Source: Purpureocillium takamizusanense (lineage: Eukaryota; Ascomycota; Sordariomycetes; Hypocreales; Ophiocordycipitaceae). From it: a stretch of 64,000 bases of DNA. Positions 1-64,000 of the stretch are shown here, piece after piece. Position 1 is the first letter of the stretch, and each line of letters starts with the position of its first letter. The translations under genes were made by a program, and so were the position numbers. The DNA is taken from NCBI RefSeq assembly GCF_022605165.1, contig NC_063070.1:2604001-2668000 (forward strand), written 5' to 3'. The notes below the pieces were generated by a model. It saw only the letters and a list, made by a program, of their open reading frames with translations. It was not told where the DNA came from and ran no database searches.

Positions 1-1843
1 CATGGCCAAATGCTGAGGCGTCATGGATCGGTTGAGGTTGCTGCTATGACCGAAACCAAAGCCAGAGCCTGCGAGAGCACCGCCCAGGATGCCGTCAGTG
101 CTGCCGCGCTGTATGGGAGGCTGGGCCTGGCGCTGCTCAAAGCCGTGTCCGTCTCCACCCATGTCGCGTTCCTCGGGTTCGCCGCCGAGAGCGAGACTAC
201 CACCACTAATTTCAGGCTCGCCTTCTGAGGCAACCTGGGTCTCGCCCTGCTCGTCCCCGTCACCGACTCGGGCAGTTTCGTCCTCCTCACGCATGCGTCT
301 TCGCTTCTCACCGCCATGCATATCGAACATCGGAAAATACTTGCCAGTGTTTCGCAACTCTTTGGGGAAGTTGCTGTGGTTGAAAGCGGGTGCGCTTTTG
401 GCAAAGACCTTCAACAACTCGCTGGAGGGTGGAAGGTCTGGCCGTTTTGCCAATGCAAATTGAATATCATAGGTTTCAATGAGGTCTTCGAGGCCTGGTG
501 GACACTGAGGTTCTTCGACTGCTTCCTCCGTAGCCTCATTGGTCGCAGGCAAAGATGCCGACACAGCGGGGCTGGAAGCAGTTCCGGTCGTGGCGTGACT
601 ACCCCTACGGCTCCGCTGAGGGTTACGGGCCCAGCTTGCCGACGACGGCAGTGCGGAAGAGTCGACGGGGGTGTCTGTCCCTTCTTTGCTTGAGGAGCGT
701 TGCATGGCTTGGGCTGCTAGAGGTGGTGGAGTGGGTTGTGAGGGCATTTGTCGAGAAGCAGCCCGAGCAGATGAAGGTCCGCCACCGCCGCTAAGTGGTC
801 GCTGTGTCTGACTAAGGATGCTGTTCATAGATGATAGATCTTGCCGAGAATAGCTGTTTTCCTCGTCCGCCTTCTCGTGCAGAAACATGCAACCAGGGTT
901 GTTGCACTTCTCAAACTTCAACCAGGCAGAACAGTACTTTGTCGTACCATATTGAGCCTTGAGCACACGTTCTCCGTTGACTGAGCCGTGGACTGCCTGG
1001 ATGCACTTGAGAGCGTCTTCGTTCTTCTCAAAGGTGACGTAGACACCGAGGGAATGATGTTGTCCGTCGGGGGACTTCCGATTGGAAATCGAAATCTTCT
1101 GGATGACACCGTATTGCCCAAAGTACTCCGGCCGCCTAAGCGTCTTGAGCAGCTCGTCTTCCCGGCCGCCTGGGGCGAGGCCGGTTACGTAAACGAGATT
1201 CTTCTGGACGACGCGTACGCCGATGAGGTTCTTTCGGGATTCCTTCTCGACCTCGCGCTTTTGCGCCTCTTTCTGCTTCTGTTCTTGCACGCGTTTCTTG
1301 TGATTTTTCTGGATGTTTCTCGCAAAGTCGGCGGCTCTGTACATCGCGTCAGCAACTCGTCACGCCAGAGAATGCCAGGAAATGATATGGAGAAGAAGAT
1401 GTGTCGACATACTCCTCGGGAGTCACAATCTTATACTGGATTGTCTTTTCGTCATAGGGTCGTCGGCATGCTGGGCAAAGCCCGTTCATATTATTTTTGA
1501 TGTTGTTGAAACAGAACTGACAGACCTGGATGACAAGGTTAGGACTGAGGCCGCGTGGACAGGCACTGAGCAAGCGCCACCGGGCATCCAAGGGGGGGGA
1601 GGCGCGACAAACTTTGTAACCGCAGGGACACGGTCGGAAGTTTCGATCTGTCAGGTCGAACTCTTCGATACATAGCGGACTGTTTGATGTCAGCAGGCGA
1701 ACCCCAAGCATGCAACGTGGGCGAACAGGCGGCAGCCGGCAGGTGGGAGTGAGAGGCGGTGGCGCGTGGGCCCGGCCAGGCAGTAAGGGCAGAACCAACC
1801 ATGTATCCTCCTCCTCCTCTATGTATAGGTCCTGAGGGGCCAT
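1..1843 (-). CDS. NOT4: NOT4: RING/RRM E3 ubiquitin ligase of the CCR4-NOT complex (3' end outside the window)
   Basis: NOT4 is the ubiquitin-ligase subunit of CCR4-NOT and acts in mRNA decay and co-translational quality control. The ATG is at 1843, and the reading frame is still open at base 1, so the C-terminus is missing. Exons run 1843-1800, 1679-1613, 1525-1413 and 1336 to the edge, with introns of 120, 87 and 76 nt. Splicing gives an N-terminal C4C4 RING with cysteines starting in EDTCPLCIEEFD and continuing through PCPCGYK, VCQFCF and GLCPACRRPYDE. A basic linker (RVQEQKQKEAQKREVEKE), an RRM (KNLVYVTGL) and a CCCH-type finger (YCSAWLKFEKCNNPGCMFLH) follow. The C-terminal part is disordered and low complexity, as in fungal orthologues. 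The start codon follows from conservation of the MAPQDLYIEEEED opening. The gene is divergent from NDUFS3. Confidence 0.93.
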
Positions 1844-2333
1844 CTCGTTGGCTCTACTCTGCTCTCGCGAGCGGTCGGCGAACAAAGGGATGGTGAGTCG
1901 GGAGTGTGAGTCGGCGGAGGGGAGCGTAAGGGGAGATAAATAGGTGATGGGGGTTGATGGTTTGGTTTGGTAGACAGGCTGGGCGCTGCAAAAGCTGTGC
2001 AAGAAAGTTACCAGCTGAGTTAGTCTTGATCTGGCCTAGCCACTAAAACGCGGTTCACGTGACTAGCGCGCGACCGTGCCAAGGTGATTCACCAGGGCGC
2101 GACAAGACATGGGCGGCGCTAGGCAGCTACGTGTTGGCTGAGTAATGGCGCACGCAAGACTGGAGGTAAATTTCTATGACCGGTAGATATTCGGAGATTT
2201 GGCGCTGTCCCACCACCACCCGAAGGCCGCCTCCGAAGCAAGTCCATTGAAAGCATCACGATCCGCCGCAACCCCCAGGGCACAAGGCAGCCAGTCAACC
2301 GTCAATTGGTCACCAGCAGGCACGAAATCGGCC
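1844..2333. promoter_or_regulatory. Shared upstream region between NOT4 and NDUFS3
   Basis: This 490-bp spacer separates two divergent start codons, so it must hold both promoters and 5' leaders. No TATA box or specific operator can be assigned by eye. Open frames here (for example one upstream of and in frame with NDUFS3) lack a good ATG and are taken as leader sequence. Confidence 0.5.
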
Positions 2334-3259
2334 ATGGCGACCAACCTCTCACGCAGCCGGACGCTCGTCTCAGCTCTGCGGCCCACGCGACCATCGCTGC
2401 AGGGCCGTGGCGAGCATGCCGCCCGCGCCTTTTCCGTCTCGGCTCGTCAATTTGTCGCAATGCCCAAGGAGTCCGAGAACATGCGCAAGGCACCTCGCGA
2501 CCACATTGGCGTCCTCAAGGCGCCAATTGTCAACCCGGCCGACCAATATCAAAGCAAGGCTGACAACCTCCACCGCTACGGATCCTGGCTTATGGGCTGC
2601 ATGCCCAAGTATATCCAGCAGTTTTCCGTATGGAAAGACGAGCTCACCATCTACATCTCCCCCTCGGGCGTCATCCCCGTCTTCTCGTTCCTAAAATGTA
2701 CGCATGCGCCCGACAATACCGCATCAGCGTCGTAACTAACCCATTCACAGACAACACTGCCGCCGAATTCACCCAGGTCAGCGCCATCACCGCTGCAGAC
2801 TATCCGACCCGAGAGAACCGCTTCGAGGTCGTCTACAACCTCCTCTCTGTGCGCCACAACTCCCGTATCCGAGTGAAGACCTATGCCGACGAGGCGTCCC
2901 CTGTTCCGAGCGTCACCAGCCTGTTTGACGGCGCCAACTGGTACGAGCGCGAGGTCTACGATCTCTTCGGTGTCTTCTTCGCCGGCCATCCCGACCTGCG
3001 ACGAATTATGACCGACTACGGCTTTGAGGGCCATCCGCTGCGCAAGGACTTCCCGCTTACCGGTTACACGGAAATTCGCTACGATGAGGAGAAGAAACGC
3101 ATTGTCACGGAGCCTCTAGAGCTCACCCAAGCGTTCCGCAACTTCGAGGGAGGGTCTAGTGCATGGGAGCAGATCGGCCCTGGCCAGGACCGCAAGCCCG
3201 AGTCCTTCAAGCTGCCAACGCCGAAGCCTGAGGAGAAGAAAGAGGAGCCCAAAAAATAG
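2334..3259 (+). CDS. NDUFS3: NADH:ubiquinone oxidoreductase 30 kDa subunit (complex I, NDUFS3)
   Basis: This is a core peripheral-arm subunit of mitochondrial complex I, close to the quinone-binding site, and the homologue of bacterial NuoC. It has two exons, 2334-2697 and 2751-3259, around a 53-nt phase-1 intron, and encodes 290 aa. The ATG at 2334 opens a basic, serine-rich mitochondrial presequence ([20 protein letters not shown]). An in-frame upstream stretch without ATG is not counted. The family signature is intact: [20 protein letters not shown] and [16 protein letters not shown]. The C-terminal tail is rich in Lys, Glu and Pro. A second core complex I gene (NDUFV1) lies 43 kb downstream in this window. 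Confidence 0.96.
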
Positions 3260-3959
3260 AGGTTGGGCATTGTACTGTACATTCTTGTCGTTATTCTGTT
3301 CCAAACCAGCATACACTGCTGCCTTCGCCAACCATAGCTGCGTGTTGTCGTATTTTGTGAAATCCTGATAGCAATCACCTGACCCTCATTATAAGACGAC
3401 GCGAGTCGTTCAAATGTGGCCACGGGGCGCACTGCTATGTGGCATTCAACGTCAATGGTCTTTATCGCTATTCCGCCATTTCACAAATACTAGGCTGCGC
3501 TCTGAAGCTCCATTCTGACCCATGATTCAACACCTGCCAGCACGCCATCGTCTAGGCTTCTCATAGAATCAGTGTTATGTCCATGTGGCGTCTGATACAG
3601 CTCCGCGACCCACCACCTCAGCAGGGTCCGAGGATATATGCACGTGTATCTCGTCCAAGCATTGTACTTCGACGTCAAGAGTACGAGAGCCACCGCGCTT
3701 GCATCCTGGAATCTTGCATTCAGCCGTTCCGGCCCAAAACGATATCTGGCATGATAAAATGAGCTCCGCAAGACGTCGACACACTTGAAACGCGCTCCGT
3801 GCCTCCAACCCAAACTCCGCCATATGCTAAATTGTGTCAACGCATCGTACACGGTCCCTGCGTGATGCTCCAGGCTGGCCCAAAAGACGGGAGTGGCTAT
3901 ATAGATAGATAATCGAAAAGTATTGAGCGCCAAATCGAATTGCCGACATGTGATGCGCC
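3260..3959. other. Intergenic, 3' ends of NDUFS3 and the ZDS1-like gene
   Basis: These 700 bp lie between two convergent genes. They contain only short unsupported open frames and no recognisable RNA gene or repeat. They are presumably the two 3' untranslated regions. Confidence 0.4.
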
Positions 3960-6900
3960 TTACCACATGTCATCTTGACGACGGTGGTTCCGATCGTCAT
4001 CCGCGTTGTCATTGTATTGATAGTAGTCTTTCATGTCCTGGCCGTAGCCCTCGTACCCATAGGCATCGTGACTGTTATCGTTGCCGTGCTCATCTTCGTA
4101 TATCTGAGCATCGTCGACGTACTCTACTTGGCCGTCGCCCGCAGAATCGGCATACTGAACAGCAGCCTGGGAGACACGGTTAGTTGCATGTCCCAGCTCG
4201 CCAGTGTCGCTGCTACTCACTCTGTGGTAGTCGAAGTTGTACTGATCGAGACTATTTTCAGCGTCTTGATCGTCCTGTATCTGCTGCTGCGCCAGGTATT
4301 CCTGCTCCTGCTGCTTGCGTCGGGCCTCCTCCTCCAGCCGCTTCTGCTGGGGCGAAGTCGGCACATTCATCTGCGGGTGCATCGCCTGAACGATGGCCAA
4401 ATAGCTGTACATGAAGTTGCTCAGGAGGACTTGGCTGAGAAGGGATCGACGCGGGTTGGCCAGCTTGATGTGGGCCATCCGATAAATCGCCCTCTCTTCC
4501 AAGAGCGGGAACCGTGTCCAATTGTAGTCCACGTCCGGCTGGAGCGGCTTGTACGGAGGGTCTTCTGGTACTTGAAGATGCTGATTCTTCTTGTGCACCT
4601 TCTCCTTCTCCTCCTTCCGCTTGCTGCCTCCGAATATTGAAGAGAAGATGCTGCCGTCCTTGTCCTTCTTGGAGTCACTCTTGCGGTTGCTCTCTTTTCT
4701 GCGCTCCTCCAGGAGCTTGCTGTCGACGTTCTCGCGATCCAACACAAGGCTTTCGCGGCTTTTGATATTGCTCTTGTCGATTGACGTCTGTATAACGTCG
4801 AGTCTGGCATTGTCCTGGGCTTTCGCGGCCAGTGTTCTCGTTTTGGACTTTTTGCTCTCCTCCTTTTTCTTCTCCCGGTCGTCCGTCACACCCTTCAACC
4901 ATTTCCAGGCGCTGCCGGATCTGCTGGATCCACTAGTGGACTCGTCATCTCGGTCTTTCTTTGACTTTCTTTCAGGTTTCTTGTCCCCTTGAGCAAGCGT
5001 AGGGATGAACGTGAGGTTGTCCGTGCGAGAAGCGTCGCCTCCTGAAATGGAAGAAGGTGACGCGAGTGCGTCGTTCACGGTGTGCAGTTGCATCGATACA
5101 GGCGACTTGGAAGTGTATTGAGGCTGGTTAGTGTGCTTCATGGCGCTATTGTTGCCTGAGCGTCGGCTTGAACGAGGTGGTGGTTCTTCCACAACGATTT
5201 CGGGTTGAGTCTCGTGGGTTGTCGCCAGACTCTGAGACGATGAGCGCTGTGGAAACGATCTAGAGTGCTGGTTGAACTGATTCTCTGGACGATCTGTGCG
5301 TTCTGCGGGCGCAGTCGAGTCCAGAGCTGGCGAAGCGGACGAAGTTGAGGTGCGAGCTGGCAGCTGGTCCTGGTGAACCTGGGGCGGCGATGCGACGCGA
5401 TTCTCAGTGGAATCCTCGGAAGAACCGTCAGCACCGGCAGGGGCTGTAGTGGATTCTTGAGGGAAGTTGCGTTGTCTCCGAACGGATCGCGTTGGACGTG
5501 AGTAGTTTTCGGCGACGGGCTCAGACTGAACCCTACCAATCGAGTGGCCAGGCGGTGCCTCCGCCGTGGGTGGCGGGATCGTTTCAGACGACTCACTATC
5601 GTGTTGGCGGTTCGCGTAGCGCCTGGAAAAGGAGCCTTTATCACCGGAGCGCAGGCTACCGCCTTTTCGATACGTCGTTCTCGTGGAGCGGCGCAAGCCC
5701 ATTCCCGGCGCCATTGGTAAAATAGGCATATCGTCGGCGCTGCCTTCTAATCCACTTGTTGTACCCTGAGACTCTTGTGCGAGCTTTTGGACAGCCTTGG
5801 TCGGATCCTTGACGAGTTCCTCGAGGCTGAGTTCCGGGCTGTGGCGATTGTCACCAGCAGATTTCTTCCGCTCCAGGCGTTCGGCGCCATCAACGTAGCC
5901 GACAGCGCCGCGTCCACCAGAGTTGTCTATCTGCCGAGACAACATGGACTTTTTCCGCCTCAAGGACGAACCAGAGTCGTTGCGGCTCAAATTGCCATCT
6001 ACCGAGAGCAAGGACTCTCCGGATCTCCGCCGAATGGACTGCACGCGCTTCTCGAGAAAGGACTTGAATTCGGTCGGCGCAAGCTCTGGGTGAACTCTGG
6101 CAGGAACCCAAAGGAGTCTTGAAGGGTCATTTTCGTCGTCGTCGCCACTTGGGGCTATCGAGGGCATGACAGAGAGGCCCATGGGTGGCATATCGGGATC
6201 GATATTGTTTCCGACATCCATAGACAGTCTCCGCAGTGCCTGAAGATTGCTTAGTTCCTGGGCGATATCACTTGGATTATCGATGTTAGTCAAGGGAAAT
6301 TGGGAGCCAGTCGCATCTGCCTGAACGTCGCGCAACGACAATGTCGGAGATAAAGGCGGCTTGGCGCCATTTTCGTAGGACATGGTCCGTTGCGACGGGG
6401 GCGTGATGGGGAGCGTCTGGGTTTTGCGAAGGCTAAGCTGATCACTGCCAGAGTTCGGAGCGATGGGCGGCTGATCCGAAACGGATCGCGAGAGGCGCCT
6501 TCGGGTGTCGTCGTTATGCCTGTGCTGGCTGTCTCTTTGTTCCTGCGGCGCCGGCCTCGTGATCTGTTCGTGATAGGATGACCCGTCAATGAAGCTCAAG
6601 GGTCGGCCCCCTTCAGAGCCTGAGTCGTCTTCGTCGCCGTACAGGGTTCCAATCGCTTCTGTCACATGGTGGCTTGGGTCTGATATGGACAGCTGGCTGG
6701 CATGGCCTCGTCGGCTGCCAAAGCTGCCAGGGACATCGTCGCGGGGTCTAGATGAGGTCTAGGGAGCGATCGACGCATGTCAGCATGACTGAAATTCGCT
6801 CGATCATGAATTATGTTCACGGCAAGGACCTTGGCGCGGGGGGTTGTTCAATCTCGTCGACTCCCCGCTTCTCCAGCACAAGACACTGATCTGAGCTTCT

Positions 6901-6973
6901 CCAACGCGATCTCACTAGCACTGCCGTCCGTCGCCAAGGGGGGTTGAGTATGGGGTATGTGACGCACCATCAT
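3960..6973 (-). CDS. ZDS1: ZDS1-like protein (Zds C-terminal domain), PP2A/cell-polarity regulator
   Basis: ZDS1/2 proteins bind PP2A-Cdc55 and regulate Cdc14 release, polarity and stress responses in yeast. The diagnostic Zds C-terminal motif is clear near residues 747-798 (FPLLEERAIYRMAHIKLANP, then LLSQVLLSNFMYSYL). Most of the rest is Ser/Arg-rich disorder, ending in an acidic, Tyr/Asn-rich tail. Proposed exons are 6973-6968, 6758-4221 and 4166-3960, giving 916 aa. The long open frame has only a GTG near 6665, but coding similarity continues upstream (GSFGSRRGHASQLSISDPSH). It reaches an acceptor after CTGAC...CCCTAG, whose last base is 6759. The best first exon I can find is ATGATG followed by GTGCGT, a 6-nt micro-exon. 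The 54-nt intron 4220-4167 has no stop and keeps frame. The family call is strong; the exact 5' end is inferred. Confidence 0.85.
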
Positions 6974-9240
6974 CGAGGGCAGAGTGCAAACACAGGGGGG
7001 GCAACGGTGCCGCAATCCCCTTGTGTATTGATGTCTTTGATGGGCGGCCGAACCCGGTGGTAGCGGTCTTACAGCCCTATCATGGACAGTCAAGCACTGC
7101 GGCGATGTGGGCGCGACAGTAACGAATTCGGGTCGTGAACAGCGCGAGCCGCGACATATACCTCCTGAGCCGGTGGACGTTGGTAAGGGGTTGGCGGTTT
7201 ATCGTCGCATGAGGCTTGTCGGGCACGCGGCGAAGGAGGGCGATCGTCGATAATGCTCGCGCCTGCACGTATGGCGAGGCTTCTGCGAAAATGGACGAGC
7301 GCTCCGCTGCCTGTCTGGAGTTTCTCGCGGCTGTGGGTTCGTCGTGAAGTCGGGGGCAGGTGATTGAAGAAGTGCCGCCGTCCTGATCCAGCCAAGGCCC
7401 CCATGCCACTCAATATGGAACCCGAGCAGCGAGCTAATCAAATGGCTTGCTCACTGGGGGACAGGCGGCCAGTGTGTCACGTGGCCCTGCCGGAAGCCAG
7501 CGCGGCATTGCGGCCACCCTGGAACCACTTGCGCAGTGCCCCGCTTGGGGTACCTGGACCTGGGTGAAGTCTGCTGGGGGTGGGCGGTGCGGCCACTGAG
7601 TCGCGGGCTTTCGGGCACAAGATCACTTCCGTCCTCCATCACTGGACGTGTCAGGCTCGCGAGCCAACGTCTGGGCTCGTATTTGAAGCAGCGGAGAAGA
7701 TACTGAGCACCACTAGAGATGACCGCCGTGTGTCAGGGATTCGGCAATTCGATTCCACATACGACTTGCACATCAACGCGCAACAAGCGCGCCTTCATGC
7801 TCCGTCGCGTCCTACATGTTGTCACGTATTCTTGAGGTCGTGACGTTCATCCGTCCATTTGGCCCCCACAATGTTGCTTGCTCGCTACCTGGACTTCCAG
7901 GCTGTCTCGTGCTATTTTTACAGGGCAGCACTTCGCAGGCACGCCACCGTCTTCAGGGACCAACCTAACCTACCTGGCGCTGCGAGGTGAGGTGGTGGTC
8001 TAAACCTGGAATAAGTGGTGCTTGGGCAGGACCCACCAGAAGCAGTGACCCGCGGAATCGGTACGCACAGTTTCGCCTCCTGGCCGAGCTCCCACGACTG
8101 AAGTGGTTTGTTAGCGGGGCGAGTTATACGCTGGTTCGACTGCGGGACACTCGGGACCCAGGGTTGGTACAGTAATGTGCCTGAGTGCAGCCACGCTCTG
8201 CCCGATGCCCAGTGCCCCTAGCGTTCCCGCCGCTGTTGAGCGAGGCCCGCGCTCAAACTAACACGGGTAGCCACCAAGGAGTATTCCACGATGCCGGCGT
8301 GGACAGTGAAATCAAGAAGGAAATATGGCCCGGACCAAGAAAGAGCTTCATCCCTGGCTGTCCGTTTCGTTCCACAAGCCCTTGGAATTGACGCACGGTG
8401 TTGATCGGGCTGCTGAGTGAATGTTGCGTTGACGTAACCACCTCCAGGGTAGGTAGATATTATAGACCGGGGTGCTGGTCGCTCGCCGATGTGCGATGTA
8501 GCCATGTCACCCAGGATGCAAGGGACTTCAGGCGGTTGAGTCAAGTTTGGGTTGAATACTAGCGCGTGAGCGGCCTCACAGCATGCCACTTTGCTAGGTA
8601 GTCAGACGTCGCCAGACCTTTCTTCCGCCCGTGTTTGCCTCTCGTGGGACTGCAGGACTGCCACTGGCTGTGAGAGCGCGGGAGGTGCGCGTACTTCGCA
8701 GTCACCAACTCCTAGGTACCTCTAGTACTGTAGGTACTAATCCTCTGGGGGAGAAAGGGGGGGGGGGGCCGAGGATGAACGGGGCGGCGCTTCAGTGATG
8801 CACTGCTCAAGCTGTGAGTGGGCAGGCTAGTCCTAATCAGGCATAACCCACTGCCCTCCCCGATTATTATGAAGCTGGGACTAGAGCAGCAAACTGGCCC
8901 GCCAGCTGCACAAGGCAAGCAAGCAACCTTGACCCCCGTCCTCACCTCTCCAGAAAATTATCCCCAGCTAGCAGCCCGCCAACCAGTCGTACCTTTCCCT
9001 CTCGAGGCGCGAAAAACCACATTGCTTGCTCCTGAGTCTTGGGGTCCATCATCCGTCATCATCCGCCATCATCCCCTCGCCGCCATCCGTTTGATACCCG
9101 ACCCATCTTTCACCCACTTCCGCTGGCCGTGGCCTCCTCCTCCATCTCCTGACGAAGCCTTTAATCGTTCTCCGTGCCGCGCCGACAACCGCCTCCTTGC
9201 CAGTCCGCGACAAGACCCGAGCGCGCGTCTTGATACCACG
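6974..9240. other. Gene-poor spacer between ZDS1-like and DUF2433 genes
   Basis: About 2.3 kb lie between two divergent genes. Open frames here are short, differ between frames and show no codon bias. Visible features are a G12 run (8757-8768), several short GGTAC/CTACCT motifs (7964-7976, 8447-8456, 8712-8740), and a pyrimidine-rich stretch just before the DUF2433 start (9100-9240) that looks like a fungal 5' leader. No RNA gene is recognised. Confidence 0.4.
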
Positions 9241-11670
9241 ATGGCTGCTGTGAGTCCCTGCTTTTCCCTCAAACTTTCCCGGCGTCGCTGCAAAATCGAG
9301 GCTCGAGCAGGCGCGAGAAATCGCTCGCACCTGCCACGGCATAAACGAAAAACGCCTTGTTCTGCCCACTGCTCCCACGCCCTGCATCCTCGACAGACAC
9401 CCTTCCGCCCTTATTCGTTCCGGCCGCCAGCTTTGTCCATCTCTTGTGCCATCGGCAAGGAGCGCCTGCTCTGTCGTGATACGGAATCATGGGCTTTGCT
9501 GTGACGGAGAAGCGCTGTCTCCAGACAATGGTATTAGAGCGAGGCCACGGAACTAACGTTTGCCAGCCGCGACCATACAACAACCAAGGCTACCTTCAGA
9601 ACGGCGCCTCGAGCCTTCAGCCAGGAACCGCACCTCTTCTGCCCAACCATGGCCGAGTCATCCAGACCGGTCCCATCAGAGTTCTCTGCATCGCGGATGT
9701 TCGAGGTATGTGCTCGCCCCCACCGTTGATGTTTCTTCGGGACTGCAAACGAAAGAGAGCCCGGTTGCTCACAGTCTCTCAACCTGGCCCCAGGAAACCT
9801 GAGATCCCTCAATGAGCTGGCCAAGCAGGCACGCGCCGACCACATCATTCACACCGGTGACTTTGGCTTCTACGATGACACATCGCTCGAACGGATCGTG
9901 GAGAAGACCCTCAAGCACGTGGCCCAATATTCGCCGCTCATCTCCGAACCAGTCAAGAAGGCCATCCAGCAAGGCGGCAACGGCCCCGTCAAGACCCGAT
10001 TCCCCGCCAGCGACCTGCCGCTGTCCGAGCTGCCTCTCCTGCTCAGCGGCGAGCTGAAGCTAGATGTGCCTGTCTATACCGTTTGGGGTGCTTGCGAGGA
10101 CGTCCGTGTACTGGAGAAATTCCGATCTTCGGAGTACAAGGTTCCCAATCTTCACATCATTGACGAGGCTCGCTCTATGCTTCTCGAGATCGGTGGCGTC
10201 AAGTTGAGACTGCTTGGTCTTGGTGGCGCTGTTGTCATGCACAAGCTTTTTGACAACGGCGAGGGACGAACCACGATTGCTGGCGGACAAGGCACCATGT
10301 GGACCACGCTGTTGCAGATGGGAGAGCTGGTTGACACGGCTCATCGTGTGTACGACCCGACCGAGACGCGAATTTTCATCACACACGCCTCTCCGGCTCG
10401 CGAGGGTATTTTGAACCAGCTTTCAGTCACTCTCAAGGCAGACTTCTCCATCTCAGCTGGCCTGCACTTTCGGTATGGAAGCTCCTACAACGAGTTCAGT
10501 GTCAACCCCACGCTGGACCATTACCGCGGAAAGCTCGCTGCCTCCAAGGCCTCCTTTAACGATGTTTGGGAAACGGTCAAGGGCGAGGTCGAGCCTGCTA
10601 TCCAGCAGAATGAGGCTCAACAGAACCTCTTGAAGAACGCGCTGCAGCTCGTGGAGAAGATGCCCACGACGGCCGCCGGCGGCAACCCCTTCGGTGGACC
10701 TGCAGCTGGCGGTCAGGCCGCTCTCGGCCAGGTGGATGAGAGCGCGTTCAAGAATATGTGGAACTTCAACCTGGCCGATGCTGCCTTCGGTTATCTTGTG
10801 CTCGAGGTCCAGGATGGACGCATCGGCACCGAAATGCGCGCCCAGGGATTTAATTTCTCACATCGTGGAGCTAAGCAACAACCCGGTGCTGCTGCTGCTC
10901 CCCCATCGGCGTCGACGGGCGGCCTTGCTACCCCCGCTCAGCCATCGACGCAGACGGGGGCGCCTCCGCCATATAGTCGAGAGCCGTCTGCAAACCAGCC
11001 CCCCAAGGCAGCGGCCTCTACCCCTACGGCCGCTGCGCTCAAACCTGGCACCCCCCAACCCGGCCAGACCTCTACTAGTGGCGGCGCTTCTGGAAAAGAC
11101 ACCGACAAGGGATTGGCAGCCGCCAACGGATCTGCCCATGCCCCCGAGCCCGTCGCTTCTCCCGCACCCAAGTCTGCATCGGATATTGTCGGCCTATTCA
11201 TCATGAATGTCAACACCGAGGAACAGTGCCGCGACCTGTTTGACGAGGAGGACAAAGGCAAAATCGTGAAGGTGGAGAAATGGGGCGCCCAGAACAAGGT
11301 GGTCCAGTTCAAGACCGTCGAGGACCGCGACGCGGCCATGGCTCGCCTGCCTGACGACGTCAAGACTCGAACCCAGGAAGATCGCTCCAAACCCCTTGTC
11401 CGCATCTTCCAGCACAGAGAGGGCAAGCCGTTCAACAACCGAGGCGGCGCCGGAAACTGGGGAGCAAATGCCCGTGGTGGCGGCTCCGCGAGCGGTTACC
11501 GTAGCGCTGGTGGCACGAGCGACTCCGAAAGCAATCGACGCGGTGGTCGTGGCGGCCGAGGCGGCCGTGGCGGTGACCGAGGTCGTGGTGGTGGCCGTGG
11601 CCGAGGCGGACTCAAGGGAGAGGGCGGCACGTCCTCTCCTGCTGCGCCGGCCACACCGGCTGCTGAGTGA
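9241..11670 (+). CDS. DUF2433 protein: degenerate calcineurin-like phosphoesterase fold with RGG-rich tail
   Basis: This is a fungal-specific conserved protein of unknown function. Exons are 9241-9249 (codes only Met-Ala-Ala), 9567-9705 and 9794-11670, giving 674 aa. The first intron is 317 nt and ends at ACTAAC...TTTGCCAG. The N-terminal half follows metallophosphoesterase order: IRVLCIADVRGNLRSLNEL, HTGDFGFYDD, VWGACED, and THASP after about 240 residues. The usual DxH is DVR, and the usual GNH(D/E) is GACED, so metal binding and catalysis are doubtful. A Pro/Ala-rich linker follows. Next is an RRM-like segment (DIVGLFIMNVNTEEQCRDLF, then KVVQFKTVEDRDAAMARLP), then an RGG/GRGG tail. This suggests an RNA- or RNP-binding role, which is inference. 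Confidence 0.85.
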
Positions 11671-12153
11671 TGTGGAGACGGATCGCCTGCGATATACGTC
11701 TCCTGATCTTGATCGGTCGACATGTCAACCGATTTGCAGATATGATCGTGGAACCCAGCTGTGATCTTCGATACCACTTTCTCGCCGTGTGATTCTAGGT
11801 CTCTCTGGAGCAAGGTTGGAGGAAAAGCCGAGGGCGGCAAGGGGTTCCGTGAGACTGCTTTTTCGTGTACGCGTACTTAATGAAGACTTTGGAGGCTGCC
11901 GAGCCGTCGACATTTCGGACCGGCCTTATCATTTGATTTGTATGGAGTTGAGTCGTGGCAACGCTAGCTAGAGGCTTTGGAATGCGAGAGGAGCGGCATC
12001 TGATCGTCCGTGTTGCCAACTGGTCATCGTGCCAGTCATCGCGTTGTGCAGCTCTCTTGTCGCATTATGAAGGCCTTCTAAGTTTTTACATTCACATACA
12101 CTACTCGTACATTGCCATGAAGCACCTCAAGGGTGCCGCCCTCTGCATCTCTC
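11671..12153. other. Intergenic, convergent 3' ends of DUF2433 and COQ5 genes
   Basis: These 483 bp between tail-to-tail genes contain no supported coding frame, repeat or RNA gene. They are slightly richer in AT, as expected for 3' untranslated sequence. Confidence 0.35.
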
Positions 12154-13394
<1,241 letters not shown>

Positions 13395-13470
13395 CTATTC
13401 TGGGCTCACTCTTTCGCGAGACGGACAAGGGAGACGAATTTAGAAAGGGACGGAACTGATGAGACTCACA

Positions 13471-13665
13471 TTAATCGCTGCGCGTAGCAGCGGTAGTATT
13501 GCCAGCTTCAGAGTCGGGCGGAGCGGCCTCTCGCTGGTCCCTCCTCCACTTGTCGAGGCCACTGACAAATTCCTGCAGCTGCTGGCGGCTATACCAAAAG
13601 AGAGCCCCGAAGCCGATGACGAGGCCGACGATGAGACAGGCGATCTGGACTCGCGCCGAGGCCAT
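13471..13665 (-). CDS. Small single-pass membrane protein, 64 aa, function unknown
   Basis: This short frame starts at ATG 13665 and ends in TAA. Codon use is typical of the neighbouring real genes (GTC, ATC, CTC and GGC preferred). Residues about 6-24 (VQIACLIVGLVIGFGALFW) form one hydrophobic segment with few flanking charges. A helical charged region (QQLQEFVSGLDKWRRDQRE) and a short polar tail follow. This resembles small organelle or ER tail-type proteins, but I do not recognise the family. It lies 300 bp upstream of the COQ5 start on the same strand. No intron is needed. It could be missed by automatic annotation because of its size. Confidence 0.55.
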   Translation of the reverse strand: MASARVQIACLIVGLVIGFGALFWYSRQQLQEFVSGLDKWRRDQREAAPPDSEAGNTTAATRSD

Positions 13666-14562
13666 TGCCCGTCTTTTTGGATGCAGGTACGTACTATTCG
13701 CACTTCGTTCTGGCAAGGCTGGGCAAATGCTGTGGCTTGTTGTACGTAGGAGCCCCTGTGGGGCCGGGAATGAGCGTCGACGGTCTCTCGATCTGGGGCA
13801 CGCGAGATCGGATGCGGGATTGTTGGAATTTTGGGGATGCAGAAAGGCGTTGCAGAGGGCAGGTGGAAAGAGAAAATCGTCTGACAGAACACGCGAGAAG
13901 TTTACCAGTGTTTGTTCGGAATCAATTGTCCATGTTCATGGCGAAAACGCATCTTTCTTTCGACTGCCGCTGTTGCTCCGGCGGCTGCATGCTGAACAGG
14001 CTCGAGTTCAAGGGACCCCTCCGCGCAAGGAAACCTGGGCTTCCAGTGCTACCTTAGTACAGCCTGGAGTGCATCGAATCGCGGGGCATTGCCCACGCGC
14101 GAGCGGACACAGAGGGGCCAGCCCAGGCCAGCGAATGCTGGCCGGTCGCGCTGCATGAGGGCAGGTAGTGCGAAAAAGGGATGTATTACGAACTTAGATT
14201 CTTCGTGCTTGCCATCTGGCACACTCACCAGCAATAACGCACCTCATGCTCGAAACGGACTGCTGATTGGCATCGCGGGGCGCACTGACAACGGCTTCAC
14301 TACGATTGGCCCCGCCACGAATCCGGGGCTGGTTCCATGGCACCTGCTGGAGGCGCGGGCTCCCCTCGGGCTACGGCGTCTGTTTGCCGGCGCGGGTTCT
14401 GTCGGCTCAAACCGCCATGGCCGTGCCAGGCCGTCGACAACCACCACAGTCCTCCCCACGGCCAGTGTCAGCCGGGGGTGACGAAGAAGGACACTTCGCC
14501 TTCCCAATTTTCCTCTTTGGAGAGACCGATCTCGTCGCGACTGTCGAAGTAAGCACTCCAAC
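13666..14562. other. Divergent upstream region of the small membrane protein and BCKDH E1 alpha
   Basis: About 900 bp lie between divergent starts. No convincing coding frame, RNA gene or repeat was seen. The right-hand 150 bp probably hold the leader of the E1 alpha gene. Confidence 0.35.
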
Positions 14563-15994
14563 ATGAAGTCTCGCGTCATGCGAAGCATGCCTCTGCGGAG
14601 GGCCGCGTCCGTGGCGACGACGTCAGCAACGACGCGCTCACCCGCCGCGGCCGCTGCCTCTGCCGTCCGCGCCGCCAGCAGCGTCTCACAGCGACCGCAT
14701 TCCGACTACGTTTCCTTTCCCGGCGCCCTCAAGAGCGCCTTCACCAGCAACCTCAAGTACGAGGTGCCTGAGTCGTACCAGGCGCTGCCGACGTATCGCG
14801 TCGTCGACCAACATGGCGAGGTCGTCGACCAGTCCTTCACGCCCGACATCTCCGACGAGCAGGTCATCAAGCTGTACAAGGATATGCTGTACATCTCCAT
14901 TATGGACCTGATCATGTTTGACGCGCAACGCCAAGGCCGGTTGAGCTTCTACATGGTGAGCGCGGGCGAGGAAGCCGTCAGCGTGGGGAGCTCGAGTGTG
15001 CTGGACCCCGAGGACCCCGTCTACTGTCAGTATCGCGAGCAGGGTTTCTTCAAGGAAAGGGGCTTCACGACCAAGGAGTTTATGTCACAGCTATTTGCCA
15101 ACAAGAACGATACTGGCAAGGGAAGGAACATGCCCATCCACTACGGCAGCGGCCGGCTCAACATTGTACGTGACCCGCGATCCATGGCTGTCAAGGGTAT
15201 CTGGAAACTGACTGATGCAGCACACCATCTCCTCGCCTCTTGCCACGCAAATGCCCCAAGCCTCGGGCGCCGGCTACGCGCTCAGGATGCAGCGGCTGCA
15301 GGACCCCAATTCCAAGCCCAAGGTGGCCATCTGCTTCTTCGGAGAAGGCGCGGCCAGCGAGGGCGACTTTCACGCAGCCATGAACATTGCCGCGACGCGG
15401 TCGTGCCCCGTCGTTTTCATCTGCCGCAACAACGGCTACGCCATCTCGACGCCGACGCTGGAGCAGTATCGGGGCGACGGCATCGCCAGCCGGGGCATCG
15501 GCTACGGCATCGACACGATCCGCATCGACGGCAACGACATCTGGGCCGTGCGCGAGTCGGTCAAGAAGGCGCGCGAGATGGCGCTTCAGGACGGCGGAAA
15601 GCCGGTGCTCATCGAGTGCATGACGTACCGCGTGTCGCACCACAGCACGTCGGACGACTCGTTTGCGTATCGTGCCCGCATCGAGGTGGAGGACTGGAAG
15701 CGCCGCGACAACCCCATCACGCGGCTACGCAAATGGATGGAGGCCAAGGGCTGCTGGGACGAGACCAAGGAGAAGGAGACGCGTGACGTGCTACGCAAGG
15801 AGATCCTGCGAGGCTTCTCCGAGGCGGAGAAGGAGAAGAAGCCCGCGCTGCGTACCATGTTCGAGGACGTCTACGAGGACTTAACGGACGACCTCAAGAG
15901 CCAGATGTCGGAGCTCAAAGACATGCTGGACAAGTACCCTGACGAGTACGACGTGTCCGAGTACGACGGCGGTAAGGACTCTCTGAAAGTGTAA
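14563..15994 (+). CDS. BCKDHA: Branched-chain 2-oxoacid dehydrogenase E1 component, alpha subunit
   Basis: This is the thiamine-diphosphate-dependent E1 alpha subunit of the mitochondrial BCKDH complex. It decarboxylates the 2-oxoacids of Leu, Ile and Val. It has two exons, 14563-15165 and 15221-15994, around a 55-nt phase-0 intron, and encodes 458 aa. The presequence is rich in Ala, Ser and Arg. The family is BCKDH rather than pyruvate dehydrogenase, judging from GRLSFYMVSAGEEAVSVGS, YCQYREQGFF, PIHYGSGRLN and HTISSPLATQMPQASGAGYA. The ThDP motif GEGAASEGDFHAAMNIAAT and the phosphorylation-loop region (YRVSHHSTSDDSFAYR) are present. The beta subunit is not in this window. Confidence 0.95.
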
Positions 15995-18373
15995 AAAAGG
16001 GCCTGATTGTGAGGCGTCCACCTAACGAAGGCTTGAGAGGGCATCGCTGAGTCGTGCTGGTGCCGGGTGAAGAGCAGAGTTGGGCAACCTCCGTGGATGA
16101 AATGAGTGTACATAGCGTGCGCGCTGGGCGACTTGGTAATAGACTCGTTAAGACAGGCCCTGCTTCTGCTGTGCCCCTGGTAAACGAACATTTTCACCTG
16201 ATAGATCGGCGTGTGTCCGCTCGCCTATCGCAGCCTTGGGGCAAAGAGCGGATCTCGCTCGACAGACGAATGAGTATCCACCCCGGGCGTGGTAACAAGC
16301 CGTGCGTTGCCTCGCTGGCTCCAGTCGGCAAAAGCTGTCATGCATTCCGGCCGCAAATACGTCATTTACAATGGGCCAGACCCATGGGAAGCGGTCGTGA
16401 CTCGTACAGATGTGTTTGAGCGCCCGACATGTCGTTGACAAGGACGCCGGGTAGAGGCCGTTACCACCACGCGGGAGTGAATCCGCGAGACAGTGCCCGC
16501 CATAGCCATCCATGGCCCTCGCCATACGGCGGCTCGAGTGGAAAGTTGAATGGCAATAAACATCTGAGTGATGACGGGACGCTACAACATTGTGGAGGTC
16601 CTGCAACCGGGGCCTGCCAGCGCTAATTGGACCCCCGGAAGCCCTGCCGCGCACGCCATGCCTGAAGCGGAACTGCATGCTCCCCAAAGGGTCGACGCGG
16701 GATGCTCGTCTTTCGTAGCACACCACCCACGGGGCGGCGAGCACTTGGTACAGGGGGAAGATGTAGCCCGCTGCCACTAAAGAACACCTCCAGGGCTCAT
16801 GGGTGCACGCCCCGGCACAGCACAGCGCGGCACGGCTCAGCACGGAATAGCATAGCGAGACGCTTGCCCTGCGGGCACATGGGACGTTCGGGCACATGCA
16901 CACACACACCTCCAGGGCTTAGTAGGTACTCCCCGGGCTGGCAGGTCTGGGCGGGCCCCCTGGGGCACGCACGCAAGCACGCACGCGGCGTGGGTGTCAG
17001 GAGGATGAGGCGGTGGATTGTCTGCCGTGGGCCTTCTCCAACCTCACCTCCACCGAGAGGCGGGCCACGGAAACCTCGCTTCAGCCACCGCATCCCAACA
17101 CACCTCAAACCTCCATCCCCTCCAACTCGCCCATCCCATCTATCCCTCCCTCCCGTATCTGCCCGCCCGAGCGACTGCCCTCGGAACGAGCAGCACCGAC
17201 AGCCTCCCTACCCTCCTCGATGAGCGCCCTCGTCGACCCTCGTGCACAGCAGCAGGCCACACAACGCGATTAGCACCTACGTGCGCTAGCAGGAGGACTG
17301 AGAGGGGTCCCCCGTCACGCTCTCAAGATACCGTCGTCCCGCGATATCGCCTCGCCCGCCAACCCCGAAGTCGCCGCCGCTCGTCGCTCCTGCTCGCTGC
17401 CGCCTCGTCCGTCCTTGGCCATCTCGACGCTGAGTCCCGCGCCTGCCCTCCTGATGGCGTAGTCCGGGCATGGCAGAACGAACATCGGCAGGCGATAACG
17501 AAGCGCGACTTGCCTCGTCACCGTCGACAGCCCCTGCCGCTGCCGGCCCTACAAGGTACGTAGTCGGTCATATCGAATACGTTGACGCAACGGGAGGGAA
17601 GGAGCAACCGTCGCAGCATTGCCGCTTTCCCTCTCTCTTTCTCTGTCTTCTTCTGCCCCCTCTGTCTGTCCCTCTCTCGTCAGCAGCTCCGCTTTCCCCT
17701 CCAGTCCACTCCCGCACCGCACCGCCGCAGTTGTCACGTCCGGCGAGCGACTCAAGTGGCCACTCGACGCCGAGACGTGCCAGCCGCCGTTCCATCTCGT
17801 CCGAACGCCCACATTCATCGGTCGCTCGCAGCCCGGAGCTCGGTGCTGCGTAGTCCGCTGTGTCTTCAAGGCGGGATCCGGAGCTTTGTGGCTACAGGGC
17901 CGCCCTCGCGACCCCGGTACCTGCCCTGGCGCCCTCCTTGCTACCAAGGTGCCTGCCTGCCCAGACAGCCGAGTTGGATGCGTCCCTGATTCACTGGCCC
18001 AGCTCCACTGCACACACGCACACTCGACACCGGCTTTCTCTCTCCGCAAGCGAATATCTTGCTGCTACTTTGCCTCTTCCTCACTCACTTTGTCTATAAT
18101 TCCTTCATTCCTTCGACCCCCTCTTGCCCTCGGCCTGCGCCGCCTTGTGCCGCCCCCCACGTGCAGCATCTTTGGCAAGCAGGCACCCATCGTAATTCCC
18201 ACCTCAACCCTGTTGGCCAGCGCCGACGTGCAGCGAGCCGCCTGGTCACCTCCGGCACGAGAACGTTGTGCCCGAGCTTTCGGTCGCCGGCGGCTCCCCC
18301 ACCTCGTCGTCGCCTCTACGCCGTGTCGCTCGACGGTCCTCGTGTCACCCCGTCATCAGAGGTCAGGTTACTC
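15995..18373. other. Long spacer and pyrimidine-rich leader before the UFD4 gene
   Basis: These 2.4 kb have no supported gene. The motif CACCTCCAGGGCT occurs at about 16785 and again at about 16909. Short ACGC/ACAC tandem bits lie near 16896-16985. From about 17040 to 18370 the plus strand is strongly C/T-rich (for example 17620-17700). That fits a long 5' leader or promoter for the HECT ligase gene and explains the long spurious open frames here. Confidence 0.45.
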
Positions 18374-21300
18374 ATGTCTCCCAGAATCACCAGGTCTTCC
18401 GCCCGCCAAGCTGCGAGCCAGGCGGCCCAAGCTTCCGACACGCCACCTGCACCCGCTCCGACGACCTCTTCTGCCGCCGCATCCACGCCGCTGGCTCGGA
18501 AGCGAAAGGCGGCGACGGACAAGAGTCCCGCTACTCCATCGCAACCAAACTCTTCGGGTCGACGGTCCAAGAGACAGAAGATTCCCGAAGCCCCTGCGCC
18601 TGCCGCTCTGCCGGCCCCTCCCCCTACGCTCCTCACTCATCCGCGCAGGAAGGGCAAGGCTCCAGCTTCAGCCGATATGGATAGCGCAGAGTAAGTAGCT
18701 CCATTGTCATGACTTTTGCGGATCGATTGAACCTAACCTTTTCAGACGCAGCAGCTCCGGTGTGCCTGGCCCCGCAGATGAGTCCCAGAGCACTAGCCAG
18801 GCGCCTGTCTCGAGTAGAAAATCTGCCCGAAGTAAGAAGTCAACATCGGTAGCTCAAGGTATGACCTGAATGTGCTTACCCTCCCACATTTAATGACTGA
18901 CTGACGATGGCGACAGGCGAAGGTTCAGCTCCGACACCGGCACCGAGACGACCGAGACGGAACCCGATCATTAGCAATGATCCAGACACGGCCATGAGCG
19001 GAACAGATGAGAATAACGACCCGGGCCCTCCCCCACCCCCACCGCCCGTCGAAAGTCCTGCCGATAACGATAGTGACGACCATGATGAGGACGACGAGGA
19101 TGCTGAAGATCGGGATCATTTCGACGAAAACGAAGACGAGGAAGATGATGACCCCTTCGGCGGTTTCGGAGGTGCGGGCTTGTCCAACACCCTGCGAGCC
19201 CTGACCGGCATGATGTCCGGCCTGTCCGGCCGTCTTCGTGAGCTCCTCAACAACCTACGCCAAGATGACCTGTCCGTTCAGGTCATTGCCCTCCAAGAAC
19301 TATCGGAAATACTTCTCGTGTCGAACGAGGACAACCTGTCGGGACACTTTTCTCCAGACGCCTTCGTCAAAGAGCTGGTACTACTAATGAACAAGGAAGA
19401 CAGCCCCGAAGTCATGCTATTGGCATGCCGTTGTCTGGCAAATCTTATGGAAGCGCTGCCAGCAAGTGTGGCCAACGTCGTCTACGGCAATGCGGTTCCC
19501 GTTCTTTGCCAGAAGCTCCTCGAGATCTCCTTCATCGACCTGGCCGAGCAGGCTCTCAGCACCCTCGAAAAAATATCGGCAGAGTATCCCTCTAGTATCG
19601 TCCGCGAGGGAGGTCTGACGGCTTGTCTGTCTTATCTTGACTTCTTCGCCACGAGCACTCAGAGGACGGCAGTGACCACAGCAGCGAATTGCTGCCGCAA
19701 CATCCCCGACGACTCTTTCCCCGTGGTAAAGGAGGTCATGCCCATTCTCCTCAACGTTCTCGGTAGCAGCGATCAGCGCGTTGTTGAACAGGCGTCACTC
19801 TGTGTTTCTGGCATTGTGGAGAGTTTCAAGTACCAGTCCGCGAAGCTCGAGGAGCTGGTGAGCGTCGATCTGCTCCGTGCAATTCTCAGACTCCTTGTTC
19901 CTGGCACGACGAACCTTATCGGATCCAACATCCACACCCAGTTCCTGCGCGTCTTGGCATTCACCGCCCGAGCCAGCCCGCGCCTATCTACCGAGCTCTT
20001 CAAGCTTAACGTTGTCGAGACACTGTACCAGATCTTGACTGGCGTCTCGCCACCGAGCGGCACCGATGACGTGGCTTCCAAGTTGGACAGCGTGGTGGTC
20101 ATGCAGGCTCTTATTCATCGTCCCAGAGAGCAGATCGTGGAGACCCTAAATGTCATTCTGGAGCTTCTTCCTAGCTTGCCGCGCAACGCTGACCCGTCTT
20201 ATGGGGACTTTGTTGAACTGCATGCGTCCGCAGAGCCAATCACCCCATCCTCGCTTGGCGGCAGAAGCCGGCGCACTCCTAATGATAAGCGGATTGAGCT
20301 CTTGGAAAACTGTAAGGAGGAAGTCCGTCGTTTCGCATTGATCATTTTCCCGACATTGACCGATGCATTTTCGAGCACGGTGAACCTAAGCGTTCGCCAA
20401 AAGGTTCTCACAGCGCAGCTCAAGATGCTTTCCAATCTGGACAAAGATATTTTGGCCGAAGCCTTGACACCCGTGCCTTATGCCTCTTTTCTCGCATCGA
20501 TTTTGTCTCAACGGGACCATCCTTCCCTGGTAATGCTCGGCCTTCAGGCGACAGAGCTTCTCCTCAGTCGCCTGGATGATATTTACCGTTACCAGCTGTA
20601 TCGCGAGGGTGTCATCTATGAGATCAATAAGCTTGCAACTGAAGAAGATTCAGATGAGGACACACAGGATGCCACAGGCGAGAAGAAACCTAAGAAACAT
20701 CGAAACTCCAGCACCGCTGATGGTGCTTCGGACCATGAGGAGCGCGAGTCGGAGGACGAGGACGGCAATGAAAATGACAATGATGACGATGACTCCGAAG
20801 ACTCCTCGGGAGACGATGAGGAGGGCGATGACGAAGACGACGAGAATGGCGACCAAGAACATGAGGTGGTCCCAGGAAATCTTTCGCCGGCTAGTTCCAG
20901 GGGATCTACTATGTCTCTGGACGTCCCACCTCATCGCTACGTGTCTGATATTCGATCTATGAAGTCCCGCATCCGCGACGTGGCCACAAAATTCCTAGAG
21001 ACGCACGAAGGCGAAGGACACGGCCAAGCCATGAAATCCAAGGCGACGGCCATCCTCAACACTCTCTCGGACCTGGCTGGAGACCTCGAAGACTTTTACC
21101 TCAAAAGGACCTCTACCAGTCTTTCCCAACAAGCTGGCAGAGAGCTTTTTGTCAAATTGGCGTCGTATTTCGACACGGACCTGCTTGAAAGCGTGACAAG
21201 CGCCGAGCTTCTTGCGTCTGGGCTCGTGCGAACGCTTCTCGAAGTTTTCAGCAATCCGGACGAGGAGCTTGCTCGAGCCGCTCAATCCACCTTTTTAGAG

Positions 21301-24284
21301 GTGTTCATGGGTCACACTCTCAAGTCGAAACCGAAGACGGCCACCGCCGAATCTCCAGCGACACCCTTCAGCGTGATGATACACAAGCTGCAAGACTTGC
21401 TCAGTAGGTCGGAGCATTTTGAGGTGATCACTGTGCATCACAATTCTTTCGACGGCAATCGAAGCAGTCCCGCATCGATGCTGGGAAAGCAAATCCGGCT
21501 TAGGCTGGTTGCAGACGATGACTCCAACATCCCACGGCCGTACAGGAACATCATGGTGTCTATTCACGCGATCGCCACCTTCAAGTCTCTAGACGATTAC
21601 CTCCGTCCACGAATCAGTCTGGCAGAGCGTCCCCCAAGCGCGCGTCGAGACGGGCTTGCCAGAGCATTTGCAGCCATTAGTGGTGCTGCCGGTGGCTTGC
21701 CTCTGAGCAGTGCAGCTGCCGCCCGTCTCGTTGACCGCAGTCCCTTCTCAGGGCCTCTGATCCCCCCTGTCGGAGGCCCTCCGCCGGCGGCTTCGACACC
21801 GTCAGGATCGCGGCACTCGCGTCGCTCGAAGAATAGGTCATACCCGCCGGTTCATGATCCCTCCACTCCGGACCAGGCTGCGGGCCCTTCTCGCGAGAAG
21901 GGGGCTCTTCGTAGGTCGTCTCGACGTCACGCTGTTTCTGCTGATACCCCTCCACCGCCCCGCCCGCCCCCCGCCGATGACGACGACGTTCAGAGCACTT
22001 TAGAGTGCGCGGACGAGAAGCAGCTGTCTGATGAAGAAGAAGAAGGTGATGATACGAGTGCCCTGGACGCCATCGTTGGGGAGCTCGACGAGGATATGGA
22101 AGATGGAGACGAGCCGTTGCATGACCCGTCTGCTGTCAATCTTGAGGTCGCTACTGGTGGCAAGATCACAGCCCGAAAGGAAGACGGTACGCGAGTGCCT
22201 ACTCCTAGAGGTTCTGGTCTGGCCACACGCACCGGCGGGGTTTCTGGCACCAGCTCCGGACAGGGCACACCGACGCCTTCGACCTCGGCCCCGCGAGCAC
22301 AGGGCATGTCGTACGCTTCCGCTCTGCAAGCTACGCCACAAGATTGGCACATCGAATTCAGCTTCGACAGCAGGGTCATTCCAAACGAGACGACGATATA
22401 TCGTGCAGTTCACACTTCGACGGCAACCCCGGACGATCTGCTCAGTCGGAGCATCTGGTCGGCGACTCACCCGATCAAGTTCAGACGAGTTCCTGGTCCA
22501 CCACCCACAGAGCCTCAGTCGTTCGGCTCCACCACGGATGGTGAGGCAGAAACTGAAAATGGCATTCCGGCATCGCTGGCCAAGAACCCTACGACGTCCT
22601 TCATTCTGCGTCTGTTGAATATCCTCCATGAGCTTAATGCCAACATTGAGGACGTCTTGGCCGAGAACCGCAACAGCACCATTAGCCTCAACGTCGAGCC
22701 GCCTTCGCAGTTTGTCAACACGAAGCTTACAGCCAAGCTCAACCGTCAACTTGAAGAGCCCCTCATCGTAGCCAGCAGCTGCTTGCCAAGCTGGTCCGAA
22801 GACTTGGCGCGCCTATATCCCTTCCTGTTCCCGTTCGAGACTCGACATCTCTTCCTTCAGTCGACGTCCTTCGGATATGCTCGATCGATGGCACGATGGC
22901 AGAATGCGCAGTCTGGCGACGACAACCGTCGGGATCGCAACAATGACCGGCCATTCCTCGGCCGCCTCCAGCGCCAGAAGGTACGAATCTCGCGCCTCAA
23001 GATCCTTGAGTCGGCGCTCAAGGTCATGGATCTGTACGGTGCTTCGCAGAGCATTTTGGAGGTCGAGTACTTTGAGGAGGTCGGCACTGGCCTCGGCCCC
23101 ACGCTGGAGTTTTACTCGACGGTGTCGAAGGAGTTCTCCAAGAAGAAGCTCAAGCTCTGGCGCGAGGTTGACTCTGTTGGGCCTGACGAATTTGTCTCAG
23201 GACCCGTTGGACTGTTTCCTCGTCCCCTTAGCCAAGAGGAGCTGTCGGCGCCAAATGGAGAACGCATCCTCCACCTCTTCAAGATGCTTGGAAAGTTTGT
23301 GGCACGATCCATGATTGACTCACGGATCGTTGACCTACATTTTAACCCCATTTTCTTCCGCATTGGAGATGGTCCTTCCACGGGTGTGAAGCCGTCCCTA
23401 GGCGCAGTCAAACTTGTTGACCCAGGCTTGGCGCGCTCGCTCAAGGTCATCAAAAAGTTTGCTCTCGCAAAGAAGGAGATTGACGAAGACGCAAAGCGAT
23501 CTCCCGCGCAGAAGGTGGCCGACACGACAGACCTCGTCGTAGATAACGTCCGCCTCGAGGATCTTTGCCTCGACTTCACGCTGCCAGGGTACCCCAGCAT
23601 CGAGCTCGAGGATAACGGGTCCCACAAGCGAGTTACTATGGAGAACGTGGAGGCCTACTTGGACAAGGTCATCGACATGACCCTTGGCTCAGGTGTGCGC
23701 CAGCAGGTGGATGCTTTCCGTTCGGGCTTCTCGCAGGTCTTCCCCTACTCAGCCCTGAGCGCTTTCACTCCCGATGAACTTGTCAGCTTGTTCGGCAAGG
23801 TGGACGAGGATTGGTCCCTTGAAAGTACGTTTTTTGTTTGTGTTATTTGTATGTCGATGGCATTTGCTAACCTGCTTCCAGCCCTCACCGACTCCATCAA
23901 AGCCGATCACGGCTACAATATGGACAGCCGAAGCGTCAAGAATCTCCTGCAGACAATGGCCAGTTTTGACACGCCGCAGCGTCGAGACTTCTTGCAGTTT
24001 ACTACCGGTAGCCCAAAGCTTCCGATTGGAGGTATGTAGTTCCTTTCCCATCTCTTCATATCCACTCTCGCTAAAACATGTCGATAGGTTTCAGGAGCTT
24101 GACCCCCATGTTCACCGTGGTGTGCAAGCCCAGCGAGCACCCGTATACGTCTGACGACTACCTACCCAGTGTCATGACCTGCGTGAACTACCTGAAGCTA
24201 CCCGACTACACTACGGTCGATATTATGAGGAAGCAGCTATTCACAGCCATGAAGGAAGGACAGGGTGCCTTCCATCTGTCGTAA
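18374..24284 (+). CDS. UFD4: UFD4/TRIP12-type HECT E3 ubiquitin ligase
   Basis: This is a HECT ligase of the ubiquitin-fusion-degradation and N-degron pathways. Exons are 18374-18690, 18746-18858, 18917-23824, 23882-24031 and 24088-24284, giving 1894 aa. The N-terminus is disordered, basic and Ser/Ala-rich ([19 protein letters not shown]), followed by an acidic stretch. Armadillo-like repeats begin near residue 230 ([20 protein letters not shown]) and cover about 400 residues. A second very acidic segment lies near residues 720-800. The HECT domain starts near residue 1490 ([20 protein letters not shown]). The catalytic cysteine is Cys1861 in [15 protein letters not shown], and the tail ends GQGAFHLS. 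Intron 23825-23881 is 57 nt, stop-free and in frame. Removing it restores [17 protein letters not shown], as in the family. Confidence 0.96.
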
Positions 24285-24907
24285 ATGTGGCAACAGTTGA
24301 AGGAGATTAAAAGCCGCTGAAGGAACTCCTGATGTCAGGTTTAGAGGAGCCAGTCTCCCGCATGTATCATGAAGGACAATAGGAACGCTGCATTCCGGGG
24401 CGCCTGTAACGAAGGGGGTGCCATTTCAGAATTATACTTGTGCACCGCACAAGACTAACAAGGACATAGGAACTACTCGGGAAGGAGAAAGCGCAAAAAG
24501 CAAAGGTGATAGACAGGTTCATGGCTCTGCGGGCATGCTTTGTTGGTAAGGCGAAACGGTAGTTTCTATGGATTCCTTGTTGCCGGGCCGGAGAGGGCAT
24601 GTCCCGGACTCGCAGAAGTATCGATGTATAGGCAGAACAATGAGAGAAATTGGTCACTTGAGTTTGCGAACTAATATTGCGTTGTGAAAGCTACTCCGAC
24701 ACGAAGGGCGGAATATAGCGGTACTTGCGCCGGTTCTAATATTCGTTCATATTCTCACAACGGTTGCGCTTTTGATGCCAAGTAAATATAGTTGCCGCAA
24801 TGCTGCAATGGAAGATCTCCGACCCAAAGAAATTATTCGCCCGCATACAGCCCGACTGACGGCAGTTGCAGTGTACATCTTCCTCCCGGTACCAACCCGG
24901 CCCCATT
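24285..24907. other. Convergent 3' region between UFD4 and the disordered nuclear protein
   Basis: About 620 bp, lower in GC, contain no supported gene. Minus-strand open frames overlapping the right part are out-of-frame shadows of the Pro/Ser/His-rich C-terminus of the next gene. Confidence 0.35.
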
Positions 24908-27900
24908 TCACAGCGGCACATCATCGTCGTCCGAGTCCCAAATCTCACGCGCAGAGGTGGCGGCGCCGGCGCCTGATTTCGCAAACGCGGGGGGCAGCGG
25001 CGGCGGGGGGAGCCCGTCGCGGAGGAGGCTGTCTGGCAGCATCTGGCTCTTGGTGAGGAGCTGGGAGGAGGCGGGCAGGGAGGAGGAGGAGGAGGGGAGT
25101 GGCAAGTCTCCCGGCTGGAGGAGGGGAGAGGTAGGGGAGCAGGGGGGCATGGAGACGAGGGAGGCGCCGTGGTCGAGGAAGTGGAGGCTGTTGTTGCTGG
25201 AGGACGGTTGCTGAGGGGGCGGCTGGTGGTGGTGGTGAGGCGAGCGCGCGGTGGTGGTGTTTGGCGTGGTGCGTAGGCGACGATGGCGCGCTGGAGGAGC
25301 GTTGTGGTGGAGGTGGGGTCGGGGGTGGGATTGTTCGGGCGAAGATGGCTGGGATGCGGTCGTTGCTTGAGAGGGCCGGATGGTTGTAGTGGTAGTGGAC
25401 GTGGTAGTGGTGGTCGTCGCGGAAGTGTACCTGGCTTGGCGCGGAGTTCTGAGACGTCGGGCGGAAGAGGATGAGGCCGCAAAGGCGGGCGGCGGCGGCG
25501 GCGGCGGAGGAGGCTTGATGGATGAGGAAGGGGGCTCGCCAAGGCGGGGAGTCGTGCCCTCGCCAACCCGGGGTGAGGTGCCGTTTTGATCCTCTTGGCC
25601 ATCGTCGAGGGGCGTCGACGGGATGAACTGCGTGGAGTAGGCGATGTCGCTGTGAATCTGGGCAGTGACCTGCTGCGAGACGGTGAGGCTGCCAGAAGGC
25701 GTCTGCCCCCTGCCGGAGGGTAGCGGTTGTTCGGGAGGCTCGGCATGGGTGGTGCCCGCCTCCGCGACCGCCTCCTCGTCCGAGTCTGAAGCTCGCTCCT
25801 CCTCGGCGTCGTCGCCAAAAAGGGCGTGCCTCAGGTTCCAAAGGAGTTGGCCGATCATCGCTGGTGGCAGGTAGACGTATTTTCCGATAGCCTCGCTTTT
25901 GTCCAACCAGCCTTCCTCACGCATGTCGGGTTCCGCAACGGGGTTGTTGAGCTGGTACACCTGCCGGACGTAGTACCGCCATGAGCCCCTTGAGCCAGTC
26001 ACAGGGATAGGCAGCGGTTCCCCGTCGGGGGGATAGGGTTCGACGCAAGCCATGTACCGCAGCATCGAGCGCTCAAGGAGCCAGAAGCGGACTACTTGCG
26101 TGGGGATCTTGAACGGCATGACGACGTGGACGACGTGGCCGCTCACCAGCGGCTCGAGCTGCACGGTGGACAAGGGGAGGAGGATGTCGGAGCGCGGCGT
26201 AGGAGGGGCCAGGGACTGGAGGATAGTGACGTGGACGCGCTGGGACTCGAACGGCTGGCTTTGGCGGGGCTGCGAGGGTGACACCGGGTGATAAAGGGGC
26301 TTGCGAATGGGCTTGGTGCTTGGCTTGGCGGCTGACGGCTCCTGTCGCGAACGGGACTCCTGATGTTCGGAGGGTGGCGGCCGTGGAAGGGTCGCTGGGG
26401 GGCAACTGACGGCCTGGGGGGCGGCGCTCGACGACTGCTCGGAGATGGAGGAGAGAGATGACGACGATCGGGCAGGGACAGAAACCGGCCTCCCGAGAGA
26501 CTGTTGCAATGCTTCGCTTGATGCCAGTTCACTCATGACAAGTTGCGTCTCAGCACCCACTACGAAATGGTGCTCGTCGCGATCCCGTGCCTCTTCGAGC
26601 TCACCGCCTCCTCGCATGCTTTCTTCTGCGTCGAAGCCCTCATCTTCCTCATCCGAATCGGGAATTTCGGACAATCCGCCCACGGCTTTCTTGGGTGACT
26701 TATCGGTGTTGACTTTGTCGGGAGACGTGCTCACGCGTCCAGCCGCGGAGCTGGCTCCTAGCTTAGCACTGGGGTCCCGTCCTGGCCGCCGAGGGGCCTC
26801 CATCGGCGTGGCCGCAGCAGAGGCATCTGCCTTCTGACTGGCCTTGTGCTGGCTTCGAGTCGGCGACGCCCAGCTGCCCGTCGTGGCGAATGAATCCTGT
26901 ATGACCATGGCCGGCTTACGCCGCGTGGGTGTGGCGTCGAGGTGCTTCGGCACGCCTGTCAGCTGCAGCGGCGGCGGCGCGGTGGGCGAGGCACGGTCCT
27001 TGAGTGGAGAGGTTTGCGCATCCGGGGCCCCGTAGCGGTCGATGAGCGTCGTACAGGGAGAGTCCAGGACCTTGCTGGAGTCATTTTCGCCAAGGCAGGG
27101 GGTAGTGCCGGCGTCGGTGGTGCGCTTCACGGGTGTCTGCGGTATCACAGACTCCTCTCTAGACGGACACGCCGGCCCCTGACTGGACTTGCTGGTTCTC
27201 GGCTTCTGAGGCGATGGGGGCGCGGATCTGCGCTGTCGAGTCCTGGATCGTCGCACACTGGGACTTCCCGGTTCGCCGAGCCACTCCATGAAGCCGTCAT
27301 CGTTTCCCTTGTCGCCTTCGTCTTCGCTCGGAACGAGGCCAAGGTCGTCGCCCTCGTCGTCTGAGTCGGCAATGAAGGACCGTTGGCCGAGAAATTGCGT
27401 CAAGGTCTGTGTATGATACTTTGATGACGATGAAGGTGCATCCCCCACGGTCCTCCGACGCGAAGTCCTGCTGTCCTTGACGCTCTTTGGCCTACTTGCC
27501 GTGTTCTCGGGGATATCATCGCCTAGCGTTCGCCTGCGCTTCGATTTCATGTCCGTCGCGCCGGTGGATGGCCTCTTTCTCCTTCTCCTCCTCGACACGG
27601 GTACGGGCTCGTCGTCATCGTCGCCGTCGCCGTCGCCCCCGCCGTCCCCTTGCACGCGTACCGTCGCCCTGGCCTTGGCCTTCCCCTTGGCTCGACTTTT
27701 TGGATTTCTATTCTCCTTGTCGTCACCGCCGCTGTCCTGCTTCTCGGGAACGTGCGGCCGTGTTGTTTCGTCCTCGCTGTCCGTCAAGGTAATGACATCG
27801 TCGCCGCCATCATCGTCGCCGTCGAAGCTCGAGACAAAGTCAATCTGCGTGAGCGTCTGCTGTCGTAGGGAGGGCGTGTGTAACGAGGTCCGTCGGCCGT

Positions 27901-28012
27901 ACGTGCGGATCTTCTTGCGCCGCGACGGGAACTGCACTTGCTGCAGCGCGGGCGACGAGTTGTACACACGGTTCGGGGGAGGCACGCCGCGGGAACGCGT
28001 CTCGGGGGCCAT
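24908..28012 (-). CDS. Large disordered, probably nuclear protein with one conserved domain
   Basis: A single exon of 1034 aa starts at ATG 28012. I do not recognise a named family. The N-terminal 250 residues are basic and acidic patches with several nuclear-localisation-like runs (SRRRRRKRPS, KSKRRRTLGDD). The motif QQTLTQIDF occurs near residue 54 and a related QTLTQFL near residue 205. A folded-looking region lies around residues 610-770. It includes HVVMPFKIPTQVVRFWLLER, YMACVEPYPPDGEP, WRYYVRQVYQLNNP and YVYLPPAMIGQLLWNLRHAL. The rest is Ser/Pro/Thr-rich, with homopolymeric Pro, Thr and His runs, and ends in SQMLPDSLL...WDSDDDDVPL. A chromatin or DNA-repair role is possible but unproven. 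The low-complexity part (24908-25560) is microsatellite-like DNA and may vary in length. Confidence 0.75.
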   Translation of the reverse strand: MAPETRSRGVPPPNRVYNSSPALQQVQFPSRRKKIRTYGRRTSLHTPSLRQQTLTQIDFVSSFDGDDDGGDDVITLTDSEDETTRPHVPEKQDSGGDDKENRNPKSRAKGKAKARATVRVQGDGGGDGDGDDDDEPVPVSRRRRRKRPSTGATDMKSKRRRTLGDDIPENTASRPKSVKDSRTSRRRTVGDAPSSSSKYHTQTLTQFLGQRSFIADSDDEGDDLGLVPSEDEGDKGNDDGFMEWLGEPGSPSVRRSRTRQRRSAPPSPQKPRTSKSSQGPACPSREESVIPQTPVKRTTDAGTTPCLGENDSSKVLDSPCTTLIDRYGAPDAQTSPLKDRASPTAPPPLQLTGVPKHLDATPTRRKPAMVIQDSFATTGSWASPTRSQHKASQKADASAAATPMEAPRRPGRDPSAKLGASSAAGRVSTSPDKVNTDKSPKKAVGGLSEIPDSDEEDEGFDAEESMRGGGELEEARDRDEHHFVVGAETQLVMSELASSEALQQSLGRPVSVPARSSSSLSSISEQSSSAAPQAVSCPPATLPRPPPSEHQESRSRQEPSAAKPSTKPIRKPLYHPVSPSQPRQSQPFESQRVHVTILQSLAPPTPRSDILLPLSTVQLEPLVSGHVVHVVMPFKIPTQVVRFWLLERSMLRYMACVEPYPPDGEPLPIPVTGSRGSWRYYVRQVYQLNNPVAEPDMREEGWLDKSEAIGKYVYLPPAMIGQLLWNLRHALFGDDAEEERASDSDEEAVAEAGTTHAEPPEQPLPSGRGQTPSGSLTVSQQVTAQIHSDIAYSTQFIPSTPLDDGQEDQNGTSPRVGEGTTPRLGEPPSSSIKPPPPPPPPPAFAASSSSARRLRTPRQARYTSATTTTTTSTTTTTIRPSQATTASQPSSPEQSHPRPHLHHNAPPARHRRLRTTPNTTTARSPHHHHQPPPQQPSSSNNSLHFLDHGASLVSMPPCSPTSPLLQPGDLPLPSSSSSLPASSQLLTKSQMLPDSLLRDGLPPPPLPPAFAKSGAGAATSAREIWDSDDDDVPL

Positions 28013-28788
28013 GGCGGCCCCGCGTGTATGTGCCCGGTATGTGCTCGGGGGCTGCAGTTATTACCGTTGGGTTTCGTCGTTGTCGTCGCCGTTTGAGGCT
28101 GGAGAGGGTAACTGTTTGAGTATAGGTATGGGATGGGGTCGTGGACGATGGCGTGTGCGCGTGGCCGTCGTTCAGCGGCCGGCTTACACGAAGAGGTGGA
28201 AAGGGCTGGACAGGATGACAGTGGGAGTTTGGTGGAGGTTGCTGGAGCATGGAGTGGCGTTGAGGGTCGCGACGCGTTAAGTGGGACGCGTGCAGCAGCT
28301 GGGTAGGTAGGTACCTTACCTAACTAAAGTACCTATACCTAGAGGTACTGTACGTACTGCCAATTTAGCGCCTGAGTTACTACTAATGCTTTATATAAAG
28401 AAGTCTCAAGCATATGGGACCGTGATGGGCGCAACCAATTCTTGCGCTCACCTTCACATCGTAGCAATAGTTTGAGCGTGCAGACACTGTCACGGGCCGT
28501 CTGAACAGAGGCATGAGATACATTTGTCCCTTCACTGCTGCCAGCCCGAAGCACTGCCAGTTTTGCCTCCTCTTGTTCAAACGCGCTCCATCTCATCTTC
28601 ATGATATTGTACAACGGCTTGCTCGTCGTCGCTGTCCGCGATCGCTCTTCTCCGTCATACACAGTCAAGCAGCGGACCAAACCCTTCCACTCCCTCGTCC
28701 ATATACGTCCCGCATGAATGTTAAAAAAAGGCAACAGAACCTCCTGCAATGCTCACGTGTCCATCGCCACCGTCATGGCCTCGTCACC
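28013..28788. other. Intergenic, upstream of the disordered protein and downstream of SEC3
   Basis: These 776 bp hold no supported gene. Positions 28301-28358 carry a dense group of TAGGTA/GTACCTA-type repeats in both orientations. The same kind of element occurs at 8712-8740 and 52719-52735. Confidence 0.4.
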
Positions 28789-31700
28789 TCAGCGAAAGGC
28801 GGCCTTGACATCGGCTCGGGGCCACTCAAACGCCACCTCACCCCCGTACACATCCGTCGTCACGCGTCCTATCCGGCTCTCCACCCCATTGTAAAAGGTC
28901 TCGCATTCCCTCGTCACGTTCTGCACGAGGCCGCGGCTCAGAGCGGGGTCGTCGGCGTCACCGAAATGCTTCTCGACCCGCTTGCGCAGTGCCTCGATGC
29001 CCTTGCGTACCTCCTTGGAGTCGTAGTAGCTGAGGATCTTGTTGAAGATGAGCTTGCTGTTGGAGGGCTGCCCGGCGATGGCCGCAGGCGACTTGCCCGT
29101 CTGAATTTGCGCTTCGATGTTTTCCAGGTGATCCAGCAGCTTGCCCAGCGGACGGCGCATGATAGCGTTCAGGTAGAGGCCCATGTGCTCATGGTATTCC
29201 CGACTTGCCTGCTCCTTCCAGTCCTCAAGTACTTCGAGACCACGGGTGTCCGTCTCCTCGATGAAATGATTCATGTTTTCGATCAACAAGATGTGGAAGT
29301 TGAGCGCTTCCTTGTCCTCGGGATCCGCGGCACCGCTCGCGACGCCCGCGGCAGGGTGCTCTCGGGCGATGACCATGAGCGAGTCGAACATGGACTTGAG
29401 TATGCGGTCGTATTCGCGGTCGATGGTGCGGCGAAGTGCCAGGTTCGTGTCGATGCCGACAAGCATATTCTCGACTGCGGCCATGAACGCCGGGAAGACG
29501 CGGATAAAGGATATTACACCCTTGCGCTTGTTAATCTTGACCTTTGTCTCTTCGATGGCGCGGATCTGCTCATCGACGAATTTATGGAATCGGCCCTCCA
29601 ACAGGCTGTGCAACCTCTGAAGAAGGGCGTTGAGGTAGTCTTGGTTGGACTGGGCCATTTCCGACATCTTCTTCTCGAGCACGGCGAGAACACCGATACC
29701 TTGTCTGAGGACTGGTCAGCATATAGAACGATCAAGGTACCAAAGGGGTTAACTGACAATGGATCTTGCCCAATGACCCACTCCATCAAGCGTTGCAGTT
29801 CGGACTCGAGGAAGGCAAAGATGACCTCCATGGACCTAGTCACACGGCGAGCAAGCTCCCTGTCGGGCTCCATGAGGCGATGGCGCTTCAGGTCCCCACC
29901 GCGGCGGTTGCGAGGAGGGCTAGCCGCAACAGCATCCGGGAAATCAACCTGCTCCAACGTCGAGGCGTGGAAGAAGTCGGTGACAAAGTTTTGCTCTATC
30001 TCCACGAGCGGCAGGAGATCGTCCAGCACCCCGGCAAAGACCTCGTACGGGAAGCTCCTCGAGTCCGATCCGCCCTTTTCTGCCGCTTGCGCTCGATTGC
30101 CTCCGTCAGCCAGGGGCGATCTGAGAGCTCTTGCCAATGTCTGGCTGCGCTTGACCGTCAGCTTCCGCGCGGCCGTCGCGACGCCTTCTTGCTGCTTCTC
30201 CACTTGTGATGAGAAGAGCAGCTCGGCGTCCTCGCCCGTCATCTTGCGAGCATTCTTGCGCCAGATAGCCACGACGTTTTGAAACTGCGACTTGTACACA
30301 GGATGGCTCTTGTCCTGATAAATTTGCACCAGTCTGTTCCAGTTGTCCAAGTCTGCATCCCTGGCGTACAGCATCAAGGGGCTGTATTTCCAGAGCAGGT
30401 CGCGGCCTGCGTCGTAGTTGGACGGATCGACCTTCTTCGCCAGCGCGCCTTCGAGCGACCGCTTCGTCTCGGTGTACGCCTCGTCAAATTGACGAGCCAT
30501 GACTTCGAGGAGTCGTCGCATGAAGAAGGCATTCTCCTGAAGATACATATCCTTCTTTTCTTGCACAATGCGCATTTGCCCATAGTCGCTGTTGAGACCA
30601 AGGGCTCGGTCAGAGTCCAATGCGGTGCCAGCCGGTGGCGTCGCATCGTTGGTGCCAATGGACGGATCCATCTTGCTCATAGCCTTGAAGAGCGTCACAA
30701 GGGCAGTTTCGACCTCTTCCAAGCCCCGCACATCCTCGAGCGGCGCCAGTCGAAGTGCCTCGAGGTCTGACGAGGTGATGGCGCAGGTTTCGAGGAGGGA
30801 TTCGAGCTCTTTCTTCAGCAGCTTCTGGTTTGCAGTCTGCACCTGAAGACCCTGACCCTGAGCTTCAATGTAGGCAATGTCGTCGGATAGAGTCTGCTCG
30901 CCATGTTAGCAATCAGTTTGCCAGAATGTGCCAGGGAACGTACCGAGAGTTCGACAGAGTAGAGGGTGAGCAAATTATCCATCTCCTCGCACTCTGCAAT
31001 GCCAACGTCGATGCCTCGCTTGATGGCGCCGACTCGTTCGTCCTCCTCCTGGAATCGGGCGAGCCAGCCGCCAGCCTGGGCCTTGTTCAGCTCCCTTTCG
31101 AGATCGGCCTTCATCTCCTCCATGCTCTGCGCCCGCATGCGATCCCCCGGGACCCAGCCGAAATAGTCGAGCCACTTGCCAAACTCCTCACTCCGGCCAT
31201 CCAAGAACGTCGGGTCTATACCAAGCGATTGCATGTATTTGGCATCATTTCCCGCAACGACTGACCGCCCAGAAGGCTCTGCCTTTCGAGGCTCTTCCTT
31301 TTTGGCTGGCGTGGCGGCCGTCTCCGTGCTCGCCTTCTTCGTGAGCTGATTCGACGCTGACGGCGTGATCTTTACTTCAGGGATAGGCGAGTCACCCTCA
31401 GCTGGTTTGGAGGCTTCTGGCGCCTCTGACTTTTGGTCCTTTGACACGGGGCGAGGTGGGGCTGGTACGACTCCTGTGATGCCATCTGGCCCCTCCATGG
31501 CCGTCTTGCTCTGCGCCTGGCGAAGGCGATCTCCAGCGCCGCCGGGACGCGGGCGGAACGCGTTCGCCGCGTTGGCAGCCTTCCAGAGAGCTCCGGCGAT
31601 GTCACCCTTGGAACGCTTGGCCTTGATCATGGGCCCCAGTCCGGGTCTCGCCTCCTCTTCCGGAATATCTGGCACAGGCGGGACATCTGTGGCGGTAGGA

Positions 31701-33143
31701 GTTGAAGCCGTCGGAGTCGTGGGTTGCGAGATGGTGGCAATAGATGCAGCTGCAGTTCCTCCTACAGACAGTCCGGGCATGGGCGATTCTGACTTCATGG
31801 TGGTGTCGAGCGGCGCCATGGCCGGTGGCGGAATGTCTCGTTCCTTGAAGGCGCTAGGCAACGTGGGAGGTCCACGCTCCTGGCCAGGAGCCGAGCCCTT
31901 TCTCGGCGACATCCGATCTGTGCTTCTTGGTGGCGGCGCGACGGGATCTCGCTTGTTAGCAGGACTCATGAGCGGTGGGGGTACCAGATCCCGGTCTTGA
32001 GGGCGAGAAGGGTCCATGGGTGGCCTTCTTCTCTCGGGCGGTGGCTTCTCGTCCGTCTGCGGCTGAGGAGGCGTGCGAGTGCCCGCTGGCGGCTCAGACG
32101 GCTCTCTGGACTCTCCAAACCGCGCAAAGGCTCCAGGCCCGGCCATCCCGTTGCGGGAGCGAGGAGGTATGCTGGAGGTATCATCACTCCGGTTGGCAAA
32201 AGAGTCCTGACTCCTGTTGTTCTGGGCGGTCCATCGAGGCGCGGGCGGTCTCTCGCCCGAGCGTGTCGAGTCGAAGCTAGCGGCTGGGGAGTTCGAGCCG
32301 TTCAAAGGAGGCCGCACGATCGGGGGCTTTTGGAAACGCGGCTGCTCTGGAGTGCTCAATGCCGAGGGCACAGGCGGTACTGGCGCGGTGGGAGGAGCGG
32401 TCGGCTGGCCAAGGGGCTGTTCCAGCGGCGGAGGCCGCGGCGCCGCGGCGGCTGGCCGTCTTCCAGCACCGAGAACCTGATCGAGCTCGCGTTGGTCGAA
32501 GCCGCTCAGCTCAGGGATCTTGCCGCCCGTGTACTTGCCGTAGATCTTGATCAGGCTCGCGATGAAGAACTTCTTCTCCTTGTCGGTCTGGGCCTGCCAA
32601 TAGTATGGCTTGCCGAGGGTGACGAGGAAGCCGGTGTCGCCGCCCCATTGGCGGTTGTTAGGGGTCACCTGGGGGCCGGTATAGGACTCAATCTGGGAGA
32701 GGTCGTCAAGATTCCACGACTTGCCGATGGAAAAAGTGCCGGTGGGGTTCTCCTTGGATTTGTGCATGCGGACTCGGCCCGACTTTCGAACGGCGACGAT
32801 GATGACTCGGGGCTTCTCAGAGTCGGGGGTCCGAGCTTGCGGAGGCGGCGGTGTTGTGGGATGGGAGGAGTATTCGGTGATTCGGATATGCGTGATGTAG
32901 GTCTCGAGCACTGCATTGTGTCAGCCGGTCACGTCGCCTTGGCTCCCACCTCACTGTCGGGGTACCCGTCCGGGTCGTTGAGCGGCGCCGGCATCACATC
33001 CGGAGTGGGGGTCTGAATTCTGGATACGTACGTGACCCATCGGAATCTTTCTTGTTGAAGCAGCTGTCGATGATGCGGCGCTTCTCGTCTTCGAACCGCT
33101 CCGCCCGCGTGGCGGCCGCGCCAGGCCCGTTTGCGCGGTCCAT
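28789..33143 (-). CDS. SEC3: Exocyst complex component SEC3
   Basis: SEC3 is the exocyst subunit that marks sites of polarised exocytosis by binding PI(4,5)P2 and Rho GTPases. Exons are 33143-33032, 32910-30944, 30893-29758 and 29704-28789, giving 1376 aa. The short first exon (MDRANGPGAAATRAERFEDE...) joins in phase 1 to the N-terminal PH-like domain (ETYITHIRITEY, TFSIGKSWNLDDLSQIE, FFIASLIKIYGKYTGGKIPE). A long Pro/Ser/Arg-rich disordered linker of about 450 residues follows. The helical Sec3 core begins near residue 600 (YFGWVPGDRMRAQSMEEMKA) and runs to the C-terminus (YGGEVAFEWPRADVKAAFR). Intron 32911-33031 is 121 nt; the others are 50 and 53 nt. Large plus-strand frames over this gene are antisense shadows. 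Confidence 0.95.
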
Positions 33144-34044
33144 GAGTGCGCGGCTTGGGAGGCGGGATCATGAAGGGGCGTCCAACGCAAGACGGCGGTC
33201 GGGCATGTTTTTGTTGCGGAGGAGCGGCGGCTCGTGGCAAGGCGTGTACGTGCGTGCGTCTCGCGCAAGCTACGTGTGCGCCGTCGTGGCTCGGAGGGGG
33301 GGGTGGTGAGAGAGAAGTTGTCGTGGCTAGGAGACAGGTATGTATGGGAGTATGGATGGGGAGTCGCCAATCAGCCCAAGGAGGCGGGACAAGGAGGTTG
33401 CAATGCAATTGCGAGCAGCAGAGCACGGCCAGAGGAGCTTGGGTGGGTTTCCCGGCTCCAGCGCGGCAGCCACTGAGCGACGGCCACTGACGGGGCTGCA
33501 GGTTGTGCCGCAGCGATTTGATCGTCACAAGGTGGTGCTAAGGGGTGACTTGGAATGGATCACTCGACGGAAGGGTGGCAGCTGACAGGCTTTTGTGTGC
33601 AGCTTCCAAAGACGGTTCAAATGAGGGAAATGAATATTCTACTCGAAGCTTTGGCTATTGTTGATTCATAATGATCAGGTTCGTACCTAATGACACAGGA
33701 TGCCATGTATGGTCGCTGTAGCGGTCTATCGCAGCTGTGGAGCTTGGAGCCCCCCAGGTGCCGTGCTTGGTGCGACAGAACTTCCTCTCACTGAGAGGCG
33801 CGGCAGCAGTTCCATGGAACCTTTTACAGTATACAGTACCAAGCACACAGTGACTAGGGTCGCCGGCGACGGCACCAAGAATGGATGTCGGCCTGCGCTC
33901 GACGTGAAACTTTAAATTGGCATTGCACGCTTTCTTTCCTTTGCTCCGGCGCGTATCAAGCACCATTTCAGGTCCCTGTCCGGCCGTCGGCCCAGCCCCG
34001 CGGCATCGAAGCGAGCTGCCCATGCCCAGTATATAGTAATCTAC
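33144..34044. other. SEC3 promoter region and 3' region of the S58 peptidase gene
   Basis: These 900 bp have no supported gene. Open frames on both strands are short and differ in each frame. The SEC3 promoter should lie at about 33144-33600. Confidence 0.35.
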
Positions 34045-35238
34045 CTAGAGCCGCTTCTCGACGATCTCCTTAACTTTGGCCAGGTCCAGCGCCTCGACGT
34101 GCCTGCCCTTGAAGCCCGTCATGCTCTCCGCCATGGCTAGGGAGTTATAGATGGCCTCCTCCGTCGCGTCGGCCGCCGCCTCGAACAGGCCGTTGATGGT
34201 ATCGTTGTCTGTCATCTGCACAGCCCTTGCGAGAGGCTGGTACGGGTTGAGCCCTGGCCCGTTGGACATGGACAGCTCCTGCGAGGGCACCTTGTTGCCC
34301 GTGGAGAAGGCCAAGAAGATGTCGCCGGACGTGTTGCTGCCGTAACCGCCGACCTTGCCCAGACCGACCGTCGCTCGCGTCGCCAGGCGCTGCAGCTGGA
34401 TGGGGATGAGAGGCGCGTCCGTCGCGACGACGATGATGATGCTGCCGTCCTTGCGCGGCTCCTTGCTGCTGCTGCTGCTGCCGCTGCCGCCAGCGGGTTG
34501 TTCCGCGGCCGACGGGGCAATGCCCTCGTCCTGGAGGATCTTGCCGATGGGGACACCCCCGATGCGAAGCGTGTCTTGGGAGCCGTAATTCGCCTGGACC
34601 AGGACGCCCACCGTGTAGTCGACCACCTTGCCGTCCACGTCAAAGCCCTTGACGATGCGGCTACTGGACCCAGTGCCGCCCTTCCAGCGGTGGCAGATCA
34701 TGCCGGTGCCGCCTCCCGTGTTGCCCTCGGGCACGCGGTCAGCGGTGGCGCTCTTGATGCCTTGCATGACATGCTCCGGGGTAACGGCAAAGGCCGCGGG
34801 ATCGCTCAGGTAGCCGTCGAAAGTCTCGGCGACCAGTGGGAACATGAAGAGGTCCATGTCGCCTTGCTCGTTGCGATGGTAGCGATAGCAGTACTCGGTC
34901 ACGCCGCGATAGCCCTCGCCGACGGACGAGGTCGCGGTGATGATGATGGGCGACGCGAGCAGGCCCGTCTCGTTGAGCCAGTGCGAGCCCGTCATCTCGC
35001 CGCAGCCATTGAAGCGGAAGACGCCGGCGAAGCTCGAGTACTCGTGCCAGTTCCTGCGCGGCAGTATGGTGGTGACGCCCGTGTGGACGTTTGCATCCGG
35101 CTCGATGGACTGCGTGTGCACCAGCACGCCGGGCACGTCGGTGATGGAGTTGAGCCGGCCGGGCGACCACTTGCCGAGATACAGCTTCGGGATGACATGG
35201 CGGATGCGAGCGCGGCCGGCCTTGGCGGGCTGCGACAT
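34045..35238 (-). CDS. P1/S58 family (DmpA-type) aminopeptidase
   Basis: This is a self-processing N-terminal-nucleophile hydrolase of the DmpA / beta-aminopeptidase (peptidase S58) family. It probably releases N-terminal residues or D- or beta-amino acids. It is a single exon of 397 aa from ATG 35238. An in-frame extension upstream begins only with GTG and is rejected. Family features are the N-terminal [16 protein letters not shown] and [11 protein letters not shown], the [19 protein letters not shown] loop, [30 protein letters not shown], and the nucleophile region [19 protein letters not shown]. Ser304 is the expected autocleavage nucleophile, here preceded by Asn-Thr. A Ser-rich insert ([16 protein letters not shown]) separates the halves. 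No signal peptide is seen, so the protein is probably cytosolic. Confidence 0.92.
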
Positions 35239-36914
35239 GATGGGGGCTCGCGCGATGACCGTGATGGGTGGTGACTGGATAGGGAGGGGGATGGTGAAGG
35301 TTGTCGTCCCAAGTTGGCTCCCGGATGGACTTGCCACAGCTCACCGGCCCGCGTCACAGTTGAGGATGAGGTGGTCTTATACACTTCCGCTTGCAACGCA
35401 GCGTCGCAACTTGCCCCTCCACGCGCGAAGAAGAGCGGAGCTGGCGATGATGATGCGGCCGGTCGCAGGGGTACGGCACCCTTCCGCGCCCCATAATCGT
35501 ATCTCGTCGTAACGTCCCACGTTTTTGACTCACTCGGCGGCGGCAGTCTGAACTACGCACACACTCTCTGGCCTGAATTTTTAAGCCACCGATGACTTCT
35601 CAAATCGACAGACGCGCTCCATCTACGCAGTTAGTTACTATTATGGTGGCTTCGTACGTAGAGCCCGTGATAGCAAGTGGTGATGGGGATGTACTTCGTA
35701 GGGGCATCCGAACACCGAGTATTGAGGCTCGTCGAATTATTCCGCACGCGAGGAAACGGAAATCTAGCGTACGAAGTACCCGTTGTCCATGTACAACACA
35801 ATGCCTGATTGGATGCACGGGGGTATGACAGTCACACCCACAACGATGGTGGTTAGGGGTGCCGTGTTCCTTGGCCTCTTCCAAAGTTACCTGAGGTGCG
35901 CGTCGTCTGCAATCTGATCTGCGGAACAGGCGCACCGAAGCCGATTGGCCGGTGTGGACTGAAACCATGCCCGCGCCACGGGCCACGGAACGGATTTCCG
36001 ATATGGTTCGCCAGCATGTGAACATGAGCCGCGAGTAACGTCAGTATCTTGAGATTTCTCGAATATGCTCGGCTCCCAATGCGCTGTCGAGTTGTTATCC
36101 CAGGCTCATGTCGTCGTGACTACGTACCATCCTGGCTGACTCTTGGGCAGCGTCGCCGCCGGGGCCACTTCCACAGACTCCAGTCCAGACTCCAGAGGCC
36201 CCTGTCCGAGTTCCAGCATGATCGCCTTGGCACGACATCGCTCGAGCACGTAACTGAGGGGGATATGCTTTGCAATATCAATCAGTGTCTTTCGGAGCTA
36301 CTTGCTTCATAGGTAACGAAGCATCATGGGGTCTGAGACACAACGCGGGGATACGCATGCGGGGGGTTGGATGCAGACGACTGTTGATTCAACCCCGCAA
36401 CCGTTGCTGCCAACCGCGCACCTTTTTCCAGGATACCTACCGTTTTGCGTCGAACATTCGCGAGGGAGAGAGTACGAGAGTAGCTTCAACGTTGTTTTCC
36501 TTGCTTGGGTGGCTCCATGTCGTGGTTCTTCGGGGGGGGGGGCCCACGGACTTTGTGGTCCTGGTCGGATCCGAGCCGCGCCGTGAGCCAACCGGATCGA
36601 TACCCGGCAGGGAGAGCGATGCAGCATAGCGCGCACAAAAGTACGTACGAGAGTGGGTGCAATTAAAAAAGGGAGAACAAGGGGGCTAATGTATGGCGTT
36701 GAATTGGGCATTTGCTGTACACAGGCCTGCATGACCCCCCGTTTCTACCGCAGCGCTCCTTCAGGAAGCATTTCCCAGATGCGGTCGGGTACAAGTTCCA
36801 ATGCACGAGCTATAGACCGAGATCCGCCGACTTATACGAAGTACTTTCTGGCCCGATATAGTTGGCATTTAATCAGTCTCAGGTCGGCATAAAATTGACC
36901 CACGACGCCACTAT
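35239..36914. other. Gene-free spacer beside the NO VEIN-like gene
   Basis: These 1.7 kb have no supported gene, lower GC than the left half of the window, and many short random open frames. A G11 run lies at 36532-36542. No transposase, terminal inverted repeats or RNA gene was recognised. Degenerate mobile-element DNA cannot be excluded by eye. Confidence 0.4.
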
Positions 36915-39900
36915 TTACCGCCGATATACTGACTGTTCTCCAGGTGTTACAGCCCAGGGTTGACTATCAAACCGCAATGCCCCATCCTCCTTGAGTTGCC
37001 ACGGGTCGATGTACACGCACATCTCGATCGCCGTCGCATTTAAGCAAAAGACTCGCAAGATGATGTATAACTCTGAACGGTGCTCTGCGTGGTGTTTCTG
37101 CTCCATCTATATCCCGTGAGTCAGCACTTTCGCTGTAACAGTGGGTACCCAGGCTTACAAGTCTATACTGCTTCCCACTGACATAGAACGGTGTCTCGAG
37201 TGGTCCAGTAGTGGTTTTGACTTCCAAGAAGTACTTGGGCCGAGCACCGCGCCACTCGCTCTCTTCGAGGTGACCGCAGCCAATGAGCATGTCCGTAAAG
37301 TGGCCTTCTATATCGTCGTAGACTAGATCCGAGGTTTCGCTCGCCGTCCATGCTTGCATGTCTGCGTACTCAGGGAGAGCCTTCGCATAAGTCCTGATCC
37401 TGCTCTGCCAGTTGTTGTGGCTCCAACCTGGCAGTTCCAGTCTTTTCAGAAGCTCGAACACCTGTCCAGGAACAACCCGCCACTTATTAGTCTAGGACGA
37501 GGCAAGTTTTGGGTCAGCAAGACTTACGTAGAGTTCTCCAGCCGCGCCTACTTTCTTGTCTCGCTCGAATTGGCTACTTGATCGAAACGTAGGACGGACT
37601 TCCAAGCCGTCAAAGCTTATCACCTCACTCGGCGTAGTGTATGTGGGCAAGGTCTCTCGTAAGCTCCGGAGGTCGAAGTGACCTTGAGATGGAAACGATG
37701 CCCGCTGGGCCGCAGCGACTACTCTATTCAAGAGCTCGGAGTATCGTGTATCGTCGGCAATGCTGTTTCTCTCATTGATCGTTAAATCAGGATCGGTCTG
37801 CTCTATCGAAGAAGGTCTATCGTGTCCGAAAAATTGCGGAGAATGGAGACGCATTGTAGGTCGATAAGGACGGGACGGCTGCGTGTGATGAGACATGTGA
37901 CTTTGATGGGTAGTTGTCTCTACCAATGTCTCTGTATGACTTTCCCCAACTGGCGAATCGGGACCGCTGATAGTTCCCAAGAGCGGATGGGGCCTCAAAA
38001 TCTCAGGGTGGTCTTCGCGAAGTCTGCGGGACTGCTCAAGACCGTCTGTTGATTGCCGCCCCTGTTGACGATCGACGTCATTTTCCACGTCCTCCTGTGC
38101 AACATCCCGAGAATCGTCGTGCTCTGTTTCTGAATCTTCAGGATCTGTATTGTGAATAGACAGCTGTATGATGCCCAAGCGATCGAGGATCTCGTCCAAT
38201 GCGAAGCGACCACAAGTGAACACAGCTGTCAGCGCCTTGACAGCGTCATCGTCCACATCGTCTGTGTTGTTCGTTGTTGGATCTCGCATGAGCCACTCGG
38301 CAAACTTGCGAGGCAAGACTGTACTGAAACATAGCTCCTGCGATGTTTTCTGTCTGGGTACGTAAATGACCAGTCCTTCCGGTGTCTCATCAATGTGCTC
38401 GTTCCCAGCCGCCTCTTCGACGACCGTTGTCTTGTTGTTCTGCTGTATGAGGAAACTGGTGAAAATGCCATCTGTTGCTTTGACTGTCATTGAGCTCAAC
38501 GTTTCGTACAAACCTGATGAGCTAATTTGATACCGGGTGGTACGGAACGTTGCTGCAATTCTAATGACATAATGGGGATCAGCGACCAAGCCTGGTGCGT
38601 CACATAGGCCCAAAACTTACCGAAGGATGTGATACGCTTTGTGCCTCAAACTTCGAGGTCCGTTTGTGATCCGTTGCCCAGAATTCTCGGGGACGGAAGT
38701 GAATTCCTTGACGCAATAGGACAAATATCGATCCGTGAGGTTCAGCCAGTCGAACAACGGCTTTAGGCGATGGACGTCTTCCAGGTCATAGTCCAAGAGA
38801 GCGATCTTGTCCTTGAACTTGTCACTCAGATAGTCTCTGTCCCCAATAGCAAAATCGATTGCCGCAGATCGCAGTGTGGTTGTACCGTTGCAATAGCTCA
38901 CAGGAAATACATCAGCCTCCCTAATTGGCTTTGGGTCCAGAGAGGTGCCTTTCTCTGTCGCAAGTAGACTGCTGAGCGACGTAATAAGTATTCTGAGGTC
39001 GGCAACATCCCGCTCAGGCTTCGGTTGTCTGAGCTCGTCGTATATTAGCTGGAGAGTAAGCAACCTGACGCCCACAGTTTTGACGAAGAATGTCTTCAGC
39101 TCTTCATAGTCGGCGTCCAAAGTTACTTTGCCCCGGATAGACGTAGTGCTCGACCACAAACAGTCTGTTGTCTTATACCAACTCCACTGATTGTGTTTTT
39201 GGGCGTAGATGAGAGCCTTGTCATTGAATGCCAGTCTGACGCGTGTCAGTATTCTGAATAACAATAGTGTTAGGGAGCTATCGACTTGCCTTTGTTGCGG
39301 ACCTGTCCCCAGTGAATCCAGATATTCATAAAGACGTTTTATGCGAGTGAAGTCCGTACAGTCAATCAATCTGAGGTTTTGCAGCTCGGCTATCAGATGG
39401 TCAGAGGAAGCTGCCGGCATGAGCACAGTCCTGCAGAATAAATTTTCAATATTCGCTAGTTGTTCTTCTCCGAGGGTCCTCGCGTAGAGACTTCGCAGAG
39501 AGTATTTCGTCGTCATGTCCGGTGGTGCACGCCAAAGGCAGTCCGGTGATTTTGACCAAGATGTATTATTATTGTCTGGGATGAGGACACCAGACTGAGA
39601 GAAAAAGGTCCTATATGACCAATCAGAATGCCATCATGCCGCAAAGTAGAATAAACCTACCTGACTGCCTGGCTCGCAGACTCTTTAGATGCCTTTGTAG
39701 CAGTCGTGAGCTTGGCATTGATGGCTTGATATAGATCAAGTATGCACTGCGTTTGAAGGATTGATGGTGAACTGGGACAAGATTTCTGAATGTGGTGTAA
39801 AAGTCGAAGAAGGAAATGCACTGAGTCCTCAGCTCCCACGCCGAAATACTTCCTCATGAAATCCCACTTAACGCCGAGCACGTTGCTTGTGTCTTCAGAT

Positions 39901-42528
39901 CGCTCGAATCGAAGAAATGGGAACTGGTCAGGGTGTTCCATGTACTGCTTGGCGAGACTGGTGAGCCTTTCAGGCGGAAGCCAAGTGTCTCTGAGTTTGA
40001 CTTCGAAATTTGCTCCGCAAAGTCCTCTGGCGGGAAGGTTCCCCATCATTTGCTGAAGATTTGCACTGTCCCTTATGCGCTGGCCTTCCGCTTTCCAGAG
40101 AAACTCAAGCATCCCGAGAAACTTTTCTGGTCTATGCTTCAGTACGTATTGGGAAGTTTCAGATAGCTTCATGTTGCTGTCTTTGTCCAATAGTCGCAGC
40201 TGGCTTCGTACACCAACTGATTCGTGAAGCCAATCTTGCCATGACGGATGGTCTGCGGATGGTTTGTCTGGCGGATCTCGCACGTACTGCTGGTGCGCAA
40301 ATATAATAGGAAGGCCTGGAGCCGAATCGCTTTGTGATAGGAGACTCTGCGGCCCGTACATGTGATTCGAGCAAGAGAGATATACATCGCTCACATGCGG
40401 CCAAACTCGGGAATTGTTTTCCCGAATTAGAATAACTTTGCCGAAAATTTCGTTGGAGCCTCTGGTAGCGTGGTTGGATCGTGGCTGCGATGTTTGATAG
40501 AGGAACCGCAGATGTGCGTCGAAAGACCTGATGAGACGAGGACCTTGTGTCAAGGAGGTGAACTTTTGGAGTATAGAGTCTCTGATCATTCTAATTGACG
40601 CCTCATTCACACTAAGACTCTTGAATAGGGCCTTGCGATCCTGATTTGATGTTGCCCTTGGTTCGAGGATATTCATGTCCACGTCCTCTGGAATCATGAC
40701 GCCATTTGCTTCGGGAAAATATACCGTTGATGATAAAGAAGAGACCCAGTTCCCGTCTCGTAGTGGAATCAAGTCAAGTCGTTTTAAACGCTCCCAAAGA
40801 TCTGGATTTGCCAAAATCCTCAGAAGCAACTTCGCAACGACAGTATGCCATTCTTCAGTCGTATCTCTCCCGCGCATTTTCGAATCCGAGGCATGGATAT
40901 CATTCTCTACCATGTCGACAAACATGAAAAAATTCAATAATTTAAGGCCATATGGTTTTAAAATCCGGGTCATGGAGTGTGAATATTCCGGCGATAAAAA
41001 GAGATCATCGGCTGTCTCAAGCACCGGAGTGCCGTCTGCAAGTCTTGCATCATCCGAAAGTATCGAAACCTCTCTTATTCGACGTAGGTCTATCCGGCGC
41101 CTGGACCTCAGCACAGGAGTGGCCTTGATCTCCTCTGCAATCTTGTTGTTTAGACGCGACCAAAAAGCACTAGTGCTTGATTCTTCTTCCAGGGATGGAA
41201 GAAATGATGGCCACACGTAACAAAGTCTGGAGTCCTCACAGAACTGCAAGACAGCCTCCACGAAGGTTTTGGCAATCCATTCCAGGAGGTTAAGATTCCG
41301 TTTCGACGTAGTAATGACGTCCTCGCGACTGGAATTCGTGTCGAAATCGGAATGAATGAGGAACTTGTGGAAATGTGAGCGTGCGGTTCCTATGCCGAGA
41401 ACAGGAAATGGCCAAAAAGATTGAACTGACCCTATAATCGAGTTTCCGTATTGGCAGAAAGGCAAAAACATACTGCTTTTGATAGACCATTGGCCTCGAG
41501 TTCTCCGTCAAGGGGAAGGCCAAAACGATTTCTGCGGTGCTAACAATGGTTTCCCCTTTCGCTGAGTCTGCTACCTCACGATTTGTGCCCTCACCAACCC
41601 CGGTCGCAATTTTCTTCGTGATGTGATAGATCTGACTCTCCGTGGACTCCTTTGAGCCTGCAATAGACGTGGTGGTTTCCACAGACACACGATAGGTATC
41701 TACCTCACGCTTGGTGAACCGCGTCGACTTTTGCATCTTCCCATCCTCACCGTAGATTTCCACGCTTATGCACTGCAGCCTTTGAAGAAACAATAAGCAG
41801 GTTCCCTGTAGCTCTTCTAGTTGCTCACGGATGATGGATCGAAGGTGCTCGATCTCCGTCGAACTCCCCTCGTTGTGGAGATGGAGTGTCGTGTGGGTCA
41901 AAGGCGTGGGTAGCTGTTCTGTGGGTTCTTTCCACACGGGGCGGACCATCCCGAGCCCCGGATCCGTCTTTCTGTGATGAAACTGGAAGGAGTAATTTCC
42001 AGATTGAATGTAGACAGTGGACGCCGCAATGAAGACGGACTTGAAGCCAATGCCTTTGTTGCCAATATATCCAGACCCAGAAGCAGTCTTGGTGCTTTTG
42101 CCCACAGCGCATATAGCCTCCAAGTCTTTCTCATTGAATCCGTCTTCGTTGCAGTCGATGACAACGTAGTCCTGAAACATCTTGAACGAGACAAAGCGAG
42201 GCGCATTTTGTGCCTCTGCAATCTTGAACTTGTTGTCGTCTGCATTTTGGAGCAATTCGAATACAAAACGAGCACCGCTCCCATAAATTTGCTTTGCTAG
42301 CCTGTAGAAGTTAGACGATAGGTGTCATTGCCCGGTGGAAGTGCAAGTGGAGGCCCACGTTTTGATCGACTTCGATGCTGCAGTTTCTAGCGTGAGCCAG
42401 GCTTCGTCAATGCTCTGACGGTATTGAGGGTTCCAATTGGCAATGTCATCCATCATCTTCTTGTCCAGCATGCCGTATAATGCAGTAAGGCGCTGCACGA
42501 TGGCCTTTGCTTCTTCTACCGTCGCCAT
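36915..42528 (-). CDS. HSP90-type ATPase / NO VEIN C-terminal (DUF3883) giant protein
   Basis: I assembled seven exons: 42528-42359, 42301-41431, 41363-39661, 39610-38621, 38560-37528, 37461-37159 and 37106-36915. They give 1753 aa, and every junction keeps frame. The N-terminal GHKL ATPase is complete: FELLQNADDN (Glu72, Asn76), the NEDGF motif (Asp110), and the glycine-rich lid GYIGNKGIGFKSVF near 134-147. FLIHSDFDTNSSREDV then follows, as in sacsin and NO VEIN ATPases. About 1200 residues without a recognised domain come next. The C-terminus is a NO VEIN / DUF3883 domain (GELYVFELLKR from about 1586). It has PD-(D/E)XK-like residues Asp1634 (SDLVYDD) and Glu1669-x-Lys1671 (YFLEVKTTTG), then PFYVSGKQYRL and a terminal YIILRVF strand. 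GC and codon bias are visibly lower than in neighbouring genes. The biochemical role is unknown; plant NO VEIN is a nuclear developmental factor. Confidence 0.88.
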
Positions 42529-43582
42529 GGTGCATCAAGGTATAGCCGAGGGACCAGTGGACGCTTGATTGCAGCAGAAGGGCAGTTGTCGTGTACCGAA
42601 ATATTGAATGGCATGAAATGCGCGGACGAGGCGGCGACACGATTCAACTTGCAAGTTCATCAAACGGCTTCTCCTGGTAGCGTGTTGGAATTAGATGAAG
42701 ATGAGAACTTCCACCGGGTGGAGGCTTCTCTTTTCTTCCCCTTTTACTTCCCCGATCTCATCCCTAAAAATATTACAAGAAATGTGCATATGCACACTAA
42801 TGCTGGCGGCTTACTCTTCGGCGAGAGATGTAAAAGATTGGTCACTTCGGGTCGCGTTGGCCCGTCGTTGTGCACGTTGGCTGCAAGGTATTAATAGTGA
42901 GTCGGTTCTGCCACATGATTTTCAGCGGCACAGACCTCATTCCGGCGTTCGCAGCAAGAGACGGCCAGGTTCAAGCAGACGGCATGGCAGCTGTTCTTAA
43001 CGGGGGATCGAGAACCAACCTGTTGACAAGCTGCGATCTGACAGCGCCCCGAGGCGCCTCACGCTCTCTGCTGATGAGCCAGCCGTCAGAGAGCAGTGCG
43101 CCGGCCAGACTTGGACCTTTGTCGCATTGGACCGTCCCTGCAGTAGCATATCCTTCCTGGCAGGTCATAAAATTGGCGACGGACGGGATGTTGGGTTGTA
43201 ATGTGATTGACGCAGGCGTCACCGGCCGCCTCCCCGGCTTGGGGGCCAGAAGGCGCCAGTCGCCACTGGCAAGACAGTGGAGTCAGCTAACGCAGCCCAT
43301 TGGAAGCCTCATCAGTCGGCATCGCCAGCCCCGTGGAGCGCTGCAGGCGAGCCGCCCACCCCCCGGTAGCCGTTCCTCCGCCCCGCCGATTTTCCCCCAC
43401 AACCGAAGGATGGGGGAGCAACGTACTCCCCACACCACCATCCCGATCCATATCCGAGGCACGACGCCCCTCCAAACCCCCCTTCGCCGCGTCTGGTCTC
43501 GTCGTCTCCCCGTCGGTGCCATCTCATCTCACCTCACCCTTCACTTTCGGAAGGGTTTGGCGGTTTCCGCGTCGAATTCAAG
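42529..43582. promoter_or_regulatory. Divergent upstream region: NO VEIN-like gene and transhydrogenase
   Basis: These 1.05 kb lie between divergent starts. The left third is AT-richer, like the NO VEIN-like gene, while the right third is a C-rich leader typical of the housekeeping gene. The composition change near 43,000 marks the border of the low-GC segment. No specific binding site can be named. Confidence 0.4.
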
Positions 43583-45277
43583 ATGGTAGCTCCCATCCGG
43601 GCCGTTCCCAACGTGAGTCTTGTCGCCGCCGGTTCCTTTGCCCCCCCTCTTCTCTTCAGATGTGCGCCATCTAACACCACCCACAGGCTGCCAAGCGGGC
43701 CACCAGCCTCCTCCGCACAATCCAGTACACGCACCCGCCGTCATGTCCCTGCCATTCCAACCCGGGATACCATCAGGCGCAGCCCAGCATCGTGCCGCGA
43801 GCCCGGGACTTTGCTCATCGGCGTTACGCCACGCCCACCGCCAACAATGAGACGCTCAAGGAGTACGCCTTCGAGATGGCCGCCTCGTCGATTCGCTTCG
43901 GCCCGGGAGTCACCCAGGAGGTCGGCATGGATCTCAAGAACATGGGCTCCCGCAAGGTGGCCGTCGTGACCGACCCCACCGTCGACAAGCTCGACGCCAT
44001 GCGCCAGGTTCGCGAGGCCCTCACCCGCGAGGGTATCAACTTTGAGGTCTTCTCCAACGTGAGGGTGGAGCCCAAGGACAGCTCGTACGTTACTTGGCTC
44101 TCAATCTTGGTACAAATGTGCGGCGTGATCTCGCAGCTGACGAGTCGCTTTCCTGCAGCATCAAGGACGCCATTGCCTGGGCTCGTCCGCGAGAGCCGGA
44201 TGCCTTCCTCGCGGTCGGCGGAGGCTCCGTCATGGACACGGCCAAGCTAATGAACCTGTACACCGCGTACCCGGACGCCGACTTCCTCGACTTCGTCAAC
44301 GCGCCGCTCGGCAAGGGCCGCCCCGTCGACAAGCCGCTGAAGCCGCTCATCGCCGTGCCCACCACCGCCGGCACCGGCAGCGAAACTACCGGCACCGCTA
44401 TTTTCGACCTCGTCTCCAAGCGCGCCAAGACGGGCGTCGCCCACCGCAACCTCAAACCCACGCTCGGCATCTGTGACCCCATCAACACGCGCACCATGCC
44501 TGCCGCCGTCAAGGCCGCTTCCGGACTCGACGTCCTGTGCCATTCACTTGAGTCGTGGACAGCCATTCCGTACAACGAGCGCACGCCTCGCCCGCCCAAC
44601 CCCATCATGCGTCCGGCGTATCAGGGCGCGAACCCCATCTCTGACGTTTTCTCTTTCCACGCCCTGAGAAGCACGGTCAAATACCTGCCCCGAGCGGTCA
44701 AGAACCCGGATGACTTTGAGGCGCAGAGCGAAATGCTCCTAGCCGCGACGCTGGCTGGCGTAGGCTTCGGCAACGCGGGCGTTCACTTGTGTCACGGTAA
44801 GGACACACTCGTTGCGAACTCTTGTTCAATCACAGCTCACACTTGCTAGGCATGTCGTATCCCATCTCTGGGCAGAACCCAGGTTACAGGCACGCCGGCT
44901 ACGACGTCCCCGCGCCACTGATCCCCCACGGTGTGTCTGTCGCCGTGTCCGCCCCCGCCGTGTTCCGCTTCACCGCCGCCTCAAACCCCGAGCGGCATTT
45001 GCAGGCAGCTGAGGCGTTCGGCGTCGACATTTCCAACGTGAAGAGAGAGAGTGCCGGCGAGGTCCTCGCTGAGGCTCTGACCAAATTCCTCGCCGATTTG
45101 GGTGACCAGCCCAGGGGCCTCAGGGATCTGGGATTCGGCACCGAGCATATCGAGGCGCTCGTGGAGGGCACCATACCACAGGCTCGTGTGCTGATGCTGG
45201 CACCTGGCTTATCAAAAGAGCTCGAGTCCGAGAAGGACCAGCTGCGTAAGCTGTTTGAGAATGCCATGAGCCACTGA
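43583..45277 (+). CDS. ADHFE1: Hydroxyacid-oxoacid transhydrogenase (iron-type ADH, ADHFE1-like), mitochondrial
   Basis: This enzyme couples oxidation of 4-hydroxybutyrate to reduction of 2-oxoglutarate in mitochondria and belongs to the iron-containing alcohol dehydrogenases. Exons are 43583-43612, 43687-44084, 44159-44796 and 44850-45277, giving 497 aa. The first exon encodes only ten residues (MVAPIRAVPN). The Arg/Ser-rich N-terminus fits a targeting peptide. Key motifs are FGPGVTQEVGMDLKNMGSRK, GGGSVMDTAK (nucleotide binding), PTTAGTGSETTG, and the metal-binding histidines in CHSLESW, VHLCHGMSYPISG and GYDVPAPLIPHG. Length and motifs match human ADHFE1-type enzymes rather than short microbial Fe-ADHs. 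It is convergent with dynactin p27, with 88 bp between the stop codons. Confidence 0.94.
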
Positions 45278-45365
45278 ACTCTGTGTATATAATCCTGTAT
45301 ATTCGGACAAGGGCTCGTGATTGATAAAATGTCGATAATTGAAAGAGCCTGTCTCCAAGGCTGCA

Positions 45366-45999
45366 TCACTTGAACTTGTCCGGGTTACTGGGTATCATCT
45401 TGCGCAAAACGGCTATTTGCTTCACAATGCCGAGCTTTCGCAACTCGCCAACGCCACGCTTATCTGTTCGCCGCAGTCCGTTCGAGTACACTGTCGTAAA
45501 ATCGGGTATAATCTCACCCGGGGGTATCACTGACAAGCTCGATATTGTGCAATGCTTCAAGCTGTGAGCTGCTGTTCTGCAGGAGCATTGGCGGACTGCC
45601 TACCTTGCCCACTTTGGCACCGCTGCCGATGCGGCTCCCTACTTGCACTGTCGTGCCCTCGCCAATTTCTGTGTTGCCAGACTCGACGACCGTGCCAACT
45701 TCTACAATTACGTAGTCGCCCAGCGCCACGCCCCCCGGCTTTGCCCTGTCAAGGTCCTCCGGGCGTGCCCCGATGTACGCGCGTTCGTGTACGATGCAAC
45801 GGCGGCCGATGAGAATGCTCCCCATGTTGGAATCGAACCTGGATCGCGGATGCACCACCGTCTCCGACTGCATCGTGATCGAGTGCGTGCCCTGTAGGAT
45901 GGCATTGTCGGAGATGGTGAGCGACGAGGAGAAATTGACGGGCGGTTTCGGGCCGCTGCGGTCGATGGCGGGGAGAATCGAGTGGCGCTTGCTGGACAT
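45366..45999 (-). CDS. DCTN6: Dynactin subunit 6 (p27), left-handed beta-helix pointed-end protein
   Basis: This is a component of the dynactin pointed-end complex, needed for dynein-driven transport of nuclei and endosomes in hyphae. It has two exons, 45999-45604 and 45554-45366, around a 49-nt intron, and encodes 194 aa. The hexapeptide-repeat pattern of a trimeric-LbH fold is visible: ILIGRRCIVHERAYIG, VALGDYVIVEVGTVVESG, NTEIGEGTTVQVGSRIGSG, KVGKHCTISSLSVIPPGEI. The C-terminus ends with a short basic helix (LGIVKQIAVLRKMIPSNPDK). Splicing at AAG/CAT is needed to join the last two repeats, which supports the intron. It shares a 449-bp divergent promoter region with NDUFV1. Confidence 0.92.
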
Positions 46000-46448
46000 G
46001 ATGGCATGTGCCCCCTCCTGGCTTATAAGGGGTCAGCGTCGCCTGGCTTGTATAGAAAAGTCATTTGTCGCGGAGGTTGTTTGTGGACAGGAAATGTTCC
46101 CCGCGGCGGTTGATACGCGTGGTCGAGGGCGACACACGCCGCGGTGCGGTCTGGAGCTGGAGCTTTGGAGACCCGGCAACAAAACGGAGGTAAGGTGGGG
46201 AGGCAGAGATGTGGGTGTTGCAGTGGACCTGGTTCTCATGCAGCCTCTGCGCGACAAAACAAGTATCGGCTAACAGCCCCTTCCGGTTGCTACTGGCGTG
46301 GATTGGCCAACCAGATCGCCCGCAATTCTGACGCTTACATTGCAGGTCAACGAACAAACCTCGCCGCCAAGTGCCGCAAAGCGCCGTCAACTCCTCCTCT
46401 CCCCCATCCTCCCCTCCGCACACTCGCCGCGCACCGGACACCGACGCA
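46000..46448. promoter_or_regulatory. Bidirectional promoter region, dynactin p27 and NDUFV1
   Basis: These 449 bp separate divergent start codons. The right end (46340-46448) is C-rich, like a fungal leader. No specific element can be named from the sequence alone. Confidence 0.45.
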
Positions 46449-48045
46449 ATGCTGTCCACGAGAGCGGCGCCCAGTAAGGCTGTCAGCCTCTCGCGGACCG
46501 CCGTGAGGGGCTTGGCTACCGTGCAGGATGGCACCCCCAAGCGGACCTACGGCGGTCTCAAGGACCAGGACCGCATTTTCCAGAACCTCTACGGACGATA
46601 CCCCGCCGACCTCGCGAGCGCGAAGAAGATGGGCGACTGGCACAAGACGAAGGAGATTATCCTCAAGGGCCATGACTGGATCATCAACGAGGTCAAGGCC
46701 TCGGGCCTGCGAGGCCGCGGTGGCGCCGGCTTCCCCTCGGGCCTCAAGTGGGTATGTTTTCGCGCGATTGATACAATTCGGCTTTCGCACGAGCGGCTTT
46801 GGCTAACCCGCTCGATCTATGCAGTCTTTCATGAACTTCAAGGACTGGGACAAGGACACGAAGCCCCGATACCTGGTCGTCAACGCCGACGAGGGCGAAC
46901 CCGGAACCTGCAAGGACCGCGAGATTATGCGAAAGGACCCCCACAAGCTCGTCGAGGGCTGCCTTGTTGCCGGCCGAGCCATGAACGCGAGCGCTGCCTA
47001 CATCTATATCCGAGGTGAATTCGTTTACGAGGCCCAGGTTCTCCAGAACGCCATCAACGAAGCCTACAAGGACGGCCTCATCGGCAAGAACGCCTGCGGC
47101 TCGGGTTACGACTTCGACGTCTTCATTCACCGCGGTGGCGGCGCCTACGTCTGCGGCGAAGAGACCTCTCTCATCGAATCGCTCGAGGGCAAGCCTGGCA
47201 AGCCGCGCCTCAAGCCTCCGTTCCCCGCTGCCGTCGGTCTGTTCGGCTGCCCTTCCACCGTCGCCAACGTCGAGACGGTGGCTGTGGCGCCGACCATCTG
47301 CCGCCGCGGTGGCAACTGGTTCGCCGGCTTCGGCCGCGAGCGCAACCAGGGCACCAAGCTGTTCTGCATTTCCGGACACGTTAACAACCCCTGCACTGTC
47401 GAGGAGGAGATGTCCATCCCGCTTCGCGAGCTCATCGACAAGCACTGTGGCGGCGTGCGTGGTGGCTGGGATAACCTGCAGGCCATCATCCCCGGTGGCT
47501 CGTCGACTCCCATCCTGCCCAAGTCAATTTGCGACGACCAGCTTATGGACTTTGACGCGCTCAAGGACAGCCAGTCTGGTCTGGGTACTGCTGCCGTCAT
47601 CGTGATGGACAAGAGCGCCGACGTCGTTCGCGCCATTGCCCGGTTGAGCCACTTTTACCGCCACGAGAGTTGCGGCCAATGCACGCCGTGCCGAGAGGGA
47701 AGCAAGTGGACGGAGCAGATCATGTCGCGGTTTGAGAAGGGTCAGGGCCGCGAGCGGGAGATTGACATGCTCCAGGAGCTGACGAAGCAGGTTGAGGGAC
47801 ACACCATCTGCGGTAAGAGACACCTTGAAAATCGCAATATGTGGTACGTGCTTGATCGACTGACTGGCCATGTAGCTCTGGGAGAGGCTTTCGCCTGGCC
47901 CATCCAGGGCCTGATCCGCCACTTCCGGCCCGAGCTAGAGGCGCGGATGCAGAACTTTGCGAAGGAGAACGGCGGCGAGGCGCTGGCCGGCGGTTGGGCG
48001 CGCGACACCCGGGCCCAAGGGAAACTGACTTCTCCGGGAATGTAA
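46449..48045 (+). CDS. NDUFV1: NADH:ubiquinone oxidoreductase 51 kDa subunit (complex I, NDUFV1)
   Basis: This is the NADH- and FMN-binding subunit of complex I, carrying a [4Fe-4S] cluster at the tip of the matrix arm. Exons are 46449-46751, 46825-47812 and 47876-48045, giving 486 aa. The presequence is [20 protein letters not shown]. Motifs are [17 protein letters not shown] (FMN/NADH), [35 protein letters not shown], and the cluster ligands [13 protein letters not shown] plus the fourth cysteine in [13 protein letters not shown]. Intron 47813-47875 is 63 nt and stop-free, so the unspliced frame reads through. Removing it is required to recreate the conserved CALGEAF segment right after the fourth ligand. 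Confidence 0.97.
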
Positions 48046-48671
48046 TGGTTGCACCTAGACAAACGAAAGAGGGTTAGATGCGGGGGAGTTGGGGCGATGA
48101 TGTCAAGCGTCGAGGGCGGGCATTTGGCCCGTAGCTACATCCGCGCACGCTGCCGGTGTTGTATCTAGTATTTTTCTATGTGTTGAATGCGATGAGTAAG
48201 GTTGACATTGCGTGTTTCGTTCGTATTTCTCGGACTCGGGCGTGGTTTGGCGGCGAGATGATGTGGCCTTTCGCATGTCGCTGATCTCACAGAGACGTGA
48301 TTAGTGACAGTAGCTGGCATGATCAAAAACCTGTCACGAAGATGGCACCATATCGGCATCACGCAAGAAGGGGATTTGGGCAAGTGTCGTTCCGGTGGTT
48401 GGGAGTGGCCGGGCCGGGGCGGGCGCAGCTGCGACTTCGGGCGAACCGGGATACGCTGGCGACTGCTCACTCGGCTTTAACTCATCAAACGCAGATCCCA
48501 AGTTCCCAACACTCTTAACATTCGCACACGCTTTTGGTTTTTGCCGTAGTCACCTCAATTCATACACACTTACTACGCGCATACTGCTGCGCAAGAATTC
48601 TACTGCTCTCTCTCTCTCTCGCAGCATCGTTCTGCTTGGGTTGCGGCGAGGCAACCCGACGACTTCGCATT
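48046..48671. promoter_or_regulatory. 3' region of NDUFV1 and promoter of the peroxin-11C gene
   Basis: These 626 bp have no supported coding frame. The segment just before 48672 contains CT repeats (48605-48625), typical of fungal leaders. Confidence 0.4.
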
Positions 48672-49062
48672 ATGGTGGGCATCGTGGAGCAATTTACCGC
48701 ATTTGGGACGGACATTGGTACGTAGCGTAACCCCTCCTCCTCTCTCCTCCCCCCTTCCTGCCATGGGACGCGTCCCCCTCGCCACGCAAAAGTCGCTGAC
48801 GCCGCCGTCGTCGCAGTCGGCCTGGAGCGCCTCCTGCGCTTCGTCCAGTCCGTCTTCCTGATCCTCACCTCGTACCCGTCCCTCATCGCCAGGTACCTGC
48901 TGCCCTCGCGCCCGGCCTCGGTGCACGTCTCCACCGAGACGTCCCTGCTGGAGCTGCAGTCGCGCCTGAACCTCACGCGCCGCGCGATCCGCCTCTTCTG
49001 GTTCCTCGGCAGCTTCCAGGCCGGCTGGGCGCTGTACGTGGCCGATGACGGCTACGACAACA

Positions 49063-49093
<31 letters not shown>

Positions 49094-49715
49094 TAAGTCG
49101 CTGGAAACGTGGCTCGACATCATCGCCTCGTCGTGCTTCGGCATGTTCGGCCTCGTCGAGTCCGCCACGCTCGTCGACCTCGCGCGCGTGCAGGGCGTCG
49201 CGCTGCTGGGCCTCGGCGAGGCGTCGCGGCTCGACGCCCAGGCGCAGACGCTGTGGTTCGCCGCGCTGTACGCGTCGGCGCTGAGCTCGGGCGTGAAGCT
49301 GCTGCGGCTGCTCGCGCACAAGCCCGTGCCGGCGACGGGCGACGCCTTTGCCGGTGTGGACGAGCTTATCAGTGGTGACGGCGGCGGCGACGACGACGAG
49401 AAGCGGGAGGAGGACGAGAAGGAGAAGGAGAAGACGACGACAACAGGCCGAGTGATGACCATGGCGGAGCAGCGTGCCCTGGCCAAGAAGCGCAAGGACG
49501 AGCGCAAGGCGTGGATGGCCGAGGTCAACGCCAAGGCGGGCGCGCTGGCCATGAAGCTGCTTGCCGATATACTCGACATGGTGATCCCGGCGTGGAGCCT
49601 GGGCTGGGTCGAGGTCCATGTTGGGCTCGTTGGCGTTGCCATGTTTTGCAGCACGGTGCTGACGAGCGCGGCTGTGTGGAGCAGGTGCGTGAAGCAGCTG
49701 CAGAAGAAGGCATAG
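48672..49715 (+). CDS. Peroxin-11C-like protein (peroxisome proliferation)
   Basis: This is a PEX11-family membrane protein that promotes elongation and division of peroxisomes. It has two exons, 48672-48717 and 48817-49715, around a 99-nt intron, and encodes 314 aa. Family traits are the N-terminal amphipathic region (GLERLLRFVQSVFLILTSYP), RLNLTRRAIRLFWFLGSFQAG, a hydrophobic segment (IIASSCFGMFGLVESATLVD), ARVQG...LWFAALYAS, and a C-terminal membrane span (VHVGLVGVAMFCSTVLTSAA). Two low-complexity inserts are expanded: nine consecutive glycines coded by GGC/GGT repeats (49068-49094), and an acidic Lys/Glu/Asp-Thr run (about 49382-49445). It is convergent with the CUE2-like gene. Confidence 0.88.
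49068..49094 (+). repeat. GGC/GGT trinucleotide repeat coding for nine glycines in peroxin-11C
   Basis: An in-frame trinucleotide expansion inserts a glycine run between NNR and KSLETW, in the loop before the central membrane-associated segment. Related proteins usually lack such a run, so this is probably a recent slippage product. Confidence 0.75.
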
Positions 49716-50006
49716 ATGAGAGAAGGAGAGAGAGAGAGAGAGGGGGGGTGGTAGTCGACTTTTGGTAAAACAGGTCTGGCAACAGGACTTGATCAACATA
49801 AACGTTTGCTCCGGGGACACGGGGAAGCATAGATTGGTAAAAATGGGTAGACTTTCCAGTAAACTCCTCTACAGTTGGTATCACGTCTATCCTGACCTCT
49901 ACTCCAGCCCATCCGCTATGCCAGAAACCATGTACTCAAAAACATTCCATGCCATGCCACGCCCCAGAACCCCTCAACTTCTCCGCAAAAGGGGGCACGG
50001 GCACCA

Positions 50007-51796
50007 TCAACGACGTCCAGTCACGACAAATTTGCCCGTCTCTACATGAAACTTCCACCCGTCCTGCAGGAGGGCCGCGGCGACGGCCTGTCTCAGCTGC
50101 GAGACGCCGCCAGTGCTATGGCGGCCGAGGCCTGTGATGACGGTGAAGCCGCCCTGCTCCCTGGCCTTTTTGCTTCTGAACTCGCCGAGCCCCTGCCACC
50201 AGTCCTGCGTTTTCTGACGCGCAATCCTCACGCCGTCCTGGATCACGACGCCGTGCAGGTCGATCGAGTTCGATGTGCTCTGCTCCTCCACCAGCAGGTC
50301 CGCGGCTGTGGCAGTAGCCTGTTGAGCGTACCTGGCCTGCTCGCGGGCACGGTCGGTGTAGTACGAGGCGGCCTGCCTGTACAGCGGGCTCGAAGCACCT
50401 CTCCGATGGAACTGGGCCGCGGAAGAGAGCGCATCTACCCGAGCTTGGTGGTAGCTATTTGCCGCCTGAACAGCCTGCGAATAGTCCATGGACGGGACAG
50501 CGGGAGCTTTTGTGGCGAGCATCCCCACCTGTCCAGCAGCCTTGGAAGTGGGCGCCGGGACATCAGCGCCCTCGATCCCATCTCGCGGCAGCGGCGTCAG
50601 TCTATAAGTCAGACCTAGCTTCTGTGCCTTTGGCTGCTTTGTAAAATGCCGGTTGAGCAGCGAGGCCAGATCGTCGGCAAACTGCGGAATCGACCCGGCG
50701 ACGTGAACGATGGTGGGCATGTACTTTTCGGGAACGTGCCGGTATTTGCGTGTCATCGCCTCTGCATGTTCTTTGCCTGCCTCGTCTTGAGTCTCGATCC
50801 CGTGGGACAGAAACTGGTCCAGGAGTTCGACAGCCGTTGCGCCTTTGGAGCGGTCGCATTTATGGTACGCTTCCGACACTTCCTCTGAGCGCATACCGAA
50901 CCTTTCGGCGATATACTGGATGTCATCTTGACCTGGTTCATGAAGTCAGCAGGTGTTGTAGCAGCATGGAAAGGGGACATGGGGGGAAGTGGGGGGGGGG
51001 GGGGGGCTCTCACCATTGGTCTCGAGGTTGGGAGGCGTGGTGTCGGCCAAATCCGATCCTGGATTTGGAGCTTTCTTACCCTTCTTCTTCCGCTTTCCCT
51101 TGGAGGCAGTCGCGTCTTCAGGCGTGAAAAAACCGTCTATACCCTTCATCTGCTGACCTGTGGAGGTGAGGTACTGAATGTTGAGAAGGTCGTCCAAGGC
51201 AGTCTGAACGTCACCATTGGCCTTCTTGAGAGAGTACTCGACGTCATATGGCTTGAGGTCGGCGAACATTGACTGCAGCAAGAGCAACTTAGACTCTTCG
51301 CTGTCATTGTCAAACGTCGTGAGACGGGGGATGGCAGCCGAGCAGTCTACCGCGGCCGAGCCTATGCTTGACGGATCGGTTGCATTGGTCTGGGAAGCCG
51401 GGTGGCTGACGCTGGGCGTCGTCGTTGGCTCGTCCTTCAGTCCGTCACTGTCGCCTTCCGGCGCGATGGGAATGCCGCTGGGGTTGAAGCCGGTAGCTTC
51501 CTCGGACGGCACGCTTTGCGCCAGGCCCTCGAGAGTGGCTTTGGCTGCATCGTAGGCCTTTGGATCAGCGAGATTGTAGTCGCCAGCAATTGCAACTATG
51601 AGAGCCTCGTCGAGCAGACTGTGGAACGCGTCCTGACGATGAGTTAGCCTGACGTCAATGTTTACCTCCGACTCGTTGAAGTTACGTGCCGACTCGACAA
51701 AATGTTCATGTGTAGCGGGCCTTGAGCTGAGGAAGAGCTAGAAAATTCTCATACCACTAGACTTTGGACGGGGTCCGGTTTGTTCTCAGTCTTCAT
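50007..51796 (-). CDS. CUE2: CUE2-like protein: CUE, DUF1771 and Smr domains (no-go decay endonuclease)
   Basis: The yeast homologue Cue2 cleaves mRNA at collided ribosomes during no-go decay. Exons are 51796-51755 (14 codons), 51632-51014 and 50932-50007, giving 528 aa. The CUE-like helices are ESKLLLLQSMFADLKPYDVE...NGDVQTALDDLL, preceded by an N-terminal helical region (DAFHSLLDEALIVAIAGDYN). A second UBA/CUE-like helix follows (RSEEVSEAYHKCDRSKGAT). DUF1771 is YRQAASYYTDRAREQARYAQ. The Smr domain has the catalytic-type motif DLHG (445-448) and TGLGRHS (His492), and ends GWKFHVETGKFVVTGRR. The start at 51796 comes from a phase-0 intron (51633-51754) with a GGCTAACTC branch site. The long open frame alone has only a GTG. 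Intron 50933-51013 contains a 16-base G:C homopolymer. Confidence 0.92.
50991..51006. repeat. G16 homopolymer inside a CUE2-like intron
   Basis: A run of 16 G on the plus strand (C16 in the transcript) begins seven bases after the intron donor (GTGAGAG). It is probably length-variable and prone to sequencing error, but it lies inside the intron and does not affect the reading frame. Confidence 0.85.
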
Positions 51797-53062
51797 GCCG
51801 GCACTACGCCACGGCGGAACGGGGAGATGGAACGTTTGATCTTGGGAAGGTCAAGAGGCTCTGAAGCGCAGGCATTCTCTTGAGTTTGGACGAGAAAGTT
51901 GAACGTATTCGGCGCTGATATGGCTTTGAAAGACAAAGGATCAAATCATCGCTTTGGAGTACGCGCTGGGTGTCGTGATGACGATGTCGAGGAGAGTGCG
52001 TACAGTGGTAGGGTAAGGTAGTGTTGGTGATGACTGTTGAGTACGAAGTAGGTGCCTTATTGACGTGGGACTACGGTGACATGGACGTGCAGGCGGGGCT
52101 CTGGAGGTGTTGCGGTGGACTCAACTGTGCTGGGGGTGCAGCCGGCAGCGGGGCAACGACGTCACGTGCAGCCCGTGGCAGGCACCTCACCTATTACAAG
52201 TTGTGCAACCGTGACTGACGCGACAATTCGGGAGTCAAGACCTGGCTATTCGTGACTGGACATTTACCTTTTGCTTCAGTCAAGTGCCGCCGCCAAACAC
52301 AAACATAAAAAATATAAAAGAAGAACCAGATGCCAACGGCGACAGCCCACACACAAAAGAAAGACGAGACCTCGTACTCAGGCTAGACCGTCTCCGCTGA
52401 CGATTCATTTGCTTGTCTCAACTTTGGCCTGCGACAAAATGCGGCCGTACCCTGAAAAGCCGGCGCTGCTGGTCTAACCGCGAGGCCAGCGCGTCATAGA
52501 TGGAGCAGCAGGCCGGGTGGGTTTGTGGACGGCCAGCGTTGATGAGCTGTGAGAGCTTGGGACTCAGGCTTGATGGGACGCTTGTGTCACGCGCCAGCAC
52601 AGCGACGTAGCAGCGGGCGCTGGCATGGATGGAATCATCCATGATGCCCGGGGCGGGGTCAATCGTTAGCGAGGCCAGCAGCACCCAACCTCCCCATCCG
52701 GGCGCCGACGCCGGCAAATGCTACCTACCTTACTAGTGGCCTCGGGGCGGCGTCCCACTGAAGCCACGACGTCAGGCACACGCACTCTGCCCTTCAGTGG
52801 CTGACCGAGGCTCCCCCCCATCCTGTCGCATCGGGTGACATATTGCCTGCTCCATCCGCGGCCGTAGCTTGAAGCCTCCAACATCCTCTCATCAATTGTC
52901 GACATCCCACGCCCGACACAGCATAGCCCATCTGCTGTCGCACCGTCCATTTCCTTGTCGCCTCTTGTTCTCGAACCCGTTTCGCGTCCGAACCCAGGCA
53001 TTGCGCCATTGAAAAGGCACTCACCTACCTCCGAGGCGGCCGAGACGGCCCACCACAACGGG
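51797..53062. promoter_or_regulatory. Divergent upstream region, CUE2-like and NPC1 genes
   Basis: These 1.27 kb lie between divergent starts. Short CTACCTACCTTACTAG elements lie near 52719-52735. No coding frame shows codon bias; frames at 52666-53058 are shadows. The right 150 bp should contain the NPC1 leader. Confidence 0.4.
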
Positions 53063-56000
53063 ATGCGTCATCGAGTCGCGCCTCTGCTCGGGGCGGCGTC
53101 TCTGCTCGCTGTCCAGCTCGTCGCCGCCGATCCATACACTCCCAAACACGAGCCGGGGAGATGCGCATTCAGGGGCCAGTGCGGCAAGCAGAGCTTCTTC
53201 GGCAAGGAGCTGCCGTGCGTCGACAATGGCGCCGCGACGGACCCAGACGCGGAGCTCCGGAAGGAGATCGTCGACCTCTGCGGTAGCGAATGGAGCGAAG
53301 GCCCGGTCTGCTGCACCATCGAGCAGGTAAGTGGCTCTCCAACAGCCGTCTCGCTTCTCTGCTGACATCCTCCTACAGGTCAAGGCGCTCAAGTCCGAGA
53401 TGGGAACGCCAAACACCCTCATCGGCTCGTGTCCAGCGTGCAAGCACAACTTCTTCAACCTCTTTTGCAAGTTCACCTGCTCTCCCGACCAATCAGTCTT
53501 CATAAATATCACCGATGCCGCGTCCAAGAACGGAAAGCAGCTCGTCACGGAGCTTGACCAGCTCATATCCGAAGAGTACGGCACTGGCCTTTACAACAGC
53601 TGCAAGGAGGTCAAATTCGGCGGCGCCAACAGTCGGGCCATGGACTTGATTGGCGGTGGTGCCAAAAACTACCACGAGATGCTCAAGTTCCTGGGCGACA
53701 AGAAGCCTCTCGTTGGATCGCCCTTCCAAATCAACTTCCCCAACTCGACAAGCGACTCAAAAATGGGTCCCTTGGATATGAAGCCGAAACAGTGCAATGA
53801 CGAGGACCCCGACTACCGCTGCGTCTGCGTCGACTGCCCCGAAGTCTGCCCCAAACTGCCGGCTGTGAAGCGCTCAGGCTCCTGCCGGGTGGGCGTACTA
53901 CCATGCCTGTCGTTTGCCTCCATCTTCACCTATGGCATCCTGCTGCTTGCTTTCGCGGCGTTTGTCTTCGGACACGTCGCATGGAGGAGATATGCGCAAC
54001 ATCGTGTCGAGCGCACGAGGCTCCTCCACGAGTCATCGCTGAGCGATGACGAGGACGAGGGCGGTCCGGTTCTGACAGAGGCGATGCGCGACCGTCCCAC
54101 AAAGCGGTACTGGCTCAACGACCGGTGCGACAAGATATTTTACCAGCTTGGCCACGCCGCGGCGCGCTTCCCTGGCCTTACCATCCTGGCAAGCTTCGTG
54201 GTGGTAGCCGTACTCAGCGCTGGATGGTTCAGGTTCGACCTGGAAAAGGAACCAGCCCGCCTCTGGGTCAGCCCGACATCTGCCGCTGCCCAAGAGAAGC
54301 ACTACTTTGACTCGAACTTTGGGCCCTTCTACCGCGCTGAGAAAATATTCCTCGTCAACGACACTACGGCCGCCGGCCCCAGCCCTGTTCTGAGCTATGA
54401 CACGCTGAAATGGTGGGCGGACGTTGAGAAGACCATTGAGAGGATCCAGAGTCCGACTTTCGGCGACTTCCTACATGATTTGTGCTTTAAGCCGGCCAAT
54501 GACGCCTGTGTTGTTCAGTCAGTCACGGGGTATTGGTGGGCCAAAGGCGGCATCAGCAAGAAGTCATGGAAGCAGGACCTCCGGAGCTGTGCCAAATCCC
54601 CAGTCGACTGCCGGCCGGAGTTTGGACAACCCATCGAGCCCGACATGGTCCTGGGCAGCTATGGAGACGACGTTGCGGATGCCCCGGCGATCACGACCAC
54701 CTGGGTCGTCAGGAACGCCGAGGAGGGCACCGCAGCTTTGGCGCGGGCCATCGATTGGGAGAATGCTCTTCGGGACCGACTACTCGAGGTCCAAGAAGAA
54801 GCACAGAGCCGAGGACTTCGGCTGTCGTTCACTACGGAGATTAGCCTTGAGCAAGAGCTGAACAAGTCGACGAACACCGATGCCAAGATCATCGTGGTAA
54901 GCTACGTCGTCATGTTCATCTACGCCTGCATGGCTCTGGGAACGCCGTTCAAGCATATTTTCAGGAATCCTGCGCTGCTTCTCGTCGAGTCCAAGGTGAC
55001 GCTGGGCCTTGTGGGAATCATCATCGTGTTGATGTCCATTACCGCGTCCATTGGCTTCTTTTCCTGGGTCGGACTCAAAGCCACACTCATCATCGTGGAG
55101 GTCATACCCTTCATTGTCCTAGCTGTCGGTGTCGACAACATCTTCCTTATAGTGCACGAGCTGGAGAGAGTCAACGTCAGCTGCCCTGACCAAATGGTCG
55201 AGGAGCGCGTTGCTCGGGCTCTCGGTCGCATGGGCCCATCGATCCTCTTTTCGGCCATGACGGAGACGGTTGCCTTTGCCCTCGGCGCGGCTGTTGGCAT
55301 GCCTGCCGTTCGAAACTTCGCCGCGTACGCCGCCGGCGCGGTTCTCGTCAATGCCATTCTTCAGATGACCATGTTCGTCTCGTTCCTCGCGCTCAACCAA
55401 ATGCGCGTAGAGGATCACCGTTGCGAACTTTGGCCCTTCTGGCAGGTTACCAAGGCACGGGTGCACCTCAACGGTGGAGGCGGCTTCATTCCAGGCGGCC
55501 GTGCCTCCGACTCTGACGAGGAAAGCCTGCTGCAAGTTTTCATCAAGAACACGTACGCCCCGAGTCTCTTCGGAAAGAAGGTCAAGCTGGGGGTTGTCAC
55601 AATCTTCTTGGGCGTCTTTGCCGCTGCTTTGGCACTGCTCCCGAGGATTCAGCTTGGTTTGGATCAGCGTGTAGCCATTCCGGACGGATCGTATCTGATT
55701 CCGTACTTCAACGACCTGTACGACTATATGGAGGTCGGGCCTCCTGTTTACTTTGTGACTCGAGGCGTGGACGCAACTCACCGGACGGAACAGCAGGAGC
55801 TGTGCTCACGCTTCACCACCTGCCAGTCGCTTTCGTTGACCAACACGCTTGAGCTCGAGAGACAGCGACCTGACGTTTCCTTCATCTCGTCACCAACGGC
55901 GAGCTGGGTTGACGACTTCTTCCTTTGGCTCAACCCAATATATGAGCGCTGCTGCATCGAGGACGGCAAGACTTGTTTTGCAGATCGGGAGCCAGCGTGG

Positions 56001-56933
56001 AACACGACGCTCTCTGGCATGCCAGAGAACCAAGAGTTTATCCACTACCTCGAGAAATTCCTGGCTGCACCTGCGGATGATGAATGCCCACTAGGTGGCC
56101 AGGCTGCCTACAGAGACGCCGTCGTGATCAACGATGCGGACAATAGCGTCAAGGCGACCAATTTCCGCTCTGCGCACACGCCTCTCCGGAGCCAAGACGA
56201 CTTCATCAACGCCTATTCCTCTGCTCGCCGCATCGCGTCCGACATCAAGGAGCGGACCGGGGCCGATGTATTCCCATATAGCGTCTTCTACATCTTCTTC
56301 GACCAGTATCTCAGCATCGTCCCGCTCACAGCAGGACTTCTCTGCGCCGCGGTCGGCATCATATTTGTCGTTGCTTCCCTGCTCCTGGGGTCGGTGCTGA
56401 CGTCCGCCGTCGTTGCGATTACGGTCATCATGAGCGTCGTCGACATCATGGGGGCCATGGCGGTGTTCAACGTCTCACTGAATGCCGTGTCACTCGTCAA
56501 CCTCATCATCTGCGTGGGCATATCAGTTGAGTTCTGTGCGCACATTGCACGCGCCTTCATGTTTCCGTCGCGGACGGTCATGGAGAGCAACAATAACGCG
56601 CTCCGCGGCCGCGACGCCCGGGCCTGGACCGCCCTCGTCAACGTTGGCGGCTCCGTCTTCTCGGGCATCACCATCACCAAGCTGCTCGGGGTGTGCGTCC
56701 TCGCCTTTACGCGCTCCAAGATCTTTGAGATTTACTACTTCCGCGTGTGGCTGGCGCTGGTCGTCTTCGCGGCGCTGCACGCCCTCGTGTTCTTGCCCGT
56801 GGCGCTGAGCATCGCGGGCGGGAGCGGCTACGTCGACCCGGAGAGCGAGGGGACGGCGGCGCAGGATCTGACCGATCGCAGATGGCGGGCCATCCGCGTC
56901 CACGACCATAGTGACTCGGAAGACGAGTACTAG
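53063..56933 (+). CDS. NCR1: NPC1/NCR1 Niemann-Pick type C sterol transporter
   Basis: This is a vacuolar/late-endosomal sterol transporter of the RND/patched superfamily. It has two exons, 53063-53326 and 53379-56933, around a 52-nt intron, and encodes 1272 aa. A signal peptide (LLGAASLLAVQLVAA) is followed by the cysteine-rich N-terminal sterol-binding domain: KHEPGRCAFRGQCGKQSFFG, CPACKHNFFNLFCKFTCSP, CKEVKFGG, RCVCVDCPEVCP. The first membrane span is near FASIFTYGILLLAFAAFVFG. The sterol-sensing domain begins near residue 592 (VVSYVVMFIYACMALG). It includes VGVDNIFLIVHELER and GRMGPSILFSAMTETVAFAL. The second RND half is in the C-terminal third (FDQYLSIVPLTAGLLCAAVG, ISVEFCAHIARAF). The short acidic tail has no lysosomal dileucine motif that I can identify with confidence. 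Confidence 0.97.
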
Positions 56934-57763
56934 CAAATCATAACGTAACCAATGGGCTGACTAGTTAGGGATGCGTGTGGCGTTGGAGCGAGCACATGAG
57001 AAGGGGCGGCTTTGGGCCTTTCAACTTTTTTCAAATGTACGACTGTTCGATACATGGCGTGGCGCACACGATTTGGGATCATGTAGATGGACAACATTAA
57101 ACAAAGTATCATCATCAATCTGGGTATGTGTCGGTGGGTGTGTTGCATGCTCATCGAGTCCACAGACATTAAACAGACAATGAGCGTTGGTCTCACAGCA
57201 CCTCGGAAGAAGGATGTGGTAGTAACAGTCCCTGTCCACGGTCAGCCGAAAACAAAACAACATGGGGCCAAGCGAGGCACCCCGAAGCCAGCTTTCTGCG
57301 TTACTCGGTCCTGTCTCTTCTTCCCGCCTGCGCTTTAGATGAAGAAGCCGCACCATTCGCTCGGTGCAGCGCCAGAACAGAGTTGGACGGGCCCGACCGG
57401 TGACGTTTCCTGCCCGCAGGAAACTCCATGCAAGCTCGGGTGTGGCAGCAGCCCAGCTGTCACGCGACCACATGTATTACGACGTACGAAGTAGAAACGG
57501 TTCCCTTTTACGGAGAGGTGCAGTGCTCCCCATGGGGCCGCGTCTCGCCACGGCACTTCTTGGTGTTACGGCTCAGCCTTGATCGTTTCATACAAGAGTA
57601 GCCATGACTGACCTGCCTTGAGGTTCTTTTGTCCAAGTCAGGCTTCTCATCAGAGAATGCAGCGCATCATCAACATTGCCAGATATAACATAAGCCGCTT
57701 GCGTTCAATACCGCGAGGAATCGACCTGCCCTTGTGCTCGACTCTGCGAGATACATTGCTACA
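56934..57763. other. 3' region of NPC1 and promoter of the zinc alcohol dehydrogenase
   Basis: These 830 bp between two plus-strand genes contain no supported gene or RNA. The sequence is AT-richer near 57070-57120, consistent with an NPC1 3' end. Confidence 0.35.
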
Positions 57764-59015
57764 ATGAAGGCCCTCGTGTACGACGGCGAAGGGAAACGCA
57801 TCGTCCTGCAGGACCGGCCGGAGCCGAAGCTGTCGTCGCCCACGGACGCCATCGTCAGGATCACCAGGACCACGATATGCGGCACCGACCTGCACATCCT
57901 CAGGGGGCACGTGGCGACGTGCCGGCCGGGAACGATCCTCGGGCACGAGGGCGAGGGCGTGGTCCGCGAGGTCGGGTCCGCCGTGACGCGCTTCCGGCCG
58001 GGAGACGTGGTGCTCGTCTCGTGCATCTCGAGCTGCGCCCGGTGCGAGTACTGCCGCCGCGGCATGTACAGCCACTGCGCGTCGGGCGGCGGCTGGATCC
58101 TCGGCAACACCATCGACGGCACGCAGGCCGAGTACGTGCGCGTCCCGCACGCCGACTCGAGCCTGCACGCCATCCCCGACAACATGGTAAACGCCGTACC
58201 CGGTGGTGCCATGACGATGCTGAGCGACATCTTCCCGACGGCGCTCGAGTGCGGCGTGCAGAACGGCAAGGTCAGCCCCGGCTCGACGGTGGCCATTGTG
58301 GGTGCCGGGCCGGTTGGCCTGGCGGCGTTGATGACGGCGCAGATGTATTCCCCCTCGACGATTGTGGTCCTCGGCAGGGACCCGAAGCGACTAGACGTGG
58401 CCAAGAAGCTCGGTGCGACCGAAGTCATCAACAACGGCGGCGGTACCGGCGGCGAGGAGGAGCAGGACGACGACGCCTTGGCCAGAATACGGGACATGAC
58501 CGACGGCAAGGGCTTCGACACCGTCATCGAGGCGGTGGGCGTGCCTGCGACGTTTGAGCTGTGTCAGAAGCTGCTGGCCCCTGGCGGCGTGCTGGCCAAC
58601 GTGGGCGTCCACGGCGTCCCCGCGAAGCTCCATCTCGATCAACTATGGGCGAAGAATATCGGTGAGTCTTCTCTCGGCCGCGACCATCATTCTGCAGTAT
58701 GAACAAAGTCGACGAGGTCGAGCGCGTATCAATCATTCTAATGAACTGGGTTTCTCGAAATCAGCAATCACCACGAGACTGGTTGACGGGGGGGTGACGC
58801 CCATGCTGATCGAGCAAGTCGCGGCCGGGAAGCTGCGGCCAGTCGACCTCATCACTCATCGTGAGCTGCCACTTTTCCCTTCCTTCACCAGGTGACATGC
58901 AATCTCACATCATCTCGTGGCAGGGTTCAAGTTGGACGAAGGAGAGGAGGCCTATAGAACGTTCTCCCAGGCCCGCGAGACGGGAGCGCTCAAGGTCTTG
59001 CTCGAGACTGACTAG
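57764..59015 (+). CDS. Zinc-dependent medium-chain alcohol dehydrogenase
   Basis: This is a medium-chain dehydrogenase/reductase of unknown substrate. Exons are 57764-58661, 58765-58860 and 58924-59015, giving 361 aa. The catalytic-zinc motifs are TTICGTDLHILRGHV and GHEGEGVVREVG. The structural-zinc cysteines are SSCARCEYCRRGMYSHC. The cofactor fold is VAIVGAGPVGLAALMTAQMY, with LGRDPKRLDVAKKLGA after strand 2. The pattern resembles bacterial-type secondary alcohol or isopropanol dehydrogenases (TTICGTDLHI...PGTILGHEG). The last two exons restore a standard C-terminus (ITTRLVDGGVTPMLIEQVAA, then FKLDEGEEAYRTFSQA). It is tail-to-tail with the aconitase-X gene, 89 bp apart. A shared pathway is possible but not shown. 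Confidence 0.92.
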
Positions 59016-59104
59016 TGGCGACATTGATCAGGAACATCCGATCGGTTCATGTGGTGCTATGTGCGCTTCCAAAACAGCTATATACCTATATATAAGAATA
59101 TAAT

Positions 59105-60934
59105 CTAGCAGCAGTTCGCTAGTGAATCTACATAATCGCCAGCCAGCCACGGGGGCTTGGCACCTCCATGCCCGCCCCGACAAGCCACGTCGACACAAGC
59201 AGCCAGGCTGCCGAAATAAAACGCCCTACCCGTCAAGCCGGGCCCGTAATGGGCGTACTTTCCGGAATTCGTCATGATGGCGTCCGTCGTGCGGAGGATG
59301 CCATCTTGCGTGATCATGCACCAGCACGTATCCTCCAGGAACTGGCATCCAAACGCCTCCAGCTCGTCTATCAGTCCGGCCTGCTTCGTCAAGTGGTATA
59401 CCGACCGCCCGCACGTCACCATGACGGCGACGCTGTCGCTCTTCCTGCGGCCTCGGCAGAGTCGAGCGAGCTTCCTCACCTCGGCAAAGGAAAAGTGTGG
59501 GTTCCCGAGGGAGATGAGGCCGACTGGCTGGCCGTTTGAGGTGCTGTTTAGCTCGTCCCAGCTGTTTGACAGCTCGCGTAGCCCGACCTTGACGGTTCGC
59601 ACGCCCGGCTCAGGGGCAATGACTTTGTTGAGATGTGTTGCCTCGGGCGTGACTCCTACGATATGGAACATCGGCGCACTGGAGACCGTCGCGAAAGCGG
59701 CGCCGAAGGCTTTTAGGTCGTCTTTTGAGGGGCCCAAAGTGTCGAGTCCGATGATCGCGGGAATATGGTCTGAGGCTATGGCGCCGACCCGGTAACCAAG
59801 GAGCGGATACAGCGAGTCGTCGATCTTGTCCGCATCCCCAAGATCCGTGACTCGAACGACGAGTGTTGCCAGTCGGTTGACCTCCAGGTGAGGGCCTCCG
59901 GCCGGCGCGCGGCCCGTCAGGGCCATGGCAACATCCAGCATGTCGGGATACTTCCTGGTCCTCGCCCCGAGCACGCTGTTGGCGTACACGACGGCGTTGG
60001 ACTCGGCCCAGGCCACCTGGTCGCCGAGCTTCGGCGCGCTGTCCAGCTGGTACGGGGCGCAGGTAAACGTCGGCCGGGCGCCCATGCCCGTCAAGGCGTC
60101 GGCCAGTCGCGCGGCGGCCCCGGCGAACGTCGGGTCCATGTCCTGGGCGCGCCATCGCTTCCGGTCCATGGCGATGGCGTTGAGCGTCGTCGGGACCAGC
60201 ACCTCGCCGCCCCAGTCGCGCAGCCGCTCGGCAAAGGCCAGGGACGCGGGTCCGGTGTAGACGCAGCTGTCCACGTGGACTTGGCTGACGCTCATCAACT
60301 CGTCGGCGCCGAGTAACTCTGCCATTCGCAAGATGATGCGCATCGATGCCTGGGCGGCTCGACCGTGGTGGCCGTCTAGCAGCGCTTGATCGAAAACCGA
60401 AAGGGAGACCTGACTTGCGCGAGAGGCTGCTTGGCTCGCGTCATGATCTACTAGATGCTGCCGATCCGTGCTGTGCCCGAGTTCTGTGCTGGAGACGCAG
60501 TGGTCGTGAACATGAATGGTGCGCCTGTCGAGCTTCGTAACGCTATCAAAGTGCGCTGGCTCCAGCACCACGACCGGAATAGCCGTGTTGAACATTTCCT
60601 CCGCGACAATCACCCCCAAGGTCAGGATATCTTCTAGCCGCTGAAAGATGATGGCGCTGGGACCTCTGCGGTTGAGAAGCAGCTCCAGGAGCACGATGGA
60701 GCCGGAGCACGAACCGCGACCACCGGGTATCGCAAGGATCTTGCCCTCAAGGTGCTGTCCCTTCAACGGATGATGCTGATCGATGATCTCGCCGGTTTCC
60801 GGTCGCACGCCGCCCCAAAAGCTCAGCGCTTGGTCGCTCGCGATGAGCGTCCCAGAGGCCGTGCCGCGGACATAGGCATAGCCCTGATACACGAAGCCGC
60901 CCCCGGGATTTCCATGAGCCATCGTGACCGGCAT
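59105..60934 (-). CDS. Aconitase X fused protein (swivel domain plus DUF521 catalytic part)
   Basis: This is a fungal aconitase-X (AcnX) protein in which the small swivel domain and the large catalytic domain are joined in one chain. Characterised members dehydrate cis-3-hydroxy-L-proline or are mevalonate-5-phosphate dehydratase. It is a single exon of 609 aa from ATG 60934. The swivel domain occupies about residues 15-130, with its serine in PGGRGSCSGS (70-79). The catalytic part begins near 185 (LSVFDQALLDGHHGRAAQAS). It includes SVSQVHVDSCVYTGPASL, FTCAPYQLDSAPKLGDQVAW, ESNAVVYANSVLGARTRKYP, ALTGRAPAGGPH, VMVTCGRSVY and FLEDTCWCMI. The conserved cysteines are candidate Fe-S ligands. The fused, full-length form suggests hydroxyproline catabolism more than the archaeal mevalonate route; substrate choice is inference. 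Confidence 0.9.
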   Translation of the reverse strand: MPVTMAHGNPGGGFVYQGYAYVRGTASGTLIASDQALSFWGGVRPETGEIIDQHHPLKGQHLEGKILAIPGGRGSCSGSIVLLELLLNRRGPSAIIFQRLEDILTLGVIVAEEMFNTAIPVVVLEPAHFDSVTKLDRRTIHVHDHCVSSTELGHSTDRQHLVDHDASQAASRASQVSLSVFDQALLDGHHGRAAQASMRIILRMAELLGADELMSVSQVHVDSCVYTGPASLAFAERLRDWGGEVLVPTTLNAIAMDRKRWRAQDMDPTFAGAAARLADALTGMGARPTFTCAPYQLDSAPKLGDQVAWAESNAVVYANSVLGARTRKYPDMLDVAMALTGRAPAGGPHLEVNRLATLVVRVTDLGDADKIDDSLYPLLGYRVGAIASDHIPAIIGLDTLGPSKDDLKAFGAAFATVSSAPMFHIVGVTPEATHLNKVIAPEPGVRTVKVGLRELSNSWDELNSTSNGQPVGLISLGNPHFSFAEVRKLARLCRGRRKSDSVAVMVTCGRSVYHLTKQAGLIDELEAFGCQFLEDTCWCMITQDGILRTTDAIMTNSGKYAHYGPGLTGRAFYFGSLAACVDVACRGGHGGAKPPWLAGDYVDSLANCC

Positions 60935-61482
60935 AATGGACTGGGGGCATTCAGGCTGCCGGTCGACTGCTCCATGTTGTGTGTTTCCCTCTCGATGTGA
61001 CGGGCGCGACGAAGTAATAAACGGCCCCTTATAAGGTTCAATTCAAAATGTGGCGCACGGGCCCGAGGGGCAACGCGAGAACCTCCGATGCCGATCTCGG
61101 GAAGCGGAAACGTAATTTGTTATACTCTTTCATTTAACTGCCGCCGAGCAACAAGTCCCAACGACGAACCAGTAGATTAGTCGGAGCGCTATCGGTACAA
61201 CATGAGCTCGGGCGGAGATGAATTTCTCGGAAGGACCATCATCGGCTTTACATCTATTCCGTGAATTTCGACTCTATTGCGGAGGATTCCCTGACTTAAA
61301 TTGACGGGAAGGAAAAAGGACACAGCATACAAAAGAACGACAGATTTTTAAAAAAAAAAAAAAAAAAAAAGCGGATGAAGCAGAAGGGAAAAGGGGGACC
61401 GTACTAAGCACTAAACAGCTTATTCAATAAACATGACATGTTCTCCGAAAGCAAGGGGCTGTGAGGACACATCCACCGACTC
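60935..61482. promoter_or_regulatory. Upstream region of the aconitase-X gene, with a poly(A) tract
   Basis: About 550 bp upstream of the aconitase-X start and downstream of the next minus-strand gene. An A21 run occupies 61350-61370. No other feature is recognised. Confidence 0.4.
61350..61370. repeat. Poly(A) homopolymer, 21 bases
   Basis: Uninterrupted A run on the plus strand, preceded by TTTTT. It lies about 110 bp past the proposed stop of the small unknown minus-strand gene. It may be a simple repeat or the scar of a retroposed tail. No target-site duplication was identified. Confidence 0.85.
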
Positions 61483-62218
61483 CTAGTCGTCAATGAGCGT
61501 CCAGTCAGCACCAGACGCTGGGCCTGTATCAAGGTCGCCAAGAAACACAACGTTGGGTAGAACGACGTGGCCCACCGACCCCAGCAAGGTATCAAGCCAA
61601 ACGGTCGCTTCATGTACGTTGGCCTCAACGACGCCATAGACCTGGACGAGGCGGCACTCGGCGAGTTGATTCCCATCTCGCTGGCATCGTCGGCATTGGC
61701 AAATGCGCTGGCCTAAATGACTGTTCCATTTCTATGAGGCGCTGCATGACTGGCCCAATCTCAAATGCGCCTGATGTATCGATAGGGGGGTGGTTGATTG
61801 TGAACGCCTCAGCGTCAACAGGTGTTTGGTGGGCAGTGTTGCAGTCTCTTTCTGAGTTGGAGTCAGCACCATCCATGGCCGGTGGAAAAAGAAAAACCAC
61901 GGGGAGACGGAGAGTAGTATTACCCCAGCGTAGGACACGCCCGAGCTCTCCGAGCACATCAATCGCTTCGTCCCTCAGCGTGCCTTGGGGTCCTTTCTGT
62001 AAGAGCGGGTGCAAACCGGATTGTATTCCAAGCGTGCCCGCAGCTTGTAAATGGGTCCCGGCAAAGACGCCCCAGGCCGCAAGGGCATGCTCGTATTCTA
62101 GAAAGAGCTTGCGGCGTGTGTTATGCAGATTCCCAATTTTGAGGTAATCCTCAAAGAGGCCCAGGCATTCAGCTACCAAGAAGACGATATGGTCTTCGTC
62201 ACGTCGGAATCTGGCCAT
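61483..62218 (-). CDS. Hypothetical protein, two exons, about 221 aa
   Basis: I do not recognise this gene. Exon 1 (62218-61751) starts at ATG after an A-rich context. It encodes a helical region: MARFRRDEDHIVFLVAECLG, then LFEDYLKIGNLHNTRRKLFL, YEHALAAWGVFAGT and LRDEAIDVLGELGRVLRW. A less ordered part follows. A second frame (61680-61483) has good codon bias (GTC, GAG, CTC, GGC). It encodes CRLVQVYGVVEANVHEATVW...VVLPNVVFLGDLDTG...ADWTLIDD before TAG. A 70-nt intron (61750-61681, GTCATG...GCCAG) would join them in phase 0. The donor is weak, so the junction is tentative. The short helical N-terminus is vaguely like N-terminal helical domains of fungal STAND/HeLo-type proteins, which is weak inference only. 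Confidence 0.5.
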
Positions 62219-64000
62219 TTTTTGGGGGCCCGGGGGCGGGGGAGAGGAGAGGAAACAGAAAACTGTCGATGTGTTGCACCAGGCTGAGAGACAAGTACCG
62301 TATTGAAAGCACACTTGGAGTCGAGGACGCCAGCGTTGAGCGTGAAGGGGAAAAGGGGGCGGTGGGGTGATGATGATAAAATACATATAGTGAGCGTTCC
62401 CGTGTGACGTGCTCAGGGGCAACACGAACCGTGTAGTTGATATAGTTTCTGGCTCACAATGGATGCACGGGTGGACCGGACGGACGGACGGACGGACGGG
62501 CGGGCGGGCGGGCGGGCGCGACTTGAACCTGAACTCTCTCGCCCGATGGTCAGCAAACATGAACTGACCTGCACGTCACGCCGCTGGCTGGCGGGTGCGT
62601 CCGCTGAAACTCAGGTTGGTCCGTCAAACTGCCGAGCATTCGACATCATGAAATCATAAAATATGGTTCCGCGACCGTCTGCACTGGCGATCCGCCCGCT
62701 CAAACGAGGCGAATACCAAGGCGCCGGTTTCCAACACCCAACATCCAATATCCAGTCATCTAGGCAGCCGCCACCTTTGCCCCTCGCCCGCCCGTCCGTC
62801 TGCGAGCATGGACTCAGAGACGATCAAAGTGAAGCTGTGCTGTTCAGCACGCATAGACTGCGCTCTGTGCCTTGGGGCGCGCTGTGCCCCCCGCCCCTCA
62901 ACATGATGTGTTTGTCGAACATGGAACACCCGCGGACTAGGGTCGAATTGTTCTGAATCAAAGTAAACCAAACTGTTTGGCTCGCCTAATGTTGTCAATT
63001 TATGCCTCTATGTGTCAAGCTGAAACGCATAATGGCTACTTCTTTACGTTCGTTGAGAAGCGGAGGTGGGAGGGGCCATGCCTCCTGTCACGCGCCTATG
63101 TCGCGATGGAGTGTCGAGAGCCCTGTCATAATTGTAACGTAATGGAATCTACGATCTGACATTCGCCGGCCTTTGAAACCAGTGCCCGACGGTTTTGACG
63201 AGCTAATCACTCCGAGGTCAGACCAGACTCTTTCATGCCAGTATCAACGGCTAGTTGACGTATAAATTGCTCAACCCGACTGGTGGCCCCCGATAACTGA
63301 TCTCTGTTTGATATTTGATAACATTTTTTTTGTGACCTGAAAGCCAGCAATATGATAGCAAGACCGTGACAGCAAAAAGAAGACCGCGGGAATACTACCC
63401 GCTGGTCTTTATCGCGTCGGCACTCTTTGCGCAATAAACAGCCGCCCTGAGTGCCCAGTACATGGCCAAAACCAGTGTTCTGAGGTTGCGTCAACATCGA
63501 CCCTTTCTACTGTATCCTGAAGCCGCGTCTACAGAGCAGTGCGACGCCTGATCACACTACATGTGTAGTTGAAAGATGCAGATGGCTTGTATCTGAACAG
63601 TCAATTAACGGGCTTACACGGCGAGTTGCCATGACGGCTCCCGAGTTTCGACGAGCCCAACCCGTATGTTGGCGGGTGGAGACCAGAGGTTTCATGTTGT
63701 CGTCCCACTCTACAGCGTTGGCGCCGCAGCCAATTGTGTGTATTATCAATTGATCCTTACCTGTCCCCCCCCTTCTCCTAGTGTCCTACAACTAGGAGCT
63801 CGAGGCGCTTAACATCACGACCAAGGACCTATGGGGAAGTATACTCAAGGATAAGAAACATGGAACATGAGCCGCACGACGTATCAAATGCTAATAGGCT
63901 CGCCGTCGTCTAACAGCCATGCTAATATTGCTCCCATCTGCCCAGTCGTGATCGGGCTGACTCACCACTTGCCTGCAGGAAGAAAAGGAAACGTGACTCG
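62219..64000. other. Gene-free right end of the window
   Basis: These 1.8 kb have no supported gene. They contain the tetranucleotide repeat at 62475-62518 and several AT-rich patches (for example 63290-63360). Open frames are short and lack codon bias. The segment could be the promoter of the minus-strand gene to its left plus spacer. Confidence 0.4.
62475..62518. repeat. Tandem tetranucleotide repeat, (CGGA)n followed by (CGGG)n
   Basis: About six units of CGGA change directly into about five units of CGGG. It lies about 260 bp upstream of the small hypothetical gene, so it may sit in its promoter. The switch from A to G in the repeat unit suggests one point mutation followed by slippage expansion. 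Confidence 0.85.

Follow-up and report, generated by a model that had tools for sequence, protein, structure and literature searches.

What could a fungal protein do that begins with an HSP90-type ATPase, ends with a nuclease-type domain and is encoded in DNA of unusual base composition? This question is raised by a minus-strand gene (36915..42528) within the analysed window, a 64,000-nucleotide stretch of the Purpureocillium takamizusanense genome. The evidence presented here gives an even chance to a joint reading, in which the gene encodes a fungal TmtA/sacsin-NOV giant ATPase that operates by an ATP-gated nuclease mechanism and serves in defence or cell death.

Gene model and base composition of the locus

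The gene, which encodes a Sacsin/NOV-type protein, was confirmed to run on the minus strand from an ATG at 42528 to a stop codon at 36915. The six-intron, 1753-aa model of the initial annotation, including its motif numbers, could be rebuilt from the sequence, but was found to lack a seventh intron (39289..39236, minus strand), which is 54 nt long and carries GC-AG ends and a CTAAC box. The 18 residues that this intron would encode are missing from both the NCBI gene model P0001 and P0002 in the alignment, while most or all of the corresponding columns are gapped in 14 of 14 aligned fungal relatives. The predicted protein is therefore 1735 aa in length and encoded by eight exons (42528-42359, 42301-41431, 41363-39661, 39610-39290, 39235-38621, 38560-37528, 37461-37159 and 37106-36915, all on the minus strand), as reconstructed here and supported by full-length alignment to P0001 and P0002.

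The locus had also been described as lower in GC content and codon bias than its flanks, and both observations held. GC content was 0.467-0.519 per kb across positions 37001-42000, compared with 0.547-0.645 over the preceding 4 kb (33001-37000) and 0.570-0.636 over the 3 kb that follow 43000. The window has a few more low-GC kilobases elsewhere (e.g. 0.508 at 63001-64000). The GC3 of the coding sequence was 0.544 (0.497-0.573 for the single frames of this gene), versus 0.563-0.900 in the 24 other open frames of at least 300 codons, a set that includes antisense frames.

Domain architecture of the 1735-aa protein

The N-terminal region comprises a GHKL (HSP90/sacsin/GyrB-type) ATP-binding domain (residues ~51-255; 41707..42378, minus strand, boundaries approximate), which is split by intron 1. 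Glu72, Asn76, Asp110 and the GNKGIGFKS motif were all present as previously claimed, the three residues being kept in 117/120, 116/120 and 118/120 aligned fungal rows, respectively, with the exceptions consisting of gaps and one Arg at position 76. Pfam SACS (PF25794) matched with 38.2 bits (cut-off 32.8), NCBIfam NF047352 matched P0001, and the N-terminal fold was matched by HSP90, GyrB and sacsin SR1. With both the nucleotide-binding residues and the fold in place, the protein is a GHKL ATPase of the sacsin type, for which ATPase activity is predicted. Identification as an HSP90 chaperone gene was rejected, as PF00183 gave no match at E<=1, the NCBIfam HSP90 model scored 17.5 bits on P0001, against 455, and the real HSP90 of this genome is a separate gene. 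Profile searches against solved structures (E<=0.01) retrieved HSP90 only with alignment A1, and HSP90 plus, weakly, sacsin with alignment A3; no nuclease was retrieved by sequence with either alignment at this threshold.

The ATPase domain continues into a transducer or middle-domain-like region (residues ~256-490; 40935..41706, minus strand, boundaries approximate) that contains intron 2. VIA-align placed GyrB, HSP90 and Topo VI-B along residues 31-491 of the model, and the combined GHKL-transducer module also resembles that of MutL. The statement that the middle 1200 residues are devoid of recognised domains consequently proved too strong, given this ATPase-plus-transducer fold to residue ~490, a duplicated module and a newer Pfam accession, PF27504, precomputed on all but one of the 120 relatives listed. 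The duplicated module is represented by two copies of ~100 residues (residues ~865-1085; 39046..39812, minus strand, coordinates approximate), with introns 3 and 4 inside. The copies were detected by hhalign of non-overlapping alignment slices, in which the P0002 slices starting at 870 and 990 (probability 98, E 1.4e-13) formed the best of 378 slice pairs. Further downstream, the alignment revealed a variable, acidic, low-complexity linker (residues ~1374-1500 of the 1735-aa model; 37741..38119, minus strand, boundaries approximate).

The C-terminal region (residues ~1555-1735; 36915..37578, minus strand) was assigned to a PD-(D/E)XK nuclease-type, NOV_C/DUF3883-like domain. Its earlier designation as a DUF3883 domain is only partly upheld, as Pfam NOV_C (PF13020) yielded no match on the whole protein at E<=1 and 18.5 bits on the C-terminal piece, below the curated cut-off of 22.1, which rules out a plain Pfam call for this sequence. 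Some relatives do match: the Fusarium protein P0121 passes the cut-off with 25 bits, and NOV_C is also recognised at E<=0.01 in 11 of 24 fungal relatives. A NOV_C search of the fungus's own genome found nothing, this domain being weak and intron-split. With the Pfam score below its cut-off, the assignment is based on fold, residues and relatives. An AlphaFold2 model of P0121 (mean pLDDT 81.3, pTM 0.78) was compared with known structures using Foldseek, and the 14 best matches were all PD-(D/E)XK nucleases, with no match reaching E 1e-3 and unrelated folds appearing from rank 15 onward. Re-alignment with VIA-align returned nucleases in 50/50 among the matches listed, and the fold lies close to those of Hjc, SPARDA and restriction nucleases. 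Comparison with PD-(D/E)XK folds had been suggested as a check in the initial annotation, and its outcome favours that annotation.

The putative active site is composed of Glu1569 (codon 37536-37534), Asp1621 (37314-37312), Glu1651 (37224-37222) and Lys1653 (37218-37216), all on the minus strand and selected by residue conservation. Within the catalytic set proposed initially, Glu1669-x-Lys1671 was correctly identified, but Asp1634 (1616 in the 1735-aa model), kept in 108/120 rows, is not the unchanging Asp. The latter is Asp1639, residue 1621 of the 1735-aa model, which was found in 110/120 rows, the other 10 being gaps, without any substitution. Glu1651 and Lys1653 were each present in 107/120 rows (11 gaps and two other letters). 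The modelled core fold, combined with the conserved Asp and (D/E)-x-Lys, places the domain in the PD-(D/E)XK superfamily, with nuclease activity predicted.

Relatives in fungi and bacteria

The nearest relative outside the gene's own record is 56% identical. The neighbouring transhydrogenase, a lenient yardstick in that it is one conserved metabolic gene, shows 81-90% identity to the Hypocreales named in the list, the copy of P. takamizusanense itself being assumed to lie inside a cluster. In the protein database, which is clustered at 90% with one name shown per cluster, the cluster size was 1 for this gene and 58 for the top cluster of the transhydrogenase. The same genome contains a degenerate paralogue and a stop-ridden relic, while a quick tree, in which bacterial branches were very long and which leaves the root and any bacteria-fungi transfer open, resolved two Fusarium paralogue clades that point to old duplication and loss. 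Together with the low GC3, these are traits of an accessory gene. Uniform vertical inheritance is weakened by the Fusarium clades, yet the nearest relative is presumably from another hypocrealean family, which fits vertical descent. Many of the fungal relatives bear the UniRef name 'Protein NO VEIN C-terminal domain-containing protein'. This giant ATPase-nuclease family is found in many ascomycetes, where its annotation goes no further than 'NO VEIN domain' or 'ATPase-like'.

Tiamat (TmtA) is a bacterial anti-phage protein. Its mechanism is given as unknown in the consulted part of a 2023 survey (PMC10482375). The PADLOC TmtA model matched the fungal protein in a single stretch (residues 23-753; E 5.1e-79, 264.7 bits), which encompasses the transducer-like part and extends past the common ATPase domain. 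The genome's own HSP90 gave no PADLOC match at E<=1, while its DUF3684/sacsin protein matched TmtA in pieces (E 1.2e-21, 74 bits). TmtA was matched by 24/24 scanned fungal relatives (E<=1e-3) and by 33/33 prokaryotic relatives (E<=1e-10). In the HMM search, no full-contig bacterial match was longer or better than Colwellia L017, which was aligned at 52-572 and, apart, at 961-1211; profile alignment with this TmtA spanned residues 53-1202 (probability 99.8%, E 2.1e-30, 22% identity). Colwellia L017 also contains NOV_C at 1434-1501 of 1631 residues, and weak, separate C-terminal matches were observed in four other bacterial proteins by HMM search.

The genomic surroundings of these bacterial genes were also examined. 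In Colwellia, a type IIG restriction-methylation gene precedes the TmtA gene by 3 bp, and a DrmD-like helicase, ZorE and ZorB are encoded upstream. A Sulfuricurvum relative is plasmid-borne and adjoins Qat anti-phage genes. Strong TmtA homology and the position of some TmtA genes among defence genes provide an independent line linking the fungal protein to defence. The earlier suggestion of an ATP-gated factor for nucleic acid surveillance or genome defence is partly supported, through the nuclease fold and the TmtA homology.

Proposed role and comparison with known systems

In the proposed mechanism, the GHKL ATPase and transducer would form an ATP-gated dimer clamp, as in GyrB, MutL and HSP90, with the repeat-containing middle serving to sense or scaffold a target. 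ATP-driven closure would then deliver the PD-(D/E)XK domain, tethered by the flexible acidic linker, to nucleic acid for cleavage. The job would most likely be either protection from nucleic acid that is foreign or misbehaves (mycovirus, transposon or invading DNA) or cell death upon non-self recognition.

It is less probable, although by no means negligible, that the protein is a sacsin- or NO VEIN-like chaperone or developmental factor, remodelling proteins in stress or growth, with a C-terminal domain that binds nucleic acid without cutting it. The SACS match and HSP90-like fold agree with this, as does plant NO VEIN, which is nuclear and has a developmental role. A likely Zymoseptoria family member (strain and length the same as P0118), highlighted in a QTL for high-temperature growth in the consulted part of PMC12135003, points the same way. 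Conversely, the genome's own HSP90 lacks a TmtA match, Pfam scans detected no J, UbL or HEPN domain, the nuclease residues are almost invariant, and paralogue loss and decay would be unusual for a core chaperone. According to Table 4 and the text of the same paper, two frameshifts and one stop separate the versions of this Zymoseptoria gene in two parents (91.88% similarity at the protein level). Along with divergence and paralogue turnover, this would suit heterokaryon incompatibility, whereby allelic differences between strains trigger the ATPase-nuclease and the fusion cell is killed. Such allorecognition is nevertheless improbable, no incompatibility link having emerged among the literature matches listed, in the parts consulted.

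A genome-maintenance nuclease, acting in MutL- or Hjc-like fashion on recombination or replication intermediates, would accord with the Hjc-, SPARDA- and restriction nuclease-like C-terminal fold and with the resemblance of the GHKL-transducer module to GyrB, MutL and Topo VI-B. Core repair genes are usually conserved, whereas this one has diverged, has a low GC3 and is the sole member of its 90% cluster, leaving such a role with a slim chance. It is highly improbable that the gene is an accessory one now devoid of function, decaying or neutral, as the relic, the degenerate paralogue and the low GC3 might suggest: 1735 codons remain open over eight exons with intact motifs, and distant Ascomycota retain the same residues.

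Under the preferred reading, an ATP-gated nuclease in defence or cell death, the family is a concrete candidate for defence against viruses or transposons that can be put to the test, and it gives bacterial Tiamat a counterpart in eukaryotes whose active-site residues are clear. As a wider and more tentative possibility, filamentous ascomycetes might possess widespread, paralogue-rich innate immune ATP-gated nucleases, Tiamat-homologous along most of their length, that detect nucleic acid of viral, transposon or non-self origin, whether cytoplasmic or nuclear, and either cut it or kill the hyphal compartment. If true, this would link bacterial anti-phage immunity directly, in evolutionary terms, with antiviral or allorecognition immunity in fungi. 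Fungal immunity is known chiefly through NLR-like and gasdermin systems, as stated in the consulted part of PMC12881547; term searches of the available parts of that paper and of PMC11291939 found no mention of sacsin or DUF3883, and none of the open-licence matches listed described, in its title or abstract start, a fungal protein of the Tiamat, NOV or sacsin kind with an immune role.

Among known systems, the Hjc Holliday-junction resolvase and the SPARDA nuclease domain share 9-17% identity in re-aligned rows and differ in that the nuclease-type domain here terminates a giant ATPase. Unlike sacsin (SACS), the protein was found to contain a single ATPase module, with no J or HEPN domain in Pfam scans. 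Plant NO VEIN (NOV), compared here by description, and the fungal NO VEIN-named proteins similarly combine an N-terminal ATPase with a C-terminal NOV_C-type domain, although NOV_C falls under its curated cut-off in the present protein. Tiamat differs in that the fungal gene is eukaryotic and spliced, and TmtA models stop short of the fungal C-terminus; furthermore, Tiamat is anti-phage, whereas an antiviral role of the fungal protein is putative. The two nonetheless share the same N-terminal ATPase and its continuation over ~730 residues, and Colwellia L017 appears to display the same order of ATPase, long middle and NOV_C, the last being the presumed counterpart of the C-terminal nuclease fold of the fungal protein. 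Given this apparently common plan, filamentous fungi may carry an unstudied immune protein in common with bacteria.

Gene model of the window gene

The minus-strand gene at 42528..36915, a member of an already annotated family, was reconstructed as an eight-exon model encoding an ATPase and nuclease-type protein; the window itself covers positions 2604001-2668000 of contig C3 in a 35.6-Mb genome of 14 contigs. The initial annotation had proposed six introns and 1753 codons, and although a model of this size with matching motif numbers can be built, one further intron of 54 nt with GC-AG ends was identified at 39289..39236. Alignment shows that the 18 residues which this segment would encode if unspliced are lacking both in P0001, the database model of this gene (Purpureocillium takamizusanense JDV02_004396), and in the fungal family member P0002, while most or all of them are absent from 14 aligned relatives. 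Removal of this intron thus results in a protein of 1735 aa. P0001 is annotated as only 1661 aa because it additionally removes a stretch around residues 680-765, which is an open frame in the window, is absent from P0001 and aligns with P0002; judging from this alignment, the database annotation looks mis-spliced here.

Relationship to TmtA and prokaryotic relatives

The PADLOC models of TmtA (Tiamat), a bacterial anti-phage protein, matched the window protein across residues 23-753 (E 5.1e-79), and a TmtA match was obtained for all 24 fungal relatives scanned. Two controls were included: HSP90 of P. takamizusanense showed no match to these models at E<=1, whereas its own DUF3684/sacsin-type protein matched one TmtA model in five pieces (E 1.2e-21, 74 bits), indicating that some resemblance to TmtA is general among sacsin-type ATPases. 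By these sequence comparisons, the window protein is far more TmtA-like, and over more of its length. Its homology to TmtA is well supported, as are its two enzyme-type ends.

Scanning of a genome collection yielded 240 prokaryotic relatives, and the best 80 of these 240 loci, together with three plasmid loci, provided 83 ORFs. All 33 relatives chosen by hand from this set matched TmtA at E<=1e-10; NOV_C was detected in 14 of the 33, which cannot be read as a frequency because the selection favoured NOV_C-like tails, and helicase or S1 domains were single cases. The bacterial relatives (L013-L095) have the ATPase half in common and differ at their ends, some tails displaying paired-cysteine and HNH-like motifs as judged by eye.

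The fungal profile aligned over residues 53-1202 with L017, a Colwellia TmtA relative carrying NOV_C at 1434-1501 (probability 99.8%, E 2.1e-30, 22% identity), this alignment being loose in places (summed probability of 527 over 964 columns). In a separate HMM search of the 83 prokaryotic and two own (P. takamizusanense) proteins, L017 was matched at 52-572 and 961-1211, and weak separate C-terminal matches were observed for the prokaryotic relatives L055 (E 7e-7), L030 (E 2e-5), L013 (E 0.003) and L070 (E 0.06). The own HSP90 and a 653-aa fragment of the own DUF3684 protein were not among the matches at E<=10.

Divergence and paralogues in fungi

The coding GC3 of the window gene is 0.544, compared with 0.563-0.900 for 24 other long open frames. 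Its closest relative outside its own record, from Conoideocrella, is 56% identical, while identities of 81-90% were obtained for the adjacent hydroxyacid-oxoacid transhydrogenase, a yardstick of one gene, across those Hypocreales that are named among its matches. Phylogenetic analysis placed Fusarium sequences in two clades (8 and 10 rows, support of 100 each) with seven species common to both, indicative of an old duplication.

In P. takamizusanense, a paralogue at C1:1848481-1852294 exhibits a changed Glu/Asn box and lid motif, and no nuclease domain match was obtained across 8 kb at this locus; from its sequence, it is possibly a pseudo-enzyme. A C-terminal (nuclease-end) relic of a family member, interrupted by several stop codons, is located at C8:68345-68977 in an AT-richer stretch close to the contig start, where the index values of block 68501-69000 (TA/AT, 1.41; substrate index, 0.50) are RIP-like. 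Contig C4 encodes another giant GHKL protein, an intron-free, 1713-aa sacsin-type ATPase (C4:1159968-1165109; 968-6109 of locus L102) that matches DUF3684 in full (1496 bits). A passage of PMC12135003 describes a Zymoseptoria tritici gene whose copies in two parents differ by two frameshifts and a stop, and which was proposed for temperature response; this gene is likely the family member P0118, matched by strain and length only.

Gene neighbourhoods and proposed role

The Colwellia TmtA gene is preceded on the same strand by genes which PADLOC names ZorB, ZorE, a DrmD-like helicase and a type IIG restriction-methylation gene, and this run through to TmtA-NOV_C (L017:31-14782) represents a possible composite Zorya-type system. 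The Sulfuricurvum plasmid relative is flanked by a NERD protein on one side and Qat anti-phage genes on the other. In a tally made by eye and without a background rate, restriction-modification, Qat or Piwi names were found within 12 kb in five of ten plasmid regions (H1, H2, H6, H8 and H11). The neighbours in a sixth region, H9, include DUF499 and DUF1156; a passage of PMC3710099 links ATPases of the DUF499 type to restriction-modification operons. No neighbour within 12 kb was judged defence-type in H3, H4, H5 or H7, where the neighbours include a Fic/VbhA pair (H7) and an SMC ATPase with an exonuclease (H5).

A role of the window protein in defence is suggested by the bacterial family and its surroundings, by accessory-gene behaviour and by DUF3883 as a restriction-endonuclease-type domain, as it is viewed in part of PMC3710099; we consider the chances of such a role to be evenly balanced. 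A function as a chaperone or in development, allorecognition and genome maintenance were each ranked below defence. No prior description of a link between the fungal family and Tiamat was found among the open-licence papers listed, judged mainly from titles and the starts of abstracts. The architecture of the window protein and the analogy with GyrB/MutL-type ATPases suggest that an ATP-gated clamp may license a putative nuclease.
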